A stretch of DNA of 64,000 nt from Lentzea albida. Lineage in GTDB: Bacteria > Actinomycetota > Actinomycetes > Mycobacteriales > Pseudonocardiaceae. Of this stretch, positions 1 to 64,000 are shown piece by piece; the stretch's first letter is position 1; every line of letters starts with the position of its first letter. The notes beneath the pieces are model-generated. The model saw only the letters and a list, made by a program, of their open reading frames with translations. It was not told where the DNA came from and searched no databases. The position numbers and the translations under genes were made by a program. The stretch spans positions 124,001 to 188,000 of the forward strand of contig NZ_FOFV01000007.1 in the NCBI RefSeq assembly GCF_900111005.1, read 5' to 3'.

Positions 1-32
1 GCCCGTACGTCCCGTTCCGGAGGAAGTGAGCC

Positions 33-296
33 ATGTCCAACCTCGGCGCCACCGAACTGCTGATCATCGCCGCGGTGATCCTGTTGCTCTTCGGCAGCAA
101 GAAGCTCCCCGAGATGGCCCGGTCGCTGGGGCGCTCCGCCAAGATCCTCAAGGCCGAGACCTCGGGCTCGCGCTACGACGAGGCGCCGGCGGCCCCCGAG
201 GCGGACGACCCGCGGGTCGCCCGGCTCCAGCAGCAGGTCGACGACCTGCAGCAGCAGCTCAGGGCCGCGCAGCAGACGCCCAAGACCACCCCGTGA
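33..296 (+). CDS. tatA: Sec-independent translocase protein TatA
   Basis: An 87-residue protein of the TatA/E family, the pore-forming part of the twin-arginine translocase that exports folded proteins across the cytoplasmic membrane. It has the short family layout: an N-terminal membrane helix (about residues 8-21, LLIIAAVILLLFG), the FG hinge, an amphipathic helix starting GSKKLPEMARSLG, and a charged tail. The tail ends in a Gln-rich, probably coiled-coil segment (about residues 63-80). The ATG follows a clear GGAGGAAG ribosome site at 20-27. No tatB or tatC is visible downstream, so the other subunits must lie outside the window. Confidence 0.93.
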   Translation: MSNLGATELLIIAAVILLLFGSKKLPEMARSLGRSAKILKAETSGSRYDEAPAAPEADDPRVARLQQQVDDLQQQLRAAQQTPKTTP

Positions 297-348
297 AGCG
301 CGGTTGCGCACCACGACCGACGACGTCCTCCAGGAGCCGGCGCCTTTC

Positions 349-1161
349 ATGATCATCCGACCGGGACATCCGTGCTGGGTGGAACTCGCCACGAACGACA
401 CCGAGCGCAGCACGCGGTTCTACGAGAGCGTGTTCGGCTGGAAGCACCACTGGACGCGGGACGACGCGGGTGAGGACTACGCGATCGCCCTGCTGGACGA
501 CGAGCCGGTGGCCGGTGTCCGTCCGCTGGGGCGGGCGACCCTCGACTGGACCCCGTACCTGGCCGTCGCCGACCTCGGTGCGGCGAGCGAGCGGGTGCGC
601 CGGCTCGGCGGCACCGTGCTGGAGACCCGGCCCCAGGTGCTGCCCGGTCTCGTGGCCAAGGTGCTGGTCGACGATCCCAGCGGCGCCACGGTCGGCGTCG
701 CGCAGCCCGTGGACGGCGGGGGTTTCACCGCGGGCGTGCCCGGTGCGCTCGTGTGGCTGGAGTTCGTCACCCGCGGGCCGCGCCGCGCCGATCCGTTCTA
801 CGGCGCGCTGTTCGGCTACCGGCAGCGGCAGGTCGGTGACGGCACGTCCGTCGACCACGTCGTGTACTCCACCGGCGGCGACACCGTGATCGGCCGTGTC
901 CGGATGGCACCGGACACCCCCGCCTCCGTGCCCCCGAGGTGGATCGCGCACTTCGCCGTCCCGCCCGGCCTGGGCTTCGACGAGACGCTCCACCGGGCCC
1001 GTTCCGCAGGCGCCCGGCTGCGCTTCCAGCCCTACCCCTCGCCCCTGGGCCAGGTGGCGGTGCTGGCCGACCCGCTCGGCACCCGTTTCGCGATCATCGA
1101 TCCGGAACTGGCCTCGGACTGGGACAGTGCCACGCCTGCTGACGACCCCTACGACGACTGA
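349..1161 (+). CDS. Two-domain VOC (glyoxalase/bleomycin-resistance fold) protein
   Basis: A 270-residue protein made of two tandem vicinal-oxygen-chelate modules. The first starts at CWVELATND...FYESVFGW and the second at VWLEFVTRG...FYGALFGY. Members fold as paired beta-alpha-beta-beta-beta units that bind a metal or small hydrophobic ligand, and two-module copies are frequent in actinomycetes with mostly unknown substrates. I place the start at the ATG at 349, preceded by a GGAG at about 333. An in-frame TTG at 304 would add 15 residues of non-conserved sequence. It lies 52 bp after tatA on the same strand and might be read with it, though no functional link is evident. The substrate cannot be told from sequence. 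Confidence 0.85.
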   Translation: MIIRPGHPCWVELATNDTERSTRFYESVFGWKHHWTRDDAGEDYAIALLDDEPVAGVRPLGRATLDWTPYLAVADLGAASERVRRLGGTVLETRPQVLPGLVAKVLVDDPSGATVGVAQPVDGGGFTAGVPGALVWLEFVTRGPRRADPFYGALFGYRQRQVGDGTSVDHVVYSTGGDTVIGRVRMAPDTPASVPPRWIAHFAVPPGLGFDETLHRARSAGARLRFQPYPSPLGQVAVLADPLGTRFAIIDPELASDWDSATPADDPYDD

Positions 1162-1548
1162 CCGCCGTCCGGCGGGTCGCGGACCGGGAGAACTCCGACC
1201 GCGACCCCGCCGGTGCCCGCGTCGAGCCGGGCTTCGTCGTCCCGCGGTTCATCCGGCGGCGCCGGGGTGCGGGGCCGGGTCGATCGGTTCGCGGAAGAGT
1301 CCGGTGTAGGACCGCCCGTCCTCGTCCCGCGAGGTGGTGGTGGTCGTCTTGGCGTGCACCACGTCCGGGTGGCTGAAGAGCCCGTGTGCCGGAAGTGCGG
1401 GCGTCGAGTGCGTGGCGTGCTGGATCTGCAATTCACTGGCTCTCTGTGCTGTCCGTGTCCTGCACGGGCTCCCCGACGCCGGCTTGCGCGGCGTCGCGCG
1501 CCCTGGATGCCCACTGCGGACGATCATCAACCGTCGAACCGCCGTGCT
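1162..1548. other. 387-bp gap with a possible 60-residue minus-strand ORF (1249-1431)
   Basis: No recognised gene lies between the VOC gene and the convergent metalloprotease gene. On the minus strand a frame can be read from a TTG at 1431 to a stop at 1249. It gives a 60-residue product with a Thr-rich stretch (AKTTTTTSRDEDG) and a Pro-rich end. It sits directly behind the metalloprotease stop and so could be read from the same transcript. It matches no family I know, and an AGAG about 9 nt before the TTG is the only initiation signal. It may be a small gene, the tail of a broken gene, or chance. Confidence 0.3.
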
Positions 1549-4032
1549 TCACCCGGTGACGGTCAGGTCGGCGTCGTTCAGGTCGAAGAAGACGTTGCCG
1601 GCCGCCTCGACCCTGATCCTGCCCTGGTCGGTCCGCACCCTCGGCAACCGCACGGTCTCGGCGCCGTCGTTGCGGGTGCGGGAGGCGAGCACGTGCGGGA
1701 AGGTCCGCCCGCCTTCGGTGGAGAAGGTGATCCGGACGGCGTCCGCGCTCACCGGGGCACTCGCCGTGCCGGCCACGTCCCAGGTGATCCGCTGCTGCGA
1801 GCCACCGCGGTACGACGCGCGGGATCCGTGCGAGGTCACCAGGAACGGGCCGGCGTTCGGCGCGATCACGAGTTCCGTGTCGGCGCTGCCGATCCCGCCG
1901 CCGCCCTGCCTGCCGTCGCGGGCGGTGAGTCTGAAGTGGAGGGTGCGGGAGCCGTCCACGCCGACCCAGTCGGCGGTGGGCAGGAACTCCGAGTAGCAGT
2001 CGACGAGAGCGGCGGGCACGTTCGTGTCGAAGCCGGTCTCCGGAGCCGGAGGGGGCGGTGCGGCCGGGCACCGGCCGCTGACCGCGTTGGTGTTGTTCGC
2101 CGCGATCTGCGCCAGGTCGGGGAAGACGCGTCTCGGGTCGGTGGTCGCGGTGTTGGCGCCCGGAGAGCGGTACTTCAGCGCGTCCTCGGCGCTCACGACG
2201 GCGGCGGTGCCGAACACGCGGAACAGAGGCCCGTCGGTCTTGGTGTTGTTCACGAGCGACGTGGGGTTCTCCCCTCCGGGGTCGTTCTGCTCCCACAGGT
2301 AGGTCACCGGGTCGCCGTCGGGGTCGTCGGCCCTGCCCGTCAGGGCGAACGGGGTGCGCGCCGGGATGGTGTGCCGCGCGGGTGCGGTCACGACCGGCAC
2401 GTGGTTGCGGGTGGTCAGGACGCGGTGGCCGCCGTTGACCGCGGGGCCGCCCTTGACCGTCTCGCCGACCCACCCGGAACCGCCGACGACGTCGATCCCC
2501 AGCGAGGGCAGGTTCCTCCCCGCCAGGCTCCCGCCGAACGTCACCTGGAAACCGGTGGTGTCGAAGGGAGTAGGTCGGTTCACGTTGTCCCCGAGGCCCG
2601 CGACCTCGACCTGTCCCCCGGCGGGCAGGACTGCCTCCACGGCGGCTTTGATCGCCTGCCGGCTGTAGGCGTCGTAGGTGATCGGTGCCGTCGTCCGGCC
2701 GTCGTGGGTCAGCGTGAACGAGTCGCCGGCGCCGAAGTCGCGCAGGGACGCGTTCTGCACCTCGTCCGCGTTCCACGACCAGGGAGTCGCTGCGAAGGAG
2801 GCGATCTCCGCGCGGGAACGGTGGGAGAAGTAGGCGTCGCTGTGGCGCTGCAGGTTGTCCTGCTGGCAGATGCCCGCGTACGACATGATCGTCGACCCGC
2901 TGCCCGGTTCGTAGGACGACTCGGCCGAGCGCTGTCCGGTGCCGCAGCCGAACTGGTCGCCGTTGAACGTGTGCTCGGCGCCGAACTGGTGCCCCATCTC
3001 GTGCGCCAGGTAGTCGACGGCGAAGGCGTCACCGACGGGGGTGGCGATGCCCGAGCACCCGGCCGCCTTGTCGGGGCCGCCCACTCCCGGCACCCCCGCC
3101 CCACCGCCGCGCACGCCCAGCGCGACGTGCCCGATCTCGTAGTTGCTCGCCCCGATCAACTGACCCAGCACCGTCGCGGCGTTGCCCAGGGTCCCGGTGA
3201 CGCACCGTTCCAGCTCCTCGGGACGGAAGCACGGGGCCGCTCCGCACGGTCCGTTCGGGCCGGTCGCCTCGGCGTCGGTGCTGAGGCTGGTCCGCTCGGA
3301 GCCGTTGGCCAGCAGCAGCCGGATGGCGACCTCGTCCTCGTAGATCTGCGCGATCCGGTTGACGAGGGACGCCTTGGCGGCGATCACGTTCTCCACGCCG
3401 AAGTACCGCGCGTAGGACGGGTCGGTGAGGATCGCCATCCGGTAGACGCGCACCTGCACGAGCGGACCCGTGGTGGCCCGCGCGGGGACCGGCCGCCGTG
3501 ACGCGTACTCGACCTCCACTTCCCGCAACGGATCCGACGGGCTCAGGGCGCGGCCGTAGGAGCTGAGGTAGAGGCCCTGGTCGCGGTGCGAGTGCGGGGC
3601 GACCGACCACTGCCCCCGCTGCGACCTCACCGAGGCGCGGAACCCCAGCGGTGTCAGCTCGGCGCGGACCGACGCGGCCGGGTCGTCCAGGCCTCGGCCC
3701 GCGTACGTCCTGATCTCCGGGTGTTGCGACGCCAGCCCGGCCTCCATCACCGGCGAGTCCACCAGCGCGAACCGCTCGAACGTGCCCGCGGGTGTCGGCA
3801 GCACGACTTCGACGGTGCCCGTTCCGGCCAGGGCGGCGCCCATCGCGGATCGATCGAGGGTGAACCCGGCGGTGCCCTGCCGGTCCGATCGCGACGCGAT
3901 CACGTCGTCGCCCGCCCTGGTCCACGGGTTGCCCGCCGCGGCGGCGGTGCCCGGCGCGGTCGCCAGGGCGCCGGCCGTGACGGCGGTCAGGAGCACGACC
4001 AAGGCTCTGCGGGTGGACGAACGGGTGGCCAT
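1549..4032 (-). CDS. Secreted reprolysin-type zinc metalloprotease
   Basis: An 827-residue exported protease. The start at 4032 is preceded by AGGAGA and opens a classic signal peptide (Arg-rich n-region, then ALVVLLTAVTAGALATAPG, Ala-rich cleavage zone). A pro-region of about 170 residues is followed by a catalytic domain with the zinc motif H344-E-x-x-H348-x-x-G351-x-x-H354 (HEMGHQFGAEH), typical of the reprolysin/adamalysin branch of metzincins. The later MSYAGIC segment supplies the Met-turn. The C-terminal half contains beta-sandwich (Ig/PKD-like) repeats, for example TYLWEQNDPG and ITWDVAGT, often seen in secreted proteases of this group. A further in-frame ATG at 4077 lacks a good ribosome site. 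The role is extracellular protein degradation; the substrate is unknown. Confidence 0.9.
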   Translation of the reverse strand: MATRSSTRRALVVLLTAVTAGALATAPGTAAAAGNPWTRAGDDVIASRSDRQGTAGFTLDRSAMGAALAGTGTVEVVLPTPAGTFERFALVDSPVMEAGLASQHPEIRTYAGRGLDDPAASVRAELTPLGFRASVRSQRGQWSVAPHSHRDQGLYLSSYGRALSPSDPLREVEVEYASRRPVPARATTGPLVQVRVYRMAILTDPSYARYFGVENVIAAKASLVNRIAQIYEDEVAIRLLLANGSERTSLSTDAEATGPNGPCGAAPCFRPEELERCVTGTLGNAATVLGQLIGASNYEIGHVALGVRGGGAGVPGVGGPDKAAGCSGIATPVGDAFAVDYLAHEMGHQFGAEHTFNGDQFGCGTGQRSAESSYEPGSGSTIMSYAGICQQDNLQRHSDAYFSHRSRAEIASFAATPWSWNADEVQNASLRDFGAGDSFTLTHDGRTTAPITYDAYSRQAIKAAVEAVLPAGGQVEVAGLGDNVNRPTPFDTTGFQVTFGGSLAGRNLPSLGIDVVGGSGWVGETVKGGPAVNGGHRVLTTRNHVPVVTAPARHTIPARTPFALTGRADDPDGDPVTYLWEQNDPGGENPTSLVNNTKTDGPLFRVFGTAAVVSAEDALKYRSPGANTATTDPRRVFPDLAQIAANNTNAVSGRCPAAPPPPAPETGFDTNVPAALVDCYSEFLPTADWVGVDGSRTLHFRLTARDGRQGGGGIGSADTELVIAPNAGPFLVTSHGSRASYRGGSQQRITWDVAGTASAPVSADAVRITFSTEGGRTFPHVLASRTRNDGAETVRLPRVRTDQGRIRVEAAGNVFFDLNDADLTVTG

Positions 4033-4114
4033 GTGACGTCTCCTGGGGGAAGTCGGTGCCCGGTTCGGGGTGTTCACATGCCGGTCGTGGTGGTCGTGCG
4101 CCGGGGCGGCGGTC

Positions 4115-5362
4115 TCACCGGCGCACGACCTCCCGCTCCAGCCACTCCTCCATAGCGCATTCCGCGGTCTCCGGGAAGGAACGCGTGTCCACGTTGTCCG
4201 CGTGGAGTTCGTACACGGGGAAACCTGCGGCGCGGAGGGCGCGGGTGGTGAAGTAGCTGCCTCGCGCGTCGTCGGAGACCAGGTGCACCACCCCGTCGAC
4301 GCGGTGGAGCCTGGCCTCCTTCACGTACCACTCGCTGGACCACGGTGGCGTGTAGAGCTGGTCGTGGAAGGACGCGAACCGGGCCGCGAGCGTCCGCAGC
4401 GGGTCGTCGCCGTAGCGCGGGTAGCCGTCGGCCGCGATGGCGAGGTACATCGACCACACGAACACCGCGCCGTGCCGTTCCTCGAACCTGCGGTAGAAGT
4501 CCATGTCGAACCACAGGCCGCGGCCGATCCACATGAGCCGGGCCCGCTCGTCCTCGCACACCGCCGCACCCGCGCGGACGCGGTCCTCGACCTCCTCGTA
4601 GAACCGCTGCGCGGCGTCGCGCGCCCACTCCGATCCCCGGTGCCACTGCGGGATCATGACGCTCGGGATGCTGTCGGTGACGGCGAGCGGGCTCGGCGTG
4701 GTGCGGGCGATGAGGTCGCGGCTGCGCCGGTTCCACTCCGCCTGTTCGTTGACGAGGTCGAGCACCCGCCGCAACGCGCGCTCGCTGAACACGTGACCCG
4801 TCGTCGTCTCCAGGAAGCGGATCAGGTTGTGCAGCTCGGACACCATCAGGTCGAGCCTCGCCGTGCCGACCGCCTTCTCCCAGTCGTGCGGCATCAGGTC
4901 CCACCAGTTCACCGGGACCGCGTTCTCGGCCGCGCTCTCCAGCGCGTAGTAGGTGATGCCGGGCCGGCTGCCCCACACGTCGAAGATCTTGCGGCCGCCG
5001 TCGCCGACGGTCTCGGCCAGCACGATCGTCGGACGGGGCAGGCCGCCCCACGGCGCGTTGTGCGGTTCCGGGTCGAAGAGCGACGCGAGCGAGATCGAGC
5101 TGTACTGCTCGGTGTGGTCCGGGTAGCCGCGCTCGCGCAGGAGTTCGAGGTGGTGCGGTGCCCTCTGCTTGGCCGCCACCACGGAGGCCCACCACTGGTT
5201 GACCACGTACGGGATCTCCATGGCGCGGAAGATCTCCTGCGGGGCGTCGGCGTTCACCAGCGCCAGCGGCCCGCCCGCCGCGACGGGCTCGTGCAGGCCC
5301 TGGAACCACTCGCGCTGGTAGCGGGTCGCCTCGGTCGCCGAGGCCAGCAGCTTCTCAGCCAA
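4115..5362 (-). CDS. 2-hydroxyacyl-CoA dehydratase D-component-like protein (second subunit)
   Basis: A 415-residue member of the HgdB/BcrC-type family (2-hydroxyglutaryl-CoA dehydratase D-component, also benzoyl-CoA reductase). It starts at a TTG (5362) that overlaps the previous gene by 8 bp, which implies translational coupling. Canonical members bind a [4Fe-4S] cluster through three cysteines near residues 84, 118 and 336-346 (figures recalled from hydroxyisocaproyl-CoA dehydratase). This protein has only two cysteines, at about 268 and 400, so the usual cluster ligands appear absent. It probably forms a heterodimer with the next-upstream product. Whether it still dehydrates acyl-CoAs is doubtful; the fold assignment is more secure than the reaction. 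Confidence 0.75.
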   Translation of the reverse strand: MAEKLLASATEATRYQREWFQGLHEPVAAGGPLALVNADAPQEIFRAMEIPYVVNQWWASVVAAKQRAPHHLELLRERGYPDHTEQYSSISLASLFDPEPHNAPWGGLPRPTIVLAETVGDGGRKIFDVWGSRPGITYYALESAAENAVPVNWWDLMPHDWEKAVGTARLDLMVSELHNLIRFLETTTGHVFSERALRRVLDLVNEQAEWNRRSRDLIARTTPSPLAVTDSIPSVMIPQWHRGSEWARDAAQRFYEEVEDRVRAGAAVCEDERARLMWIGRGLWFDMDFYRRFEERHGAVFVWSMYLAIAADGYPRYGDDPLRTLAARFASFHDQLYTPPWSSEWYVKEARLHRVDGVVHLVSDDARGSYFTTRALRAAGFPVYELHADNVDTRSFPETAECAMEEWLEREVVRR

Positions 5363-6419
5363 CGAACACCTCCGCGAGGTCGATCGAGCCGTACTCCTGG
5401 TGCTCGAACATCACGGCCGGGATGCCGTGCCGCCCCAGGGCCTCCTTCTGCGCCGGGAAGTCCCACGGCGGGGCGTCGTCGTTGCGGCGGACGTACGACA
5501 CGACCAGCTCGGCCGCGCAGTCGACGGCCGCGCGCGCCGTGTGCGCGGCCCGGTCGGCGATGGAGCCGCGGGCGGCGGTGGGGCCGTTGTACTGGTAGCG
5601 CTCGACGAGCGCCGCGAGCGTGGGTTCGCCCACGAGCCGCGCGGCGAGGAGGTCTCCCCAGTCGTGGTCCTCGCCGACCACGACGCACCCGGCCTCCTCC
5701 AGCGACCGGTACACCTCCGGGTTGTCGTGCGAGCTGCCCGTGACGAAGATCCGGCGTCCGGTGTGGACGTCCAAATCGGACTTGAGCAGCTGCCGCAGCA
5801 ACCGGTTGTGCTCCACCACGGGGAGGACGGCACCGAACGCCGCCAGCGCCTGCACCCCGGTCAGCCGGAGGTCGCGGCGCAGGGCGGACACCGCGCGCCA
5901 CAGGTCGCGACGGGCGTCGTGCGCCATGATCGCCGACGCGATCCGCGGCCCGGTCAGCCGCGTCCCGGTCCACCGCTCCAGCACGGCGACCAGTTCGGCG
6001 AAGCGGCCCTCGACGTACCGCGTGGTCGTCCAGTGCGGCAGGTGCAGCACGTCGACCAGGTACGTCTCCGGCAGGCCGAGGCCGGGTTCGAGCCGCCGCA
6101 GCTCCCGCACGGCGTAGAACAACCGCAGCGAGGCCTCGCAGTCGCGCGACACCAGCAGCCGGTCGAGCCTGCCGTACTCCCCCGTGAGCAGGCGGGTGAG
6201 CACCGACGAGGCGGCCGGGTCGACGCCGCGGCCCAGGTAGGTCTCGCCCTCGGTGACGTCCGTGCCCGGCCGGCCCGCCAGGCGCACGGGAAGCGCGCCG
6301 GCGGCGGTCACGAGCTCCACCGGGACGTCCTGGCCCACGCAGCCGATCACGAGCCCGTCCGCCGCGACCGGGTACCGCCGCTCGTAGTGGCCGACCAGTT
6401 GTTCCAGAGGGGTGGCCAC
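5355..6419 (-). CDS. 2-hydroxyacyl-CoA dehydratase-like protein (first subunit)
   Basis: A 354-residue relative of HgdA/BcrB, partner of the next gene downstream. I chose the GTG at 6419, 2 bp after the CoA-transferase stop; the frame stays open further upstream but only over the neighbouring gene. Family features are the Rossmann-like N-terminus, the block DRLLVSRDCEASLRLFYAVRELRR (here shown in parts: the Cys94 segment aligns with the usual CD motif), and a C-terminal block ending GIPAVMFEHQEYGSIDL. Cys94 is the only cysteine at an expected cluster position. The first expected ligand falls in PAASSVLTR and the third in RRNDDAPPW. No ATP-dependent activase (HgdC type) is present nearby. Reaction unknown. 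Confidence 0.75.
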   Translation of the reverse strand: MATPLEQLVGHYERRYPVAADGLVIGCVGQDVPVELVTAAGALPVRLAGRPGTDVTEGETYLGRGVDPAASSVLTRLLTGEYGRLDRLLVSRDCEASLRLFYAVRELRRLEPGLGLPETYLVDVLHLPHWTTTRYVEGRFAELVAVLERWTGTRLTGPRIASAIMAHDARRDLWRAVSALRRDLRLTGVQALAAFGAVLPVVEHNRLLRQLLKSDLDVHTGRRIFVTGSSHDNPEVYRSLEEAGCVVVGEDHDWGDLLAARLVGEPTLAALVERYQYNGPTAARGSIADRAAHTARAAVDCAAELVVSYVRRNDDAPPWDFPAQKEALGRHGIPAVMFEHQEYGSIDLAEVFVG

Positions 6420-6421
6420 GG

Positions 6422-7654
6422 TCAGATCACCCGATCCGCGCGCAGGGCGGCGAGGCGATCCCCGTCGTAGCCGAGGAGGTCGCCGTACACCAGGTCGTTG
6501 TGCTCGCCCAGGGCCGGTGCCGGCCGGTCGAAGCCGACGGCCGAACCGGAGAACACGATCGGCACCCCGGTGGCGGAGATGTCCGCGGTGGCGCCGTGGG
6601 ACGGGTGGGTCAGCGCGACCACCTCGTCGCGCGCGCGGACGAGCGGATCCCGGACGGCCTCCGCGGGCTCCCGCACCTCGGCGGCCGGCACGCCGTTCTC
6701 GACCAGCGACGCCACCGCCGCGACGCGGTCCTGTCCCGCCGCCCACGTCCCGATCAGCTCGTGCAGCGCGGTCGCGTTCGCCACCCTCGCGTCCCTGGTG
6801 GCGAACCGGGGATCCGCCGCGAGTCCCGGTTCCCCCATGGCCTGGAACACCCCGGCCGCGAACCGGTCGGTCGGGCCGCAGAGCGCGAGCCACCCGTCCT
6901 TGGCCTCGAACAAGCCGAACGGCGCGAGTCTCGGCACAAGAGAACCCGTGCGTTGAGCCAGGCCGACAGCCGCGTACGCGTCGAAGGGCTCACACGCGAC
7001 GAGTGACGTCAACGCGCCGAGCATCGACACGTCCACGTGCTGCCCCACGCCGGTCCGGTCGGCCTGCACGAGCGCGGCGAGGGTGCCGATGACCGCGAAC
7101 AGCGGCGCCACCAGGTCACCGACCGGCAGGCCGTTGCGGACCGGGTCGTCGCCCTCCTGCCCGGCGGTGCCCATGATCCCGGACAGCGCCTGCACGATCG
7201 TGTCCATGGCCTTCGCCGGCCCGCCCTGGGCACCGAAGCCGCTGATCGACGTGTAGACCAGCTTCGGGTTCACGGCCAGCATCGCCGCGGGGTCGATGCC
7301 GAGCCGGGTGGTGACGCCCGCGCTGTAGTTCTCCACCAGCACGTCCGCGTGCCCCACCAGGCCGGCGAGGACCTCGCGCCCCCGCGGGTGCTTGAGGTCG
7401 AGCGTCACGCTCTCCTTGTTGCGGCCGCGCAACAGCATGGACACCGACATGTCGTCGTCGTGGACCCGCCCGAGCCCGAGCCCGTCGCGACCGAGGTACG
7501 GCGCGTTGCCGCGCGAGGAGTCCCCGCCCGTCCGCGGGTTCTCCACCTTGATCACGCGCGCGCCCAGTCCCCCGAGCAGCAGGGTGGCGTAGGGCCCGGC
7601 CAGGGCCGTCGTGAGATCGACGACCGTCCGCCCGGCGAGTGGTTGCTCGGTCAC
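6422..7654 (-). CDS. Family III CoA-transferase (CaiB/BaiF type)
   Basis: A 410-residue CoA-transferase that would move CoA between acyl-CoA and a free acid, activating or recycling the substrate of the two dehydratase-like proteins downstream. It opens with the family's nucleotide/CoA motif (VVDLTTALAGPYAT, RVIKVENP). It contains the block VYTSISGFG and an Asp in AMDTIVQALSG that matches the catalytic Asp of formyl-CoA transferase-like enzymes. The GTG at 7654 has a near-perfect GGAGGT 6 nt upstream; an in-frame ATG at 7702 lacks one. It is the first gene of a three-gene operon and is divergent from the paaX-like gene, which is therefore its likely regulator. Confidence 0.88.
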   Translation of the reverse strand: MTEQPLAGRTVVDLTTALAGPYATLLLGGLGARVIKVENPRTGGDSSRGNAPYLGRDGLGLGRVHDDDMSVSMLLRGRNKESVTLDLKHPRGREVLAGLVGHADVLVENYSAGVTTRLGIDPAAMLAVNPKLVYTSISGFGAQGGPAKAMDTIVQALSGIMGTAGQEGDDPVRNGLPVGDLVAPLFAVIGTLAALVQADRTGVGQHVDVSMLGALTSLVACEPFDAYAAVGLAQRTGSLVPRLAPFGLFEAKDGWLALCGPTDRFAAGVFQAMGEPGLAADPRFATRDARVANATALHELIGTWAAGQDRVAAVASLVENGVPAAEVREPAEAVRDPLVRARDEVVALTHPSHGATADISATGVPIVFSGSAVGFDRPAPALGEHNDLVYGDLLGYDGDRLAALRADRVI

Positions 7655-7709
7655 CTGCGCACCTCCTCGGTCACGACCGGCACGATCCGTGACGGCCGGC
7701 ATCCCGCCT

Positions 7710-7715
7710 TACACT
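7710..7715 (+). promoter_or_regulatory. -10 box for leaderless paaX-like gene
   Basis: TACACT lies 8 nt upstream of the GTG at 7724, and no ribosome site intervenes. This is the usual geometry of a leaderless actinobacterial mRNA. The same 70-bp gap must hold the divergent CoA-transferase promoter. A direct repeat of GATC(C)GTGACGGCC near 7684 and 7720 may be part of an operator. Confidence 0.45.
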
Positions 7716-7723
7716 CGTTGATC

Positions 7724-8644
7724 GTGACGGCCACGCCGCGATCCGCCTCTCCGCGCGGACCCCGCTCCGACCTGCTCCCCCGCCAGCAGCACGGCGGCGC
7801 GCCGCAGCACCTGCTCATGACGCTCTACGCGGACTACTGGCTCTCCAGCGGCGGCCGGCCGTCGTCGGCGGCGCTGGTGCGGCTGCTGTCCGAGTTCGGG
7901 ATCACCGAGACCAGCGGGCGGGCGGCCCTGAGCAGGCTGTCCCGCCGCGGCATGATCACCGTGCACCGCAACGGGCGCCGCACGTTCTACGGCGTCGAGG
8001 GTCCCGCCGCGGTGACGCTGGGCGACTCGGTCCGCCGGGTGCTGTCGTTCGGTCTGACGTCGCAGCCCTGGGACGGCACGTGGACGACAGTCGCGTTCTC
8101 CGTCCCCGAGGAGCAGCGCGAGGTGCGCCACCAGTTGCGCACGCGGCTGCGGTGGCTCGGGTTCGCGCCCATCTTCGACGGTTTCTGGATCTCGCCGACC
8201 GCGTCCGGCGAGGACGCCGTCAGCGAGCTCGACGCGCTCGGCGTGACGAGCGCGGTCGTGCTGCGCAGCAGCGGCCCGGTCGGCGGACGGCCGCTGACCC
8301 AGGCCTGGAACCTCGACGAGGTGCGCGACCTGTACGACCGGTTCGTGGACGCGGTCTCGCCGCTGGCCGAGCAGGTCCGCGCGGGCCGGGTCACGGCGGC
8401 CGAGGCACTGGTGCGCCGCACGGAAGTCATGGACGAGTGGCGCACGTTCCGGTGGAAGGACCCGAACCTCCCGCACGAGCTGCTGCCCGCCGACTGGCCC
8501 CGTGACACCGCACGGGCGTTGTTCGCCGAGGTCTACGACGGGCTCGGGCCGCTGGCCGAGCACCGGGTGCGCCAGGTCGTCCTCGAGCTCGACCCGGAGG
8601 ACGTCGACCTGGTCCGCCACCACACCACCCACCGGGCGCCCTGA
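7724..8644 (+). CDS. PaaX-type transcriptional regulator (copy 1)
   Basis: A 306-residue regulator of the PaaX family, whose type member represses phenylacetate catabolism and is released by phenylacetyl-CoA. Visible parts are an N-terminal winged helix-turn-helix (about residues 25-100: LLSEFGITETSGRAALSRLSRRG), the central block WDGTWTTVAFSVPEEQREVRHQLRTRLRWLGF, and the C-terminal all-helical part. It is divergent from the CoA-transferase/dehydratase-like operon and followed by a second PaaX-like gene of the same strand, so an acyl-CoA effector is plausible. A TTG at 7718 is an alternative start two codons earlier. Confidence 0.88.
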   Translation: MTATPRSASPRGPRSDLLPRQQHGGAPQHLLMTLYADYWLSSGGRPSSAALVRLLSEFGITETSGRAALSRLSRRGMITVHRNGRRTFYGVEGPAAVTLGDSVRRVLSFGLTSQPWDGTWTTVAFSVPEEQREVRHQLRTRLRWLGFAPIFDGFWISPTASGEDAVSELDALGVTSAVVLRSSGPVGGRPLTQAWNLDEVRDLYDRFVDAVSPLAEQVRAGRVTAAEALVRRTEVMDEWRTFRWKDPNLPHELLPADWPRDTARALFAEVYDGLGPLAEHRVRQVVLELDPEDVDLVRHHTTHRAP

Positions 8645-8744
8645 CCCGTCACCGAGCGCGGTTCGACGGCGAGGACTCGACCACATCCACACTCCCCTCA
8701 CAACGCTCAAAGCTAGACTCATACTCGACCAGCCGAGAAGCAAA

Positions 8745-8751
8745 GTGTCAA
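8745..8751. promoter_or_regulatory. GTGTCAA half-site upstream of second paaX-like gene
   Basis: A single GTGTCAA lies about 115 bp before the second paaX-like gene. The identical heptamer forms one arm of the perfect inverted repeat at 13553-13572 upstream of the ABC importer. A shared regulator is possible, but a lone heptamer is weak evidence. Confidence 0.2.
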
Positions 8752-8866
8752 GCATCGTCGCTCCGCACTCTTCAGGGCGCCAGGACGTATACCGAAAGCA
8801 GGAACACCTCAACGAGTCGTACTTCTCATCTCGTGTCGGCCGATGCGGAAAATGTAGAGTGGGAGC

Positions 8867-9775
8867 ATGTCCGCCGCTCCTCACGACGTGCCCGCGCTCC
8901 CCAGGATGCAGTCCGGCGGCAGCCCCCAGCACCTGCTCCTCACCCTGATCGGCGACTACTGGTACGGCCAGCAGGCACCGCTGCCCTCCGCCGCGCTCGT
9001 GGAGCTGCTCGGCGAGTTCGGCATCACGGAGATCAGCGCGCGGGCCGCGTTGAGCAGGCTGTCCCGCCGCGGGCTGCTGGAGCTGTCGCGGGCGGGCCGC
9101 CACACCTCGTACGCGCTGAGCCCGCGTGCCGCGCAGGTCCTGGAGGACGGCCTGCGGCAGATCGTCGCGTTCGGCGCCACCGAGGAGGCGTGGACGGGGT
9201 TGTGGACGATCGCGGTCTTCTCGGTGCCCGAGGAGCAGCGCGACCTGCGCCACGCCCTGCGCTCGCGGCTGGCGTGGCTCGGGTTCGAGTCCCTGTTCGA
9301 CGGCGTCTGGGTCTCCCCGCACGACCGGGTCGCCGCGATCACGGACGTGCTGTCCGAGCTCGGCATCGACTCCGCCACGGTGCTGCGCGCGGAGGTCGCC
9401 GACGGCAGTCCCCTCGGCGGTCACCCCATCACCGCCTGGGACCTCGACGAACTGCACGACAGGTACGCCGCCCTGATCGACGAGTACTCCGCCGTGCGCC
9501 GCAGGCTGGCCGGGGGACGGATCGGCACGGCCGAGGCCCTCGTCGTGCGCACCGCGCTCATGGACGCCTGGCGCCGGTTCCCCGGCCTCGACCCGGAACT
9601 GCCGATGTCCCTGCTGCCCCAGCCGTGGCCGCGGGCACGAGCCCGGGCGTTGTTCAGGGAGCTGTACGACGAACTGGCGCTGCTGGCCGAGCAGCGCGTG
9701 AAGCAGGTCGTCGGCCGGTACGACGAGGACGTGGCGGCCCTGGTGCGCGGACACGGCAGCGACTACGCGGGCTGA
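8867..9775 (+). CDS. PaaX-type transcriptional regulator (copy 2)
   Basis: A 302-residue paralogue of the preceding PaaX-like protein, with the same winged-helix block (LLGEFGITEISARAALSRLSRRG) and central block (SVPEEQRDLRHALRSRLAWLGF). The two copies probably arose by duplication. The ATG is preceded by TAGAGT at 8855-8860 and an immediate GGGAG, so it may be read leaderless or from a very short leader. The 222 bp between the copies are notably AT-richer than the surroundings. Its stop overlaps the convergent capA-like gene by 13 bp. It may control the ABC importer at 10.9-13.5 kb, since a GTGTCAA motif upstream of this gene (8745-8751) recurs as a perfect inverted repeat at the importer promoter. 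Confidence 0.87.
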   Translation: MSAAPHDVPALPRMQSGGSPQHLLLTLIGDYWYGQQAPLPSAALVELLGEFGITEISARAALSRLSRRGLLELSRAGRHTSYALSPRAAQVLEDGLRQIVAFGATEEAWTGLWTIAVFSVPEEQRDLRHALRSRLAWLGFESLFDGVWVSPHDRVAAITDVLSELGIDSATVLRAEVADGSPLGGHPITAWDLDELHDRYAALIDEYSAVRRRLAGGRIGTAEALVVRTALMDAWRRFPGLDPELPMSLLPQPWPRARARALFRELYDELALLAEQRVKQVVGRYDEDVAALVRGHGSDYAG

Positions 9776-10911
9776 GCGGGGCGGACGCCCGGCAGCACGA
9801 CCTCGTCGCCGTCCCAGGCGAACTCCGTTGCCAGCCCGGCCTTCTCGCCGATCGCCCGCACGTAGTCGGCGACCTCCCCGCCACCGTCCGAACGCGACAC
9901 CGGCACCGGCCGCCCGGCGTCGTCGATCCGGCACGGGAGGAACCCGGCCGCCACGATCCCGTCGCGGTCGAAGCGGCAGACGGCGACGACCGTGTTCCTG
10001 CTCTCCGGGTGGAACGGGTAGAACGGCATGTCCGGGTCCGGCGCGAACCCGTACAGCTCGACCCGCCTGCGCGCCCAGCCGGCGCGTTCGGCGCTGTCGT
10101 TGCCGATCGGGGAGAGCGCGTGGGTGACGGTGACGAAGTTGCCGAGCCCGTGGAAGATCGGACGTCCGCGGTGGACCTCGATGCCGCGCATGATGTGCGC
10201 GTGGTGGCCGAACACGGCGTGCGCGCCCGCGTCGATCGCGGCCCGCGCGACCGGTCGTTCGTACATCGCCAGCACGGCGGGTGTGTGCCCGACGCCCTTG
10301 TGCATGGACACGGTGACAACGTCCACTTCGGACGCCAGCGCGCGGATGTCGTCCTCCATCGCGGCCAGGGTCACCGGGTCGGCGAAGGTGTAGACGCTCG
10401 GCGGACCGCCCGGAGTCGCGTGGTCCAGTTCGTAGTGCGTGAGCACCCGGACGTAGGCGCAGCCGGCCTTGCGGGAGGTGGCCCAGGACTCGCGGGGACC
10501 GACGAGGTTGTAGCTGAGCACGCCGATCCGCACGCCGCCGCGGTCGAGCACCACCGGGCGCCGCGCCGAACCGAGGTCCGGTCCCGCTCCCGCCGTGGCG
10601 AGCCCGGCGGCACGCGCGTGGGCGATCGTGTCCGCGACGCCGGTCTCGCCGGCGTCGTAGACGTGGTTGCCCGCGAGGGTCACGACGTGGAAGCCCGCGT
10701 CCGCCAGCGCGGCCAGCCCGGCGGGGTCGGCCGGTGGCGCCGGGACGTCCGTGCTCACCTGGACGTCCGTCGTGCTGTGCGGGACCTCGACGTGCCCGAT
10801 CACCAGGTCGCCCTCCGCGAGGGCCTTCCGCGCGGGGACGAGGAAGGACGCCGGGTCCGGTTCGTCGAGCACGAGGTCCCCGACGGACAGCACGGTCACC
10901 ACGTCAGACAC
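9763..10911 (-). CDS. CapA-family (PGA_cap) metallophosphoesterase-like protein
   Basis: A 382-residue protein of the CapA/PgsA family, related to calcineurin-like phosphoesterases and first known from poly-gamma-glutamate capsule synthesis. Metal-site motifs are seen at the N-terminus (SVGDLVLDEP), GNHVYD, SMHKG, and GHHAHIMRG. No signal peptide or anchor helix is visible, so it looks cytoplasmic, unlike membrane-bound PgsA. The GTG at 10911 overlaps the ABC ATPase stop by 8 bp (GTGTCTGA) and has a GGAGG ribosome site, so it is the last gene of the importer operon. No capsule synthase genes are nearby. Its link with amino-acid uptake may mean a role in processing an imported phosphorylated or peptide ligand, but that is only inference. 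Confidence 0.8.
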   Translation of the reverse strand: MSDVVTVLSVGDLVLDEPDPASFLVPARKALAEGDLVIGHVEVPHSTTDVQVSTDVPAPPADPAGLAALADAGFHVVTLAGNHVYDAGETGVADTIAHARAAGLATAGAGPDLGSARRPVVLDRGGVRIGVLSYNLVGPRESWATSRKAGCAYVRVLTHYELDHATPGGPPSVYTFADPVTLAAMEDDIRALASEVDVVTVSMHKGVGHTPAVLAMYERPVARAAIDAGAHAVFGHHAHIMRGIEVHRGRPIFHGLGNFVTVTHALSPIGNDSAERAGWARRRVELYGFAPDPDMPFYPFHPESRNTVVAVCRFDRDGIVAAGFLPCRIDDAGRPVPVSRSDGGGEVADYVRAIGEKAGLATEFAWDGDEVVLPGVRPAQPA

Positions 10912-11710
10912 GGGCCCCCTCCTCCCGCGCGGAACCGCGCTGCTGGGTGTAGCGGGACAGGAACGCGCGCAGGCGGTCCGACCTGCCGTCACCGAGCACG
11001 TCCGCGACGGGGCCCTGCTCGACGACGCGGCCGCGGTCCATGAAGACGAAGCGGTCGGCGACCTCCAGGGCGAAGGCGATCTCGTGCGTGACGATGATCA
11101 TCGTCAGCCCGGCGGCCGCGAGGTCCCTGATCACGGTCAGCACCTCGTCGACCAGTTCGGGGTCGAGGGCGCTGGTCGGCTCGTCGAGCAGCATGATCCG
11201 CGGCCGGGTGGCGAGCGCCCTGGCGATCGCCACCCGCTGCTGCTGCCCGCCGGAGAGCTGCCGCGAGTAGGCGTCGGCCTTGTCCGCCAGCCCGACCTTG
11301 GCGAGCAGTTCCACCGCCCGCTCGTGGGCCTGGGCGCGGTCCCGTCCGTGCACCCGCACCTGGGCTTCGGTGATGTTGCGCGTCACCGTCCAGTGCGGGA
11401 AGAGCTGGAACTGCTGGAAGACCATGCCCATGCGGCGCCGCTGTTCCGCCACCCGGCGCGGGGGCAACGGCCGCACCCGGTCGCCGGCGTGCTCGTGACC
11501 CAGCAACTCGCCGTCGAGGTACATGGCGCCGCTGTCGATCGGTTCGAGCTGGTGCACGCACCGCACGAGGGTGGACTTGCCCGAGCCGGACGGTCCGATC
11601 ACGGCGACCACCTCGCCCTGCGCCACGTCCAGGCTGACCCCGTCGAGCGCGGCGTGCTCGCCGAAGCTGCGCCGGATGTTCCGGACGCTCAGCACGGGAA
11701 CCCCGGTCAT
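10904..11710 (-). CDS. Polar amino acid ABC transporter ATP-binding protein
   Basis: A 268-residue ATPase of the GlnQ/HisP class that powers uptake by the neighbouring permease and binding protein. Walker A is GPSGSGKS (about residues 37-44), the Q-loop lies in FQQFQLFPH, the signature is LSGGQQQR, Walker B is IMLLDEPTSALDP, and the H-loop is THEI. The ATG at 11710 overlaps the permease stop by 4 bp (ATGA). The gene order binding protein, permease, ATPase, capA-like is compact, with all junctions overlapping. Confidence 0.93.
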   Translation of the reverse strand: MTGVPVLSVRNIRRSFGEHAALDGVSLDVAQGEVVAVIGPSGSGKSTLVRCVHQLEPIDSGAMYLDGELLGHEHAGDRVRPLPPRRVAEQRRRMGMVFQQFQLFPHWTVTRNITEAQVRVHGRDRAQAHERAVELLAKVGLADKADAYSRQLSGGQQQRVAIARALATRPRIMLLDEPTSALDPELVDEVLTVIRDLAAAGLTMIIVTHEIAFALEVADRFVFMDRGRVVEQGPVADVLGDGRSDRLRAFLSRYTQQRGSAREEGARV

Positions 11711-12591
11711 GCGAGCCACTCCCCCCGCGTGGACCGCTGCCCGCGGCCGAACCGGCGCTCGAGGCGCTGCTGCAGGAACGACAGGGCGGTGACGACGACC
11801 AGGTACCAGAAGCACGCCACGATCAGCATCGGCACGATCTGGTAGGTCTGGTTGTAGACGGTCTGCACCGCGTGCAGCAGATCGGTCATGGCGATGACGC
11901 TCACCAGCGACGTCCCCTTCAGCAGTGAGATGAACTGGCTGCCGCTCGGCGGGATGATCACCCGCATCGCCTGCGGCAGGACGACGCGCAGGAACGTCTG
12001 CCCGCCGGTGAAACCCATGGCCATCGCCGCGTCCCGCTGGCCGGGGTCCACCGAGAGGATGCCCGCGCGGACGATCTCCGCCATGTACGCGGCCTCGTGC
12101 AGCGTGAGGCCGATCAACGCCGCCGTCAGCGGCGTGATCAGGTCGTTCGTCGACCACGAGCCGAAGGTCGGCCCGAACGGCACGCCGATCGACAGTCGCG
12201 GCAGCAGGTAGGCGAGGTTGAACCAGAACAGCAGCTGCACCAGCGGCGGGATGCCGCGGAACAGTCCGATGTAGAGGGTGCAGACCCACCGCACCGGGCC
12301 GAAGTCCGCGAGCTGCCCGAGGGCGAGCAGCACCCCGAGCACCGAGCCCGCGAGCATCGCGACCACCGTGAGCAGCACGGAGGTGCCGAGGCCCGCCAGC
12401 ACGTTCGGGTCGAACAGGTACTCGGCCACGACGGGCCACTCGAACCGCGGGTTGTGCGTGACGAACCAGGCGACCTGGGCGAGGCCGACGGCGATGAGCG
12501 CGCCCAGCAGCCAGCGCCACGGCCTCGGCCGGGGGCGGGCGGTGGCGACGTCCACGTGCCCGAGGTCGTGCGGAGTGGCGGTCGTCGTCAT
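11707..12591 (-). CDS. Polar amino acid ABC transporter permease
   Basis: A 294-residue membrane protein of the HisM/GlnP class. After a cytoplasmic Pro/Arg-rich N-terminus there are about five membrane helices, plus the type I importer EAA loop (EIVRAGILSVDPGQRDAAMAMG...), which docks on the ATPase. It probably works as a homodimer because only one permease gene exists. The ATG at 12591 shares one base with the binding-protein stop (TGATG), which suggests coupled translation. Confidence 0.92.
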   Translation of the reverse strand: MTTTATPHDLGHVDVATARPRPRPWRWLLGALIAVGLAQVAWFVTHNPRFEWPVVAEYLFDPNVLAGLGTSVLLTVVAMLAGSVLGVLLALGQLADFGPVRWVCTLYIGLFRGIPPLVQLLFWFNLAYLLPRLSIGVPFGPTFGSWSTNDLITPLTAALIGLTLHEAAYMAEIVRAGILSVDPGQRDAAMAMGFTGGQTFLRVVLPQAMRVIIPPSGSQFISLLKGTSLVSVIAMTDLLHAVQTVYNQTYQIVPMLIVACFWYLVVVTALSFLQQRLERRFGRGQRSTRGEWLA

Positions 12592-13490
12592 CAGCCGGCC
12601 GCCGTGTTGATCTCGGGCTTCGCGACCTTCACGTTCTCCAGCCCGTACTGCTTCATGATCCGGTCGTACTCGCCGTTCGCGAACAGCTCCTGGAACGCCT
12701 TGTGCACCACCGGGCCGAGGCCGCTCGACTTGGGCAGCAGCATGGCCAGTTTGTCGACGCCCGCGCCCTGTTCGTCGGTCTGCGTCACGTAGGTGAAGTC
12801 GTCCTTCGCGGCCGCGAGCGCGTCGATCGCCGCGCTCTCGGTCATCCCCGCGGCGTCGGCCCGGCCGGACTTGGCGGCCAGGATGGTGCCGTTGGTGTCG
12901 GCCAGGCCGATGAACTCCACCGGCGGCTTGCTCTTCTTCACGCACCAGTCGGTCAGCCTGACGATCTGGTCCTGCACGATGCTGCCCGACACGGCGGCGA
13001 CCTTCTTGCCGCACAGGTCGTCACTGGCCTCCACCCCGGACGACCCCGACTTCGGGATCAGGTAGGCGGTCCTCGTGACCATCCAGACGACGGCGTCGAA
13101 CTGCTTCTCGCGTTCCGCCGTGTCCTTGACCGGCCCGTTGAACGCGTCGTAGCGGCCGGACAGCATGCCCGACAGCGCGGCGGGCAGTCCCGGCACGACG
13201 GTCATCTCCGTGCGCACGCCCAGCACCTTGCCGAGGGCCTGCTGGAGGTCGTGGTCGAGCCCGGTGACCGTCGTGCCGTCCTTGCCGACGATCCGGTAGG
13301 GCGGGTGCGAGTCACCCGCGAAGCGGATCACGCCCGAATCCTTGAACTGCTGGGGAAGCGCGTCGTGGTGCGCGGCCCCGTCGTCTCCGGCAGGGCTCTG
13401 GGCACCGCCGGACGCCCCGCCGCCACATCCCGTGGCGGCGACGAGCACCGCGGCCAGCAGCGCGACAAGAGATCTACGAGACTTGAGCAT
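12591..13490 (-). CDS. Amino-acid ABC transporter substrate-binding lipoprotein
   Basis: A 299-residue family 3 solute-binding protein. The signal peptide ends in a lipobox (AATGC, Cys at about 22), so it is anchored outside the membrane. The mature part begins with a Gly/Ser/Ala-rich linker and contains the usual opening VIRFAGDSHPPYRIV and the GRYDAFNG and KSGRADAAGM segments of the two lobes. It is the first gene of the importer operon. A perfect inverted repeat of TTGACAC/GTGTCAA lies 60-80 bp upstream and probably controls it. The ligand is unknown; neighbouring acyl-CoA and PaaX genes hint at an amino or aromatic acid. Confidence 0.9.
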   Translation of the reverse strand: MLKSRRSLVALLAAVLVAATGCGGGASGGAQSPAGDDGAAHHDALPQQFKDSGVIRFAGDSHPPYRIVGKDGTTVTGLDHDLQQALGKVLGVRTEMTVVPGLPAALSGMLSGRYDAFNGPVKDTAEREKQFDAVVWMVTRTAYLIPKSGSSGVEASDDLCGKKVAAVSGSIVQDQIVRLTDWCVKKSKPPVEFIGLADTNGTILAAKSGRADAAGMTESAAIDALAAAKDDFTYVTQTDEQGAGVDKLAMLLPKSSGLGPVVHKAFQELFANGEYDRIMKQYGLENVKVAKPEINTAAG

Positions 13491-13552
13491 CGGTGCTCCC
13501 GTCGTCGATACAACATCATCCGCTTTACGGACGTGGGCAATAGTGTCTTACT

Positions 13553-13572
13553 TTGACACCTGGTCGTGTCAA
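13553..13572. promoter_or_regulatory. Inverted repeat operator TTGACAC-N6-GTGTCAA
   Basis: Two perfect 7-bp arms are separated by CTGGTC. A further GTGTC at 13543-13547 pairs with the left arm, giving three half-sites over 30 bp. It lies upstream of the ABC importer operon (start 13490), within the AT-richer promoter region. The binding protein is unknown; the two PaaX-like proteins nearby are the first candidates. Confidence 0.5.
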
Positions 13573-13598
13573 GGTCGTGGTGCGCCGGTCGTTCTTCG

Positions 13599-14951
13599 TC
13601 AGCCCGCGTACTGCCGGTTGAACCGGGGCGGGCCGTACTCGACGTACCGGCCGTCGCCCGCGAGCGCGTTCATCGCTCGCGGCGAGACATCGGGCCAGCG
13701 GCCCGTCCGGAGGCGGTGCCACATCTTCTCGATCGCGGCCACCTGCTCCCCCACGGTGAAGGTGCAGTGCCCGGCCGTGCGCACGTATGTCTGCCGCACG
13801 AGCGGGCCGTTGCCCGCGCGGCGGGCCAGTTCCCCGTAGGACTGCTGCTGCGCCACGGTCGAGATCTGGTCACCCGTGCCGTTGACGGTGAGGACGGGAA
13901 CGCGCACGTCACCCGTGAACACGAGGCCCTGGGCGAAGGCCCGCACGGCGGCCGGGTCGGCGGCGACGCGCGGAGCGCCGGCCAGCCGCCTCAGGTCGGC
14001 GCCGAGGTCCAAGCCGGCTTCGGCGTACAGCCGCACGACGGCGAGCCGGTGGGCCGGTTCGGCCGACAGGAACTGGCGGCCGTAGTCGACGCCGGTGTTC
14101 CAGGACGGGTTGCCGCCGGTCACCTGCTCGATCGCGCGCCTGCTGCTCATCGCCTGCCCGATGTACGGCAACGGCCCACCGGCCAACGCGAGGTACATTC
14201 CGTTCTGCAGGCCCGCCGCGTCCCACGACCGCGGCACCGGTGTCGTGCCACCGTCGGCCGCGAGCCCCCAGGCCGGGAGCTGGCCGATCGCGGCCGCGAG
14301 TGCGATGCGCGCCCGTCCCTCCCGGGTGGACTGCGCGGCCGCCAGTGCCGAGATCCACTGCTGCTGCGCCCCCGGCACGTCGGCGGGGATCCCCGTGACC
14401 GGCAACGCGGTGTCGCGGAACAGCAACATCTTCAGCGTGAACACGGTGTCGAGCTTCTGGTTCCACTGCCCCACCGAGCCGCCCAGCCCGCCGCACATCG
14501 GCACGGCGGCGTCGAACCGTCCGGGGTGGACCTGCGCCGCCCCGGCGGCCACGAACCCGCCCATCGAGCGACCTTCGGCGATCGCCCACCGCGCCGGGCC
14601 GAACGCCGCCTCGAAGCGGTCGAGCGCGGCGGCCTGGTTGTCGACGGCCCCGGCGATCCGCCACCCGGTGACCGTCCTGGTCGTGCCGCCGACGGCGTAG
14701 CCGCGCCCGACGAGACCCGCTGTGAGCGGGGAGGTCAGCCCGCCCGCGGCGAAGTCCATGTCGACCAGGACCACACCGTTCCACGCGGACGGCTTCACGA
14801 ACTGGTACGGGGTGCCGTCGGACAGCAGTCCGGCCGTGCAGATCGCGCTTCCGAGGCACGGCTCGGCCGGCGCCGCCTTCACGGCCGGCGCACCCGCCAC
14901 CAGGACCACCGCAGCGGCCACCACGGCACCGAGGTCGCGCACTGCGGACAT
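13599..14951 (-). CDS. Secreted alpha/beta hydrolase
   Basis: A 450-residue exported protein. I chose the ATG at 14951, preceded by GGAGG; it opens a signal peptide (GAVVAAAVVLVAGAPAVKAAP). The nucleophile elbow is G-R-S-M-G-G in AEGRSMGGFVAAG, and the C-terminal LTVNGTGDQIST and RTAGHCTF segments can supply the acid and the His of the triad. It resembles large secreted actinomycete hydrolases with esterase, lipase or peptidase annotation; the substrate is unknown. Its stop is 109 bp from the start of the importer binding-protein gene on the same strand, but the operator between them argues for separate units. Confidence 0.82.
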   Translation of the reverse strand: MSAVRDLGAVVAAAVVLVAGAPAVKAAPAEPCLGSAICTAGLLSDGTPYQFVKPSAWNGVVLVDMDFAAGGLTSPLTAGLVGRGYAVGGTTRTVTGWRIAGAVDNQAAALDRFEAAFGPARWAIAEGRSMGGFVAAGAAQVHPGRFDAAVPMCGGLGGSVGQWNQKLDTVFTLKMLLFRDTALPVTGIPADVPGAQQQWISALAAAQSTREGRARIALAAAIGQLPAWGLAADGGTTPVPRSWDAAGLQNGMYLALAGGPLPYIGQAMSSRRAIEQVTGGNPSWNTGVDYGRQFLSAEPAHRLAVVRLYAEAGLDLGADLRRLAGAPRVAADPAAVRAFAQGLVFTGDVRVPVLTVNGTGDQISTVAQQQSYGELARRAGNGPLVRQTYVRTAGHCTFTVGEQVAAIEKMWHRLRTGRWPDVSPRAMNALAGDGRYVEYGPPRFNRQYAG

Positions 14952-15075
14952 TCGAGCCTCCAGGTGCCCTGCTGGGGTGCGGCGTGGCCGCCGCGGGTCA
15001 ATAGTGTGCTGCTCTCCCAACGTACGTCAATGATTATGTCTAACAACTTCGTTCGCGGGCCCGTCGAAGCGCCCC

Positions 15076-15858
15076 TCACGCGGCCAGGTCGAGCCACTCC
15101 CCCACCGGGAGCACGTGCGCGCGCTGTCCGGCGTGCTCGCGGAACTCCCCCTCCGGGTCGCCGACCTCGACGTAGCCAGGGATCTTGAACGGCTGCTCCG
15201 TCTCGTAGTGCATCGGCACGGCGTGGCGGGCCGCGAGGATCTTCGCCGCCGCCGCGGCCTGGAGCGGGTCCATCGCGGCCGCGACCGGGCTCGGCGGCTG
15301 GAGGTGAGGTGCGTCGACCACCGCGCCGTTGGCCGGGAGGAAGGCCGCGTCGAACGGGGCGAAGCGGCGGGCGACCAGCCACCACCAGCCGTGAAACATC
15401 GTGTCGCCGCCGTGGAAGACGCGCTGCCCTTCGGCCTCCAGCACCCAGTTCAGCTGCGGGTCGCCCAGACCGTCGACGGACGGGACGGCCGTGACGGTGA
15501 ACGGTCCGAACTCGTGGACGGACCAGGTGTCCACGACCTCGGCGCCCAGGTCGTGCTCCGCCAGTTCGCGCTCGCCCAGCAGCGTGGCCACGTTGTCGAC
15601 GTCGTCGCCGTGGCCGGGTGCCGGGCGGAGCAACGGCGCGCCCCGCGTCAGTGCACCCACCAGCGCGGTGGCGTCGGTGTGGTCGCGGTGCAGGTGGGTG
15701 ACGAGTGCCGCGTCGGCGCGCCCGCTCGCCTTCGCCAGACCGATGCCCGGCTGCCAGCCCGTGAAGAGCGGTGTCAGGTCCTGCACGTAGTCGATGAGCA
15801 GCCTCCTGCCGGCCGCCTCGACCTCGAGCCCCGCCCACCCCAGTCGTCGTACTCGCAC
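15076..15858 (-). CDS. Metallo-beta-lactamase-fold hydrolase (UlaG/RomA-like)
   Basis: A 260-residue cytoplasmic protein with the MBL zinc motif HLHRDHTDA. Further metal ligands are likely in FHGGDTMFHG and at VPMHYE. Members of this branch hydrolyse lactones, phosphodiesters or acyl-ethanolamides, and the target here is unknown. The GTG at 15858 follows GGGAG. It is divergent from a TetR gene across a 91-bp gap that carries a near-perfect inverted repeat, so it is probably the main gene controlled by that repressor. Confidence 0.85.
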   Translation of the reverse strand: MRVRRLGWAGLEVEAAGRRLLIDYVQDLTPLFTGWQPGIGLAKASGRADAALVTHLHRDHTDATALVGALTRGAPLLRPAPGHGDDVDNVATLLGERELAEHDLGAEVVDTWSVHEFGPFTVTAVPSVDGLGDPQLNWVLEAEGQRVFHGGDTMFHGWWWLVARRFAPFDAAFLPANGAVVDAPHLQPPSPVAAAMDPLQAAAAAKILAARHAVPMHYETEQPFKIPGYVEVGDPEGEFREHAGQRAHVLPVGEWLDLAA

Positions 15859-15894
15859 TTCGCGCTCCCTCGTCGTGATCTGCGCGGCGAACTT

Positions 15895-15938
15895 AGCGTA
15901 CGAGCGTTCTCCAAATCAATAGCGAACGTGCGTACGCT
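15895..15938. promoter_or_regulatory. Inverted repeat operator between MBL gene and tetR
   Basis: AGCGTACGAGCGTT (15895-15908) is answered by AACGTGCGTACGCT (15925-15938), which is its reverse complement at 12 of 14 positions. The repeat lies midway between the two divergent starts and is a good candidate for autoregulation and repression by the adjacent TetR protein. Confidence 0.6.
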
Positions 15939-15949
15939 ATTCTTGTGCC

Positions 15950-16552
15950 ATGTCGCCGCGCCGTTCCGCCGCCGAAGCACTGCTCACGCGTGCCCGGATC
16001 CTCGGCCGCGCCGCCGAGATCGCCTCCGCGGAGGGGCTGGAGGGCCTCACGATCGGCCGGCTCGCCGAGGAGCTCGAGATGAGCAAGTCCGGGGTGCACA
16101 AGCACTTCGGCACCAAGTCGGTGCTGCAGATCTCCACTGTGGACAAGGCGTTCGTCGACTTCTGGCGGCAGTTCGTGGAACCGGCACTCGGCGAACGGCC
16201 CGGCCTGCACCGGCTGCGGGTGTTGTGCGACAACTCCGTGCGCTACCTCGCCGAGCCGCTGCTGCCCGGCGGCTGCCTGCTGACGGCCGCGCTCAGCGAG
16301 TACGACGGCCGTCCCGGCGAGGTCCGCGACGCGGTGGTCGGGGCGTGGTCGCGCTGGCGGGATCAGCTGCGGGCCGACCTGGAGATAGCCGTGGAGCAGG
16401 GCGAGGTGCCGGAGGGCTTCGACGTCGAGCAGGCCCTGTTCGAGATCCTCGCCGCGGGCTTCGCGCTCAACGCGGCCATGCAGGTCGAGCACGACGAGGC
16501 CGCGGCCGGGCGCGCACGCCGTGCGATGGAGCGCGCACTGAACCAGAGCTGA
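15950..16552 (+). CDS. TetR-family transcriptional regulator
   Basis: A 200-residue one-component repressor with the TetR helix-turn-helix at about residues 15-62 (GLTIGRLAEELEMSKSGVHKHFGTKSVL) and a ligand-binding helical C-terminus with a TetR_C_6-like look. It is divergent from the metallo-beta-lactamase-fold gene and probably controls it through the inverted repeat at 15895-15938. The start is the ATG at 15950, just inside the operator region, so the leader is at most a few nucleotides. The inducer is unknown. Confidence 0.88.
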   Translation: MSPRRSAAEALLTRARILGRAAEIASAEGLEGLTIGRLAEELEMSKSGVHKHFGTKSVLQISTVDKAFVDFWRQFVEPALGERPGLHRLRVLCDNSVRYLAEPLLPGGCLLTAALSEYDGRPGEVRDAVVGAWSRWRDQLRADLEIAVEQGEVPEGFDVEQALFEILAAGFALNAAMQVEHDEAAAGRARRAMERALNQS

Positions 16553-16573
16553 TCCGCGCCGGCTTCGGCTGGC

Positions 16574-16847
16574 TGCAGTGCCCTGAGACGTTGTTGATTC
16601 GGGTGATGGGCGGGTGTCCGTCGAGCGCGGTGTGGGCGCGCCTGGCGGTGGCGGTCTCGTCGGGGTGGATCTCGGCGCAGGCGACGTAGGCGGCCGGGCG
16701 TCCGGCGGCGACACGCTCGATGACCAGGCGCCGTCCGTGCACGGTCAGCCGGGCTTTACGGTGGCACACGAAGACCTCCGTGTGCGATGCAGACCGAGCC
16801 TCCACCACGCGCCGGGCATCACGTCGACAACGTCCGTGATCACTACG
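16574..16847 (-). mobile_element. IS481-family deletion derivative with both terminal repeats
   Basis: A 274-bp scar lies between two convergent genes. Its ends are imperfect inverted repeats (16574-16598 against 16823-16847, about 16 of 25 bases match, including GACGTTGT). The minus strand, read from 16808, begins with an IS481 transposase N-terminus (SHRKARLTVHGRRLVIERV...PAAYVA). It then jumps directly to the transposase C-terminus (HTALDGHPPITRINNVSGH), so about 250 internal residues are deleted. The element cannot move by itself but could be mobilised in trans. The right end reaches into the marR stop codon. Confidence 0.7.
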
Positions 16848-17340
16848 GCTGGCGCGCGTCCTGGCCGTAGTCCGACGGACGGGTGCGGAGCTTGGCGGCG
16901 ATGCGCGCCAGCGCCTGCCGGTCTGCCTTGTTCAACGGGTCGAGCACGAGCTCCCGCACCGCGCGCACGTGCACGGGCGCCGTGGAGACGACGAGCTCAT
17001 GGCCGCTCTCGGTGAGCGCGGCGAGGGTGTAGCGGCCGTCCGCCGGGTCGGGCGACCGCGACACCCAGCCGCGCTGCTCCAGCCGTTTGACCACATTGGA
17101 CAGTCGCGACAACGACCCGTTCGTCAGGTACGCGAGCTCGCTCATGCGGATCACGCGGCCCGGCGCCTCGGAGATCTGGCTCAGCGTCATGTACTCGAAC
17201 AGCGTCAGCCCGGACACCTGGTGCACGGGCGCCTCCAGGCGGCCCGGCATCAGCAGCGCCAGCGAGATGAGGCCGGTCCACGCCTCCTTCTCGTCGGCGT
17301 CGAGCCAGCGCGGGGCGTCCTGGTCGGGTTCTGCGGCCAC
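16843..17340 (-). CDS. MarR-family transcriptional regulator
   Basis: A 165-residue winged-helix regulator (about residues 40-125: FEYMTLSQISEAPGRVIRMSELA, LSNVVKRLEQRGWVSR, DGRYTLAALTESG). It is divergent from a RidA gene across a 92-bp gap containing two copies of one near-palindrome, its likely operators. It starts at a GTG (17340). The TAG stop (16843-16845) lies inside the terminal repeat of the adjacent IS481 scar, so the last residues of the protein may have been altered by the insertion. Confidence 0.88.
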   Translation of the reverse strand: MAAEPDQDAPRWLDADEKEAWTGLISLALLMPGRLEAPVHQVSGLTLFEYMTLSQISEAPGRVIRMSELAYLTNGSLSRLSNVVKRLEQRGWVSRSPDPADGRYTLAALTESGHELVVSTAPVHVRAVRELVLDPLNKADRQALARIAAKLRTRPSDYGQDARQP

Positions 17341-17366
17341 CCGGACACCCTACCGGGGCTCATTTG

Positions 17367-17415
17367 ACTTCACGCTTGAAGTCACTGCATAGTGTCATCA
17401 CTTCAAGCGTGAAGT
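17367..17415. promoter_or_regulatory. Paired MarR operators between marR and ridA
   Basis: ACTTCACGCTTGAAGT (17367-17382) and ACTTCAAGCGTGAAGT (17400-17415) are exact reverse complements of each other. Each is a 6-bp inverted repeat with a 4-nt spacer. Their centres are 33 bp apart, about three helical turns, so two dimers would sit on the same face of the DNA. They cover both divergent promoters. Confidence 0.7.
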
Positions 17416-17432
17416 TATTCGAGGAGTGAGCG

Positions 17433-17840
17433 ATGACGGTGTCCCTGATCAACCCCGAAGGCCTCGTCCCGGTGCCCGACTACCACCACGTGGCGGTGGC
17501 CACCGGCAGCCGGCAGGTCCACGTGGCCGGTCAGGTGTCGTGGAACGGCGACGGCGAACTCGTCGCTCCCGGCGACCTGACCGGGCAGGTCGTGCAGGTG
17601 TACCGCAACGTGGCGACATCGCTGGCCGCGGCGGGGGCGACGTTCGACGACGTCGTCCGGATCACCTGGTACGCGGCCGGGTGGCGGCGGGAGATGTACG
17701 ACGCGTTCGCCGCGGGGGTCGAGCAGGCCGCGAAGGAGCTGGGCATCACGGCGACCCCGCCGGCGTCGTTGATCGGCGTCGAGTTGCTGTTCGAGCCGGG
17801 CATCCTGGTGGAGGCGGAGGTGACCGCCGTCGTGGACTGA
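17433..17840 (+). CDS. RidA/YjgF-family protein
   Basis: A 135-residue Rid-family protein, the size of one trimer-forming subunit. Family members hydrolyse reactive enamine/imine intermediates or act in degradative pathways. The fold is recognisable from VHVAGQVSWNGDGELVAPGDLTGQ, the VYRNVATSLAAAGATFDDVVR helix, and the C-terminal ASLIGVELLFEPGILVEAEVTAV strand. The key Arg of the RidA subgroup, normally near residue 105, is replaced in this segment by ASLIGVE. It therefore may belong to a Rid subgroup without imine deaminase activity. The ATG has a GAGGAGTGAG ribosome site. It is divergent from and probably repressed by the MarR neighbour. Confidence 0.85.
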   Translation: MTVSLINPEGLVPVPDYHHVAVATGSRQVHVAGQVSWNGDGELVAPGDLTGQVVQVYRNVATSLAAAGATFDDVVRITWYAAGWRREMYDAFAAGVEQAAKELGITATPPASLIGVELLFEPGILVEAEVTAVVD

Positions 17841-17877
17841 CGGGTCCGGTCGCGGGCAGGTGGTCGCGCCGGGCACC

Positions 17878-18663
17878 TCACCTCCCCCGACCCGGACTCG
17901 CACCGGCCCTCGGCCGGAAACCGAACCTGGGCAGGCCGGCCACCACGTCCACTGTGCACTCGACCTCGAACACCTCACTCACGAGGTCCCCGGTGAGCAC
18001 CTCCGCCGGAGGTCCCGAGGCGACGACCCGGCCCGCGTCCAGCACGACGACCGCGTCGGCGTAGGCCGCGGCCATGTCGAGGCCGTGCAGAGCCGCGACC
18101 ACCGTGATGCCGAGGTCGCGGATCAGTTCCAGCAGGTCGAGCTGGTGCCGGATGTCGAGGTGGTTGGTGGGCTCGTCGAGGACGAGCAGGCGAGGGCGTT
18201 GTGCGAGCGCCCGGGCCAGGAACACGCGCTGCCGTTCGCCGCCGGACAGCTCCGCGAGCCGTCTGTCCGCGAAGGCCGCGAGGCCGGTCCGCTCGCAGAC
18301 CTCGGCGACGATCTCGTCGTCCTGCTTCGTCAGCCGGTCGAACCGGCCGAGGTGCGCGGTGCGGCCCTGGGCGACGGTCTCCTCGACGGTGAACTCGAAG
18401 CCGGAGTGCTGCTCCTGCAACAGGACCCCGGTGCGCCTGCCCGCGTCGCGGGCGGTGGAGAGCCACACGTCCTCGCCGTCCACCAGCACCCGTCCGCCCG
18501 AGGGCCGCGCCGCCCGGAACACCGTGCGCAGCAACGTCGACTTCCCGCTGCCGTTGGGGCCGACGAGCACGCCGAAATGGCCGTCGGGAACGGTAAAGGA
18601 AACGTTGTGCAGCACCTGCTTGCCGCCCAGCGACGCGCTGACGTCCTCCACTGCAAGACTCAC
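17878..18663 (-). CDS. Iron-siderophore/cobalamin-type ABC transporter ATP-binding protein
   Basis: A 261-residue ATPase of the FecE/FhuC/BtuD class. Walker A is GPNGSGKST (about residues 36-44), the signature is LSGGERQR, and Walker B is LLVLDEPTNHLDI. The C-terminus carries a short Arg/Gly tail. The GTG at 18663 overlaps the permease stop by 4 bp. It energises the single permease encoded upstream. Confidence 0.92.
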   Translation of the reverse strand: MSLAVEDVSASLGGKQVLHNVSFTVPDGHFGVLVGPNGSGKSTLLRTVFRAARPSGGRVLVDGEDVWLSTARDAGRRTGVLLQEQHSGFEFTVEETVAQGRTAHLGRFDRLTKQDDEIVAEVCERTGLAAFADRRLAELSGGERQRVFLARALAQRPRLLVLDEPTNHLDIRHQLDLLELIRDLGITVVAALHGLDMAAAYADAVVVLDAGRVVASGPPAEVLTGDLVSEVFEVECTVDVVAGLPRFGFRPRAGASPGRGR

Positions 18664-19664
18664 GAGGCCGTCTCCAGTCTGTGGCCGGCGCGGCGCATCA
18701 CCAGCAGGAACAGCGGCACGCCGAGGAACGCCGTGACGACGCCGACCGGGAGTTCGGCGGGCGCGATCACGATGCGCGCCAGCACGTCCGCCCACACGAG
18801 GAAGCAGGCGCCGAGCGCGGCGGTGACCGGCAGCATCCGGCGGTGGTCGGCACCGACCAGCATCCGCGCCAGGTGGCCGATGATCAGGCCGACGAACCCG
18901 ATGCCGCCGGACACGGCGACCAGGGTTCCGGTCAGCAGCGTCGTCAGCACGAGCAGCTGCCAGCGCAGCCGTGCCGCGTCCACGCCGAGTCCCGCCGCGG
19001 CGTCGTCGCCGAGCACGAGGGCGTTCATCCGCCGCGACCGCGTCATCAGGACGAGCATCGCGAACGCCAGCACCAGCACCGGGACCAGCAGGGTGTTCCA
19101 CTGCGTGCCGGAGAGCCCGCCGAGCATCCAGAAGATGATCTGCTGCTGGGCCGCCGTGTCGTTGGTGCTCGCGAGCAGGAACGACGTCACGCCGCTGAAC
19201 AGGTGTGCGCACGCGACCCCGACCAGCACCAGCCGCAACGGCTGCACGCGGCCTCGTTGCTGGGCCATCGCGAGCACGACGACGATCGCGAACGTCGCAC
19301 CGGCGAAGGCGGCCAGCGGAACGGTGACCAGGCCGAGCAAGGTCGTGCCCGAGGTCAGCACGAGGACCGCGCCGACGGACGCGCCGGACGACAGGCCGAG
19401 CAGGTGCGGATCGGCCACCGGGTTGCGCACCACGGACTGCACGACGGCACCCGCCACCGCGAGCCCCGCACCGACCACGGCGCCGAGCAGGACGCGCGGC
19501 AGCCGCAACCGCCACACGATCAGGTCGGTGCCCGGATGCGCGATGCCGCCGGTCAGCCGTTCGACCAGGACCCCCGCCACGTCGGCGACCGGCACGGTCA
19601 CCGGCCCGATGCCCACGGCGACCACGACGGACACGACCACGGCGAGGACGAGGCCCGTCCTCAC
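18660..19664 (-). CDS. FecCD-family ABC transporter permease
   Basis: A 334-residue permease with about ten predicted membrane helices and the family motifs LPRVLLGAVVGAGLAVAGAVVQ, RNPVADPHLLGLSSGA and GGIGFVGLIIGHLARMLVG. One such gene suggests a homodimeric channel, as in BtuC or heme importers. It starts at a GTG that overlaps the binding-protein stop by 4 bp. Substrate could be a ferric siderophore, heme or a corrinoid; nothing in the sequence decides. Confidence 0.92.
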   Translation of the reverse strand: MRTGLVLAVVVSVVVAVGIGPVTVPVADVAGVLVERLTGGIAHPGTDLIVWRLRLPRVLLGAVVGAGLAVAGAVVQSVVRNPVADPHLLGLSSGASVGAVLVLTSGTTLLGLVTVPLAAFAGATFAIVVVLAMAQQRGRVQPLRLVLVGVACAHLFSGVTSFLLASTNDTAAQQQIIFWMLGGLSGTQWNTLLVPVLVLAFAMLVLMTRSRRMNALVLGDDAAAGLGVDAARLRWQLLVLTTLLTGTLVAVSGGIGFVGLIIGHLARMLVGADHRRMLPVTAALGACFLVWADVLARIVIAPAELPVGVVTAFLGVPLFLLVMRRAGHRLETAS

Positions 19665-20653
19665 GGGTGCAGCTCCCGCGCGAGCTGCTCGAGGCCGTCG
19701 AGGTTGAGCGCGGACGGGAACCCGACGACGTACTGGGAGCTGCTGACGATCCGGCCGTCACGGGCGCCGCTCGTCGTCGCGAGGAACGGGTTCGCCCTGA
19801 TCTGGCCGACCAGCTCCTCCCCCTTGGCCTTGGCGAAGCTGAAGTCCGTCACGACCCAGATCACCTGCGGGTCGAGCTCCGCGATCTTCTCCGGTGAGAC
19901 GTCCGCGTGCATCCCGTCCACCTCGGAGAACACGTTGGTGCCGCCCGCGAGTTCGATCAGCGCGTTCACGGGCGTCGACCCGCCGAGCGCTTTCACCGGC
20001 TGGCCCGCGACGGGGTTGTCGGCCAGGGCCATGACGCGCGGTCGCGCGCCGGACGAGGTCTTCGCCCTGACCGCGGCCTCGCGCCCCTTCAGTTCCGTGA
20101 TCAGCGCCGTCGCCCTGTCCTCGACGCGGAACACCTTGCCGAGCCGGTCGAGGTAGTCGTAGGTGACCGACAGGTCGGTCATGGGCCTGGTGCGGTCGGC
20201 GATGCACCCCGCGATCCCGGGCGCCCCCATGGTGACCAGGTCGGCGTCCTTGGGCCCGGACCCACCGCCGAACGACGCGAAGCTCGTCAGCACGACGTCG
20301 GGCCGCAGGGCGGCGACGCTTTCCGTGCCGGGCACCTTGTCGCTGATCACCGGCACCTTGGCCAGTGCGCCGAGGTAGGGCTCCTTCTCCACGGCGAGGG
20401 GTCCGGTGAAGCCGGTGCCGACGATCCTGTCCGTCAGCCCGAGCCGCGCCATCGCCTGGGCGGCCCACCCGTCCAGGGTCACCGCGCGCGTCGGCGTGCT
20501 GGTGAACGTGATGTCCTTGCCCTGGCAGTCCTGGACGGTCACGGCGACTTCGTCCTGCGCGACCGGTGGCGCGGGCGCGGCGGAACAGCTCACGGTCAGC
20601 GACACCAGCAACGCCGCCAAACCGTGTGACGGCTTCAACTTGACGCTTCTCAC
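19661..20653 (-). CDS. Metal-chelate ABC transporter substrate-binding lipoprotein
   Basis: A class III (FepB/BtuF-type) binding protein of about 330 residues with a lipobox (LTVSC) after a short hydrophobic stretch. The mature part shows the cluster's usual blocks: PTRAVTLDGWAAQAMARLGL, ALRPDVVLTSF and ELDPQVIWVV. The start is uncertain. I use the GTG at 20653; a TTG at 20638 has a better placed GAGAAG, and a GTG-rich extension to 20707 looks non-signal-like. It is first in a three-gene operon and divergent from the copper gene copD-ctaG, with a strong palindrome in between. Confidence 0.87.
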   Translation of the reverse strand: MRSVKLKPSHGLAALLVSLTVSCSAAPAPPVAQDEVAVTVQDCQGKDITFTSTPTRAVTLDGWAAQAMARLGLTDRIVGTGFTGPLAVEKEPYLGALAKVPVISDKVPGTESVAALRPDVVLTSFASFGGGSGPKDADLVTMGAPGIAGCIADRTRPMTDLSVTYDYLDRLGKVFRVEDRATALITELKGREAAVRAKTSSGARPRVMALADNPVAGQPVKALGGSTPVNALIELAGGTNVFSEVDGMHADVSPEKIAELDPQVIWVVTDFSFAKAKGEELVGQIRANPFLATTSGARDGRIVSSSQYVVGFPSALNLDGLEQLARELHP

Positions 20654-20746
20654 GCCTACAGGTCGCGGCGGCGGCCGGGTTGGTTCCCGCGAGTTCCGGC
20701 GGGCCACGATCCCGAGTGGACGAAAGTTCGCTCGGTCACACCTGTG

Positions 20747-20763
20747 CGGTTCCCTGGGAACCG
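20747..20763. promoter_or_regulatory. 17-bp palindrome CGGTTCCC-T-GGGAACCG
   Basis: Two perfect 8-bp arms flank a single T. It lies 29 bp before the copD-ctaG ATG and about 95 bp from the divergent importer start. It may be an operator for either unit. It does not resemble an IdeR iron box, so iron-type control of the importer is not supported here. Confidence 0.5.
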
Positions 20764-20791
20764 GAACGGCGTCCCGCCCGACCGCCAGTGC

Positions 20792-22678
20792 ATGAAGGTG
20801 GACAGGACCGTCGCGCTCGCGGCGGTCGGCTCGGTGTCGTGCGTCGTGGTCGTCGTGCTCTGGGCGGCGGGCGACGTCTACGCCGCCCTCGGTGACAGCG
20901 ACCCCGGCAGGCTGACGTCACTGGCGTTCGGGCTCGTGCGGACGCTGGCGAACGCCGCCGCGACCGTCACCGTGGGAGCGCTCGCATTCGGTGCGTTCGT
21001 CGTGCCCGCGCCACCGAAACGCACCCGGCTGACAGCGCACGCGTACGCGGCGGTGCGCACGGCCGCGACGGCGGCGACGGTGTGGTGCTGCGCGTCCGGC
21101 GCGGCGATCGTGCTGTCCGCGGCGGACGCGTCCGGGCAGTCGTTCGCGGTCGCGCTGGAGCACCTGGGCGGGCTCGTGGACGCGGCCGAGGAGCCCAAGG
21201 CGTGGATCTGCTCGGCGGTGGCCGCCGCGGTCGTCGCGGTGGGCGCGCGGGCGACGTTGACGTGGACGACCTCGGTGCTGTGGCTCGTTCCCGCCCTGGC
21301 CGGCGTGCTGGCACCGGTGATCGCCGGGCACGTGGCCAACGGCGCGTGGCACGACGTCGCCACCAACGCGATGGTCTGGCACGTCCCGGCGGCCGCGGTG
21401 TGGATCGGCTCGCTCGTCGCGTTGCGCACTCACCTGCGCCGGCCGGGAGGCGGCACCGAGGTGGTGTTGCAGCGCTACCGCCGCCTGACGGGGTGGTGCC
21501 TCGTCGTGGTCGTCCTCAGTGGAGCGGTGGCGGGAGCGGTGCTGACCGGACCTTCCGGGATGCACGGCGGTTATGCGGTCCTGTTGCTGCTCAAAGCCTT
21601 CGTGTGCGCGGCGGTCCTGGTGCTGCGTGCTCGCTGGCGAAGGCCTCTCGCCGCGGAACTGGTGGCCGTCGGACTGGCGCTCGGCGCGTCGGCCGGGCTG
21701 ACCCACCTCGTGCCGCCCGCCTGGTCGCGGACCAGGCCGTCACCACAGGAGACCGTGCTGGGCTACGAGCTCCCGGACCCGCCGTCGCTCACGGAGATCG
21801 TGCTGGGCTGGCGGTTCGACCTCGTGCTGGGACTCGGCGCGGTCCTGCTGGCGGTGGCCTACGTCGTCGCGGTCCGGACGCTGCTCCGGCGGGGCGACGC
21901 CTGGCCGTTCGGGAGGACCGCCGCGTGGCTGCTCGGATGCGCCGTGGTGCTGGTCGCGACTTCGTCCGGCGTCGGCCGGTACGCGGCCGGAATGTTCAGC
22001 ACGCACATGGTCGCGCACATGTCGCTGAACATGCTCGCGCCCGTGCTGCTCGTGCTCGGCGGACCGCTCACGCTGGCGTTGCGGGTGCTGCCGGCCGGAC
22101 CGAGGCAGTGGGTGACGGCGCTGATGCACTGCCGCGCCGCACGGCTGTTCACGCATCCCGCGGTGGCCGCGGCGACGTTCGTCGGCTCGTTCTACGTCCT
22201 GTACTTCTCCGACCTCTTCGGTGCCGCGATGCGCTTCCACTGGGCGCACCAGCTGATGAACCTCCACTTCCTCGTCAGCGGCTACGTGTTCTTCTGGCTC
22301 GTCATCGGGGTCGACCGCGCACCGCGCACGCTCCCCCACCTGGCACGGCTCGGCCTGGTGTTCTCGGTGATGCCGTTCCACGCGTTCTTCGGCGTGATCC
22401 TCATGAACAAGCAGACCGTGATCGCCGAGTACTCCTACCGCACCCTCGGCCTGACCTGGATGCCCGACCTCCTCACCGACCAGCGCCTCGGCGGCGGCAT
22501 CGCCTGGGCCACCGGCGAGATCCCGATGCTCGTCGTCGTGCTCGCGCTGCTGCGGCAGTGGGCGGTGGCCGACCGCCGCGAGGCCGTGCGGTTCGACCGC
22601 GCCACCGACACCGGGCACGACGACCGGCTCGACGCCTACAACGCGATGCTCGCAGAGCTCTCCGGAAGGAAGAACTGA
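20792..22678 (+). CDS. Fused CopD-CtaG copper membrane protein
   Basis: A 628-residue polytopic membrane protein. The first half (to about residue 300) is a CopD-type copper-resistance/import domain with conserved His residues in GHVANGAWHDVATNAMVWHVPAAAVWIGSL. The second half is a CtaG (Caa3_CtaG) domain with HMVAHMSLNMLAPVLLVLGGP, FHWAHQLMNLHFLVSGY and MPFHAFFGVILM, a copper delivery factor for cytochrome oxidase. Such fusions are standard in actinomycetes. The ATG at 20792 lacks a clear ribosome site. It is followed after 6 bp by a copper-type P-ATPase, so the pair probably handles periplasmic copper and its delivery. Confidence 0.9.
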   Translation: MKVDRTVALAAVGSVSCVVVVVLWAAGDVYAALGDSDPGRLTSLAFGLVRTLANAAATVTVGALAFGAFVVPAPPKRTRLTAHAYAAVRTAATAATVWCCASGAAIVLSAADASGQSFAVALEHLGGLVDAAEEPKAWICSAVAAAVVAVGARATLTWTTSVLWLVPALAGVLAPVIAGHVANGAWHDVATNAMVWHVPAAAVWIGSLVALRTHLRRPGGGTEVVLQRYRRLTGWCLVVVVLSGAVAGAVLTGPSGMHGGYAVLLLLKAFVCAAVLVLRARWRRPLAAELVAVGLALGASAGLTHLVPPAWSRTRPSPQETVLGYELPDPPSLTEIVLGWRFDLVLGLGAVLLAVAYVVAVRTLLRRGDAWPFGRTAAWLLGCAVVLVATSSGVGRYAAGMFSTHMVAHMSLNMLAPVLLVLGGPLTLALRVLPAGPRQWVTALMHCRAARLFTHPAVAAATFVGSFYVLYFSDLFGAAMRFHWAHQLMNLHFLVSGYVFFWLVIGVDRAPRTLPHLARLGLVFSVMPFHAFFGVILMNKQTVIAEYSYRTLGLTWMPDLLTDQRLGGGIAWATGEIPMLVVVLALLRQWAVADRREAVRFDRATDTGHDDRLDAYNAMLAELSGRKN

Positions 22679-22684
22679 CCAGTC

Positions 22685-24886
22685 ATGACCACCACCACGG
22701 ACGGCGCCGTCGAACTGACGGTGTCCGGCATGACCTGCGCGGCCTGTGCCACGCGGATCGAGCGCAAGCTGAACAAGGTCGCGGGCGTCCGCGCGACCGT
22801 CAACTACGCCACCGAACGCGCGGTGGTCCACCTGCCCCAGGGGATGCGGGCCGATGACGCCGTGCAGGTCGTCCGGGACGCGGGTTACGACGCCACGCCG
22901 GCCGGGCGCGACCGCGAGCAGTCCCGCGACACGGTCACCGGACTGCGCCGCAGGCTCGTGGTCGCGGCCGTGCTCGCGATCCCCCTCGGCAACCTGTCGA
23001 TCAGCCTCGCTCTCGTGCCCGCGCTGCGCTTCCCGGGCTGGGAGGCGTTGTGCGTGCTCCTCGCGTTGCCGGTGGTGACGTACTCGGCGTGGCCGTTCCA
23101 CCGGGCGGCGCTGCGCAACCTGCGGCACGGCGCGTCCAGCATGGACACCCTGGTGTCGCTGGGAGTCCTCGCCTCGTTCGGGTGGGCACTGTGGTCGCTC
23201 GTGGCCGGGCCCTCCGGTCCGGGTTACTGGCTCGGTTTCGGCGTGACGGCGGAAGGCGCGGACGCCGTCTACCTCGACGTGGCGGCGGGCGTCACGACGT
23301 TCCTGCTGGCGGGTCGCTACTTCGAGCTGCGGTCGCGGCGGTCCGCGGTGGGGCTGCTCACCGCGCTCGCGGGCATCGCGGCGAAGGACGCGAGGGTGCT
23401 GCGCGACGGTGCCGAGACCACCGTGCCGGCGGCGGAGGTGCGCGTCGGCGACCTGCTCGTGGTGCGGCCCGGCGAGGCGTTGCCCGCCGACGGCGTCGTG
23501 GTGGAGGGGTACTCGGCGGTCGACACGGCGTCCATGACGGGCGAGCCCGTGCCGGTCGAGGTCGGTCCCGGTGACCACGTCACGGGCGGCACGGTCAACA
23601 GCGCCGGGCGGCTCCTCGTCCGTGCGACGGCGGTCGGGGCGAACACCCAGCTCGCGCAGATGCGGGCGCTGGCCGAGCAGGCCGCCGAACGCAAGGCCGC
23701 GGTGCAGCGCCTGGTCGACCGGGTGTGCTCGGTCTTCGTGCCGGTGGTGCTGGCGTTGTCGGCCCTGACGCTCGCCGGGTGGCTGCTCACCGACCACTCC
23801 ACCCGTGACGCGTTCACGGCGGCGGTCGCCGTGCTGATCATCGCGTGCCCGTGCGCGCTCGGCCTCGCCACGCCGACCGCGCTGATGGTGGGCGTGGCGC
23901 GCGCCGCACAGCTCGGCATCCTGGTCAAGGGACCGGAGGTGCTGGAGGCGACGCGGGCCGTCGACACCGTCGTGCTGGACAAGACCGGCACGGTCACGAC
24001 CGGCCGCATGCGGGTCGCCGCCACGACGTCGTTCACCGGGGAGGACGTGCTGAGGCCCGCGGCCGCGGTGGAGGCCGCCTCCGAGCACCCGATCGGTGTC
24101 GCGATCGCCGCGGCGTGCCCGGACGCGCCCGCGGTGACCGGGTTCGAGGCGTTGGTCGGCGCCGGCGCGCGCGGCGAGGTGGAGGGTGCTCCGGTCGTCG
24201 TGGGGTCCGCCGAGCTCATGGCGCGGCTCGACGTCGTGGTGCCCGCGGCCGCCGCCGAGTGGTGGTCGGAGCTGGGACCGGCGACCGGTGTGCTCGTCGC
24301 CCGGCACGGCGAGGTGGTGGGCGGCATCGCGTTGCGTGACACCGTGCACCCGTCCGCCCAGAGCGCGGTCGCGCGGCTGCACTCGCTCGGACTGCGGACC
24401 GTGCTGCTCACCGGCGACCACGAGGCCGCCGCGCGAGCCGTTGGCGCGGAGATCGGCGTCGGCGAGGTGATCGCGAACGTACGTCCCTCGGACAAGGTCG
24501 CCACCGTGGAGCGGTTGCGCGCGCAGGGGCGGCACGTCGCGATGGTCGGCGACGGCATCAACGACGGACCGGCGCTCGCCGCCGCCGACCTCGGCATGGC
24601 CATCGCCCGCGGCAGCGACATCGCCGCGCAGGCCGCCGACGTCGTCCTCGTGCGCGACGACCTGGACGCCATCGCGGACACGGTCGTGCTCGCCGGCCGC
24701 ACGCTCGCCACCATCCGGGGCAACCTCGTGTGGGCGTTCGGCTACAACGCCGCCGCGCTCCCGCTGGCGGCGTTCGGACTGCTCAACCCGCTGATCGCGG
24801 GGGCGGCCATGTCGTTGTCGTCCGTGCTGGTCGTGGCGAACAGCCTGCGGTTGCGCACCGCCCTCGGAACCTCCCGGGACGAGTGA
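22685..24886 (+). CDS. Heavy-metal (copper) translocating P-type ATPase
   Basis: A 733-residue P1B-type ATPase. One N-terminal metal-binding domain carries GMTC18AAC21. The transport site is C388-P-C390 in IIACPCALGLATP, the phosphorylated Asp is D432 in DKTGT, the HP motif is SEHPIG, and the hinge is MVGDGINDGPALAAADLGMAI. The CPC transport motif marks monovalent copper or silver as cargo. It lies 6 bp after copD-ctaG, so it is in the same operon. Only one metal-binding domain is present, as usual in this order. It may export copper or load it into exported cuproproteins. Confidence 0.93.
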   Translation: MTTTTDGAVELTVSGMTCAACATRIERKLNKVAGVRATVNYATERAVVHLPQGMRADDAVQVVRDAGYDATPAGRDREQSRDTVTGLRRRLVVAAVLAIPLGNLSISLALVPALRFPGWEALCVLLALPVVTYSAWPFHRAALRNLRHGASSMDTLVSLGVLASFGWALWSLVAGPSGPGYWLGFGVTAEGADAVYLDVAAGVTTFLLAGRYFELRSRRSAVGLLTALAGIAAKDARVLRDGAETTVPAAEVRVGDLLVVRPGEALPADGVVVEGYSAVDTASMTGEPVPVEVGPGDHVTGGTVNSAGRLLVRATAVGANTQLAQMRALAEQAAERKAAVQRLVDRVCSVFVPVVLALSALTLAGWLLTDHSTRDAFTAAVAVLIIACPCALGLATPTALMVGVARAAQLGILVKGPEVLEATRAVDTVVLDKTGTVTTGRMRVAATTSFTGEDVLRPAAAVEAASEHPIGVAIAAACPDAPAVTGFEALVGAGARGEVEGAPVVVGSAELMARLDVVVPAAAAEWWSELGPATGVLVARHGEVVGGIALRDTVHPSAQSAVARLHSLGLRTVLLTGDHEAAARAVGAEIGVGEVIANVRPSDKVATVERLRAQGRHVAMVGDGINDGPALAAADLGMAIARGSDIAAQAADVVLVRDDLDAIADTVVLAGRTLATIRGNLVWAFGYNAAALPLAAFGLLNPLIAGAAMSLSSVLVVANSLRLRTALGTSRDE

Positions 24887-24978
24887 GCGGAAAGACCGGC
24901 GAGATTTTTCCGTTATCGGCGGGCGTCCAGGACATCTCCTGGTCAGAACACCCCTGGACCCTGCCGAAAGGAACTTCA

Positions 24979-26010
24979 GTGCCCCTCACCCCACGATTGC
25001 GGCGGCGCGTGTGGATCGCCGCTCTCGCCGTGGCGGGCGTCGCGGCGTCCGCGGTCACCGCGAACGCGATGTTCTTCATGCCTCCCGCGCCGCCCAAGGC
25101 CGTGCCGACCTCCACGACGACGGTCGCGCCACCGCCCGCGCTCGCGGACACCACGACGCCCCCGCCGGCCGCCACCTCCACGCCGCCGCCCGCCGAGACG
25201 ACGATGGCGGCGGCCGTCCCGCTGAAGCCGCAGGAGCCGATCCCGCCGAACGCCGTGCGCGTGGCGGAGTTCGTGGCCGAGTGCCCGTTCACGCACAAGC
25301 TGCCGGACGACCCGATCGTCCTGCCGAACCTGGCCGGCGCCTCGCACATGCACAGCTTCTTCGGCAACACCTCGACCAACGCCCACTCGGACGTGACCAG
25401 CCTGAGCAAGGCGAGCAGCACGTGCAGCCCGAAGGTCGACCTCTCGTCGTACTGGGTGCCGACGCTGCTGGTCGACGGCCAGGCCGTCGAGCCGACCGGC
25501 ACGACGTTCTACTACCTCGGCGAGGGCGTGCGCGACGACGTGACCGCGCGCATCCAGCCGTTGCCGTACGGGCTGCGCATCGTCGCGGGCAACGCCAAGG
25601 CCACCGCACCGGACAACACCACGATGTCGCGCTGGTCGTGCCTGCACGCGGGCCACGTCGGCGCGTCCAAGGACTTCGTGAACTGCCCGGCCGGCACGAT
25701 GATCGAGTCCTACCTGGACTTCCCGCAGTGCTGGAACGGCAAGGACCTCGACTCCCCCGACCACAAGAGCCACATGTCCTACCCGGTCGCGGGCGACTGC
25801 CCCGCGACGCACCCCGTGCCGGTGCCGAAGCTGCGCCAGGTGCTGCGCTACCCCGCGAACGGCGACCCTTCCAAGTTCAAGCTGTCGTCCGGCCCCGGCT
25901 TCACGATGCACGGCGACTTCTTCAACGTGTGGCCGGAAGCCGAGATGGCGCAACGCGTCCGCGACTGCATCAACCGGATCGTCAAGTGCGGACCGGACGG
26001 CCGACCCTAG
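24979..26010 (+). CDS. Secreted DUF1996 protein
   Basis: A 343-residue exported protein of unknown function with a DUF1996 domain. The N-terminus has an Arg-rich start and a hydrophobic helix (IAALAVAGVAASAVTANAM). A low-complexity Pro/Thr linker (about residues 38-80) follows, then the domain with its marker block SHMHSFFGN, SRWSCLHAGH and LDFPQCWNGKDLDSPDHKSHMSYP. Many His and Cys residues could bind metal. The GTG at 24979 is preceded by AAAGGAA. It lies 92 bp behind the copper ATPase, on the same strand, and ends at the start of the DUF305-like gene. This family is common next to copper or DUF305 genes in actinomycetes in my recollection, but its role is unproven. Confidence 0.87.
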   Translation: MPLTPRLRRRVWIAALAVAGVAASAVTANAMFFMPPAPPKAVPTSTTTVAPPPALADTTTPPPAATSTPPPAETTMAAAVPLKPQEPIPPNAVRVAEFVAECPFTHKLPDDPIVLPNLAGASHMHSFFGNTSTNAHSDVTSLSKASSTCSPKVDLSSYWVPTLLVDGQAVEPTGTTFYYLGEGVRDDVTARIQPLPYGLRIVAGNAKATAPDNTTMSRWSCLHAGHVGASKDFVNCPAGTMIESYLDFPQCWNGKDLDSPDHKSHMSYPVAGDCPATHPVPVPKLRQVLRYPANGDPSKFKLSSGPGFTMHGDFFNVWPEAEMAQRVRDCINRIVKCGPDGRP

Positions 26011-26528
26011 TGCGAGCCCTCCTCCTCACCGCGGTCCTCGCGGCAGCGGCCTGTGGCACACCGGCGGCCGGCACCCCTGTCCCGACCGACCTGTCCGCCA
26101 CCGACCTGGCGTTCGTGGACCTGGTGATCCCGCAGAACGAGTCGGCGCTCGCCGCACTCGCCCTCGCCGACCGGCCCGGCTCCGCGCTGGGTCCGGTGGT
26201 CGCCCGGGTCGGCGAACGCTACCGGTCCGAACTGGCGCAGGCCCGCGAGTTGCTCGCCAGGGCCGGCAAGGCGGAGAGCGACCAGCACGAGGGTCACGAC
26301 ATGCCCGGCATGATCACGGCCGCCGAACTGGCCGCGGTCGAGCACGTGCAGGGCGCCGACTTCGACCTGCGGCTGAAGGTGTTGCTGCGCACGCAGTTCG
26401 AGGAGGCGCGCACGGTGGCCCGCGCGGAGCTGGCGTCGGGCACGAGCAAGCCGGTGCTGGAGCTGGGCGAGCGCATCGACAGCTCGCGCGCGGAGTTCCT
26501 GGAGTTGCTCGGGGGCTCGCGGCAGTGA
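26010..26528 (+). CDS. DUF305-like lipoprotein with lost metal histidines
   Basis: A 172-residue lipoprotein (lipobox LAAAAC) translationally coupled to the DUF1996 gene (TAGTG, one shared base). The layout follows DUF305/CopM proteins: a helical repeat, a GM-x-T block (PGMITAAELAAVEHVQGADFDLRLK), then a second helix. The paired His residues that define the family (MIPHH and MIxHH) are here VIPQN and LLRTQ. A different cluster, HEGHDMPGM, is kept in the linker and could still bind copper. It is likely an extracytoplasmic partner of the copper genes, but it can hardly work as a canonical CopM. Confidence 0.72.
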   Translation: MRALLLTAVLAAAACGTPAAGTPVPTDLSATDLAFVDLVIPQNESALAALALADRPGSALGPVVARVGERYRSELAQARELLARAGKAESDQHEGHDMPGMITAAELAAVEHVQGADFDLRLKVLLRTQFEEARTVARAELASGTSKPVLELGERIDSSRAEFLELLGGSRQ

Positions 26529-26552
26529 GGTGACGCGGGTGGGGCGGGGCCG

Positions 26553-26614
26553 GGGTGCGGTCGGGGCGAGGTCCGCACCCAGGCTGCGCCCCTGCCCTGC
26601 CTCGCCCCGCACCC
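26553..26614. terminator. GC-rich hairpin between convergent genes
   Basis: GGGTGCGG-TCG-GGGCGAGG (from 26553) pairs with CCTCGCCCCGCACCC (26600-26614), with a small bulge. It lies in the 180-bp gap between the convergent DUF305-like and NmrA-like genes. It is followed by four CCCGTG repeats (26612-26635) and C-rich low-complexity sequence. No U-tract is seen, as is common for actinomycete terminators. Confidence 0.45.
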
Positions 26615-26708
26615 GTGCCCGTGCCCGTGCCCGTGCCCGGACTCACCATCCGCCCCGCCCCCGCCCACGGCCCTCCCCTCGCCCCGAACCCGTTCCCCAA
26701 CCAGGCGC

Positions 26709-27575
26709 TCAGGACCGTCCGCCCACGGCCTCCTCCAGCACCTCCCGCAACGGAGTCACCGGCCGTCCGAGCAGCTTCTCCAGTTCCTCCCCCGTGGTCG
26801 CGAACTCGCCCCGCCGCGACGCCCGGAACATCCCGACCAGCAGGTCGGCCCGGTCCCTCGGCACACCGTTGCCGACCAGCGCCGCCGCCCACTCCTCGTC
26901 GTCGACGACGACCCGCCGAACCGTCCGGCCCGTGATCTCCCCCAGCAGCACCGCGACGTCGCCGAGGTCGAGCGCCTCCCGGGCGGTGAGGGGCGGGGTC
27001 GGACCGTCGAAGCTCTCCTCTCCCGCGAGCAGGATCGCGGCCGCCTCGGCGAGGTCGGCGTGCGCGGTCCACGACACCGGACCGTCCGCGGGCGCCACCA
27101 GCTCCCCCGTCGTGAGGGCCCGCCCCAGCAACAACGGGACCGTCGAGGCGTAGAAGCCGTTGCGCAGCGACGTGAACGGGACCCCGGACTCCTCGAGGCA
27201 CCGCTCCGTGGCGGCGTGGTCGGGCATCGGCAGGAACAGCGAGTCGCTCGCCGCGCCCTGGTGGCTCGTGTAGAAGATCCGCTCCACTCCGGCCGCGCGG
27301 GCGGCCTCGATCGCGTTGACGTGCCGCTCGACCGCCGTCGAACGGGTGTCGTTCGTCGAGACGAGCAGCACCTGCGCCGCCCCCTCGAACGTCCCGGCGA
27401 GCGAGCCGGGATCGGCGAAGTCGCCCCGCCGCACCCGCACCCCGCGCCCGGCCAGCGCCGCGGCCTTGTCGACGTCCCGCACGCTGACGCCCACGCGACT
27501 CGCCGGCACCCGCTCCAGCAACCGCTCCACGACCTGGGCTCCGAGCTGGCCGGTCGCTCCACTGACGATGATCAT
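26709..27575 (-). CDS. NmrA-like NAD(P)-binding oxidoreductase
   Basis: A 288-residue atypical short-chain dehydrogenase of the NmrA/QorB type. The Rossmann motif is GATGQLG near the N-terminus, followed by VRDVDKAAALAGRGVRVRRGDFADP, LLVSTNDTRSTAVERHVNAIEAA, and the substrate region around LRNGFYAS. It lacks the usual SDR Tyr-x-x-x-Lys. Relatives reduce quinones or sense NADP(H). The start is ATG 27575 (a GTG one codon upstream is possible). It is divergent from a TetR gene over an 8-bp inverted repeat, the layout of an electrophile- or quinone-responsive pair. Confidence 0.87.
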   Translation of the reverse strand: MIIVSGATGQLGAQVVERLLERVPASRVGVSVRDVDKAAALAGRGVRVRRGDFADPGSLAGTFEGAAQVLLVSTNDTRSTAVERHVNAIEAARAAGVERIFYTSHQGAASDSLFLPMPDHAATERCLEESGVPFTSLRNGFYASTVPLLLGRALTTGELVAPADGPVSWTAHADLAEAAAILLAGEESFDGPTPPLTAREALDLGDVAVLLGEITGRTVRRVVVDDEEWAAALVGNGVPRDRADLLVGMFRASRRGEFATTGEELEKLLGRPVTPLREVLEEAVGGRS

Positions 27576-27584
27576 CACTGCCTC

Positions 27585-27623
27585 GCTAACGTTGGTAGTA
27601 ACGCTGACACTATCGACGTTAGC
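27585..27623. promoter_or_regulatory. Operator GCTAACGT-N23-ACGTTAGC
   Basis: Perfect 8-bp arms at 27585-27592 and 27616-27623 lie in the 71-bp gap between the NmrA-like gene and tetR. The right arm sits just upstream of the tetR -10 box (TAGAGT, 27634-27639). It is the obvious binding site for the TetR protein. Confidence 0.6.
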
Positions 27624-27646
27624 AACGTCGCGCTAGAGTGGGTCTC

Positions 27647-28321
27647 GTGGTCGAGAGCAACCGGGACAAGGCACGTGCACACGTCGTGGAGGTCGCGGCC
27701 CGGCTGCTGCGCGAGCAGGGAGCCGCCGCGGTCACCATCCGCGCCGTCGCCCAGGCCGCGGGCACCCAGGCACCGGCGATCTACCGGTTCTTCGAGGACA
27801 AGGAGGCGTTGCTCGACGCCGTCGCCGAGCACGTCTTCGCCGCGTACGTCGCCACCAAGGCGATGACCGAGCAGGGTGACGACCCGGTCGCCGACCTGCG
27901 GGCCGGGTGGGACACGCACCTCGGTTTCGGGCTCGCCAACCCCGAACTGGCCGGCCTGCTGCTCGACCCGTCCCGCGCCGCCCGGTCGCCGGCGATCGCC
28001 GGCGGGATCGAGATCCTGCGCGCCCGCGTGGCCCGCGTCGCCGCGGCGGGGCGGCTCCGGGTGAGCGAACGGCGGGCCGTCGAGCTGGTGCACGCCGCGG
28101 GAACGGGGGCGGTGCTCACCCTGCTGTCCTCAGCGCCGCAGGACCGGGATCCGGAACTCGCCGACGTCCTGTTCGAGACGGTCGCGCGGGCGATCCTCAC
28201 CGACGAGCCCGCGGGCGAGACCTCCTCGGCGACCGACGTGGTGCGGCGCGCCCTGCCCGCGTTGCGGCAGCTGACGGAAGCGGAGCGCTCGCTGCTGTCG
28301 GAGTGGCTGGCCCGGCCCTGA
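27647..28321 (+). CDS. TetR-family transcriptional regulator
   Basis: A 224-residue repressor with the TetR helix-turn-helix at about residues 8-55 (RLLREQGAAAVTIRAVAQAAGTQAPAIYRFFEDKEALL). The GTG at 27647 is about 7 nt after a TAGAGT -10 box, so the mRNA is likely leaderless; a GTG three codons upstream overlaps the -10 and is unlikely. It faces the NmrA-like oxidoreductase gene and probably represses both. A strong terminator hairpin follows immediately. Confidence 0.87.
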   Translation: MVESNRDKARAHVVEVAARLLREQGAAAVTIRAVAQAAGTQAPAIYRFFEDKEALLDAVAEHVFAAYVATKAMTEQGDDPVADLRAGWDTHLGFGLANPELAGLLLDPSRAARSPAIAGGIEILRARVARVAAAGRLRVSERRAVELVHAAGTGAVLTLLSSAPQDRDPELADVLFETVARAILTDEPAGETSSATDVVRRALPALRQLTEAERSLLSEWLARP

Positions 28322-28329
28322 GACGCGGC

Positions 28330-28364
28330 AGGGCGCTCCCGCCCGCGGGGGGTGGGAGCGCCCT
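28330..28364. terminator. Bidirectional terminator hairpin
   Basis: AGGGCGCTCCC (28330-28340) and GGGAGCGCCCT (28354-28364) form a perfect 11-bp stem with a 13-nt loop. It lies between the convergent tetR and GH87-like genes and ends 8 bp before the latter's stop. Confidence 0.8.
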
Positions 28365-28371
28365 CTCCTCG

Positions 28372-31296
28372 CTACCAGCCGGAGTTGCCAGTACCGCGCT
28401 GCACCGTGAACCTGTTCTCGTCGTTGGCCATCCCCTGGCTCCCGGTGCCCTTCACACCGGTCACGGTCACCCAGTCGAAACGCCCCGTGCCGGTCACCAG
28501 GTTGAAGTGGATGCCGTGCGACCCGGCGTTGGACACCGCCACGCCCTTGTCGTCAGTGAAGGCCTCGGTCGCGCCGCCGGTACCGGTGATCCGCACGTTG
28601 TCCACCGTCACGTTCGAGATCGCCTTGTTCCAGCTGAACAACATGCCGTGGTAGCTGGAGTCGACGATCTCCAGGTCCCTCACCACCAGAGGCGCGGTGA
28701 TGTCGGACTTCTCGGCGAACAGCCAGACCGCGCCGGTGTGGGTGTCCCAGTCCCAGTTGCGGGTGCCGGTGCGGGTGAAGGTGGTGCGCTGCACCGAGGT
28801 CGTGCCGGCGAACGGCTTGGCGTCGTGCCAGCTCGACACCATGACACCGGCACCGTTGAACACCGTGTCGCTGATCAGCGAGTCCTCGACGCGGTTGTCC
28901 GTGCCGCCGTAGATCGCGGCGCCGTTGGCGAGGATCGGCAGCGAGATGGTGTTGAACGCGAACACGCTGCGGCTGACTTCGCTCTTCGGGTTCCACGACC
29001 ACATGGCCATGCCGTCGTCGCCGGTGTTGCGGAAGGTGCTCTGCTCGACGCGGACGTTGGTCGTGGGTCCGTTGTTGCCGTTGACGTTCAGGCCGTCGGC
29101 CATGGTGTTGCGGACGCGCAGACCCGCCGCGTAGAAGCCGTCGGCCTGCTTGAGCCACAGCCCGGTCTTGGCGTGGTTGGTGGCCACGTTGAAGACCGTC
29201 GCGCCGGAGCCCGACTCCACCTCGACGAACGAGTCCGAGTTCGGGGCGTCGTCGGGGTCGCGGGTGGTGACGTCGCCGTCGAAGGTGAGGTCGGCGATCG
29301 TCGTGCCGGCACCGGTGATCGCGAACCCGCCGCGCCGGTCGGCTCCGTTGAGGACGGTGTGCCAGATGCCGGCGCCGCGCACGTCGACGCCGCTGAGGTT
29401 CACGACGCCGTTCAGGTCGTACTGGCCCGCGGGCAGCCACACGCCCCTGGTCGCGGTGCCCTGGGCGGCGGAGACGGCGGCACGGATGCCCGCGCTGTCG
29501 TCGGCGCCGTCACCGGGGTTGGCACCGTGGGTGCGGACGTCGACGTACCCCGCGGGCGCGGTCGTGGCGGTGGCGACCTCGGCGTCGAGCAGGTCGACGG
29601 TGATGTACGCGCCGGCACCGGTGTCCTTGGCCAGGCGGATCACGGTGCCCGCCGGGTAGGTCTGCGGCAGCAGGACGCGCGCGTCGTCGAAGTAGCGGTG
29701 CGGGCGCGCGCCGCCGGGGCCTTCGGCGAACGGGTAACCGCCGTACATCCAGCTGTACTTGGAAGTCAGCTGGAGGTCGGTGACCTTGGTGCCGTTCGCG
29801 TACACGGCGAGCGGCGCGGTGGTGCCGTCGGGGATGCTCGCGCGGACGGTGAGGGCGTTGGCGGGTGCGGTCAGCGTGATCTGCACGTGCTGGCCGGTGC
29901 CGGTGAGCTTGACGGCACCGCGCCCGGAGGCCTCGGCGACGTCGGTGGTGTACTTGCGGCCCGGCGCGAGCTTGGTGCCCGTGGTGGTCCCCGCCTCGGC
30001 CTCGTAGGTGGTGAACGGCACGGTCGCACCCCGCGCGGCCAGCGCGGCCGAGCCGGTCACGGCGATGTTGTCGAGCTGTGCGCCGTTCGCGTCCTGGTAG
30101 CCGATGATGTTCAGACCCGCGCGCAACGCCGTGGTGTGCGTGACGGTGCGCCAGCCGCTGCCGCCGGAGAGGGTCAGTTGCGCACCCTTGACGCCGTTGA
30201 CGTACGCGGTCACCGTGCCGCTCGCGGATGCCGTGTACCGCACCGTGATCGTGGCGTTGCCGGCGCTCGCCTGGTTGATCGTCCGGATCACCCGCGCGCC
30301 CGCTCCGGGCAACGACACCGCGCCGCTCCCGGTCGCACCCGCCGTGGTGGTCGTGACGGCGCCGCCGCCGAGGAAGCCGCTCTCCAGCTCCGTGGTGCCC
30401 TCGGGAGTCGGGGTGGTGTCGTCCGGAGCCAGGGCGACGCTGTCGAGGTTGATGTTGCCGTTGTCGTTGGCACCGAAGGACACCACGACGGTGTTCGGCC
30501 CGACGACGGTGGTCACCGGCACGCTCGCGGTGGCCCACTCGCCCCACGACGCGGTGGCGGGCAGCGAGACCTGTTGTGCCGCACCGTTCACCGCGGCGGT
30601 CATGGTGCGCGGCGATCCGGTTCCGTTGGCGTAGCGCAGGGTCAGGGTCGACCTGGTGGCGGTGCTGGAGACCGTGAACGTCGCCGCCGCACCCCGGTTG
30701 GCGTCGACGAACCCGCCGACGTACCCGCTGCCGGTGTGCCCGCCGTGCTCGGACTCGACCCGCGCGCCACCGGAGAGCGTGCCGGACTCGGCCTCCACGA
30801 CCCCGGCGGCGGGGCTCACCGGCTCGACGGACAGGCTGTCGATGTTGACGTTGCCGTTGTCGCCGCTGCCGTACCGCACGGCGAGGGTGTTGGCGCCCGC
30901 GTTCAGCGTGACGTTCTGGCTCACCGCGCCCCACGACGCCCAGCCGGCGGTGGCGGGGAGCGAGAGTTGCCGGGTGGCGCCGTTGACGGCCAGCGTGACG
31001 GTGCGGGTGCTGCCGGTTCCGTTGGCGTAGCGCAGGACCAGGCTGTGCGCCCCCGCCGCCGACCCGCTGGTCGTGACGGTCAGGGCGGCGTTGCCGCGGT
31101 TCGCGTCGGTGAACCCGCCGACGTAGCCGGAGCCGGTGTACCCGGCGTGCTCGGTCTCGGCGCGGGCGCCGCCCGCGAGCGCGGCGGATTCGGCCTGGTA
31201 GATCGTAGGGGCGGCCGAGACCGCGCTCGTTCCGCCCGCTATCAGGGCAGCGCTGAGTACCGCGACCTTCACGGCCGCGGGGAGTTTCTTCAACAT
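28372..31296 (-). CDS. Large secreted beta-helix glucanase with CBM6/35-type domains (probable GH87)
   Basis: A 974-residue exported enzyme. A signal peptide (cleavage near AVSA-AP, residue 28) is followed by two near-identical carbohydrate-binding repeats (about 30-155 and 165-290, each with GSGYVGGF-x-DANRG and LRYANGTGS). One or two further beta-sandwich domains follow to about 570. A right-handed beta-helix comes next, from GYVDVRTHGANPGDGADDSAG, with NTGDDGMAMWSWNP, DSLISDTVF and WDWDTHTGAVW. CBM6/35 modules plus this helix fit GH87 alpha-1,3-glucanases and mycodextranases. I infer GH87 from the pattern, not from a search. AGGAGA precedes the start. It is last in an operon with a sugar importer and an alpha-glucosidase. 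Confidence 0.75.
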   Translation of the reverse strand: MLKKLPAAVKVAVLSAALIAGGTSAVSAAPTIYQAESAALAGGARAETEHAGYTGSGYVGGFTDANRGNAALTVTTSGSAAGAHSLVLRYANGTGSTRTVTLAVNGATRQLSLPATAGWASWGAVSQNVTLNAGANTLAVRYGSGDNGNVNIDSLSVEPVSPAAGVVEAESGTLSGGARVESEHGGHTGSGYVGGFVDANRGAAATFTVSSTATRSTLTLRYANGTGSPRTMTAAVNGAAQQVSLPATASWGEWATASVPVTTVVGPNTVVVSFGANDNGNINLDSVALAPDDTTPTPEGTTELESGFLGGGAVTTTTAGATGSGAVSLPGAGARVIRTINQASAGNATITVRYTASASGTVTAYVNGVKGAQLTLSGGSGWRTVTHTTALRAGLNIIGYQDANGAQLDNIAVTGSAALAARGATVPFTTYEAEAGTTTGTKLAPGRKYTTDVAEASGRGAVKLTGTGQHVQITLTAPANALTVRASIPDGTTAPLAVYANGTKVTDLQLTSKYSWMYGGYPFAEGPGGARPHRYFDDARVLLPQTYPAGTVIRLAKDTGAGAYITVDLLDAEVATATTAPAGYVDVRTHGANPGDGADDSAGIRAAVSAAQGTATRGVWLPAGQYDLNGVVNLSGVDVRGAGIWHTVLNGADRRGGFAITGAGTTIADLTFDGDVTTRDPDDAPNSDSFVEVESGSGATVFNVATNHAKTGLWLKQADGFYAAGLRVRNTMADGLNVNGNNGPTTNVRVEQSTFRNTGDDGMAMWSWNPKSEVSRSVFAFNTISLPILANGAAIYGGTDNRVEDSLISDTVFNGAGVMVSSWHDAKPFAGTTSVQRTTFTRTGTRNWDWDTHTGAVWLFAEKSDITAPLVVRDLEIVDSSYHGMLFSWNKAISNVTVDNVRITGTGGATEAFTDDKGVAVSNAGSHGIHFNLVTGTGRFDWVTVTGVKGTGSQGMANDENRFTVQRGTGNSGW

Positions 31297-31330
31297 CGTT
31301 GTTGTTCTCCTGGGCGAATGGGGACAGGGC

Positions 31331-32191
31331 CTAACCTTTGACGGCTCCCTCGAGCGCGCCGCTCTGCAGGAACAGCCGTTGGAACACCAGGAAGAGCGCC
31401 ACCGGGATGACCGACGAGATGGCGAGCGCGGCGAGGAACACGTCGAGCTCGACGTAGCGCTGCAACGCGGGCAACCGCACCGACAGCGGCTGCACCGCCG
31501 AGTCGGGCAGCACCAGCAGCGGCCAGAGGAAGTCCTTCCAGCTGGCCACGACGGCGAACACCGACACCACGCCCAGGATCGGGCGCGAGAGCGGCAGGAC
31601 CACCGACCAGAACACCCGCGCGGGTCCGGCGCCGTCGACCCGTGCGGCCTCCAGCACCTCGCGCGGCAGGTTCGCGAAGAACCGTTGCACCAGAACGACG
31701 TTGAACGCGCTGGCGCCCGCAGGCAGCCACACCGCCCAGAACGTGTTGATCATCCCGCTGCGCACGACCGTCAGGTACAGCGGCACGAGCAGCACGATCG
31801 ACGGGACGAACAGCGTGCCGAGCACGACGGCGGTGACCAGTCCGCCGTAGCGGGGCCGCAGGATCGCCAGGGCGTAGCCGGCGGTGGTGGCCACGACGAG
31901 TTGCACGAGCCACGACCCGGCGGCGATCACCACCGTGTTGAGGAAGTACTTGTCGATCTCCACCCGCGTCCACGCGGTGAGCAGGTTGGCGAGGTCGACA
32001 CCCGTCGGGAAGATCGCCAGCGGCGCGCGCAGCGTGTCCTGGGTGGGCGTGACGGCGGCTTTGGCGAGCCACAACATCGGCCCGAGCCCGGTGAGCAGCA
32101 GCGCACCCAGCAACACCCCCTGGACCGCGCGGAGCGTCCGGCGGATCGCCGGGGTGGCGCGCTCCGACGGCGAGATCAGGCCGCGCTTCAC
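31331..32191 (-). CDS. Carbohydrate ABC transporter permease (MalG type)
   Basis: A 286-residue permease with about six membrane helices and the EAA loop (EVLEAARVDGAGPARVFWSVVLPLSRP). It pairs with the permease encoded just upstream to form the heterodimeric channel of a CUT1 sugar importer. The GTG at 32191 overlaps that gene's stop by 4 bp. No ATPase gene lies in the operon; actinomycete CUT1 systems commonly share a single ATPase (MsiK) encoded elsewhere. Confidence 0.92.
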   Translation of the reverse strand: MKRGLISPSERATPAIRRTLRAVQGVLLGALLLTGLGPMLWLAKAAVTPTQDTLRAPLAIFPTGVDLANLLTAWTRVEIDKYFLNTVVIAAGSWLVQLVVATTAGYALAILRPRYGGLVTAVVLGTLFVPSIVLLVPLYLTVVRSGMINTFWAVWLPAGASAFNVVLVQRFFANLPREVLEAARVDGAGPARVFWSVVLPLSRPILGVVSVFAVVASWKDFLWPLLVLPDSAVQPLSVRLPALQRYVELDVFLAALAISSVIPVALFLVFQRLFLQSGALEGAVKG

Positions 32192-33150
32192 GAGGCGCTC
32201 CAGGACTTGGTGACGCGCAGGTACACGGCCGAGAGCACGGCCAGGACGGCGGCGAGCATGATGCTCAGCGCGGTCGCGGCGCCGTAGTCCCCGCCGAGGC
32301 TGCTGGCGAAGGCGTAGTCGTAGATCAGCAACAGGACCGTCATCGTCGAGCCGGCCGGACCGCCGCCGGTGAACAGGAACGGTTCGAGGAACACCTGGGC
32401 CGTGCCGATGATCTGGAGGATGAACGTCACCAGCAGCACGCCCCGCAACCGCGGCAGGGTGACGTGCCAGACCTTGCGCCAGATCCCCGCGCCGTCGATC
32501 TCGGCCGCCTCGTACTGCTCGGCCGGCACGCCGGCCAGCGCGGCCAGGTAGATGATCACTGTGCCGCCCGCCGCGGCCCACGTCGCCTCCAGCACCAGCG
32601 CGGGCATGGCGCTGCCCGGGTCCTGCAGCCACTGCCAGGGTCCCAGTCCGGCCCAGCCGAGCACGGTGTTGAACACACCGGACGGACCGGCGTCGTAGAA
32701 GAACTTCCACAGCAGCACGGCCACCACCGGTGGCACCACCACCGGCAGGTAGGCCAGCGCGCTGAAGAGACCGCGGCGGTGCCGGACCTCGCTGATCAGC
32801 ACGGCGGCGACCAGCGGGATCGGGTAGCCGAACACCAGCGCCAGCACCGCGAACCACAGCGTGTTGCGCACGGCCGTCCACAAGAGAGGGTCAGCGAGCA
32901 CCTGGGCGAAGTTGTCCAGGCCGACGAACGTGACCGGCCCGACGAGGTTCGTCCGCTGGAAGCTCATCACGACCGACTGGACGATCGGCGCCCAGGAGAA
33001 CACCCCGAACACCACCAGCAGCGGCACCAGGAACAGCAGGGTGGTGAGCCCGCCGCGGCGGACCCAGGTGACCGGCGTGCGCCGGCGACGGGGAGCGGGC
33101 GGTGGCGGCGGGACGACCGCCACCGCGCGGACCGGGGACTGGACGGCCAC
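32188..33150 (-). CDS. Carbohydrate ABC transporter permease (MalF type)
   Basis: A 320-residue permease with a Pro/Arg-rich cytoplasmic N-terminus, about six membrane helices, and the EAA loop (EQYEAAEIDGAGIWRKVWHVTLPRLRG). It is the partner of the MalG-type subunit. It starts at a GTG 3 bp after the binding-protein stop, so it is tightly coupled. Confidence 0.92.
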   Translation of the reverse strand: MAVQSPVRAVAVVPPPPPAPRRRRTPVTWVRRGGLTTLLFLVPLLVVFGVFSWAPIVQSVVMSFQRTNLVGPVTFVGLDNFAQVLADPLLWTAVRNTLWFAVLALVFGYPIPLVAAVLISEVRHRRGLFSALAYLPVVVPPVVAVLLWKFFYDAGPSGVFNTVLGWAGLGPWQWLQDPGSAMPALVLEATWAAAGGTVIIYLAALAGVPAEQYEAAEIDGAGIWRKVWHVTLPRLRGVLLVTFILQIIGTAQVFLEPFLFTGGGPAGSTMTVLLLIYDYAFASSLGGDYGAATALSIMLAAVLAVLSAVYLRVTKSWSAS

Positions 33151-33153
33151 CGC

Positions 33154-34515
33154 TCAGCCCCGGCCCATCGTGGCCTGCGCGTCGGCGTCGGCCTTCTTCA
33201 GCAGCGCGGCGACGTCGGCGCCCCGGTCGGTCAGCAGCGTCTGCACCGTCGTGTCCAGGATCTTGTAGACCTCCTGGGTGGATTTGGTGGGCTCGGTGAC
33301 CAGCGGCTGGTCGAACATCTTGTCCGTGTAGGGCTTCATCTGCCCCAGCGGCACGTTCACGTACTGCTTGACCCACTCCTGCTGCTTGTCGTAGGTGGCG
33401 CGGTCCACGACCGGCAGCGCGGGCACGCCGACGGGCTGCTTGGTGTCCGCCAACGTCTTCGCGTCCGCCACCGCGGCGTCCTGGTTCGTGAGCTTGCCCA
33501 TGTAGTAGAAGTCGATCCACTTCACGGCGGCGTCCTTGCCGCGCTCGCCCGTGTTCGAGCTGACGACGGCGAGCGTCCCGCCTCCGAGCACACCCGCGTC
33601 GGGCTTGTCCGCCAGCGGAAGCGCGGCCACGCCGTAGTCGGCGGGCTTGAGGCCGTTCTGGGTGACGAGGTTGCCGTAGTTGCCGCCGCCCGAGACGTAC
33701 ATGCCGATGCGGCCGGCGGCGAAGTCCTGGTTGATGCCCGCCCAGTCGTAGAGGAAGTTGGCACCCATCGAATCGTCGTCCCAGCGCATGGCACGCAACG
33801 TGGTCATCACCTCGGTCATCTCCGGGGTGTCCACGGTCGCCTCGGCGGTCTCGCCGTTCAGCTTCTCGGTGCGCCCGCCGAACGCGTAGTCGAGCGTGGT
33901 GAGGATCCACCCGCCGGTGTTGCCCTGCGTCATCTGCGCGTAGCCGGCCTGACCCGTGCGTTCGGTGATCTGCTTCGCGGCCGAGCTGACCTCCGCCCAC
34001 GTCGTCGGCGGCTTGTCCGGGTCGAGCCCGGCCTGGGTGAACAGCGTGCGGTTGTAGTGCAACGCCTGGCCGTACGCGGCGATCGGCACGGCCCACTGCC
34101 TGCCGTCGGCCGACTGCCCGGCCTTGGCGACGGTCGGGTTGAGCCCCGACGCGTAGGGCAGCGCGGCGACCCGCCCGCTGATGTCGGCGATCTGCTTGCG
34201 CTCGATCAGCCCGCGCCCGTCGGTGAACGGCACGGTCAGCACGTCCGGCGCGGTACCGCCCGCGAGCTGCGCGGTGAAGGTGGCCGCCGTCCAGGTGTAC
34301 TCCTGCGGCTTGACGTCGACGTCGGGGTTGACCTGTTCGAACTGGGCGACGCGGGCGTTGAACGCCTCGATCGCCTTGGCCTCGAGCCCGGCGTCCATGG
34401 CGACGGTGAGGACCACCTTGCCCTCGGCGTTGAGCTCGTCGTCGGGGCTGGAGCCGCACGCGGTGAGCGCCAGGGGCAGGGCGAGGGCGGCGGCTGTCAG
34501 ACGGTGGGACTTCAT
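33154..34515 (-). CDS. Sugar ABC transporter substrate-binding lipoprotein
   Basis: A 453-residue CUT1 (family 1) binding protein with a lipobox (ALTAC, Cys at about 20). Family blocks are FEQVNPDVDVKPQEY, APDVLTVPF and YGQALHYNRTLFTQAGLDPDKPPTTWAEV. Given the flanking alpha-glucosidase and probable alpha-glucanase, the cargo is probably a maltose-, nigero- or other alpha-gluco-oligosaccharide. It lies 16 bp behind the GH13 gene. Confidence 0.92.
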   Translation of the reverse strand: MKSHRLTAAALALPLALTACGSSPDDELNAEGKVVLTVAMDAGLEAKAIEAFNARVAQFEQVNPDVDVKPQEYTWTAATFTAQLAGGTAPDVLTVPFTDGRGLIERKQIADISGRVAALPYASGLNPTVAKAGQSADGRQWAVPIAAYGQALHYNRTLFTQAGLDPDKPPTTWAEVSSAAKQITERTGQAGYAQMTQGNTGGWILTTLDYAFGGRTEKLNGETAEATVDTPEMTEVMTTLRAMRWDDDSMGANFLYDWAGINQDFAAGRIGMYVSGGGNYGNLVTQNGLKPADYGVAALPLADKPDAGVLGGGTLAVVSSNTGERGKDAAVKWIDFYYMGKLTNQDAAVADAKTLADTKQPVGVPALPVVDRATYDKQQEWVKQYVNVPLGQMKPYTDKMFDQPLVTEPTKSTQEVYKILDTTVQTLLTDRGADVAALLKKADADAQATMGRG

Positions 34516-34531
34516 TGTCTCTCCAGGGGAA

Positions 34532-36154
34532 CTACGCGCGCAGCCACGCGGCGGCGTCGGTGGGCAGGGTGGTGGAGGGCGACGTGCCCCCGAGCGTGGT
34601 GCTCGTCAGCAGCACCTCCTGGTGCGGCGGCAACACGAGCGGATCGGGCCCGAAGTTGACCACGCACACCACGTCGTCCCGGCGGAACGCGATCACGTCC
34701 GGTCCCAGGTCGACCCAGTCGAAGGACTCCCCGCGCAGTCCCGCCTCCGCGCGGCGCACCGCCAGAGCCGCCCGGTACAGCGACAGCATCGACTCCGGGT
34801 CGTCCCGCTGCGCCTCCACCGACAGCTCGCCCCACCCGGCGGGTTGCGGCAACCAGGCCGGTTCCCCGTCCTCCGGCCCGAAGCCGTACGAGCGCCCCTC
34901 GCGCGTCCACGGCAGCGGCACGCGGCACCCGTCACGGCCGGGGTCGACGCCCTCGGACCGGAAGTGCATCGGGTCCTGCAGCACCTCCAGCGGCAGGTCC
35001 TCGACCTCGGGCAACCCGAGCTCGTCGCCCTGGTACAGGTAGAGCGCGCCGGGCAGCGCCGCCGTCAGCAGCGCCGCGGCCCGCGCCCTCCGCTCCCCTA
35101 GTTCCAGGTCGGTCGGTTCGCCGAAGCGCTTGGCCAGGAAGGAGAACGACGTCTCGGCCCGGCCGTACCGGGTCACCGGGCGGGTCACGTCGTGGTTCGA
35201 CAGCACCCACGTGGCGGGTGCCCCGACCGGCGCGTGCGCGTCCAGAGTGGACGCGATGGAGTCGCGCAGCTCCTTGGCGTCCCAGGGGCGGCCCATGAAG
35301 TCGAAGTTGAACGCCGAGTGCATCTCGTCGGGCCGCAGGTAGCGGGAGAAGCGCTTCTGGTCGTCCAGCCACACCTCGCCGACCAGCACGCGGGGCTCGT
35401 CGTAGGAGTCGGCGACGGCGCGCCAGCCGCGGTAGATGTCGTGGAGCTCGTCGCGGTCGACGAACGGGTGCTCGCCTGCCGCGTAGGTCTCCGGCACCTC
35501 GGGCAGCGTGGGGTCCTTGACCGGCATGGACGCCGAGTCGACGCGGATGCCCGCCACCCCGCGGTCGAACCAGAACCGCAGCACGTCCTCGTGCTCGCGC
35601 CGCACGTCGGGGTGGTTCCAGTTCAGGTCGGGCTGCTCGGGCGCGAACAGGTGCAGGTACCACTGGCCGTCGGGCACGCGGGTCCAGGTGCCGCCCGCGA
35701 AGCTCGACCGCCAGTTCGTCGGGGGCAGCTCGCCGTTCTCGCCGCGGCCTTCGCGGAACCAGAAGCGTTCGCGCTCAGGGGATCCCGGGCCCGCGGCCAA
35801 CGCCTGCCGGAACCAGGCGTGGTCGCTGGAGACGTGGTTCGGGACCACGTCGACGATCGTGCGGATGCCCAGCGCGGCGGCGTCGGCGATGAGCGCCTCG
35901 GCGTCGGCCAGGGTGCCGAAGGCGGGGTCGATGGCGCGGTAGTCGGCCACGTCGTAGCCACCGTCGGCCATCGGCGAGAGGTACCAGGGCGTGAACCAGA
36001 TGGCGTCGACGCCCAGGTCGCGCAGGTGGCCGAGGCGGGCGCGCACGCCGGCGAGGTCACCGGTCCCGTCGCCGCCCGCGTCGGCGAAACTGCGCGGGTA
36101 GATCTGGTAGATCACCGCGCCACGCCACCAGGGCGGTGGCAGGTCCGTCGTCAC
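34532..36154 (-). CDS. GH13 alpha-glucosidase
   Basis: A 540-residue cytoplasmic alpha-amylase-family enzyme of the oligo-1,6-/alpha-glucosidase kind. It has no signal peptide. The (beta/alpha)8 motifs are clear: DVVPNH (region I), GIRVDSAS with the nucleophile Asp (II), LVGEVW with the acid/base Glu (III), and LSNHD with the stabilising Asp (IV). It would cleave imported oligosaccharides to glucose. I chose the GTG at 36154 (GGGGAG ribosome site) over an upstream GTG at 36184. First gene of the sugar operon and divergent from lacI. Confidence 0.93.
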   Translation of the reverse strand: MTTDLPPPWWRGAVIYQIYPRSFADAGGDGTGDLAGVRARLGHLRDLGVDAIWFTPWYLSPMADGGYDVADYRAIDPAFGTLADAEALIADAAALGIRTIVDVVPNHVSSDHAWFRQALAAGPGSPERERFWFREGRGENGELPPTNWRSSFAGGTWTRVPDGQWYLHLFAPEQPDLNWNHPDVRREHEDVLRFWFDRGVAGIRVDSASMPVKDPTLPEVPETYAAGEHPFVDRDELHDIYRGWRAVADSYDEPRVLVGEVWLDDQKRFSRYLRPDEMHSAFNFDFMGRPWDAKELRDSIASTLDAHAPVGAPATWVLSNHDVTRPVTRYGRAETSFSFLAKRFGEPTDLELGERRARAAALLTAALPGALYLYQGDELGLPEVEDLPLEVLQDPMHFRSEGVDPGRDGCRVPLPWTREGRSYGFGPEDGEPAWLPQPAGWGELSVEAQRDDPESMLSLYRAALAVRRAEAGLRGESFDWVDLGPDVIAFRRDDVVCVVNFGPDPLVLPPHQEVLLTSTTLGGTSPSTTLPTDAAAWLRA

Positions 36155-36219
36155 GACGCACTCCCCTCGATCGAGTCCAGACACGCGACAACCCGCCGAT
36201 CATCGCTGATCAGATCAGG

Positions 36220-36231
36220 TATAGCGCTATA
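36220..36231. promoter_or_regulatory. LacI-type palindromic operator TATAGCGCTATA
   Basis: A perfect 12-bp palindrome (with near symmetry extending to AGRTATAGCGCTATAYCT) centred on CG, as expected for a LacI-family site. It lies between the divergent GH13 operon and the lacI gene, 66 and 69 bp from the two starts. Confidence 0.7.
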
Positions 36232-36299
36232 TCTGCGTGATGTGGAAAGCTAGCCTCCGGCACGGAAGGTGTCAACGACGGAATTCGGAGGGGCAGCTC

Positions 36300-37319
36300 T
36301 TGCGGGTCACCTTGAAGGACATCGCGGAGGCGGCGGGCGTCAGCGTGATGACCGTGTCCAACGTGATCAACGGCAAGAGCGCGCGGGTCTCCACCGAGAC
36401 CATCGAGCGCGTGCGCCGGATCATCGACGAACGCGGCTACGTGCCCAGCGCGTCGGCACGCAGCCTCGCCGCCAACCAGTCCCGCCTGGTCGGCCTGCTG
36501 GTGCCCGCGGCCGACGAGGACAGCCTGGCGATCAGCCCGCACAACATCGCGATCATCGGCCAGATCGAGCGCAGGCTCCGCAAGCGCGGCTACCACCTGC
36601 TGTTGCGCGGGGTGGCCGACACGTCCGAGATCGGCGAGGCGCTGCGCTCGTGGAGCCTCGACGGCGCCGTGCTGCTGGGCTTCCTGGACGAGGAGATCGC
36701 GGGCCTGCGCCGCCAGGTCACCGGCGCCACCCCGGTCCTCGCGATCGACAGCTACTCCGCCAACCCGCTCACCACGGGCGTGCGTTCCGACGACTTCACC
36801 GGCGCCCGCCTCGCCGCCGAGCACCTGCTGTCCCTGGGGCACCGCAGGATCGTGTTCGCCGGCCCGTCGTTCACCGACGTCGGTGTCGTCCACGAACGCT
36901 TTCTGGGCTTCCAGAAGGCCTTCGAGGAAGCCGGACTGTCCACGGCAGACTGTCCTGTCGAGACTCTCAACACCACGCACGACAACGGCGTCGCGCTCGG
37001 CAGGCGCTGGCTCGACACCCACCCGGACGCGACCGCCGTGTTCGCCACCGCCGACATCCTGGCGATCGGCATCATCGAGGGCATGCTCGAGGCGGGCGTC
37101 GACGTCCCCGGCCAGGTGTCGGTGGTCGGCTTCGACGACCTCGACCTCAGCGCCTACATCACGCCGAAGCTGACCACCATCGCCCAGGACATCGTCGGCA
37201 AGGCCACCCACGCCGTCGACCGCCTGCTCGCCCTCGTCGACGGCGGCGACCGCCCGGCCGAGCCGCTGGTGCTGGACGTGCGGCTGGTGACCCGCAACTC
37301 GACGGCACCACCGCGCTGA
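36300..37319 (+). CDS. LacI-family transcriptional regulator
   Basis: A 339-residue sugar-responsive repressor. The helix-turn-helix and hinge are VTLKDIAEAAGVSVMTVSNVINGKSARVS...ARSLAANQS, in blocks at residues 2-60, followed by a periplasmic-binding-protein-like sensor (VGLLVP..., SVVGFDDLDLSAYITPKLTTIAQD). I chose the TTG at 36300 because the HTH begins right after it and GGAGGGG lies 7 nt upstream; a longer form from 36237 would add a non-conserved Arg-rich leader covering the ribosome site. It probably represses the divergent alpha-glucan operon through TATAGCGCTATA. Confidence 0.92.
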   Translation: MRVTLKDIAEAAGVSVMTVSNVINGKSARVSTETIERVRRIIDERGYVPSASARSLAANQSRLVGLLVPAADEDSLAISPHNIAIIGQIERRLRKRGYHLLLRGVADTSEIGEALRSWSLDGAVLLGFLDEEIAGLRRQVTGATPVLAIDSYSANPLTTGVRSDDFTGARLAAEHLLSLGHRRIVFAGPSFTDVGVVHERFLGFQKAFEEAGLSTADCPVETLNTTHDNGVALGRRWLDTHPDATAVFATADILAIGIIEGMLEAGVDVPGQVSVVGFDDLDLSAYITPKLTTIAQDIVGKATHAVDRLLALVDGGDRPAEPLVLDVRLVTRNSTAPPR

Positions 37320-37449
37320 CCGGGGACCAGGTCGGCGCCCGTGTCGCCGGGCACGGCGGCCCTGACCGGTCGGTGGTGGCTCCACCCGACACCGCGGGCC
37401 GACCCGAGGATCCGCACGACCTGACGGGCGAAAGCCGGGTCGCGCGTGA

Positions 37450-38562
37450 TCAGGCGAAGGGCTGCGGAACCACTTCCTGCACGGGTGTGAGGGGCACCGG
37501 CGACGGCCGCTCCACCGTGGTGGTCAGCTCCACCCGCCGCCCCTCGTCCGCCGCCCGGAGCACGGCGGTCATCGTCTCGAGCACGTGCAGCGCGAGCTCG
37601 CCACCGGCGCGCGGGGCCCGTTGCCCTCCGGCAGTGACGAGGTCGAGCAGGCCGACTCCCCGTGCCGCGCCCGTGTAGCCCGCGCTCGGCGGAAGGGTGC
37701 GCCACCCGGTGCCGCCGAGCGGGAAGAGGCGGGTGTCGCCGTCGAAGTGGTTCGGGTCGGGGACCGCGAGCGTGCCGAGTTCGCCGTGCACCTCGATCGG
37801 CGCGGCGGTGGTGGCCACGCCGTCGAAACTCGTCGTGATGGTCGAGAGCGCGCCGTTGGCGTGTTCGAGCACGCCGGAGACGTGGGTGTCGACCTCGACC
37901 GGGATTCGACTGCCCGCGCGCGCACCGGAACCGATGACTCGCTCGGTGCGCAGGCGGCCGGCGGCGCCGATCACCGCGCGGACCGGGCCGAGCAGGTGGA
38001 TCAGCGCGGTGATGTAGTACGGCCCCATGTCCAGCAACGGACCGCCGCCTGCGATGTAGTAGAAGTCCGGATCGGGGTGCCAGCGTTCGTGGCCCGGCGT
38101 GACCATCGTGGCCGAGGCGGAGAGCGGGCGGCCGACGAGCCCGCTGTCGATCGCCGCCCGCGCGGTCTGCGTGCCCGTGCCGAGAACGGTGTCCGGTGCG
38201 CAGCCGACCAGGACACCGGCCGCGGCGGCCCGCTCGACGACCTCCCGTCCGTCCGGGAACGTGACGGCGAGCGGCTTCTCGACGAACACGTTCTTGCCGG
38301 CGTCGACCGCGCGGAGGGAGATGTCGGCGTGGGCCGCGGGAACGGTGAGGTTGAGGACCGTGTCGACCTCAGCCCCGCCGAGCAGGCGCTCGACGCTGAC
38401 CGCCTCGGTGCCGGGGAACTCGGCCGCGACCGCGCTCGACCGGGCGGTGTCGAGGTCGGCGACCGCGGTGACGCGCACCGCCGGGTGGCCGTGGAGCGTG
38501 GTCAGGTAGGCGCGGGAGATGAACCCGAGACCTACGACGCCGACGCGGTGCGGGTCGCCCAC
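37450..38562 (-). CDS. Gfo/Idh/MocA-family sugar oxidoreductase
   Basis: A 370-residue NAD(P)-dependent oxidoreductase. The Rossmann motif is VGVVGLGFIS, the catalytic block is VFVEKPLAVT with the EKP Lys, and the C-terminal half has the usual beta-sheet (GGGPLLDMGPYYITALIHLLG). Members oxidise or epimerise sugars and inositols. The GTG at 38562 lies 31 bp inside the upstream ThuA-like gene, so the two are coupled. Substrate unknown. Confidence 0.9.
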   Translation of the reverse strand: MGDPHRVGVVGLGFISRAYLTTLHGHPAVRVTAVADLDTARSSAVAAEFPGTEAVSVERLLGGAEVDTVLNLTVPAAHADISLRAVDAGKNVFVEKPLAVTFPDGREVVERAAAAGVLVGCAPDTVLGTGTQTARAAIDSGLVGRPLSASATMVTPGHERWHPDPDFYYIAGGGPLLDMGPYYITALIHLLGPVRAVIGAAGRLRTERVIGSGARAGSRIPVEVDTHVSGVLEHANGALSTITTSFDGVATTAAPIEVHGELGTLAVPDPNHFDGDTRLFPLGGTGWRTLPPSAGYTGAARGVGLLDLVTAGGQRAPRAGGELALHVLETMTAVLRAADEGRRVELTTTVERPSPVPLTPVQEVVPQPFA

Positions 38563-39242
38563 GACATCCCCCTCGTGATGACGGTGCGGACACCGGGATG
38601 CGCCAGCACGTCCAGGCTGTGGCCCGGCGTCGTCACCACGATTCGCCCGGCACCCCACCTGCGGGTCCAGATCGCCGGGCAGGTGACCGGCCGGTGCCAC
38701 GGGTGCCACGGCCGGGTCGGGTGGGTCGTGGTGGCCAGCACGTCGACCAGGTCGTCGTGCAGCACCCAGTACTGCTCGGTGACGAGCTCGAAGTCCTCGA
38801 CGCCCGCGGTGATCGGGTGCTCCCGGCCCAGCGCGGTGATGGTCACGGTGTGCGGCAGGTAGTTGTCCTCCTGCCCGCCCGTGCGTTCGCACGGTTCCTT
38901 GCCCGGATGCGTGACGAACTGGCCGCCCACCAGGTGCAGGTAGTCCGACGACGCGCGGAACGAGTCCGCGATGCCCCCGTGCCAGCCGGTGAGACCGGTA
39001 CCGGCCTCGACCGCCGCGCGCAGTCCCGCCAGCTGGCCGGTGGTGATCTCCGACATCGTCACGCACTGCACGACGAGGTCCGTGCGCGCCATCTCGGCGG
39101 CGTCGGCGTACACCTCGGTCGACTCCTCGACCCGCACGGCGTAGCCGTTGTGCTCCAGGTAGGGGATGAACAACTCGGTGGCCTCCACCGGGTGGTGGCC
39201 TTCCCACCCACCGCGGACCACCAACGCGTTCGGCCGTGCCAC
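38532..39242 (-). CDS. ThuA-like domain protein
   Basis: A 236-residue ThuA-fold protein (class I glutamine amidotransferase-like, without a known reaction), named from the trehalose-utilisation locus of rhizobia. Marker blocks are RGGWEGHHPVEAT, TGWHGGIADSFR, YLHLVGGQFVTHPG and HPGVRTVITRGMSW. The GTG at 39242 is the best start, with a G-rich stretch upstream; a GTG two codons earlier is equally possible. It overlaps the Gfo/Idh/MocA gene by 31 bp; ThuA and Gfo/Idh/MocA pairs are frequent in sugar operons. Confidence 0.85.
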   Translation of the reverse strand: MARPNALVVRGGWEGHHPVEATELFIPYLEHNGYAVRVEESTEVYADAAEMARTDLVVQCVTMSEITTGQLAGLRAAVEAGTGLTGWHGGIADSFRASSDYLHLVGGQFVTHPGKEPCERTGGQEDNYLPHTVTITALGREHPITAGVEDFELVTEQYWVLHDDLVDVLATTTHPTRPWHPWHRPVTCPAIWTRRWGAGRIVVTTPGHSLDVLAHPGVRTVITRGMSWATRTASAS

Positions 39243-39253
39243 GACCACCCCCT

Positions 39254-39267
39254 GGGAACCGCTTTCC
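39254..39267. promoter_or_regulatory. LacI-like half-palindrome before thuA-like gene
   Basis: GGGAACCGCTTTCC is an imperfect CG-centred palindrome of the type bound by LacI-family proteins. It lies 12 bp upstream of the thuA-like start. It differs from TATAGCGCTATA, so it would answer to another regulator. Confidence 0.35.
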
Positions 39268-39410
39268 GCACAGCACATTGCCGCGTTCGGCACCACTTGG
39301 TCAAGGTCGGGTTCGGGGTGATCTCCAGTCCCGCACCACGCCGGAGCCGGCGAGCAGAGGCGCGCGAGTCAGTCCACTGTGGACACGACAGGCCGCGAAC
39401 CCGCCCGCGT

Positions 39411-40688
39411 TCACCCCGTCAGGGCGACAGCCGGATCGGACGTGGCGAAGAGGCCGTCGAACACGCGGACGCGGTCGAAGGACAGGGCGTGCTCGCGGGC
39501 CTTGTCCGCCATGAGCTGCCGTTCGCCGGCCGACATGTCGAGCACGACCCGGTCGATCGCGGCGGCGATGTCGGCGGCGTTCCCCGCCTCGACGAAGACG
39601 GCCGTCCCGCCGACCGCCTCGCCGACGCCCCCGGTGGTGGTCGTGATCACCGGCCCGCCGCCCGCGAGCATCTTCTCGGTCAGCGCGATGCCGAAGGTCT
39701 CGACGAAGTCCGGTTCGGGCTTGGTCGGCAGCGCGTACACGGCGCAGCCGTTCATCAGCAGCGGCTTCTCCTCGTCCTCCACGTCGGTGAGGAAGACGAT
39801 CCGGTCGTCGTCCCGGGTGATCTCGCGGAGGTGCTCGAGTTCGGGGCCGTTGCCGGCGACCACGAGCTTGAGCCGTGACCGCGCCTGACTCCTGGCGAAC
39901 GCGTCCACGAGGTCGTAGATCCCCTTGGCCCTGGTCACGCGCGACAGGAACAGCACGTACCCGTCGCGTTCCAGGCCGCGTCGCCGCAGGGCGGCGTCCA
40001 CGACCGCCGGGTCGAGGTCGAGGTACGCCGAGGTGTCGATCGGCGGGTAGCTGACCGTGATCCGGCGCGCGCACTGGCGGGCGAACCGGGTGCCGCAGTG
40101 CGCGTCGACGGCCTCCGCGCAGGCGATGATCTCCTGCTTGGTGTACTCCGACACCGCGATCACCTCGTCGTTGGCGAGGAACCGGGTGAACAGGACCACG
40201 GCCGCGCCGAACCGCCCCTCGCGCAGGCACGAGCGGATCACGTTGGTCACGTCCGAGCCGACCGCCTTCGCGATGGTGTGGACGTCCGGTGCGTAGCCGG
40301 CCGCGCGGGCCGCGTCGACGGCGTCGCGCACCACGGCGTCGTGCGGAGCGAGGTACATCGACACGCACGTGGTCGGGACCTGCTCGGCGAGCAGTTCGAC
40401 CAGGCGTCCCGTCAGCCCGGCCTGGAACCGGCCGTCGGGCACCCGGTAGTCGCCGACCGGCTCGGGCCGCTCCACGGTGATGCCCTCGCTGTAGGGCAGG
40501 ATCCCGTCCAGCGGCTTGAGCGGCAGACCCGCCGCCTGGAGCACGGGTATCGGCCAGGTCAGCAGCCGGACGTCGTCGAAGCCGCGGGTGAGCGCGACCT
40601 CCGCCAGGTTGCGGGCCTCTCCCGAGTGACCGCAGATGACCGGGTCGGCCCGGACGACGATGACGAGACGGCGGTTCGGCCTGCTCAT
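39411..40688 (-). CDS. GT4-family glycosyltransferase
   Basis: A 425-residue GT-B fold glycosyltransferase. The nucleotide-sugar site is seen in LFLSRVTRAKGIYDLVDAF and the E-x7-E motif in FVETFGIALTEKM, followed by GGPVITTTTGGVGEAV. The N-terminal domain contains SGEARNLAEVAL, the start of the acceptor site. The ATG at 40688 overlaps the GH92 stop by 4 bp and has GGGGG upstream. With the alpha-mannosidase upstream, mannosyl transfer or glycan remodelling is a reasonable but unproven guess. Confidence 0.88.
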   Translation of the reverse strand: MSRPNRRLVIVVRADPVICGHSGEARNLAEVALTRGFDDVRLLTWPIPVLQAAGLPLKPLDGILPYSEGITVERPEPVGDYRVPDGRFQAGLTGRLVELLAEQVPTTCVSMYLAPHDAVVRDAVDAARAAGYAPDVHTIAKAVGSDVTNVIRSCLREGRFGAAVVLFTRFLANDEVIAVSEYTKQEIIACAEAVDAHCGTRFARQCARRITVSYPPIDTSAYLDLDPAVVDAALRRRGLERDGYVLFLSRVTRAKGIYDLVDAFARSQARSRLKLVVAGNGPELEHLREITRDDDRIVFLTDVEDEEKPLLMNGCAVYALPTKPEPDFVETFGIALTEKMLAGGGPVITTTTGGVGEAVGGTAVFVEAGNAADIAAAIDRVVLDMSAGERQLMADKAREHALSFDRVRVFDGLFATSDPAVALTG

Positions 40689-42787
40689 GTGCGAGCCCCC
40701 TTTCCGAGCGGGTCGGACACCGATGGCGGCAGGATCTTGCGTCCCCATTCCGAGGGCTGCGGGCCGAGTTCGAGCACCAGCCGGCCGCCGGCGTGGACGT
40801 CGGTGGCGCGCAGGTGCGCCGCGTCCAGTGGTCTGCCGTTGAGCCGGGCGGACTGCACGTACTGCGGTGGCGGGTTCTCCTCCAGCCCGTCGGAGCTGAT
40901 GGAGGTCTCGCGGTGCCCGCGCGTCTCGACGACGAAGTCGCGGTCCCCGAGGTGCAGGGTGGCGTGGCCGAAGGCGGGCGCGTTGACGAGGAACAGGTTC
41001 TGGCCGGCGACCGGGAACAGGCCGAGCGAGGCCCACACGTACCAGGAGCTCAGCCCGCCCGAGTCGTCGTTGCCGGGCAGTCCGCCGCGACCGGTGCCGA
41101 ACTGCCAGGTCAGTGCCGCGTGCACGATCTCGGCCGTCCGGTCCGGCCGCGCCGCGTAGTGGTAGGACCACGGCGCTTCCATGTCCGGCTCGTTGTTGAG
41201 GCCCTCGAACCGGTTCAGCAGGTAGCCGGCCGCCATCTCCGCCGAGCCGGGCCGCTTGCCGGGCTGCGCCACCCGCGGGGCGCCGTAGCCGAAGAACGCG
41301 TCGAGCGTGCTGACGAAGGCGTCGTTCCCGCCGACCATCGCGATGCGCGCGGCCATGTCGTGCAGCAGCCGGAACGAGTAGTTCCACTTGCCGCCCTCGT
41401 AGAACGACGAGTCGACGAGCAGGCCGGTGTCCGGGTCGAACGCGTTGGACCACAGGCGGCTCCGCGCGTCGAGGTCGCCGGCGAGCTGGACGTCGTTCAG
41501 GCTGCGGGCGACGCCCGCCGTGCAGTGGGCTGCGTAGGCGAGGTCGAGCGTGTGCGAGATCGGGTGCACGACGCCGTGCTCGTAGAAGTCCTCGCCGTAC
41601 ATGCGGCGCAGGTCGTCGTACATGTGCACCAGCGCCCAGGTCCAGTCGAGGTCGCCGAGGCCGAGGGCGTGCACGTCGGCGAGCGCGGTGTGGACCAGTG
41701 CGCTCGCCTGCCGGAAGAACCTGTCCGCACCGCGGGCCATCCGGTAGCCGATCGGGAAGTTGCCCTCCTCCTCGCAGACCCGGATCAGCGACTCGAGGAG
41801 GTCGACCGCCTTGTCGGGGAAGAGGGCCATGAGCAACGGCAGCTGGGTCTTGTAGATGTCCCACATCGTGCAGATGTCGAACACGAACGGCCCGGAGGAC
41901 GGCCAGAACGGGCTCTCGTCGTCGGCGAAGCACGGTTTGATCAGGGAGTGGTACAGGGCCGTCGCGAACACCTGCCGCCTCGCGGGTGAGCCGCCCTCGA
42001 CCTCCACCCGGCCCACGTGGTCGCGCCACCGGTCCTCGGTCTGGGCCCGGACGACGTCGAACGAGGCAGTCCTGTCCCCGCATTCGCGGTACAGGTTCTC
42101 CCTGGCCTGCTCGCACCCGCGCAGGGAGAACCCGATCTGGATCTCGACGGCCTGCCCGGCGGTGGTGGGGCCCATGTAGAGCATCCCGAACGGGCGCAGC
42201 GTGGTCTGCCGGATGCGGTCGAAGTCGAGCCGGGTGCCGCCCTCGATCAGCCGGCGGTCGTGCCAGAGCATCTGCCGCCAACCGGGGCTGTCGACCCTGA
42301 TGTACACCGACAGCGGCACGCCTTCGACGACCACGGTTCCCTGGGCACGGCCGTTGCCGAGGCTCTCCACGTGCGCCCGCAACGGCACCGTGCGACCGAG
42401 GTCGATGGCCAGTCCGCCGCACGACAGGTCGACGACGACGCGTGCGCTGCGGTGCTCGGGGAAGACGTACCGGTGGACGGCGACCTTGGCGCCGACCGTG
42501 ACCTCGCACCGGATGCCGGTGTCGAGGGTGGCCGCGTAGTAGCCGGCCTCCGCGGTCTCGTCGTGCAGCGGCCAGGCCTGGCCGAGGACGTCCAGCGGCT
42601 GCACCATCGGGGTCACCCGCACGTAGTTGTAGTACTTGCGGATCGCGCCGGTGCCGGACTGCTGGAAGTGGGTGAAACCGGACGCCTGCAGCTGCTCGAA
42701 CAGCTCTTCCGGCTGCCCCTCGGTGTTCTTCGCGTAGAGGCCGTACCCGGTCGGGTAGGCACCGGAGTAGGCGCACGCGGACACCAT
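40685..42787 (-). CDS. GH92 alpha-1,2-mannosidase (N-terminus extends upstream of first ATG)
   Basis: A protein of at least 700 residues, cytosolic (no signal peptide). GH92 marks are HFQQSGTGAIRKYYNYVRVTP, TMWDIYKTQLPLL, EGNFPIGYRM and the catalytic GGLPGNDDSGGLSSWYVW with paired Asp. The first standard start is the ATG at 42787. The same frame stays open and homologous for about 45 codons further upstream (DPFIGTAAT...WWWPKAQIGNTHPGATSPLG, to about 42910), where the family's true N-terminus belongs, before an in-frame stop near 42963. No ATG, GTG or TTG occurs in that stretch; only a CTG (about 42928) is near. Start codon unresolved. Confidence 0.88.
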   Translation of the reverse strand: MVSACAYSGAYPTGYGLYAKNTEGQPEELFEQLQASGFTHFQQSGTGAIRKYYNYVRVTPMVQPLDVLGQAWPLHDETAEAGYYAATLDTGIRCEVTVGAKVAVHRYVFPEHRSARVVVDLSCGGLAIDLGRTVPLRAHVESLGNGRAQGTVVVEGVPLSVYIRVDSPGWRQMLWHDRRLIEGGTRLDFDRIRQTTLRPFGMLYMGPTTAGQAVEIQIGFSLRGCEQARENLYRECGDRTASFDVVRAQTEDRWRDHVGRVEVEGGSPARRQVFATALYHSLIKPCFADDESPFWPSSGPFVFDICTMWDIYKTQLPLLMALFPDKAVDLLESLIRVCEEEGNFPIGYRMARGADRFFRQASALVHTALADVHALGLGDLDWTWALVHMYDDLRRMYGEDFYEHGVVHPISHTLDLAYAAHCTAGVARSLNDVQLAGDLDARSRLWSNAFDPDTGLLVDSSFYEGGKWNYSFRLLHDMAARIAMVGGNDAFVSTLDAFFGYGAPRVAQPGKRPGSAEMAAGYLLNRFEGLNNEPDMEAPWSYHYAARPDRTAEIVHAALTWQFGTGRGGLPGNDDSGGLSSWYVWASLGLFPVAGQNLFLVNAPAFGHATLHLGDRDFVVETRGHRETSISSDGLEENPPPQYVQSARLNGRPLDAAHLRATDVHAGGRLVLELGPQPSEWGRKILPPSVSDPLGKGART

Positions 42788-43002
42788 GCCGAGCGGGGAC
42801 GTCGCGCCGGGGTGGGTGTTGCCGATCTGCGCTTTCGGCCACCACCAGGTGGCCGCCAGCCCCTGCGCCGCGGGCAGTGAGGTGGCAGCCGTACCGATGA
42901 AGGGATCTATTTCGTCGAGGATGAGCAGACAGTAGGTCGCGCGGGCGTCACGTTGGTTTCAGCAATATGAACATGTGGCCGGGGCCGGCCGACGTGTCGC
43001 GC

Positions 43003-43581
43003 CTACTTCTCCGCGTTGGCGATCAGCGTCACCAGGGTGTCGACGAGCTCCTCCGCGGAGGTGTTCCACTTCTCGCCCTTGAGGTGGTCGGCGACCTCCA
43101 TCCCGGCGATGCCGGTCACGCTCGCGATCAGCAGGGCGCCGTAGCGCTGCGCGTTCCGCTCGCCGACCAGGTCCAGGAGGATGGCCACGAAGTCGTCGTG
43201 GCTGGGCTGGGCGGCGCGGTACAGCGCGGTCGGGTCGCTCGGCAGGTCGGTGAACATCAGCCGGAAGAGGTGGGGCCGGCGGCGGCCGATGTCCACGAGG
43301 GCGATGAGCGCGCCGCGCAGCTTGTCCGCCGGCGGGATCGCCGGGTCGGAGCGGAGGGTCCGGACGGTGTCCGCGAGCCGCTCCCACGCCTGGGTGCCGA
43401 CGGCGATCAGCAGCGCCTCCTTGTCGGCGAAGTGCCGGTAGGGGGCGCCGCGGGTCATGCCGACGCGGCCACCGACCTCGCGCAGGGTCACCGCCTCCGG
43501 GCCACCCAGGTCGAGCAGTTCGCCGGCCGCGTCGAGCAGCGCACGACGGGTGGCGGCCGCGGACTCCGCACGACTGGTCAT
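43003..43581 (-). CDS. TetR-family transcriptional regulator
   Basis: A 192-residue repressor with its helix-turn-helix at about residues 8-55 (GPEAVTLREVGGRVGMTRGAPYRHFADKEALL) and a TetR_C_33/WHG-like effector domain. The ATG at 43581 is preferred; an in-frame ATG at 43617 would place coding sequence over an operator-like repeat. It is divergent from an SDR gene and likely binds the three NTGACANNGTCATC repeats between them. Confidence 0.86.
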   Translation of the reverse strand: MTSRAESAAATRRALLDAAGELLDLGGPEAVTLREVGGRVGMTRGAPYRHFADKEALLIAVGTQAWERLADTVRTLRSDPAIPPADKLRGALIALVDIGRRRPHLFRLMFTDLPSDPTALYRAAQPSHDDFVAILLDLVGERNAQRYGALLIASVTGIAGMEVADHLKGEKWNTSAEELVDTLVTLIANAEK

Positions 43582-43604
43582 GCCGCCCAGCTTAGCGAGG
43601 TGTG

Positions 43605-43676
43605 ATGACAGGGTCATCCCAAAGTGTTGACAATGTCATCTCAAAGAGGCACCCTCGGTGAGGTGACAACGTCATC
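43605..43676. promoter_or_regulatory. Three-copy operator NTGACANNGTCATC
   Basis: ATGACAGGGTCATC (43605-43618), TTGACAATGTCATC (43627-43640) and GTGACAACGTCATC (43663-43676) share 11 of 14 positions. Each is itself an inverted repeat. Starts are 22 and 36 bp apart. They span the divergent tetR-SDR promoter, and the third overlaps the SDR start codon, so bound repressor would also block initiation. Confidence 0.7.
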
Positions 43677-44526
43677 CAAGAATCGGCTCGTCGTCGTGAC
43701 CGGTGCGTCCACCGGGATGGGCGCGGCGACCGCGCGAGAGCTCGCGCGGCAGGGTTTCCACGTGCTGGCCGGTGTTCGCCGGGAGAGCGACGGCGAGGCC
43801 GTCCGGTCCGGGGGCGTCGAGCCGGTGGTCCTCGACATCACGAAGCCGGACCACGTCGCGGCACTGGTCGCGCGCGTGGACGGCGACCCGCTGAGCCGGC
43901 CGTTGCACGCGCTGGTCAACAACGCGGGCGTGCCCGGCGCCGGGCCGGTCGAGGCCACGCCGCTCAGCCAGTGGCGGCACCTCTTCGAGGTGAACCTCTT
44001 CGGCCACATCGCCGTCACCCAGGCCCTGCTGCCCGCGTTGCGCCGCGGCAAAGGCCGTGTCGTGAACATCAGCTCGATGAACGGCAAGATCTCCATGGCG
44101 GGCTACGGGCCCTACGCGGGCACCAAGTTCGCGCTGGAGGCGGTCAGCGACGCGCTGCGCCAGGAGCTGGCTCCCCAGGGTGTGCCGGTCGTGATCGTCG
44201 AACCCGGTGGCGTGCAGACCGACATGGCCGCGCGCGGTACGTCGGCCCTGCACGCGGCGGCCGACGAGCTGACGCCGGAGCAGGAGGACCTCTACCGGCC
44301 TCTGCTGCGGGCGCTGCCGTCGCACGTCGCCGCCTTCACCAAGGCCGGGGTGACGTCCGCGCACGCGGCGGAGCGCATCGCCAAGACCGTGACCGACCGC
44401 CGGCCCCGCATCCGGTACACCATCGGGCGCGACGCCGGCATGTTGCTGTGCCTCGCCCGGTTCCTGCCCGATCGCGTGCTCGACCGGCTTCTCGGCGCCA
44501 ACCTCCGGCCGCACTTCCCCGCCTAG
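43663..44526 (+). CDS. Short-chain dehydrogenase/reductase
   Basis: A 287-residue classical SDR. It has the TGASTGMG cofactor motif near the N-terminus, NNAG, the catalytic Ser in NISSMNG, and YxxxK in YAGTKFALE. The start is uncertain. A GTG at 43663 puts the Rossmann motif at the usual distance; an ATG at 43633 and a GTG at 43624 are in frame upstream but overlap the operator. The product is an oxidoreductase of unknown substrate, probably induced when the divergent TetR protein releases. Confidence 0.85.
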   Translation: MTTSSKNRLVVVTGASTGMGAATARELARQGFHVLAGVRRESDGEAVRSGGVEPVVLDITKPDHVAALVARVDGDPLSRPLHALVNNAGVPGAGPVEATPLSQWRHLFEVNLFGHIAVTQALLPALRRGKGRVVNISSMNGKISMAGYGPYAGTKFALEAVSDALRQELAPQGVPVVIVEPGGVQTDMAARGTSALHAAADELTPEQEDLYRPLLRALPSHVAAFTKAGVTSAHAAERIAKTVTDRRPRIRYTIGRDAGMLLCLARFLPDRVLDRLLGANLRPHFPA

Positions 44527-44529
44527 ACG

Positions 44530-44725
44530 TGATGCCCAGGGATGTTGTCCCCGGTTGGGGCGCCTGACAGCCTGTCGCGAAGACAGGTGAAGGCCTCTGG
44601 ATGTGAAGTGGAGCTGTCCAGGAACCGCTTCACATGTCCGGAGGCCTTCGTGTCCCACCCTGACGCCGCGCGCGGCTGCGCCTGGCGGGTCTGATCGTCG
44701 AGCAGAGCCGGCGGCCCGCCTGGAC
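44530..44725 (+). mobile_element. IS481-family remnant (terminal repeat plus broken transposase N-terminus)
   Basis: Three bases after the SDR stop, TGCCCAGGGATGTTGTCC (44533-44550) matches the terminal repeat of the other IS481 scar (TGCCCTGAGACGTTGTTG, 16579-16596). About 100 bp later, from a GTG at 44650, an IS481 N-terminus begins (MSHPDAA). It then loses a few codons and shifts frame (RLRLAGLIVEQSRRPAW, from about 44670) and ends in the GH64 terminator. A hairpin at 44589-44649 precedes the GTG. The rest of the transposase and the other end are absent. Confidence 0.6.
44589..44649. repeat. Long hairpin inside IS481 remnant
   Basis: GAAGGCCTCTGGA-TGTGAAGTGG (from 44589) pairs with CCGCTTCACATGTCCGGAGGCCTTC (to 44649), about 22 of 25 positions. 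It sits just before the transposase start and probably belonged to the element, perhaps limiting read-through expression of transposase. Confidence 0.5.
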
Positions 44726-44731
44726 GGCGAA

Positions 44732-44767
44732 ACGCCCGCCTCGCACCGTCAGGCGCGAGGCGGGCGT
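44732..44767. terminator. Terminator hairpin downstream of GH64 gene
   Basis: ACGCCCGCCTCGC (44732-44744) and GCGAGGCGGGCGT (44755-44767) form a perfect 13-bp stem with a 10-nt loop. It ends 12 bp from the GH64 stop on the minus strand. Confidence 0.8.
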
Positions 44768-44778
44768 CGACCGCGAGA

Positions 44779-46374
44779 TCAGCCGCGGTGCCACTTCTGG
44801 TTGGCGCCGCCGACGCAGTCCCACATGTGCAGGACGGCGTCGTTGTTCGGGTTCCACTCGGCGATGTCCACGCACTTGTTCGCCTGCGGGTTCACCAGGT
44901 CACCGGCACCGGACAGCACGAACTGCTGGGCCGGGTTGCCCGAGCAGGTCGCGATCTGCACGGCCGCGCCGTTGGCCGTCGAACCCCACGCCACGTCCAC
45001 GCACTTGTTGTTCTCGGTGCGCAGCGTGCCGTTGACCCACTCGAACCTCTGGTTCGTGCCCCCCGTGCAGTTCCACACGATCAGGCGCTGGCCGTCGGCG
45101 AAGTTCCAGTTCGGCACGTCGATGCACTTGCCGTGCCAGTCGCTGACGATGCTGCTGGAGCTGCCGGTCGGCGGAGGCGTCGAGCCACCGCTGAACGGGG
45201 TCAGGACGATCCCCGCCGAGCGCGGGTCTCCGTCGTGCACCAGGGACTCCTGGGCCTGCACGTCGTCGAACGCGAACCCGTACGCCTTGCCGTCCACCAT
45301 GTTCTGGTGCACCAGCCGGGAGTAGTGGTTGGTGATCGCGCCCTGGTAGAAGTCCGCCGGGCCACCGCCCGGCTGGGTGGTGATGCGGTCCAGCGTGGTG
45401 CGGTGCAGCGCGGCGCACAGGGTGCGGGCGATCGGGCCGACCACCTGGTCGTTGGGCGCCTGCAACGCGCCGTCGCAACCCCACACGTTGGCCGTGGACG
45501 GCTTCGCGAACGACGCCACCTGCTGACCGGCGGAGTTCGTGAAGTTCATCGTGTTGCCCGACGTGCGGCCGAAGTACTTCACGTCCGGACGGTCGCCGAA
45601 CGGCTGCACGGTCAAAGTCCTGCCCGTGTAGGAGTTCCACGCCTGCGTGATGTACGGGTCGAGGTAGTTGCGGTCGAAGTTGCCGACGTCCGCCGCCTTG
45701 CCCGGAGCGAGGACGCGCAGCACCGTGCCGTCCGAACGGGACATGATCGACCCGCCCCAACCGGCCTGGCCGCGGATGCCGTTGATCACCGCGTCACGGC
45801 CGCCGGACTTCAGCTCACCGGTCTTCTTCGTGACGCCACTGGCGCCCGTCACGGTGACCGCGTGCGGCACCGCGAACATGTCCACCTGGGAGCTGTTGAG
45901 CCACAGCCCGGCGTCGTTGTAGGTGAACTCGCTCCAGTCGAACAGGATGCCGCTGTTCGGGTCGCCACCAGCCCACGGCGCCGGCTGCACCAGGCCGTCC
46001 GGCGTCAGGAAGAACTTCAGCTTCTCCCCGAACGACATGTACACCCGGCCCGAGATGAACCGCGGCACGCGCAGGGTGGTCGTGCCGCCCTGGCCGGGAC
46101 CCGCGATCGACACGTCCGGCGCGGGCGTGGGCGGGTTGCCGCCCGGCGACCACGGCGTGAACGCCCCCGCCTGGTTGACGTACCCCAGACGCCCGTTGCG
46201 GATGTCCGTGCCCAGCACGTACAGGTGCACGGCCTCCGAACGGCCGCTGTTGTTGGTGACGTTGAGCGGCAGCAGGTCAGGACCGATCGCCTGTGCCGGG
46301 TTCATCGCGATAACCGCGGACGCGGTCGCCGCCACTGCGGCGAGCGCGCTCAACCACTTCGTTCGAGTGCGCAT
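44779..46374 (-). CDS. Secreted GH64 beta-1,3-glucanase with ricin-type lectin domain
   Basis: A 531-residue exported enzyme. A signal peptide (to about residue 29, AQA) is followed by a GH64 domain (about 33-385: LPLNVTNNSGRSEAVHLYVLG, FDWSEFTYND, QVDMFAVPHAVTV, FYQGAITNHYSRLVH, AYGFAFDDV). Then come a Gly/Ser/Pro/Thr linker and a ricin B/CBM13 trefoil (about 405-531) with three Q-x-W-type repeats (NQRFEW, AQQFVL, NQKWHR). GH64 enzymes release laminaripentaose from beta-1,3-glucan of fungal cell walls. A CebR-like operator lies 61 bp upstream of the ATG. Confidence 0.92.
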   Translation of the reverse strand: MRTRTKWLSALAAVAATASAVIAMNPAQAIGPDLLPLNVTNNSGRSEAVHLYVLGTDIRNGRLGYVNQAGAFTPWSPGGNPPTPAPDVSIAGPGQGGTTTLRVPRFISGRVYMSFGEKLKFFLTPDGLVQPAPWAGGDPNSGILFDWSEFTYNDAGLWLNSSQVDMFAVPHAVTVTGASGVTKKTGELKSGGRDAVINGIRGQAGWGGSIMSRSDGTVLRVLAPGKAADVGNFDRNYLDPYITQAWNSYTGRTLTVQPFGDRPDVKYFGRTSGNTMNFTNSAGQQVASFAKPSTANVWGCDGALQAPNDQVVGPIARTLCAALHRTTLDRITTQPGGGPADFYQGAITNHYSRLVHQNMVDGKAYGFAFDDVQAQESLVHDGDPRSAGIVLTPFSGGSTPPPTGSSSSIVSDWHGKCIDVPNWNFADGQRLIVWNCTGGTNQRFEWVNGTLRTENNKCVDVAWGSTANGAAVQIATCSGNPAQQFVLSGAGDLVNPQANKCVDIAEWNPNNDAVLHMWDCVGGANQKWHRG

Positions 46375-46434
46375 CTGGCTCCTTGTGCAGGGAATGCTCC
46401 ACCGTCCGGTCCGAGTAATGGTCCAGACCGGTTA

Positions 46435-46448
46435 TGAGAGCGCTTCCA
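46435..46448. promoter_or_regulatory. CebR-like operator TGAGAGCGCTTCCA
   Basis: This 14-mer is close to the Streptomyces CebR consensus TGGGAGCGCTCCCA (12 of 14). It lies in the promoter region of the GH64 glucanase gene. A LacI-family regulator responding to cello- or laminari-oligosaccharide probably controls the enzyme; that regulator is not encoded here (the window's LacI uses TATAGCGCTATA). Confidence 0.55.
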
Positions 46449-46532
46449 TGGTCAGTCGCCGATGCGATCGCTGTCAATACCGGGCGCGACGACGCCGCGC
46501 CCGAACGGGCAACCCGGTGGGGGTGCGGGACC

Positions 46533-47009
46533 TCAGTCGGTCAGCGCCGGGAGGAGCTTCGCCGTGATCTCCCCCAGGCGCGCGACGTCGTCCTCGGTCA
46601 GGTGGTCGAAGACGAGCCTGCGGACCTCGGCGAGGTGGCCGGGCGCGGCCTCGCGCAGGAACTCGTGGCCCTCGGCGGTGAGACCCGCGACCAGACCGCG
46701 CTTGTCCGTGGCGCAGGCGCGGCGCCGCACCCAGCCGCGTTCCTCCAATGCGGACACCGCGTGCGAGAGCCTCGTCGTCGTGGTGCCCGTCTTGCGGGCG
46801 AGCTGCGTCATGCGCATGCTGCCGTCGTCCTCGGCGCTGAGCATCGCGAGGATCCGGTAGTGGGCGTGCGTGAGGCCGGCGTCGTCGCGGAGCTGCCTGT
46901 CCAGCGCGGTGGGCAGCAACATCATGAACTGCGTGATGGTCAGCCAGGTGGACATCTCGGCGGCGGTCAGCCACCGCGGCTCCGCGGCGGCGGGTCGAAC
47001 GTCGGTCAC
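46533..47009 (-). CDS. MarR-family transcriptional regulator
   Basis: A 158-residue winged-helix regulator (about residues 30-115: AHYRILAMLSAEDDGSMRMTQLARKTGTTTTRLSHAVSALEERGWVRR). The GTG at 47009 follows GGGGAG. It is last of a ribA, nitroreductase, marR gene run on the minus strand (47 bp after the nitroreductase stop), which suggests that it regulates the group in response to a redox or aromatic compound. Confidence 0.88.
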   Translation of the reverse strand: MTDVRPAAAEPRWLTAAEMSTWLTITQFMMLLPTALDRQLRDDAGLTHAHYRILAMLSAEDDGSMRMTQLARKTGTTTTRLSHAVSALEERGWVRRRACATDKRGLVAGLTAEGHEFLREAAPGHLAEVRRLVFDHLTEDDVARLGEITAKLLPALTD

Positions 47010-47056
47010 GGCGCCATTCTCCCCTCCCGCGGGCCGGACGGACAGCGGAAGCGCGC

Positions 47057-47644
47057 TCACGCCTGGACGGTGAGCAGCAGGGCGTCGAGCGGCAGGCGCA
47101 CCCGCGCCGCGGTTTCGCGCTCGGCGAGGCTTTCGGCGAGACGCGTCGGTTCGTCGCGCAGGCCGACGGCGACGACCACGAGTGGCGTCACGTCGCCCGG
47201 GAGCACGGACGTGAGCCCGTCGCGGTCGAACCCGCCCATCTGGTGCACCGCAAGGCCTTCCGCCTGCGCCTGCACGGACAGGTGGGCCACGGCCTGGCCC
47301 GCGTCGTAGACGGCCCACGGCTGTGCGGCACCGTCGGTGCCCGTCGTCCTGGCCGCGACGACGACCAGTGCGGACGCGTCACGCGCCCAGACCTGGTTGC
47401 CGCCGGCCAGGGTGCCGAGCACCGCACCGTGCTCCGCGGTGCCGCGGCGGGCCACGGCGAACCGCCACGGCTGCGTGTTCGAGGCGCTCGGCGCCCACCG
47501 GGCCGCCTCCAGCAACGCCGTCAGCTGGTCGTCGCCGAGCTCGTGGGCGGGGTCGAACGCGCGGGAGCTCCACCGCGCCGACAGCAACGGGTGCACCGGC
47601 ACGTCGGTGGCGGCGTTCTTCTTCTCTGCGGAGTCGAGCAGCAT
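47057..47644 (-). CDS. Nitroreductase-family flavoprotein
   Basis: A 195-residue FMN-dependent nitroreductase of the compact type. It has the flavin-binding block SARWSSRAFDP and the ARWAPSASNTQPWRFAVARR signature, followed by DAGQAVAHLSVQAQAEGLAVHQMGGF. Such proteins reduce nitroaromatics, quinones or other acceptors as homodimers. An AGAGGA ribosome site precedes the ATG, 17 bp behind ribA. Having ribA beside it would supply the flavin it uses. Confidence 0.9.
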   Translation of the reverse strand: MLLDSAEKKNAATDVPVHPLLSARWSSRAFDPAHELGDDQLTALLEAARWAPSASNTQPWRFAVARRGTAEHGAVLGTLAGGNQVWARDASALVVVAARTTGTDGAAQPWAVYDAGQAVAHLSVQAQAEGLAVHQMGGFDRDGLTSVLPGDVTPLVVVAVGLRDEPTRLAESLAERETAARVRLPLDALLLTVQA

Positions 47645-47661
47645 TTCGGTCCTCTGTGGAG

Positions 47662-48297
47662 TCACGCCGGGAGGGCGAGGGTGTGGTGGGTGTGCGAGAC
47701 CTTCGCGGACAGGTAGGCGGCGTTCGCCTCGGTGAGGTGCACCCCGGTCGGAACGCGGCCGACGACCTGGATGCCGAGCGCGTCGAGCTGCAGCGCCTTG
47801 TCGGGGTTGTTGCTGAGCAGGCGGATCCGGTCCGCTCCCAGCGCCCGCAGCATCTGCGCGGCGGCCGAGTAGTCGCGCTCGTCCTCCCCGCGGCCGAGCG
47901 CGAGATTCGCCTCGTAGGTGTCGAGGCCCGCGTCCTGCAGGGCGTAGGCGTCGAGCTTGGCGTACAGCCCGATGCCCCGGCCCTCCTGGCGCAGGTACAG
48001 CAGGAAGCCGCCCTCGGCGGCGATGCGCTCGACCGCCTCGCGGAGCTGCGGCCCGCAGTCGCAGCGCTCGGAGCCGAACACGTCGCCGGTGAGGCACTCG
48101 CTGTGCGGGCGCACGAGCGGCGCACCGTCGCCGGCGAGCGCGGCCCGCCACTCCCCCAGCGCGAGCGCGAGGTGCTCGCGGCCGTCCGCGAGCCCGGTGA
48201 AGGTGAAGACCTCCGCCGTGGTGGCGTACCCGTCCGGGAACCGCAGGGGCACCGTCACCCGCGTGCGGACCTCCGCCGGCCTGATCGCCGTGTCCAT
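47662..48297 (-). CDS. ribA: GTP cyclohydrolase II
   Basis: A 211-residue GTP cyclohydrolase II, the first enzyme of riboflavin synthesis. Zinc-binding cysteines are in ECLTGDVFGSERCDCGPQL, and the catalytic segment LRQEGRGIGLYAKLDAY is intact. It stands alone, without the DHBP synthase (RibB) fusion common in actinomycete ribBA, and outside a rib operon. It is therefore probably an accessory copy that tops up flavin for the nitroreductase. The ATG at 48297 follows GGAGG. No FMN riboswitch is seen upstream, but a long inverted repeat is. Confidence 0.93.
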   Translation of the reverse strand: MDTAIRPAEVRTRVTVPLRFPDGYATTAEVFTFTGLADGREHLALALGEWRAALAGDGAPLVRPHSECLTGDVFGSERCDCGPQLREAVERIAAEGGFLLYLRQEGRGIGLYAKLDAYALQDAGLDTYEANLALGRGEDERDYSAAAQMLRALGADRIRLLSNNPDKALQLDALGIQVVGRVPTGVHLTEANAAYLSAKVSHTHHTLALPA

Positions 48298-48309
48298 CCC
48301 AGGCCTCCA

Positions 48310-48365
48310 GCTTGTTGAGATTTCACATATCACTGTCCACCTTTCATATTGAAACTTCAACAAGC
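48310..48365. promoter_or_regulatory. Long inverted repeat between ribA and the kinase gene
   Basis: GCTTGTTGAGATTTCA (from 48310) is answered by TGAAACTTCAACAAGC (to 48365), 14 of 16 matching, spanning 56 bp over the AT-richest part of the gap. Two GTTGAnnTTTCA elements face each other. It may be an operator for the ribA-nitroreductase-marR run, probably for its MarR protein. Confidence 0.55.
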
Positions 48366-48473
48366 CTGGCCGTGCGCTGCGTCACTCAAGATCACTTCAA
48401 CTGGTTGTGCAGCCGGAGCCGAACGTGGGCACTCTGGACGGGGACACGGCGAGGTGCGAGGAGAGGACGGTCG

Positions 48474-51400
48474 GTGGGACGCTCTGACGACAGCGGGTCC
48501 AGAGAGGACCGTCCCGGGCTCACCGACGTGTTCGCCGAGGGCGGGGAGATCGGGCCCGACCTGGCCGCCGTGGACTGGGCGGCCACCCCGCTCGGACCGC
48601 CGGACGGCTGGCCGCAGAGCCTGCAGACCGCCGTGAGCATCCTGCTGTCGTCCCGCTTCTCCATGTGGATGGCGTGGGGACCGGAGCTGACCTTCTTCTG
48701 CAACGACGCCTATCGGCTCAACACGCTCGCCCGCAAGTACCCCTGGGCGCTCGGCCGGCCCGCCGAACAGGTGTGGGCGGAGATCTGGGACGACATCGGG
48801 CCGAGGGTCGACACCGTGCTCACCACCGGACGGGCGACCTGGGACGAGGCCCTGCTGCTGTTCGTCGAACGCTCCGGTTACAGCGAGGAGAGCTACCACA
48901 CGTTCTCCTACAGCCCGCTGCGCGACGAGAGCGGCGCGGTGGCGGGGATGTTGTGCGTGGTCAGCGAGGAGACCGAACGCGTCATCGGCGAACGGCGGAT
49001 GGCGACGTTGCGCGACCTCGGCTCCGACCCCAGCGTGGCGCGCGAGGAGCAGGAGGTCCTGTCCTACGCCTGCGCCCAGCTCGACGGCAACCAGCGGGAC
49101 CTCCCGTTCACCCTCACCTACCTCTTCGACGACGGGCACGCGCGCCTGGCCTGCGCCACCGGGACCATGGCGGAGCACCCCGCTGCTCCCCCGCTCATCC
49201 CGCTCGCGGACGAGTCGCTGTGGCCGGTCGCGGCGGCGCGGCGGGGCGAGTCCTCCGTGGTCGACCTGGAGGGGATCACCGGACTGCCGGGCGGGGCCTG
49301 GGAACGGCCGCCCACCAGCGCTCTCGTGGTGCCGTTGCAGCGGCCGGGCGGCGTGCCGCACGGCTTCCTGGTGGCGGGCCTGAACCGGCACCGCCCGCTC
49401 GACGACGGCTACCGCGGTTTCGTCGAACTGGTCGCGGGCCACCTCGCCGCCGGCGTGGCGGGGGCGCGGGACTTCCGCGCCCAGCAACGACGTGCGGAGG
49501 AGCTCGCCGAGCTCGACCGCGCCAAGACCGCGTTCTTCTCCAACATCAGCCACGAGTTCCGGACCCCGCTGACGCTCATCATGGGCCCGGTGCAGGACCT
49601 GCGGGACCGGCTCTCCCAGGGCGACCCGCAGGCGGGCCAGGAGCTCGAGGTCATCCACCGCAACGGGTTGCGGCTCGGCAAGCTCGTCAACACGCTGCTC
49701 GACTTCTCCCGGCTCGAGGCGGGCCGCATGCAGGCGGTGTTCCAACCCGTCGACCTCGCCGCGGCCACCGCCGAGCTCGCCAGCGTGTTCCGCTCGGCCG
49801 TCGAGAGGGCGGGACTGGACTTCGAGATCGACTGCCCGCCCCTGCCCCGGCCGGTGCACGTCGACCTCGGCCTGTGGGAGAAGGTCGTGCTCAACCTGCT
49901 GAGCAACGCCCTCAAGTTCACGATCGACGGTTCGGTGCGCGTGTCCGTCCGGGAGGCGGGCGGCAAGGCGGTCGTGACGGTCGCCGACACCGGGGTCGGG
50001 GTGGCGCCCAACGAGATCAGCCGGCTGTTCGAGCGCTTCCACCGCATCGAGCACACCTGGTCGCGGTCGCAGGAGGGCAGCGGCATCGGGCTCGCGCTCG
50101 TGCAGGAGCTCGTGCACCTGCACGGCGGCACCATCCGCGCCGACAGCACCGTGGACGAGGGCACCACCTTCACCGTCGAGCTGCCGTTCGGCACCGAGCA
50201 CCTGCCCGCCGGGACGCTGTCGCAGGAGACCGGCCTCACGGCGGTGTCCGACATCTCCACGCCGTACGTGCAGGAGGCACTGCGCTGGCTGCCGGACGCG
50301 AGTGCCGCCGCCGAGGACCTGCTGCCGGGCACCGCCGCGGCCACCGCGCCGGAGGTCCCGGCCACGGTGCTGGTGGCCGACGACAACGCGGACATGAGGG
50401 AGTACCTGACCCGGTTGCTGCTCAGGGCGGGGTACGACGTGCGCGCCGTCAACGACGGCGTGGCCGCGCTGGAGTCGGCTCGTGCCCACCCGCCGGACCT
50501 CGTCGTCAGCGACGTGATGATGCCGCGGATGGACGGCCTGTCGCTGGTCACCGCCCTGCGTGCCGACCAGCGCACGATGGCGGTCCCGGTGCTGCTGCTG
50601 TCCGCCCGCGCGGGGCAGGAGGCCTCGGGCGAAGGCCTGCGGGCGGGCGCGGACGACTACCTCGTCAAGCCGTTCGCGGCGGCCGACCTGCTCGCGAGGG
50701 TGCGGGCGAACGTCGACCTGGCCCGGTTGCGCGGACGGCACGCCCGCTGGCGCGACGCGTTGATCGACTCGCTGCAGGAGGCGTTCTTCGTCTGCGACGA
50801 GGACGGCGCCGTCGTGGAGGTCAACGCGGCGTTCACCGAGATCCTCGGCTACGGGCCGGAGGGCCTGCCGTACGCCGTGCCGCACCCGTGGTGGCCCGAC
50901 GAGCGCACGGACGCGGAGGCGCGCAGGCAGTTCGCGGAGGCGCTCGAGGCGAAGGCGGGCCGCGACCAGCGCGGGCGGACCCTGCCCGTCACCCACCGCG
51001 ACGGCAGGCGGGTGTGGATCAGCGCCCTCATGAACCCCGCCCGCGACCCCGACACCGGCCGGACGGTGACCGTCGGCACGTTCCGCGACGCCACCGCGGA
51101 ACACCACGTCCGCAGGCGAGAGACCGCGCTGGCCGAGATGAGCATGCGGCTGTCCCGCGCGACCAGCGCCGCCGACGCGCTGACCGGTGCGCTGGAGCAG
51201 CTCCAGGCCCTGTGGCGGATCGAGCAGGTCCTGGCCGTCGTCTTCGGCAGGGACTCGGCTCCCCGCGTCAGCGGCGCCGATCTCGGCTGGGCCGACCTGC
51301 CCGGGCCACAACGCGACATCCTCGCCGCGCTGACCGAGCACTCGGCGCTGATGCCGGTGTTCACCGGGGACGGCAGCATCGCCGTCACCGTCGAGCACCC

Positions 51401-52679
51401 GGACGGGCCGATGGTGCTCCTGCTGCGCCTGGACCCCGGCCACCAGTTCACGGAGCAGGACGAACTGCTGCTCTCGCTGCTCGCGGGTCACCTCACGCAG
51501 GGCCTGGCCCGCGCCCGCCAGATCGACCAGCAACGGGAGACGGCGCTCGCGTTGCAGCGCGCGATCCTCGGCCCGTCGCACCTGCCCGGCGGATTCGCCG
51601 TGCGCTACGAACCGGCCGCACGCCCGTTGGAGGTCGGCGGCGACTGGTACGACACCTTCGCCCTGCCGGACGGGCGGATCGGCATCGTCGTCGGGGACTG
51701 CGTGGGTCGCGGGCTCTCCGCCGCCGCGGTGATGGGCCAGCTGCGCAGCGCGTGCCGGGCCCTGCTCCTGCAGGAGATCGGACCGGCCCGCGCGCTGATG
51801 GCCCTCGACCAGTTCGCGGCTGGTGTGCCCGGTGCCCTGTGCACCACGGTGTTCTGCGGCGTCCTCGACCCCGACACCGGACACCTCGTCTACTCGAGCG
51901 CCGGGCACCCGCCCGCGATCCTCGCGCTGGTGGACGGCACCACCGAACTGCTCGAAGGCGGACGCTCCATCCCACTGGCGGTGAAGCTCGACGTGTTGCG
52001 CACGGAGGCGGAGTGCGTGCTGCCGCCCCGGTCCACGTTGCTCACCTACACCGACGGGCTCGTCGAACGCCGCAGCAGCTCGCTGAACGAGGGCATCGAC
52101 AAGGCCGCGCACGCCGTCCAGGAGGGCCGCGTGAACGGCCTGGAGGACCTGGCCGGCCAGATCATGGCGGCCCTCGCCCCGTCAGGTGGCTACGACGACG
52201 ACGTCGCCCTGCTGCTGTACCGGCACCCCGCGCCGCTGGAGGTCACGTTCCCGGCGGAACCCGGCGAGCTGCAGAGCGCCCGCGGCAAGCTGCGGACGTG
52301 GCTGCGCCAGTGCGGCTTCTCCACCGGCCACGCCCAGCGCGTCCTCGTCGCCGTCGGCGAGGCGTCCGCGAACGCCATCGAGCACGCGTACCGGGACGCG
52401 GCGCGTCAGGCCGTCCAGCTGCGCCTGGAGACCGTCGGCGACAGCGACCTGCACGTGACCGTGGTGGACACCGGCACGTGGAAGACGCCGAACTCCCCGC
52501 CGGACGCGAGTCGCGGCCGCGGTACGACGATCATGCACACCATGATGGACGAAGTCGCCATCCTCCCCGACCCGACCGGCACCACCGTGACGATGCAGGT
52601 GAAGATTCCCCATGACGCCACTGACCCTGACCACCACCACCGACCCGCAGGGCAGGCCCGTCCTCAAGGTGGCGGGTGA
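48474..52679 (+). CDS. Hybrid histidine kinase / SpoIIE phosphatase / RsbW-like fusion
   Basis: A 1401-residue cytoplasmic signalling protein. In order it has a PAS-like N-terminus (about 30-150), GAF (about 170-330), HisKA with H360 in SHEFRTP, HATPase (about 470-580; NLLSNALKF, GIGLAL), a receiver (about 625-745; D680 in DVMMPRMDG), PAS (about 755-875), GAF (about 885-1010), an SpoIIE/PP2C phosphatase (GGDWYD at about 1055), and a final RsbW-type HATPase (GEASANAIEHAYR). So a sensor phosphorelay, an RsbU-type phosphatase and an anti-sigma kinase are in one chain. GTG at 48474 with GAGGAGAGG. The C-terminal 22 residues overlap the STAS gene in another frame. Confidence 0.92.
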   Translation: MGRSDDSGSREDRPGLTDVFAEGGEIGPDLAAVDWAATPLGPPDGWPQSLQTAVSILLSSRFSMWMAWGPELTFFCNDAYRLNTLARKYPWALGRPAEQVWAEIWDDIGPRVDTVLTTGRATWDEALLLFVERSGYSEESYHTFSYSPLRDESGAVAGMLCVVSEETERVIGERRMATLRDLGSDPSVAREEQEVLSYACAQLDGNQRDLPFTLTYLFDDGHARLACATGTMAEHPAAPPLIPLADESLWPVAAARRGESSVVDLEGITGLPGGAWERPPTSALVVPLQRPGGVPHGFLVAGLNRHRPLDDGYRGFVELVAGHLAAGVAGARDFRAQQRRAEELAELDRAKTAFFSNISHEFRTPLTLIMGPVQDLRDRLSQGDPQAGQELEVIHRNGLRLGKLVNTLLDFSRLEAGRMQAVFQPVDLAAATAELASVFRSAVERAGLDFEIDCPPLPRPVHVDLGLWEKVVLNLLSNALKFTIDGSVRVSVREAGGKAVVTVADTGVGVAPNEISRLFERFHRIEHTWSRSQEGSGIGLALVQELVHLHGGTIRADSTVDEGTTFTVELPFGTEHLPAGTLSQETGLTAVSDISTPYVQEALRWLPDASAAAEDLLPGTAAATAPEVPATVLVADDNADMREYLTRLLLRAGYDVRAVNDGVAALESARAHPPDLVVSDVMMPRMDGLSLVTALRADQRTMAVPVLLLSARAGQEASGEGLRAGADDYLVKPFAAADLLARVRANVDLARLRGRHARWRDALIDSLQEAFFVCDEDGAVVEVNAAFTEILGYGPEGLPYAVPHPWWPDERTDAEARRQFAEALEAKAGRDQRGRTLPVTHRDGRRVWISALMNPARDPDTGRTVTVGTFRDATAEHHVRRRETALAEMSMRLSRATSAADALTGALEQLQALWRIEQVLAVVFGRDSAPRVSGADLGWADLPGPQRDILAALTEHSALMPVFTGDGSIAVTVEHPDGPMVLLLRLDPGHQFTEQDELLLSLLAGHLTQGLARARQIDQQRETALALQRAILGPSHLPGGFAVRYEPAARPLEVGGDWYDTFALPDGRIGIVVGDCVGRGLSAAAVMGQLRSACRALLLQEIGPARALMALDQFAAGVPGALCTTVFCGVLDPDTGHLVYSSAGHPPAILALVDGTTELLEGGRSIPLAVKLDVLRTEAECVLPPRSTLLTYTDGLVERRSSSLNEGIDKAAHAVQEGRVNGLEDLAGQIMAALAPSGGYDDDVALLLYRHPAPLEVTFPAEPGELQSARGKLRTWLRQCGFSTGHAQRVLVAVGEASANAIEHAYRDAARQAVQLRLETVGDSDLHVTVVDTGTWKTPNSPPDASRGRGTTIMHTMMDEVAILPDPTGTTVTMQVKIPHDATDPDHHHRPAGQARPQGGG

Positions 52680-52902
52680 GATCGACCTGAGCAACACCGA
52701 GTCCTTCGAGAAGGCCCTCGCGGGCACGAAGGGACCTGTCGTCATCGACCTCACCGAGGTGCACTACATCGACAGCGCCGGCATGAGCGTGCTGTTCGCG
52801 CACGCCGAGCGCGTCGAGGTGGTCGCGACGTCGCTGCTCACGCCGTTGCTGGAGATGTCAGGGCTCACGTCCATGGCCACCGTTCGCGGTGTGGACCGCT
52901 AG
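52612..52902 (+). CDS. STAS-domain anti-sigma factor antagonist
   Basis: A 96-residue single STAS domain (VLKVAGEIDLSNTESFEKAL, VVIDLTEVHYIDSAGMSVLF). Ser55 in the D-S-A-G signature is the site phosphorylated by RsbW/SpoIIAB-type kinases and cleared by SpoIIE-type phosphatases. Both activities are encoded in the preceding gene, which it overlaps by 68 bp. The ATG follows AGATTCCCC rather than a strong ribosome site, which fits translational coupling. The 3' end overlaps the convergent hydrolase gene by 45 bp. The sigma factor controlled is not obvious in the neighbourhood. Confidence 0.9.
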   Translation: MTPLTLTTTTDPQGRPVLKVAGEIDLSNTESFEKALAGTKGPVVIDLTEVHYIDSAGMSVLFAHAERVEVVATSLLTPLLEMSGLTSMATVRGVDR

Positions 52903-53796
52903 GTCGCCGAGTGCCGCCGCCGTGAGTTCGACGATCTTCTCCTGGGCGTCGTCGCGGGAGGCGGACGGCACACCGTCCCCCGGCTGGTCGCCGTAGTCGC
53001 CGAAGAACGCGTGCACGGCCCCCGGCACCAGCTCGAACCGCGTGTCCGCCGGCAGCAGGCCCTTCGAGTCCTCGACGTCCTGCCGGGTCGTGAAGCCGTC
53101 CCGTTCGCCGCGGATCGACCACGCGCGGAGCCCGCCGCGGCCGGACAGGTCGTCGACCGGGTAGGACGCCCACAGCACCAGGCCCCGAACGGCCGGGTCA
53201 GCCGCGACGTCCCGTGCCGCCGCGACCCCGCCGAGGGAGTGCCCGCCGACCGCCCACACCGGCACCTCGGGGTGCTCGGCGCGCAGTGGTGCCGTGTCCC
53301 CGCTCAGCAGCGCGATGTTCAGCGGTTCCTTCACCACGACGACGAGGAACCCTTGCGCGGCAACGCGTCGCAGCAGCGGGAGGTACGCGCGGTAGTCGAC
53401 CCTGGCGCCGGGGTGGAAGACGAGTCCCGCGCGCACCGGGCCGTCCGGCCTGAGCACCGTCGCGTCGTCACCGTCCTGAGTGGACGCGAACGGCTGGAGG
53501 TACAGCAGCGGGGCGACGAGGACGACGGTGAGTGCCAGGGCCGGCCACGGCGGGACCCGTCGCCAGACGGCCGCGGCCGTGCCGATGACGGCGACCGCGG
53601 CCAGCAGGAGCAGGTGGGCCGGGTGACCGGCGGTGAGCGGTCCCCAGGCGGTGGCGAGGAGGACCAGCGGGACGCCGACGCTGGCGACGGCGGCCAGACG
53701 ACGGGTCCAGGTGGCGACAGGCGACCGGCTGGGCGAGGTGCCGGAGGACTGCCGGCGAGGCGAACGGCCGAGTGGCCACCGACGTGACCGGTTCAC
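52858..53796 (-). CDS. Membrane-anchored alpha/beta hydrolase
   Basis: An alpha/beta hydrolase of about 312 residues. About three N-terminal membrane helices (to about residue 95) are followed by the hydrolase fold with the nucleophile Ser in GGHSLGGVAAARD, an Asp region at IRGERDGFT, and His in PGAVHAFFGDYG. It resembles the alpha/beta hydrolase family annotated DUF3530/dienelactone-like in actinomycetes. The start is uncertain: GTG 53796 or GTG 53844. A perfect TCAGCATGCTGA palindrome lies at 53852-53863 just upstream of the longer form. Confidence 0.8.
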   Translation of the reverse strand: MNRSRRWPLGRSPRRQSSGTSPSRSPVATWTRRLAAVASVGVPLVLLATAWGPLTAGHPAHLLLLAAVAVIGTAAAVWRRVPPWPALALTVVLVAPLLYLQPFASTQDGDDATVLRPDGPVRAGLVFHPGARVDYRAYLPLLRRVAAQGFLVVVVKEPLNIALLSGDTAPLRAEHPEVPVWAVGGHSLGGVAAARDVAADPAVRGLVLWASYPVDDLSGRGGLRAWSIRGERDGFTTRQDVEDSKGLLPADTRFELVPGAVHAFFGDYGDQPGDGVPSASRDDAQEKIVELTAAALGDLAVHTANGGHGREP

Positions 53797-53851
53797 GACC
53801 CCACCGGGAGCTTCCGCACGCACCGCACGACCCGGCCGATCCACAAAACGT

Positions 53852-53863
53852 TCAGCATGCTGA
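53852..53863. promoter_or_regulatory. Palindrome TCAGCATGCTGA
   Basis: A perfect 12-bp palindrome, followed by an AT-rich ATCATTATG, in the 77-bp gap between the araC-like stop and the hydrolase start. It may be an operator or part of a hairpin. Confidence 0.3.
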
Positions 53864-53921
53864 TCATTATGCGCGTGCCCGGCGCGACCGGCACGATGGC
53901 GTCACGTTCCGAAGAGGACGG

Positions 53922-54953
53922 TCAGACCCCGCGCGTCCGGGCGAAGTTCGCCGGCGTCGTGCCGTACCAGCGGCGGAACGCGTGGATGAAGCTCGCGGCC
54001 TCCGCGAACCCGAGCTCGGCCGCCGCCTGGTCCACCGACGCTCCCCCACGAGCGAGCAGCACGGCGGCGCGTTCGGACCTGACCTCGTCGAGCAACGCCT
54101 GATAGCTGGTGCCGGACTCGCTCAACCGGCGGCGCAGCGTGCGCGAGCTGAGGCCGAGGGCGCGGGCCACGACCGGCATCGTCTCCTCGAAGCGCGCGGA
54201 CCGTTCGAGCAGGCGGCGCACCTCGTCCGCGACGCCCGGCTTCCGGCGGCGGCGCGCGGCGATGTCCTGGCACTGGAGCTCGCACAGCGCGGTCGCCTCC
54301 GGGCTCGCCAGCGGCAGCGCCCGTGCCAGCAGGGACGCGTCCACGACGGACCGGGTGCGGGACGCGGCGAACCGGGGGCCCACGCCGAAGACCTCCTCGT
54401 GCGCGCGGACGTCGGCCGGTGCGGCGTGGGCGAAGTCGACGGAGACCACCGGCACGTCGCCGCCGACCAGCTCACCGATCACCGTGTGGATGGCGGCGAG
54501 GTCCCGTTCGACGAGGAACGGCACCACGTCCGCGGGCAGGGCGCCGGGGTCGAGCGAGAGGACGAGCAGGTCGCCGTCCAGCACCGCGGTGGGCGCGGTG
54601 AAGGTGAAGCTGAGGTCCACGTAGCGCAACGCCACGTCGATCGCGTCCTGCATGGTGGCGGCACTGAGGAAGGCGTGGCCGAGCACGCCGAACGTGGTGG
54701 CGTGGTAGTGGCGGCCGGCGTCCACGCCCGCGTCGGGGAGGAGCGCGGCCAGGTTGCGCACGACGGCCAGCTCCTGACGGGCGTTGATCTCGGCCACCGG
54801 GTCGGCGAGCTGGTCTTCGGTGAGGCCGCTGCCCTCCAGGAGCACGTCCCGGGACAGTCCGCGTTCGGCGCCGAAGCGCAGCAGGAGTGCGACGCTCGCG
54901 ATGCCGCGCGGGAAGTCCCAGTGCCGGGTCGCCGGTTCGGCCAACGTCCTCAT
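53922..54953 (-). CDS. AraC-family regulator (VirS/OruR type)
   Basis: A 343-residue regulator with an N-terminal Arabinose_bd-like sensor (about 20-200; GVLGHAFLSAATMQDAIDVALRYVDL) and a C-terminal AraC helix-turn-helix pair (about 250-340; VARALGLSSRTLRRRLSESGTSYQALLDEVR, AAELGFAEAASFIHAFRRWYGTTPANFARTR). In Mycobacterium, VirS of this type activates the mymA operon. Here it is divergent from a MymA-like monooxygenase. A GATTGTCAATC palindrome (54960-54970) is next to its ATG. Confidence 0.9.
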   Translation of the reverse strand: MRTLAEPATRHWDFPRGIASVALLLRFGAERGLSRDVLLEGSGLTEDQLADPVAEINARQELAVVRNLAALLPDAGVDAGRHYHATTFGVLGHAFLSAATMQDAIDVALRYVDLSFTFTAPTAVLDGDLLVLSLDPGALPADVVPFLVERDLAAIHTVIGELVGGDVPVVSVDFAHAAPADVRAHEEVFGVGPRFAASRTRSVVDASLLARALPLASPEATALCELQCQDIAARRRRKPGVADEVRRLLERSARFEETMPVVARALGLSSRTLRRRLSESGTSYQALLDEVRSERAAVLLARGGASVDQAAAELGFAEAASFIHAFRRWYGTTPANFARTRGV

Positions 54954-54959
54954 GGCCGC

Positions 54960-54970
54960 GATTGTCAATC
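54960..54970. promoter_or_regulatory. Palindrome GATTGTCAATC at araC start
   Basis: Perfect 5-bp arms about a central T lie 6 bp upstream of the araC-like ATG, in the 72-bp divergent region shared with the monooxygenase gene. Its position suggests an autoregulatory site. Confidence 0.4.
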
Positions 54971-55012
54971 GCGCGGCCGCTGTTGTCCTGGTGCGAACGG
55001 GTGGTTCCTTCC

Positions 55013-55018
55013 TAGTTT
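55013..55018 (+). promoter_or_regulatory. -10 box for leaderless FMO gene
   Basis: TAGTTT lies 7 nt upstream of the GTG at 55026 with no ribosome site between, the geometry of a leaderless mRNA. Confidence 0.4.
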
Positions 55019-55025
55019 CGATCTC

Positions 55026-56471
55026 GTGCCAGCAAATCCCGAAGTGATCGTCATCGGTGCCGGGTTCGGAGGTCTGGGCGTCGCGTTGTCCCTGCGCAGA
55101 GCCGGTTTCGACCGCTTCACCGTGCTCGAGCGCGCGGACGGCGTGGGCGGGGTGTGGAGGGAGAACACCTACCCCGGCGCCGCGTGCGACGTGCCGTCGT
55201 CGCTCTACTCGTACTCCTTCGCGCCGCACCACTCGTGGCCGCGCCGGTACTCGGCCCAGCCGGACATCCTCGCCTACCTGCGCCGCAGCGCCGAGGAGGT
55301 GCGGGACCGGATCAGGTTCGGCGCGACGGTCGTCGCCGCGTCGTTCGACGGTGGCCGGTGGCGGGTCGAGCTGGCCGGTGGCGAGGTCCTGGAGACCGAC
55401 GTGCTGGTGTCGGCGGTCGGGCAGCTGAACCGGCCGTCGGTCCCGGCCCTTCCCGGTCTGGACGGCTTCGAGGGACCGGTGTTCCACAGCGCCCGCTGGC
55501 GGCACGACGTCGACCTCGACGGCAAGCGGGTCGCGGTGGTGGGCACGGGTGCGAGCGCGGTGCAGTTCGTGCCGCGGATCCAGCCGCTGGCCGGCCACCT
55601 CACCGTGTTCCAGCGGTCCGCGCCGCACGTGTTGCCGAAACCCGACGCGCGGCTGCGCGGCCGTGCGCACCCCTGGACCGCACGGGCGGCCCGCGGCGGG
55701 GTGTGGCTCGCCGGCGAGGCGCTGACCGGGCTCCTCACGGCGGGACGGTTCTCGCGCGGCCTGGTCGCGGGTGTCGCGGCGGCCCACCGGCGGCTCCGGG
55801 TGCGCGACCGCGACCTGCGCGAACGGCTGCGGCCGCGGGAGCAGGCCGGGTGCAAGCGGGTGCTGTTCAGCAACGACTGGTACCCGGCGCTCGCCGCGCC
55901 GAACGTCGACGTCGTGACCGAGACGATCACCGGGATCACCGCGCGGGGCGTGCGGACCGCCGACGGCCGCGAGCACGCCGCGGACGTGCTGATCTGGGGC
56001 ACCGGTTTCGAGGTCGCCGACTTCCGGCTCCCGATGACCGTCACCGGTGTGGACGGCCGTGAGCTGGCCGACGTGTGGGCCGGTCGGCCACGGGCACACC
56101 TCGGCATGTCCGTGCCCGGCTTCCCCAGCTTCTTCCTCGTGTACGGCCCGAACACCAACCTCGGCGGCAACTCGATCGTCACGATGATCGAGGCGCAGTG
56201 CCGGTACGTCGTCGCCGCGGTGCGCCACCTCGCCGCGTCCGGCGCGAACGCCCTGGACGTGCGGCCCGACGTCGCCGAGGCGTTCGACGCGGAGATGCGC
56301 TCCCGCCTCGCGAACGGCGTGTGGAGCGGCTGCGGCTCCTGGTACCGCGCCGACGACGGGTCCGTCACGACCAACTGGCCCGGCAGCACCCGGGAGTACC
56401 TCCGCAGGACCGCGCGCCTGCGGGCCGAGGACCACGTGCTGACGCGCGACCTGACCTCGGAAGGGGTGTGA
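55026..56471 (+). CDS. Flavin-containing monooxygenase (Baeyer-Villiger, MymA-like)
   Basis: A 481-residue FAD/NADPH-dependent monooxygenase. The FAD motif is GAGFGGLGVALSLRRAG, followed by YPGAACDVPSSLYSYSF. The BVMO fingerprint F-x-G-x3-H-x3-W is present as FEGPVFHSARW with Arg in place of the usual Pro/Asp, and the NADPH motif is VVGTGASAVQ. Relatives such as MymA/EthA oxidise ketones or sulphur compounds; MymA acts on long-chain or cell-wall lipids. It leads the operon with the ChoD-like oxidase and acetoacetate decarboxylase-like protein. Confidence 0.9.
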   Translation: MPANPEVIVIGAGFGGLGVALSLRRAGFDRFTVLERADGVGGVWRENTYPGAACDVPSSLYSYSFAPHHSWPRRYSAQPDILAYLRRSAEEVRDRIRFGATVVAASFDGGRWRVELAGGEVLETDVLVSAVGQLNRPSVPALPGLDGFEGPVFHSARWRHDVDLDGKRVAVVGTGASAVQFVPRIQPLAGHLTVFQRSAPHVLPKPDARLRGRAHPWTARAARGGVWLAGEALTGLLTAGRFSRGLVAGVAAAHRRLRVRDRDLRERLRPREQAGCKRVLFSNDWYPALAAPNVDVVTETITGITARGVRTADGREHAADVLIWGTGFEVADFRLPMTVTGVDGRELADVWAGRPRAHLGMSVPGFPSFFLVYGPNTNLGGNSIVTMIEAQCRYVVAAVRHLAASGANALDVRPDVAEAFDAEMRSRLANGVWSGCGSWYRADDGSVTTNWPGSTREYLRRTARLRAEDHVLTRDLTSEGV

Positions 56472-56474
56472 GAC

Positions 56475-58187
56475 GTGGACTACGACGTGCTCGTCGTCGG
56501 GTCGGGGTTCGGCGGCGCGGTGACCGCCCTGCGGCTCACCGAGAAGGGGTACCGGGTGGGCGTGCTGGAGGCCGGGCGGCGGTTCGCCGACCACGAGCTG
56601 CCGCGCACGTCCTGGCAGTTGCGCGACTACCTGTTCGCGCCGGCCATCGGCTGCACCGGCATCCAGCGGATCACCCCGCTGCGGGACGTGATGGTCCTGA
56701 GCGGCGCGGGCGTCGGCGGCGGTTCGCTCGTGTACGCCAACACCCTCTACGAGCCGCCGGAGCCGTTCTTCCGCGACCGGCACTGGGGTCACATCACGGA
56801 CTGGCGCGCGGAGCTCGCGCCGCACTACGACCAGGCGAGCCGCATGCTCGGAGTCGTGGAGAACCCGCTGCCCACCGAGGCCGACCGGCTGCTGCGCGAG
56901 GTGTCCGCCGAACTCGGCGTGGAGGCGACGTTCCGCCCCACCCGAGTCGGTGTCCACTTCGGACGCGACGGCGAGGACCCGTTCTTCGGCGGCGCCGGCC
57001 CGAAGCGCAACGGCTGCATCGCGTGCGGCGCGTGCATGACCGGCTGCCGGCACAACGCGAAGAACACGCTGCCGAAGAACTACCTCCACCTCGCCGAACA
57101 GGCGGGCACCGAGGTGTGGCCGCTGACGACGGTGACCGACGTGCGGCCGGGACGCGAGGGCGGCTACGCCGTGCGGACCCGGCGCACCGGCGGCCGCGCG
57201 GAACGCGTGTTCACCGCGGACCAGGTGGTGTTCGCCGCCGCGTCCCTGGGCACGCAGCGCTTGCTGCACCAGATCCGCGACAACGGCGGCCTGCCCGGCC
57301 TGTCCGACCGCCTCGGCACGTTGTGCCGCACCAACTCCGAGGCCGTGATCGCGGTCCGCTCGACCGACGGACGCGCCGACCACTCGCGCGGCATCGCGAT
57401 CACGTCGTCGATCCACCCGGACGCGGACACGCACGTCGAGGTCGTCCGCTACGGCCGCGGCAGCAACCTCCTGGGCCTGCTCATGACCACGCTCGTCGAC
57501 GGCGGCCCCTCCCGCACGCGCCGCGGCCTGGCCCAGTTGCGCTCCGAGATCCGCACCGCCCTGCGGCTGCACACGCCGCGCCGGTGGTCGGAGGAGACGA
57601 TCGCGTTGCTGGTCATGCAGAGCCTGGACAACTCGCTCACCACCAGGACCAGGCGGGGCCGCCTGACGACGACCCAGGGCGAGGGCGAGCCCAACCCGAC
57701 GTGGATCCCGGCGGGCCACGACGTGGCGAGGCGGATGGCCGCGCTGTCCGGCGGGGTGGCGCGGGGCGCGTGGACCGACATGGCGGACATCCCGCTGACC
57801 GGGCACCTCATCGGCGGGTGCGTGATCGGCGACTCCCCCGCCACCGGGGTGGTCGACCCGTACCACCGCGTGCACGGGCACCCCGGGCTGCACGTCGTGG
57901 ACGGCTCCACGATCCCGGCCAACCTGGGGGTCAACCCGGCGCTGACGATCACGGCGCTGGCGGAGCGCGCGATGTCGTTGTGGCCGTGCAAGGGCGAGCC
58001 GGATCCCCGGCCGCCGCTCGGGTCGCGGTACGCGCGGGTGGCGGCGGTGGTGCCGCGGCGGCCCGCGGTGCCGGTCGGTGCGCCGGGAGCGCTGCGGCCT
58101 CCAGCGCCTCAGGAATCGACACCGCACAACGGAAAAGCACCAGCATCAACCCCGCCACGCACCCGGAAGGCCACCGATGCCCGCTGA
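56475..58187 (+). CDS. GMC oxidoreductase of the ChoD (cholesterol oxidase-like) type
   Basis: A 570-residue FAD enzyme. The FAD site is VVGSGFGGAVTALRLTEKGYRVGVLEAG, followed by GAGVGGGSLVYANTL. A Cys cluster, NGCIACGACMTGC, of ferredoxin-like spacing is present, as in Mycobacterium ChoD (Rv3409c); classic cholesterol oxidases lack it. The C-terminus has TGHLIGGCVIG and NLGVNPALTITALAERA. The last 50 residues are a Pro/Arg-rich tail. The GTG at 56475 lies 3 bp after the monooxygenase stop. Sterol oxidation is possible but unproven for this type; the Cys cluster suggests an electron carrier role. Confidence 0.9.
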   Translation: MDYDVLVVGSGFGGAVTALRLTEKGYRVGVLEAGRRFADHELPRTSWQLRDYLFAPAIGCTGIQRITPLRDVMVLSGAGVGGGSLVYANTLYEPPEPFFRDRHWGHITDWRAELAPHYDQASRMLGVVENPLPTEADRLLREVSAELGVEATFRPTRVGVHFGRDGEDPFFGGAGPKRNGCIACGACMTGCRHNAKNTLPKNYLHLAEQAGTEVWPLTTVTDVRPGREGGYAVRTRRTGGRAERVFTADQVVFAAASLGTQRLLHQIRDNGGLPGLSDRLGTLCRTNSEAVIAVRSTDGRADHSRGIAITSSIHPDADTHVEVVRYGRGSNLLGLLMTTLVDGGPSRTRRGLAQLRSEIRTALRLHTPRRWSEETIALLVMQSLDNSLTTRTRRGRLTTTQGEGEPNPTWIPAGHDVARRMAALSGGVARGAWTDMADIPLTGHLIGGCVIGDSPATGVVDPYHRVHGHPGLHVVDGSTIPANLGVNPALTITALAERAMSLWPCKGEPDPRPPLGSRYARVAAVVPRRPAVPVGAPGALRPPAPQESTPHNGKAPASTPPRTRKATDAR

Positions 58188-58782
58188 CTTCCCTCCCGAA
58201 CCCTGGGACCTCCGCGGCCGGGGCTGGCTCACCGTCTGGACCGCGCCCCGCTCCGCCGTCCCCCCGCCACCACCGGGCGTGACCCCGCTGACCCTGTTCG
58301 GCAAGGTGGTCGTGGTGTCGGCGTTCGTCGACTACACCCCACCGGGCCTGCTCTCGTACCACGAACTGATGACCGCGGTCCTGGTGCGGCAAGGCCTCCG
58401 GCCGGGCCTCACCATCACCGACATCTGGGTCGACGACGAGACGTCCAAGCGAGGCGCGCGGGCCATGTGGGGCATCCCCAAGGAGATGGCGGACTTCACG
58501 TTCACCGCGAACCCGAACCTGACCGCTGCCATCAACGGCATCGCCGGTGCCGACGAGAACCCCCGCAACGCACCCGGACTGCCCGCGTTGCTCACCACCT
58601 CCGTCTGGCAGTCGCTGGGAGACAAGGCACACCGCACGAAGCTGCGCACGTCCGCCCGCGTCCGCCCCACCCGGCTGCGCTGGCGGACCACCCCCGACGG
58701 CGCGCTCGGCTGGCTCGCGAAGGCCCGGCCGCGCCTGCACCTCGCGGTCACGAACCTGCGCATGCGGTTCGGCTCGTCCTGA
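58177..58782 (+). CDS. Acetoacetate decarboxylase-like protein
   Basis: A 201-residue protein of the acetoacetate decarboxylase (ADC)-like superfamily. The central strand region reads VVVVSAFVDYTPPGLLSYHELMTAVLV, then TSKRGARAMWGIPKEMADF, a block common to actinomycete ADC-like proteins in fatty-acid/lipid clusters. The ATG at 58177 (GGAAGG) overlaps the GMC gene by 11 bp. It completes the FMO/GMC/ADC-like operon, which may tailor a keto lipid; the reaction is unknown. Confidence 0.82.
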   Translation: MPADFPPEPWDLRGRGWLTVWTAPRSAVPPPPPGVTPLTLFGKVVVVSAFVDYTPPGLLSYHELMTAVLVRQGLRPGLTITDIWVDDETSKRGARAMWGIPKEMADFTFTANPNLTAAINGIAGADENPRNAPGLPALLTTSVWQSLGDKAHRTKLRTSARVRPTRLRWRTTPDGALGWLAKARPRLHLAVTNLRMRFGSS

Positions 58783-58834
58783 CTTCGCGGCACCACCAGT
58801 GCCGCGGATCCACCCATCTCACGAGGAGTGGTAC

Positions 58835-59731
58835 ATGCGAGTTCTCCTTGCCGTGCTCACCCTGGCGGCCTCCGTCCTGGCCGCCCCCGGCGCGTTAGCC
58901 GCGCCACCGGACTACGGCCTGCCCGGCGCGTACCCGGTGGCGTACAGCGATGTCACCGCCGTCGCGGGCGGCAGGTCCGTGCCCGCCCGCGTCCACTACC
59001 CCGCCACGGCCGCCGGGGCGAACCAGCCGGTGGCGACCGGCAGGTTCCCCGCGATCGCGTTCGGCCACGGCTTCTTCCAGGCCACGTCGAAGTACACGAG
59101 CACCAGCAACCACCTGGCGTCGTGGGGCTTCGTCGTCGTGGTGCCGACCACGCAGGGCGGCCTCAGCCCGAACCACGGCACGTTCGCCGACGACCTCAAC
59201 ACCGGCCTGACCTGGCTGGTCGCCCAGGACACCACGACGGGCTCGCGGTTCCGCGACCACATCACCACCACGTCGCTCGGCGTCGCGGGCCACTCCATGG
59301 GCGGCGGCGCGGCGGTTCTCGCGGCCGCCCGCAACCCCCGGATCACCGCGGTGTCCACCTATGCGGCCGCGGAGACGACCCCGTCGGCCAAGGCGGCGGC
59401 CGCCACCCTCGCGGCGCCGGCCCAGTTCCTGGCCGGGTCGCAGGACACCATCACACCGGTCGCCGACCACCAGCGGCCGATGTTCGCCGCGAAACCGCCG
59501 CCGAGGCAGCTGCGCACCATCACCGGCGGGTTCCACTGCGGCTTCATGGACTCCTCAGGCCTGTTCTGCGACAACGGTTCCATCACCCGCACCGCCCAGC
59601 TCACCGCGGCGAAGCGGGTCATGACGTCGTGGTTCCGCCACCACCTCGGCAACGACCCGGCCGCGCGTGACTTCGTGTGGGGGCAGCCCGCCCGCACCGA
59701 TCCGGCCGTCACGTTCGAGGGCACCGAGTAG
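58835..59731 (+). CDS. Secreted alpha/beta hydrolase (dienelactone/PET-hydrolase-like)
   Basis: A 298-residue exported hydrolase. It has a signal peptide (VLTLAASVLAAPGALA), the nucleophile Ser in AGHSMGGGA, Asp in LAGSQDTITP, and His in TGGFHCGFMD. Paired Cys in the C-terminus (H-C-G-F and LFCDNG) may form a disulfide. The fold is that of cutinase-like/triacylglycerol-lipase or chlorophyllase-type enzymes. The ATG follows GAGGAG. It ends in a strong bidirectional terminator. Confidence 0.85.
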   Translation: MRVLLAVLTLAASVLAAPGALAAPPDYGLPGAYPVAYSDVTAVAGGRSVPARVHYPATAAGANQPVATGRFPAIAFGHGFFQATSKYTSTSNHLASWGFVVVVPTTQGGLSPNHGTFADDLNTGLTWLVAQDTTTGSRFRDHITTTSLGVAGHSMGGGAAVLAAARNPRITAVSTYAAAETTPSAKAAAATLAAPAQFLAGSQDTITPVADHQRPMFAAKPPPRQLRTITGGFHCGFMDSSGLFCDNGSITRTAQLTAAKRVMTSWFRHHLGNDPAARDFVWGQPARTDPAVTFEGTE

Positions 59732-59743
59732 CGCATGACGAGC

Positions 59744-59777
59744 GGCTGTCTCCTGTGGACACACACAGGAGACAGCC
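59744..59777. terminator. Bidirectional terminator hairpin
   Basis: GGCTGTCTCCTGTG (59744-59757) and CACAGGAGACAGCC (59764-59777) form a perfect 14-bp stem with a 6-nt loop. It serves the convergent hydrolase and TPR-sigma genes. Confidence 0.85.
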
Positions 59778-59782
59778 CGTTC

Positions 59783-61792
59783 CTACTCCTCGAGACGCGG
59801 TTCGACGCCGGCGCCGAGGTCCTTCCTCAACCGCGCCAGCGCCTGGCGGTTCAGCTCCGAGACCTGCGTCGCGGACATGCCGAGTGCTTTGGCGGTATCG
59901 CGGATGCTGAAGCCCTCCAGGTACCGGAACAGGACGACCGCCCGCTGTTTCGGGGGCAACGCGGCGATCAGCTCCGCGACGCCGGTGCGTTCACCGCCCC
60001 TGGACGCGATCTCGCGCAGTTCGGCCAGGTGGGTCTCTTCCAGCTCGGACAACCCCATGAGCTGTGCTTTCGACGGGCCGGGAAGCTCCCGCCCCGGTCT
60101 GTCCTGTTCGAAGAGGTCCAGGGTCGCCGCGACGTCCCGCGCCCAGAGCCTGCTGGTGTGCTCGGAGCGATGTCCCCCCGCGAGGACGCGACCGATGTGC
60201 CCGACCGCGTGCTCCTCGAACCCTTCGCCGCCCCGCGCGGGGTCGTAGCTCCCGATCGCCTCCGCCAGGCCGTACACGCCGGCCTGCGCGAGGTCGGTGA
60301 GTTTCACGTTCGCGAGCACACCACCCACGAATCGTCCGAGGACTCTCGCGACGACCGGCAGGTAGTGCGACACGAGTTCGCTGTGCGAGTGGCGGCTGCG
60401 CGTCGCGGCGTACCTGCGCCACACCGACGCGACCTTCGGATCGACCTCGGGCGTCCTCGCCGGCTTGGCGTCGAGCAGGTCGCGTGCCTGTTCGAAGGAG
60501 ACGTACTCGTCGCCGAACAACGCGTCCGTGGCGACCCGTTGCAAGGTGCGGAGACCGCCACCACCACGATCGTCCGCGGTTTCGCTCCACTGACGGCACA
60601 ACTGCAGCTCGTGCCGCAGGACGCGCGTGGTCGCGTGCCCGGCTCCGAGAACGGTCTCGGCACGCTGGCAGGCGGTCTCCAGGACCTCCAGGGCCGCGGT
60701 GGGCTCGACGTGCGCGTCCGCGGACCGGGCGAGCTCGAACGACGCGGTCGCCAGGTTCGCGAACGCGGACATCGTGTGGGGGTGGTTCTCCCCCAGCTCC
60801 CGCGAGGTGGTCTCGGCGACCTCCCGCATCACGACGAGGGCGGACGACGCCGCCGTCACCGACTTCGCCAGCCGGGCGCACTCGAACCGCGCCGACGCCT
60901 CGTTCCCCGCGGCGACGAGCGCCAGGGGGTGCAGGCGGCCCAGCACCTGGCGGATCCTGCCGGCCACGGAGGAGAGGAAGGACAGGGCCTGGCCGGCGTC
61001 CCCGGAAGAACGGGACGCGCGGGCGAGGGCGAAGTCCGCCGTCGACAGGTTCAGCCGGACGGCCAGGGTGTCCAGGTGGTCGGCCCCGAGCGAGGAGGCG
61101 ATCCGCTGCCTGAGGAGTTCCAGCTGCTCGGCGAGTTCCTCGGCGCGCTCGGTCGCTCCCTGGGCCATCGCCAGGTCGAACTGCGTCGCGACGCTGGTCG
61201 CCGCGGCCACCAATGCCGTCGGCGCGGACGACCCGGCCGAGGCCCGGTAGGCGGACTCGGCCGCACCGAGGCGGGACATCGCGCGCAGCAACGAGAACCT
61301 GTCCGCGTGCAGCCGCGACTCCGCCGTGTGCACCGCCGCCGCGGCGACCTCCGCGACGTCCGCGGAGATGCCGGCTCGATCGGCCTGGGCGAGCCACCGC
61401 CGTGTCGCGCCCACGTCACCGCCGGCGAACGCGACCGACGCGAGGTTCACGCGGATCGTCTCGGCCACCGGGGAGCCGGCCCGGCCGGCGTCGATGTGCA
61501 CGTCGTCGAGAACGGCCCGCGCCGCGGCGAAGTCGCCGCTGCGGGCGGCGACGACACCCAGTTGGTTGCGCAGCCGGAAAGCCTCGTCCGATCCGGCGTC
61601 CAGCACGTGGATCGACGCCGCCAGCAGGCGTTCGGCCTGGTCGCGTCGCAAGCTCGTCGTGACGCGGAGGAGCAGGTCGAGGTGCGTCCTCATCGAGGCC
61701 GCCGTCACGTGCTCGACCGCGGCACGTTCGCGCTCGGGGCTCCAGCCGTGCTCGGTGAGCGCCCGCAGGGCCTCCTCCCAGCGGGTGCTCAC
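59783..61792 (-). CDS. TPR protein with sigma-70-like C-terminus
   Basis: A 669-residue fusion. The first two thirds are helical TPR-like repeats (about 40-430; repeated motifs such as LVAAGNEASARFECARLA and HTMSAFANLATASFELARS). The C-terminal ~200 residues resemble a sigma-70/sigma-28 factor: region 2 in KLTDLAQAGVYGLAEAIGSYDPARG and region 4 in ALPPKQRAVVLFRYLEGFSIRDTAKALGMSATQVSELNRQALARLRKDL. I know no standard family with this layout. The GTG (61792) overlaps the protease stop by 4 bp (GTGA), so it is third in an operon. It could be a sigma factor whose activity is gated by the TPR part and the protease. Confidence 0.82.
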   Translation of the reverse strand: MSTRWEEALRALTEHGWSPERERAAVEHVTAASMRTHLDLLLRVTTSLRRDQAERLLAASIHVLDAGSDEAFRLRNQLGVVAARSGDFAAARAVLDDVHIDAGRAGSPVAETIRVNLASVAFAGGDVGATRRWLAQADRAGISADVAEVAAAAVHTAESRLHADRFSLLRAMSRLGAAESAYRASAGSSAPTALVAAATSVATQFDLAMAQGATERAEELAEQLELLRQRIASSLGADHLDTLAVRLNLSTADFALARASRSSGDAGQALSFLSSVAGRIRQVLGRLHPLALVAAGNEASARFECARLAKSVTAASSALVVMREVAETTSRELGENHPHTMSAFANLATASFELARSADAHVEPTAALEVLETACQRAETVLGAGHATTRVLRHELQLCRQWSETADDRGGGGLRTLQRVATDALFGDEYVSFEQARDLLDAKPARTPEVDPKVASVWRRYAATRSRHSHSELVSHYLPVVARVLGRFVGGVLANVKLTDLAQAGVYGLAEAIGSYDPARGGEGFEEHAVGHIGRVLAGGHRSEHTSRLWARDVAATLDLFEQDRPGRELPGPSKAQLMGLSELEETHLAELREIASRGGERTGVAELIAALPPKQRAVVLFRYLEGFSIRDTAKALGMSATQVSELNRQALARLRKDLGAGVEPRLEE

Positions 61793-62547
61793 GCGGACCC
61801 CTTCGAGAGGAACTGCTCGACCATCGCCCTGGCGATCTCCAGCTGGATCGTGTTCACCGCGCTCGGCCCGACCAGACCGTGGGCCTCCCAGTCGGCGAGT
61901 TGTTCGAGCGCCGAGGTGTGGCGGCGGACGTCCGTCGCGGGGTCGGCCGGGGCGTGGTCGTCGAAGTAGTCGGCGAAAGCCGCGAACGCCTCGCGCATCG
62001 TCACGGCCCACAACACGTTCGTCGCACCCAGCTTCTCGTCGAAGCGGTTCTGGTACTGCTCCTGGAGCACGCCCGCGAGCGTCGCCTCCTCACCGACCCG
62101 TTCGACGGCGCTGCCGGAATACCCCTCGTAGTTGCCGAGAACGACCTCGGTGCTCAACTGCAGCGCTTCCAGCTGCGTACCGCTGACACAGTCGTACTTC
62201 ACGTTCGGCTCGTCGACGGCGCCGTTGAGGTGCGGATCGGACGGCGACGGCCGGTTGGGGGTGCGCCACCTGTCGTTCTTCTTGCAGACCTGTGGGACCG
62301 GCGGCCGCACGAACGACCTGCCCACCAACCTGATCAACGCCAGATCGACGTCCTCGCGCCTTTCGCAGACGACACCCGGTGCCTCGGTCCCGTCCGCGTG
62401 CACCAGCACCACGTCGCTCTCGGACTCGGCCAGCGGTCTCAGGCAGTGGTCCGCGGTCATGACGAACCGGCGTGTGACGTAGAAGCCCGCGCCGAGGACC
62501 CCTCCGTCGGGCCGCCGCGCCTCGACCCAGTATTCCGTCCGGTACAT
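61789..62547 (-). CDS. Trypsin-like serine protease
   Basis: A 252-residue cytoplasmic protease (no signal peptide or anchor). The triad is legible: His34 in TADHC, Asp68 in DVDLALIRL, Ser144 in GYSGSAV. After the protease domain (to about residue 190) a C-terminal helical part of about 60 residues follows. It is 7 bp behind the trypco1-like gene and overlaps the TPR-sigma gene. Protease beside trypco1 is a known recurring pair; likely targets are the TPR-sigma protein itself or a cellular trigger protein, but that is inference. Confidence 0.85.
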   Translation of the reverse strand: MYRTEYWVEARRPDGGVLGAGFYVTRRFVMTADHCLRPLAESESDVVLVHADGTEAPGVVCERREDVDLALIRLVGRSFVRPPVPQVCKKNDRWRTPNRPSPSDPHLNGAVDEPNVKYDCVSGTQLEALQLSTEVVLGNYEGYSGSAVERVGEEATLAGVLQEQYQNRFDEKLGATNVLWAVTMREAFAAFADYFDDHAPADPATDVRRHTSALEQLADWEAHGLVGPSAVNTIQLEIARAMVEQFLSKGSA

Positions 62548-62554
62548 GGTCGGG

Positions 62555-62869
62555 TCAGGCGCGCTCGATCGTCATCGTCACCTCGAGCGACGCCTCCGCG
62601 GACGCCTTCGTGATGATGACGCCCGCCTCCGCCGAGACCGTGAGCCCGAAGGTCGCCTCGACGCTCGACACGCGCCAGCCGTCCTTCTCCTGCGCGGTGG
62701 CCATCGACGCGCGCACGATGTCGGCGGCCGTCGCGATGCCCGCTTCGATCTCGGCCCTGCGTTCCTGAAGGGCCGACGCCGTCCGCTCGGAACTGGAGAT
62801 CTGCCGTCCGCCTCGGTTGCCGAACCGGACGGTCTCGATCCGGACGACCGGCTCGGAGAATTCACTCAT
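62555..62869 (-). CDS. Trypsin-co-occurring domain 1 (trypco1)-like small protein
   Basis: A 104-residue protein that looks like the small trypco1 family, named for its co-occurrence with trypsin-like proteases. Features are RIETVRFGNRG at the N-terminus, a central segment with RRAEIEAGIATAADIVRASMATAQEK, and an Ala-rich C-terminal strand region (VEATFGLTVSAEAGVIITKASAEASLEVTMTIERA). I place the start at the ATG at 62869; an ATG 55 codons upstream runs through a non-conserved region. It is first in the protease/TPR-sigma operon. Confidence 0.72.
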   Translation of the reverse strand: MSEFSEPVVRIETVRFGNRGGRQISSSERTASALQERRAEIEAGIATAADIVRASMATAQEKDGWRVSSVEATFGLTVSAEAGVIITKASAEASLEVTMTIERA

Positions 62870-63173
62870 GTCTGCCGTGTCGGGCAGCCTGAGAAAGACG
62901 TTACCGATTTCCACGGAAGTGCAACTATTCCAGACGCGCAAGAAAGTAATTCCGGAAAGCGTGGAGAATCGCCGACGAATGCCGCTGGCTACTTCTTCGT
63001 GCTGCCGCTGCCGGCTGCGGGCGCTCGCGCACACTGCGCGTCAGCTCGGCGAAGCCGGGGCACCGGGCGAGGCCGATCACGTGGTCCCGCAGTTGCGCGG
63101 CCTGCTCCTCGCCGGGCCTGGACGAGCCCCACCCACCTGCTGGTCATCGATGTCCGTGAAGGAGTGACGCGCG
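62870..63173. other. 304-bp gap: promoter region of trypco1 operon plus possible gene remnant
   Basis: It separates the trypco1-like gene from the downstream end of the DNA-alkylation-repair gene. The part next to trypco1 (62880-62980) is AT-richer and is the likely promoter. On the minus strand a frame is open from 63143 to a stop at 62925 without ATG; it reads like the tail of a helical protein (RPGEEQAAQLRDH, GLARCPGFAELTRSVRERP) and may be a gene fragment. Confidence 0.35.
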
Positions 63174-64000
63174 TCAGGCGCCGTCCACCAGGACGAACTC
63201 GGCGCGGCCGGACCGCACCCCGTTGACCTGCAACTCCACGGCGTGCTCACCGGGGTGGTAGCGACGGGTGGTGATCACCCGGAACGAGTGCTCGCGGCTC
63301 AGCTCGTAGGTCTCCCCCGGTTCGACGGTCCGGGTCGTGAGCTTGAACGTCTTGCCGGTGAGCGTGCCGTTGGCCTTGCGGTGGTGGACCACGTAGTCGA
63401 TCACCAGCCGGGCGGGCTCCCGGTCGAGGTTGCGCACGGACCCGGTGAAGGACAGCGCCTCTCCGATCGTCACGGTGTCGGTGGCGAGCACCGGGCCGAC
63501 CACGTCGAGGCGCGCCGAGGTGAAGCCCAGCAACGCCAGCGCTCCCGGATGTCCTTGTTTCACAAGGGTTCGCAGGCCGTGGCGCACCACGCGCGCGGTG
63601 TTGCCGTCGGGTGCGGCCGTCCAGGCGGTCGCGGTCGCGACGACCAGGTCCGGGTGCCGGCGGCTGATGTCGTTGAGGTGGTTGGCGACCGACCGCCGGA
63701 CGTACTCGCTGTCGTCGCGGTACAGCGCGTCGAGGATCGGCAGGGTGGCCTCGGGGACGGAGAGGACGCCGGGCACGCGGACCGCCCAGGGCAGCAGCGG
63801 CCGCGTGCCCTCCGACGCGAGCCGGCGCACGTGCTCGTCCTCCGACCGCGTCCAGGCAAGGATCGTGCCGAGCGCCCGTTCCAGGTCGTGGTTCAGCAGG
63901 GAACGCAGCGCGAACTCGGCGCTCAGCTGCGGTGTCAGCTCCGCCAGCAGGGCGAGCGCGTCGTCGAACGCGTCGGTGCCGCCCTCGCTGATCGCCTTGG
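63174..64000 (-). CDS. DNA alkylation repair protein, HEAT-repeat type (5' end cut by window edge)
   Basis: The C-terminal ~275 codons of an AlkD-like/COG4335 protein. The gene runs off the window at 64000. HEAT-repeat helices are visible (WTRSEDEHVRRLASEGTRPLLPWA, ILDALYRDDSEYVRRSVANHLNDI, VRHGLRTLVKQG), and the HVRRLASEG block is the family's best mark. The last ~100 residues are a beta-sandwich tail (LTTRTVEPGETYELSREHSFRV) often attached in actinomycetes. These proteins bind alkylated DNA and some excise 3- or 7-alkylpurines. Confidence 0.88.
   Translation of the reverse strand, partial: KAISEGGTDAFDDALALLAELTPQLSAEFALRSLLNHDLERALGTILAWTRSEDEHVRRLASEGTRPLLPWAVRVPGVLSVPEATLPILDALYRDDSEYVRRSVANHLNDISRRHPDLVVATATAWTAAPDGNTARVVRHGLRTLVKQGHPGALALLGFTSARLDVVGPVLATDTVTIGEALSFTGSVRNLDREPARLVIDYVVHHRKANGTLTGKTFKLTTRTVEPGETYELSREHSFRVITTRRYHPGEHAVELQVNGVRSGRAEFVLVDGA

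Follow-up and report, generated by a model that had tools for sequence, protein, structure and literature searches.

Does the sigma-like end of the TPR protein encoded beside a Trypco1 gene and a trypsin-like protease gene serve as an output that the protease sets free, or is it a copied host protein that serves the protease as bait? The three genes lie in a 64,000-nucleotide stretch of Lentzea albida DNA, referred to hereafter as the window. The first-pass annotation had proposed that a trigger sensed by the Trypco1-like protein leads the protease to cleave or free the TPR-sigma protein, turning proteolysis into a transcriptional response.

Organization of the three-gene operon

The trio was confirmed on the minus strand from 62869 to 59783, with the spacing first described (Table 1). 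The Trypco1 gene starts with an ATG at 62869 and stops at 62555; a 7-bp gap separates it from the protease gene, whose stop is overlapped by 4 bp by the start of the TPR-sigma gene. Between 59500 and 63300 there were 0 promoter-like sites and 1 terminator-like site, the same number as in shuffles. The identity of the small protein as Trypco1 was borne out by its Pfam match and the adjoining peptidase gene, and it also matches NF041216 with 47.6 bits (cut-off 23). The Trypsin_2 match and the catalytic triad place the second protein among the trypsin-like serine proteases, and the triad is invariant in an alignment of the window protease with four related proteases. As judged by eye it has no export signal, and it weakly matches Avs1b and LmuA (20.4 and 18.9 bits).

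Table 1. Features of the operon in the window
Feature	Position	Strand	Evidence
Trypco1 protein, 104 aa	62555..62869	-	First gene of the operon; PF19493 53.8 bits (cut-off 24.6)
Trypsin-like protease, 252 aa, His34-Asp68-Ser144 intact	61789..62547	-	PF13365 30.6 bits (cut-off 27.6)
Fusion of TPR arm and sigma-like tail, 669 aa	59783..61792	-	Profile and PDB matches; AlphaFold2 mean pLDDT 77.5
TPR arm, residues 1-408	60569..61792	-	Helical solenoid, pLDDT blocks 75-98 to residue 400; BLASTP to L174 arm
Flexible linker, residues 409-451	60440..60568	-	pLDDT <50 at 408-431 and 442-448; motif FGDEYVSFEQARDLLD
Sigma regions 1.2-2.2, residues 452-537	60182..60439	-	Best-kept part of the tail; pLDDT blocks 53-83
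Eroded stretch (WhiG regions 2.3-3), residues 538-602	59987..60181	-	Gaps against host WhiG; pLDDT <50 at 541-547 and 563-602
Sigma region 4, residues 603-660	59813..59986	-	PF08281 44.7 bits, PF04545 40.0 bits

The arm of the fusion protein matches TPR_12 with 27.7 bits, just below the cut-off of 30.1, and most of the modelled solenoid is of high confidence. In a set of 29 proteins that join a TPR arm to a variable tail, X (TPR-X proteins), bridging loci included, BLASTP aligned the window arm with that of L174 at 32% identity over 309 aa (E 8e-20). A profile-profile comparison was tried as a test of the arm and rejected: the window arm scored 155 to Streptomyces-like arms and 124 and 189 to two control sets, and was not separated from generic TPR proteins. 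The linker is flexible in the AlphaFold2 model, and its motif recurs, by eye in an alignment, in P0002-P0005, L014 and L026, whose tails differ.

The sigma-like tail of the window

Sigma regions 2 and 4 had been claimed for the C-terminus, and both are there. Sigma70_r4_2 and Sigma70_r4 scored above cut-off; Sigma70_r2 fell below its Pfam cut-off (21.2 against 24), yet PDB and NCBIfam models detected region 2, and both regions are matched by solved chains of FliA and WhiG. The best named family for the tail was WhiG (NF004935) at 67.7 bits, far under the cut-off of 343, and TIGR02479 gave 60.7 against 189.6, so the tail stays below the cut-offs of the curated FliA/WhiG families. Foldseek of the model returned WhiG (6pfv, E 8e-4, TM-score 0.38 on the target). 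When the sigma end alone was the query, it was itself the sole match among the 8000 candidates scored, and further TPR-sigma proteins may exist.

Much of a sigma factor has been lost from this tail. Pfam gave no Sigma70_r3 match, and against WhiG of the same genome, to which the tail is 29% identical, regions 2.3-2.4 are eroded or gapped and region 3 is missing. Among the window protein, P0002 and P0003, identity is 52-57% over residues 448-528, 20-31% over residues 529-598 and 25-43% in region 4. The frame is still open despite the lost features, with a GC3 of 0.88. Judging by the alignments, the window tail is an old, decayed derivative of WhiG, the host's sporulation sigma factor, and it probably does not function as a sigma factor, since it lacks region 3 as well as the portion of region 2 that melts promoters. 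Of the system first proposed, the trio and a sigma factor as its passenger are supported (see L117 below), but a transcriptional response by the window protein is not.

Sigma regions 1.2-2.2 are the part that faces core polymerase. Their better retention than that of regions 2.3-3 would suit a tail that merely brings the protease to the usual location of the host protein (RNA polymerase, ribosome, promoters), to watch or cut the machinery there, as would the information-processing character shared by the S1, sigma, AfsR and Jag tails described below. We consider a tether of this kind improbable, however, because the core-binding motif of WhiG, DLIQSG, survives only partially (window, DLAQAG; P0002, TLGHMG; P0003, DVAKSG) and decay of X after capture is unexpected if site binding must persist.

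Distribution of the cassette and exchange of its tails

The trio is conserved elsewhere. A three-gene unit with a TPR protein occurs in L014, L026 and 19 Trypco1-bearing TPR-X loci of another, Streptomyces-like genus, in which 26 of 343 genomes carry 32 related protease loci (33 match rows, two of them halves of one gene in G1032; all 32 loci were read). A TPR-X gene is present at 29 of the 32, and 19 of those also have Trypco1; L181, where a broken TPR arm follows the protease and precedes an intact TPR-X gene (5411-7111), was counted as TPR-X. The window Trypco1 is 53-57% identical to those of L014, L026, L067 and L068. Eight stretches around Trypco1 matches contained the trio in three cases (G793, G710 and G119, the last being L014), while no protease was found in L069 and L073, L070 gave only a weak match for the protease, and in L071 and L072 trypsin is fused to long proteins. 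Among 60 relatives, the window's genome alone has the cassette, and in a phylum sample of 296 genomes the protease was found at 1e-20 in that genome alone. A single-protein scan of genome contigs returned no relative, and an alignment scan returned 12 loci. One predicted viral contig carries the whole cassette. By tblastn the L106 protease was unmatched in named plasmids and the window protease in named phages, negatives that were counted against a bait role.

Comparison of these loci shows that the sigma end is one of many exchangeable tails on the TPR arm, and closely related proteases carry different tails. In the Streptomyces-like genus X includes a whole AfsR, a SigF-type sigma factor, NsdA and ribosomal protein S1, and elsewhere DUF742, WhiG, Jag/EloR and Crp. 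Twenty-two cassettes (L067, L068, L106-L125) include 7 AfsR-type, 3 short SARP, 1 SigF-type and 1 NsdA tail. The sigma factor as a passenger of such a cassette is real, because L117 has a second, independent sigma fusion (SigB/SigF type) beside Trypco1 and protease. Some tails are effector-like (CHAT, 135.7 bits; HAD, 50.0 bits; a membrane protein that weakly matches alpha/beta-hydrolase, 17.1, below cut-off); these too were counted against a bait role.

Several tails copy a protein that the same genome encodes separately. The SigF-type tail is 97% identical to a stand-alone sigma factor of its genome, the NsdA tail 73% identical to the cell's separate NsdA, and the AfsR tails 68-83% identical to own-genome AfsR. 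The tail of P0004, which comes from a single short contig that may be an assembly chimera, and WhiG of the window's genome share 98.4% identity over 256 aa. P0002-P0005 are proteins without readable gene context, which was counted against the bait reading.

The same host gene, AfsR, has been acquired more than once. In a tree that left out the short SARP tails (L108, L112, L115), the AfsR tails do not form one clade, and starred branches force at least five label changes. Of the seven AfsR tails, five have the AfsR of their own genome as the closest among nine host copies. In two well supported own-genome pairs the branch of X is about three times longer (0.46 versus 0.17; 0.48 versus 0.16); the tails of L111 and L113 are less accelerated (0.13 and 0.18 versus 0.10 and 0.08), again counted against bait.

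AfsR, NsdA, WhiG and SigF are regulators of development or antibiotics, and the trio might be a domestic signalling cassette without a defence role whose tails reflect ordinary domain shuffling of such regulators. Ten flanking genes scanned in the window, which contain no defence family by Pfam, and a TPR-Crp fusion that recurs in Saccharothrix without adjoining Trypco1 or protease are in keeping with this. It is nevertheless unlikely, as sporadic presence, tail exchange among close proteases, repeated acquisition and the viral-contig copy all resemble mobile cargo or the outcome of an arms race.

Possible roles as bait or output, and relation to known systems

The triad is intact in 22 of 23 TPR-X loci with Trypco1 and in 1 of 10 where Trypco1 was not detected, having been lost in the other nine. 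This gives Trypco1 a testable role as the partner of a protease with an intact triad.

The reading we prefer, at a probability of roughly 40%, is that X is an integrated host-protein bait that controls the protease. When a factor from a phage (or elsewhere) targets the host protein by binding, modification or cleavage, it would also strike X; the TPR arm would relay this to the protease, kept ready by Trypco1, and the freed protease would then cut cell proteins and halt the infection. The window bait would mimic either WhiG or that part of a sigma factor which faces RNA polymerase. This reading is favored because X copies proteins that the cell also has alone (SigF, NsdA, AfsR), AfsR was captured repeatedly and X branches are longer, the reading frame of the window tail stays open even though sigma features are gone, an intact triad accompanies Trypco1, the whole cassette is found on a predicted viral contig, and S1, which would be an odd protein to release as an output, occurs as a tail beside proteases that lack the triad. 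The tail, being so variable, seems a better candidate than Trypco1 for the component that sets specificity. If X is bait, phage specificity could be movable by tail exchange.

The main rival keeps the protease as the actor: a trigger would lead it to cut the flexible linker and free X, a transcription regulator, and sporulation or secondary metabolism would be switched on as a population-level response to infection. Regulators do fill many of the X slots. In the AfsR tails the DNA-binding domain is the best-kept one, with a divergence of 0.81 relative to that between hosts (computed without the G899 host), and the P-loop GKTT is retained; dN/dS is 0.17 for the recent SigF tail and 0.20 for the older NsdA tail. 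This retention and low dN/dS, expected of working regulators too, were counted against bait. Published work describes induction of actinorhodin, other pigments and early sporulation by phage infection in Streptomyces (PMC10276819), limitation of phage spread by development (PMC10117723) and sigma-freeing proteases in CRISPR systems (PMC10028731, PMC12751052). The available portions of PMC10276819 and PMC10117723 name no sensor for the phage-induced sporulation or antibiotic response, and if X is an output the cassette would be a candidate link between phage sensing and that response.

We nevertheless rate release of an output as rather unlikely. Tails of the S1, Jag/EloR, HAD, CHAT and membrane-hydrolase-like kinds are not regulators of transcription, inspection by eye of 13 aligned arms from the Streptomyces-like set gave no common cut site in the linkers, and for the window a working sigma output ranks second because of the lost regions. 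The earlier idea that the protease frees the tail cannot be a common principle, given the S1 tails and the lost triad in those relatives. L176 has a full ribosomal S1 as X (947.6 bits, cut-off 691), decayed S1 is present in L173 and L174, and since the proteases of S1 loci lack the triad, X is not their released product there. The S1 tails belong to a subtype that lacks Trypco1 and has different partner genes, which was counted against bait, and this subtype may work differently from that of the window. Phage T4 RIII is described as binding S1, and S1 as ADP-ribosylated by T4 (PMC9409239), which was counted in favor of bait.

Several known systems come close to the trio. Trypco1/Trypco2-trypsin pairs of VMAP and related predicted conflict systems (PMC7159879, PMC10907252) likewise have a small Trypco1 gene adjoining a trypsin-like peptidase, but here a TPR arm whose tail can be exchanged forms the third component, and neither the trio nor ten flanking genes scanned contain a vWA, MoxR, VMAP or NTPase domain by Pfam. 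Sigma is not mentioned at all in the main text of PMC7159879. Type III-E CRISPR Craspase with Csx30 and CASP-sigma (PMC10028731) also combines a protease with a sigma factor in a single immune system; its protease is, however, an RNA-guided CHAT enzyme, the ECF sigma factor is a separate protein freed by cleavage of a likewise separate inhibitor, and no host copy is captured. In CalpL-CalpT-CalpS (PMC12751052) an activated protease similarly leads to sigma factor release, but it is a cA4-triggered Lon-SAVED protease that cuts an anti-sigma factor, and it is not Trypco. The window has instead a trypsin-type protease in a three-gene operon, with no cas family among ten flanking genes scanned. 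The trypsin-MBL nuclease pairs of Hachiman/AVAST (PMC12799240) use a trypsin-like protease as an antiphage switch whose substrate is a proenzyme nuclease, whereas the trio has no nuclease. No MBL-fold nuclease gene adjoins the protease, whose neighbors are Trypco1 and TPR-sigma, or lies among ten flanking genes scanned.

In plants and fungi, NLR integrated decoys are copies of attacked host proteins fused to an immune adaptor. The cassette likewise has a host-protein copy on an adaptor, but it is bacterial, has no NLR, and the bait role is putative. Its relatives carry exchanged, repeatedly acquired host-protein copies, and the window X is an old WhiG derivative. We tentatively propose an actinobacterial immune device of the integrated-decoy type, in which a Trypco1-trypsin module would be read out from a TPR arm, and the arm would capture intact copies of phage-targeted host proteins (AfsR, sigma factors, NsdA, S1, Jag/EloR) as bait, let them decay and recapture them. 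This would be a bacterial counterpart of plant NLR integrated decoys. If so, the tails would amount to a catalogue, written in genomes, of actinophage targets. In the literature surveyed by titles and abstract openings, mostly outside subscription journals, we found no description of a Trypco-TPR-X cassette. MzaA of the MZA system (NF041931), a long antiphage-associated model with a C-terminal sigma-70 part, is matched by L117 (117 bits, cut-off 800) and P0004 (78.7 bits) through the sigma domain alone.

The operon of the window and its sigma tail

As the first-pass annotation proposed, the operon comprises three closely spaced minus-strand genes (Table). Profile searches identified the first product as Trypco1 (PF19493, 53.8 bits against a cut-off of 24.6) and the second as a trypsin-like protease (PF13365, 30.6 bits against 27.6), whose triad is intact. 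In the 669-residue third protein, the predicted TPR arm was found and sigma region 4 exceeded the Pfam cut-off; region 2 fell slightly below it and was recovered with models and structures of FliA and WhiG. Foldseek searches of the PDB with an AlphaFold2 model built on ten aligned sequences (mean pLDDT 77.5) returned Streptomyces WhiG as the sigma matches (6pfv and 6pfj; E near 1e-3 and, on the target, a TM-score of 0.38-0.39), along with numerous TPR proteins including MalT domain III.

Of 5.8 billion proteins searched with the third gene, the 8000 candidates with most shared words were scored. Among these, few matched the arm lengthwise. P0002 (58%) and P0003 (52%, named Lentzea) are likewise TPR-sigma proteins, P0004 consists of the end of the arm and a complete WhiG-type sigma factor (Sigma70_r2, r3 and r4 each above cut-off), and P0005, though sharing the arm and linker motif, terminates in KH-R3H (Jag/EloR; NF041568, 79.8 bits, under the cut-off of 145).

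The P0004 tail was 98.4% identical to L166, the WhiG encoded in the window's own genome, whereas the tail of the window was only 29% identical to it. In a sigma-factor tree, the tails of the window, P0002 and P0003 grouped together (96/97), adjoining WhiG (85/87, not starred). Relative to WhiG, all three are without region 3 and the RIRGAILDDLRSQDW stretch, which has a role in promoter binding. Identity among the three was 55-76% in the TPR arm, 52-57% in regions 1.2-2.2, 20-31% in the remnant of regions 2.3-3 and 25-43% in region 4, yet the reading frame of the window's tail is open (GC3 0.88). A sigma function is thus unlikely for this tail; selection, if any, would act on the part that faces the polymerase or on some other surface recognized by something else.

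A perfect hairpin separates the operon from a convergent hydrolase gene and is likely to be a terminator shared by both; it was absent from the output of a terminator scan of the operon region. About 7 kb from the operon lies a possible sigma-pathway controller, a hybrid regulator that combines GAF, histidine kinase, receiver, PAS and SpoIIE phosphatase domains with a second ATPase domain (HATPase_c_2 type).

Table. Positions and properties of cassette features, tails and neighboring genes.
Feature	Position	Remark
Operon	window 62869-59783 (-)	
Solenoid (TPR arm)	TPR-sigma residues 1-408	AlphaFold2: mostly confident, then flexible linker
Sigma-2	TPR-sigma residues 452-537	AlphaFold2: moderate, pLDDT blocks of 53-83
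Disordered stretch	TPR-sigma residues 563-602	AlphaFold2
Sigma-4		AlphaFold2: modest, pLDDT blocks of 60-83
Hairpin	window 59744-59777	14 bp, 6-base loop
Hybrid regulator	window 48528-52679 (+)	1383 aa
AfsR-type tail		7/22; six have Pfam matches to BTAD + NB-ARC, L107 assigned from 94% identity to L106
Short SARP tail		3/22
Membrane hydrolase-like tail		3/22; weak Pfam match only in L067; L121, L124 by homology via L184
SigB/SigF sigma, NsdA, DUF742, CHAT, HAD tails		one each of 22
Tail without match		4/22
S1 tail	in TPR-S1 gene L176:4709-7561 (+)	ribosomal protein S1; 947.6 bits, cut-off 691
S1 tail	in TPR-S1 gene L177:4713-6290 (+)	by eye; contig end cuts gene
Decayed S1 tail	in TPR-S1 gene L173:3208-5724 (-)	151.6 bits, cut-off 691
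Decayed S1 tail	in TPR-S1 gene L174:4604-7141 (+)	170.9 bits, cut-off 691
Upstream partner family 1		5 loci; 371-486 aa, hydrophobic C-terminal segments
Upstream partner family 2		4 loci; 165-194 aa
TPR-Crp/Fnr fusion	L018:7530-9332 (+)	
Very long trypsin-bearing protein	L071:3018-8195	
Very long trypsin-bearing protein	L072:8431-12852	
Transfer ATPase-like gene	L068:6226-7587 (-)	FtsK/TraB type, by eye
Cassette on viral contig	L184:3379-7761 (+)	

Conserved cassettes with exchanged tails

The cassettes are conserved, and their tails have been exchanged, captured and decayed. A genus labelled Streptomyces-like on its AfsR model match alone was surveyed with a five-sequence protease profile (threshold 1e-20), which matched 26 of 343 genomes in 33 rows representing 32 loci, all of them read (L067, L106-L125 and L173-L183). 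A gene for a TPR arm and tail (TPR-X) adjoined the protease in 29 of the 32, with Trypco1 also present in 19 of these. L180, L182 and L183 are not TPR-X loci and represent other trypsin systems.

The tail census covered 22 cassettes (L067, L106-L125, and L068 from the class sample; Table). Matches above cut-off were obtained to AfsR (L106, 1528 bits against a cut-off of 1430), SigB/SigF/SigG (L117, 308.7 against 234) and the NsdA family (L118, 427 against 75). Where proteases are 90% identical to each other, the tail can be a full AfsR in one and a short SARP in another; at 69% identity, both AfsR and sigma tails occur. Among the eleven loci beyond this census (L173-L183), S1 tails occur in intact or decayed form (Table). 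A tail of about 220 aa, without a Pfam match in L123 and L178, is common to L123 and to L175, L178, L179 and L181 (39-42% identical to that of L123), and it occurs both with an intact protease (L123) and with triad-less ones. In L181, a broken TPR arm lies upstream of an intact TPR copy.

Of the 23 TPR-X loci that include Trypco1 (L067, L068, L050, L074, the window, L106-L114 and L116-L124), 22 had an intact triad, the exception being L124, which is split; of the 10 without it, only 1 did (L115). This pattern ties Trypco1 to an intact protease and shows that the TPR-X principle can do without one. A more sensitive search found no Trypco1 in these ten loci (best E 0.03); nine, the S1 ones included, have one of two different partner families upstream. 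All four S1-tailed loci (L173, L174, L176 and L177) combine a trypsin-fold protein without the triad and the conserved 371-486-aa upstream gene.

Host origin and role of the tails

Sequence comparison identifies the tails as captured host genes. The SigF-type tail of G1069 shares 97% identity with a sigma gene that stands alone elsewhere in that genome (6 differences over 250 codons, dS 0.064, dN/dS 0.17), and the NsdA tail of G1112 was 73% identical to stand-alone NsdA (dN/dS 0.20). A stand-alone second AfsR-like gene, judged by frame size, was present in all nine genomes searched. In a tree of seven AfsR tails and nine host copies, the tails fell into more than one clade, with at least five label changes forced by starred branches. 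As few changes arose in 423 of 500 label shuffles, which says only that the tails are scattered among host AfsR copies. Own-genome AfsR was the nearest host copy by identity for five of the seven tails, and the tails of G883 and G1042 each paired with it at high support. Gene conversion with the host copy, instead of repeated capture, is an alternative explanation for this placement. In the G883 and G1042 pairs the tail branches were 0.46 and 0.48, compared to 0.17 and 0.16 for their partners; those of G921 and G1103 were just 0.13 and 0.18, compared to 0.10 and 0.08.

As to function, we infer, with a probability of roughly 40%, that the tail may serve as bait, a host-protein decoy controlling the protease. 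Bait would explain the capture of housekeeping proteins such as S1, the decay of function, the repeated acquisition of tails, and the subtypes without an active protease. S1 is a known target of T4 proteins (PMC9409239). The first-pass annotation instead proposed that the protease may cleave or free the TPR-sigma protein to give a transcriptional response. Release of the tail as output would account for the many regulator tails and the well-preserved AfsR DNA-binding domain, and agrees with phage-induced pigments and sporulation, but it fails to account for the S1 tails and the window's own tail, and we consider it the less likely of the two. The two readings give differing predictions for tail exchange.

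Distribution and mobile setting

The trio was also retained outside the window's genome, with the same gene order and 4-bp overlap in Saccharothrix deserti (L014) and a relative (L026, G408); both tails are a second TPR block, not sigma. Trypco1 alignment searches at 1e-6 matched 11 of 390 family and 6 of 394 class genomes, the window's own counted in both. Two class genomes, probably Streptomyces, carry the trio, the tail of one being a membrane protein that weakly matched alpha/beta-hydrolase (17.1 bits) and that of the other DUF742 (136.5 bits). Adjoining the DUF742-tailed cassette is a transfer ATPase-like gene, hinting at an integrative element. The TPR-X trio was absent from five of eight stretches taken around Trypco1 matches. 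In L071, L072, L182 and L183, N-terminal trypsin-like domains with Trypco1 nearby are found on very long proteins that by eye resemble NTPase receptors.

Among 60 relatives, the third gene matched only the window's genome at 1e-20. At 1e-15, 24 of 390 family genomes matched, 21 of them Saccharothrix. Of 12 loci examined, 11 have a TPR-Crp/Fnr fusion (L015-L025, Saccharothrix), assigned by Pfam in one (L018) and by eye in ten; neither Trypco1 nor the protease was matched within 8 kb of these eleven.

No match was obtained by tblastn to named plasmids with the protease of L106 or to named phages with that of the window. A scan of predicted viral contigs yielded one relative, on a contig bearing a full cassette. 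The predicted viral contig L184 (IMG/VR) has all parts of a cassette of the Trypco1-protease-TPR-membrane-hydrolase-like type.
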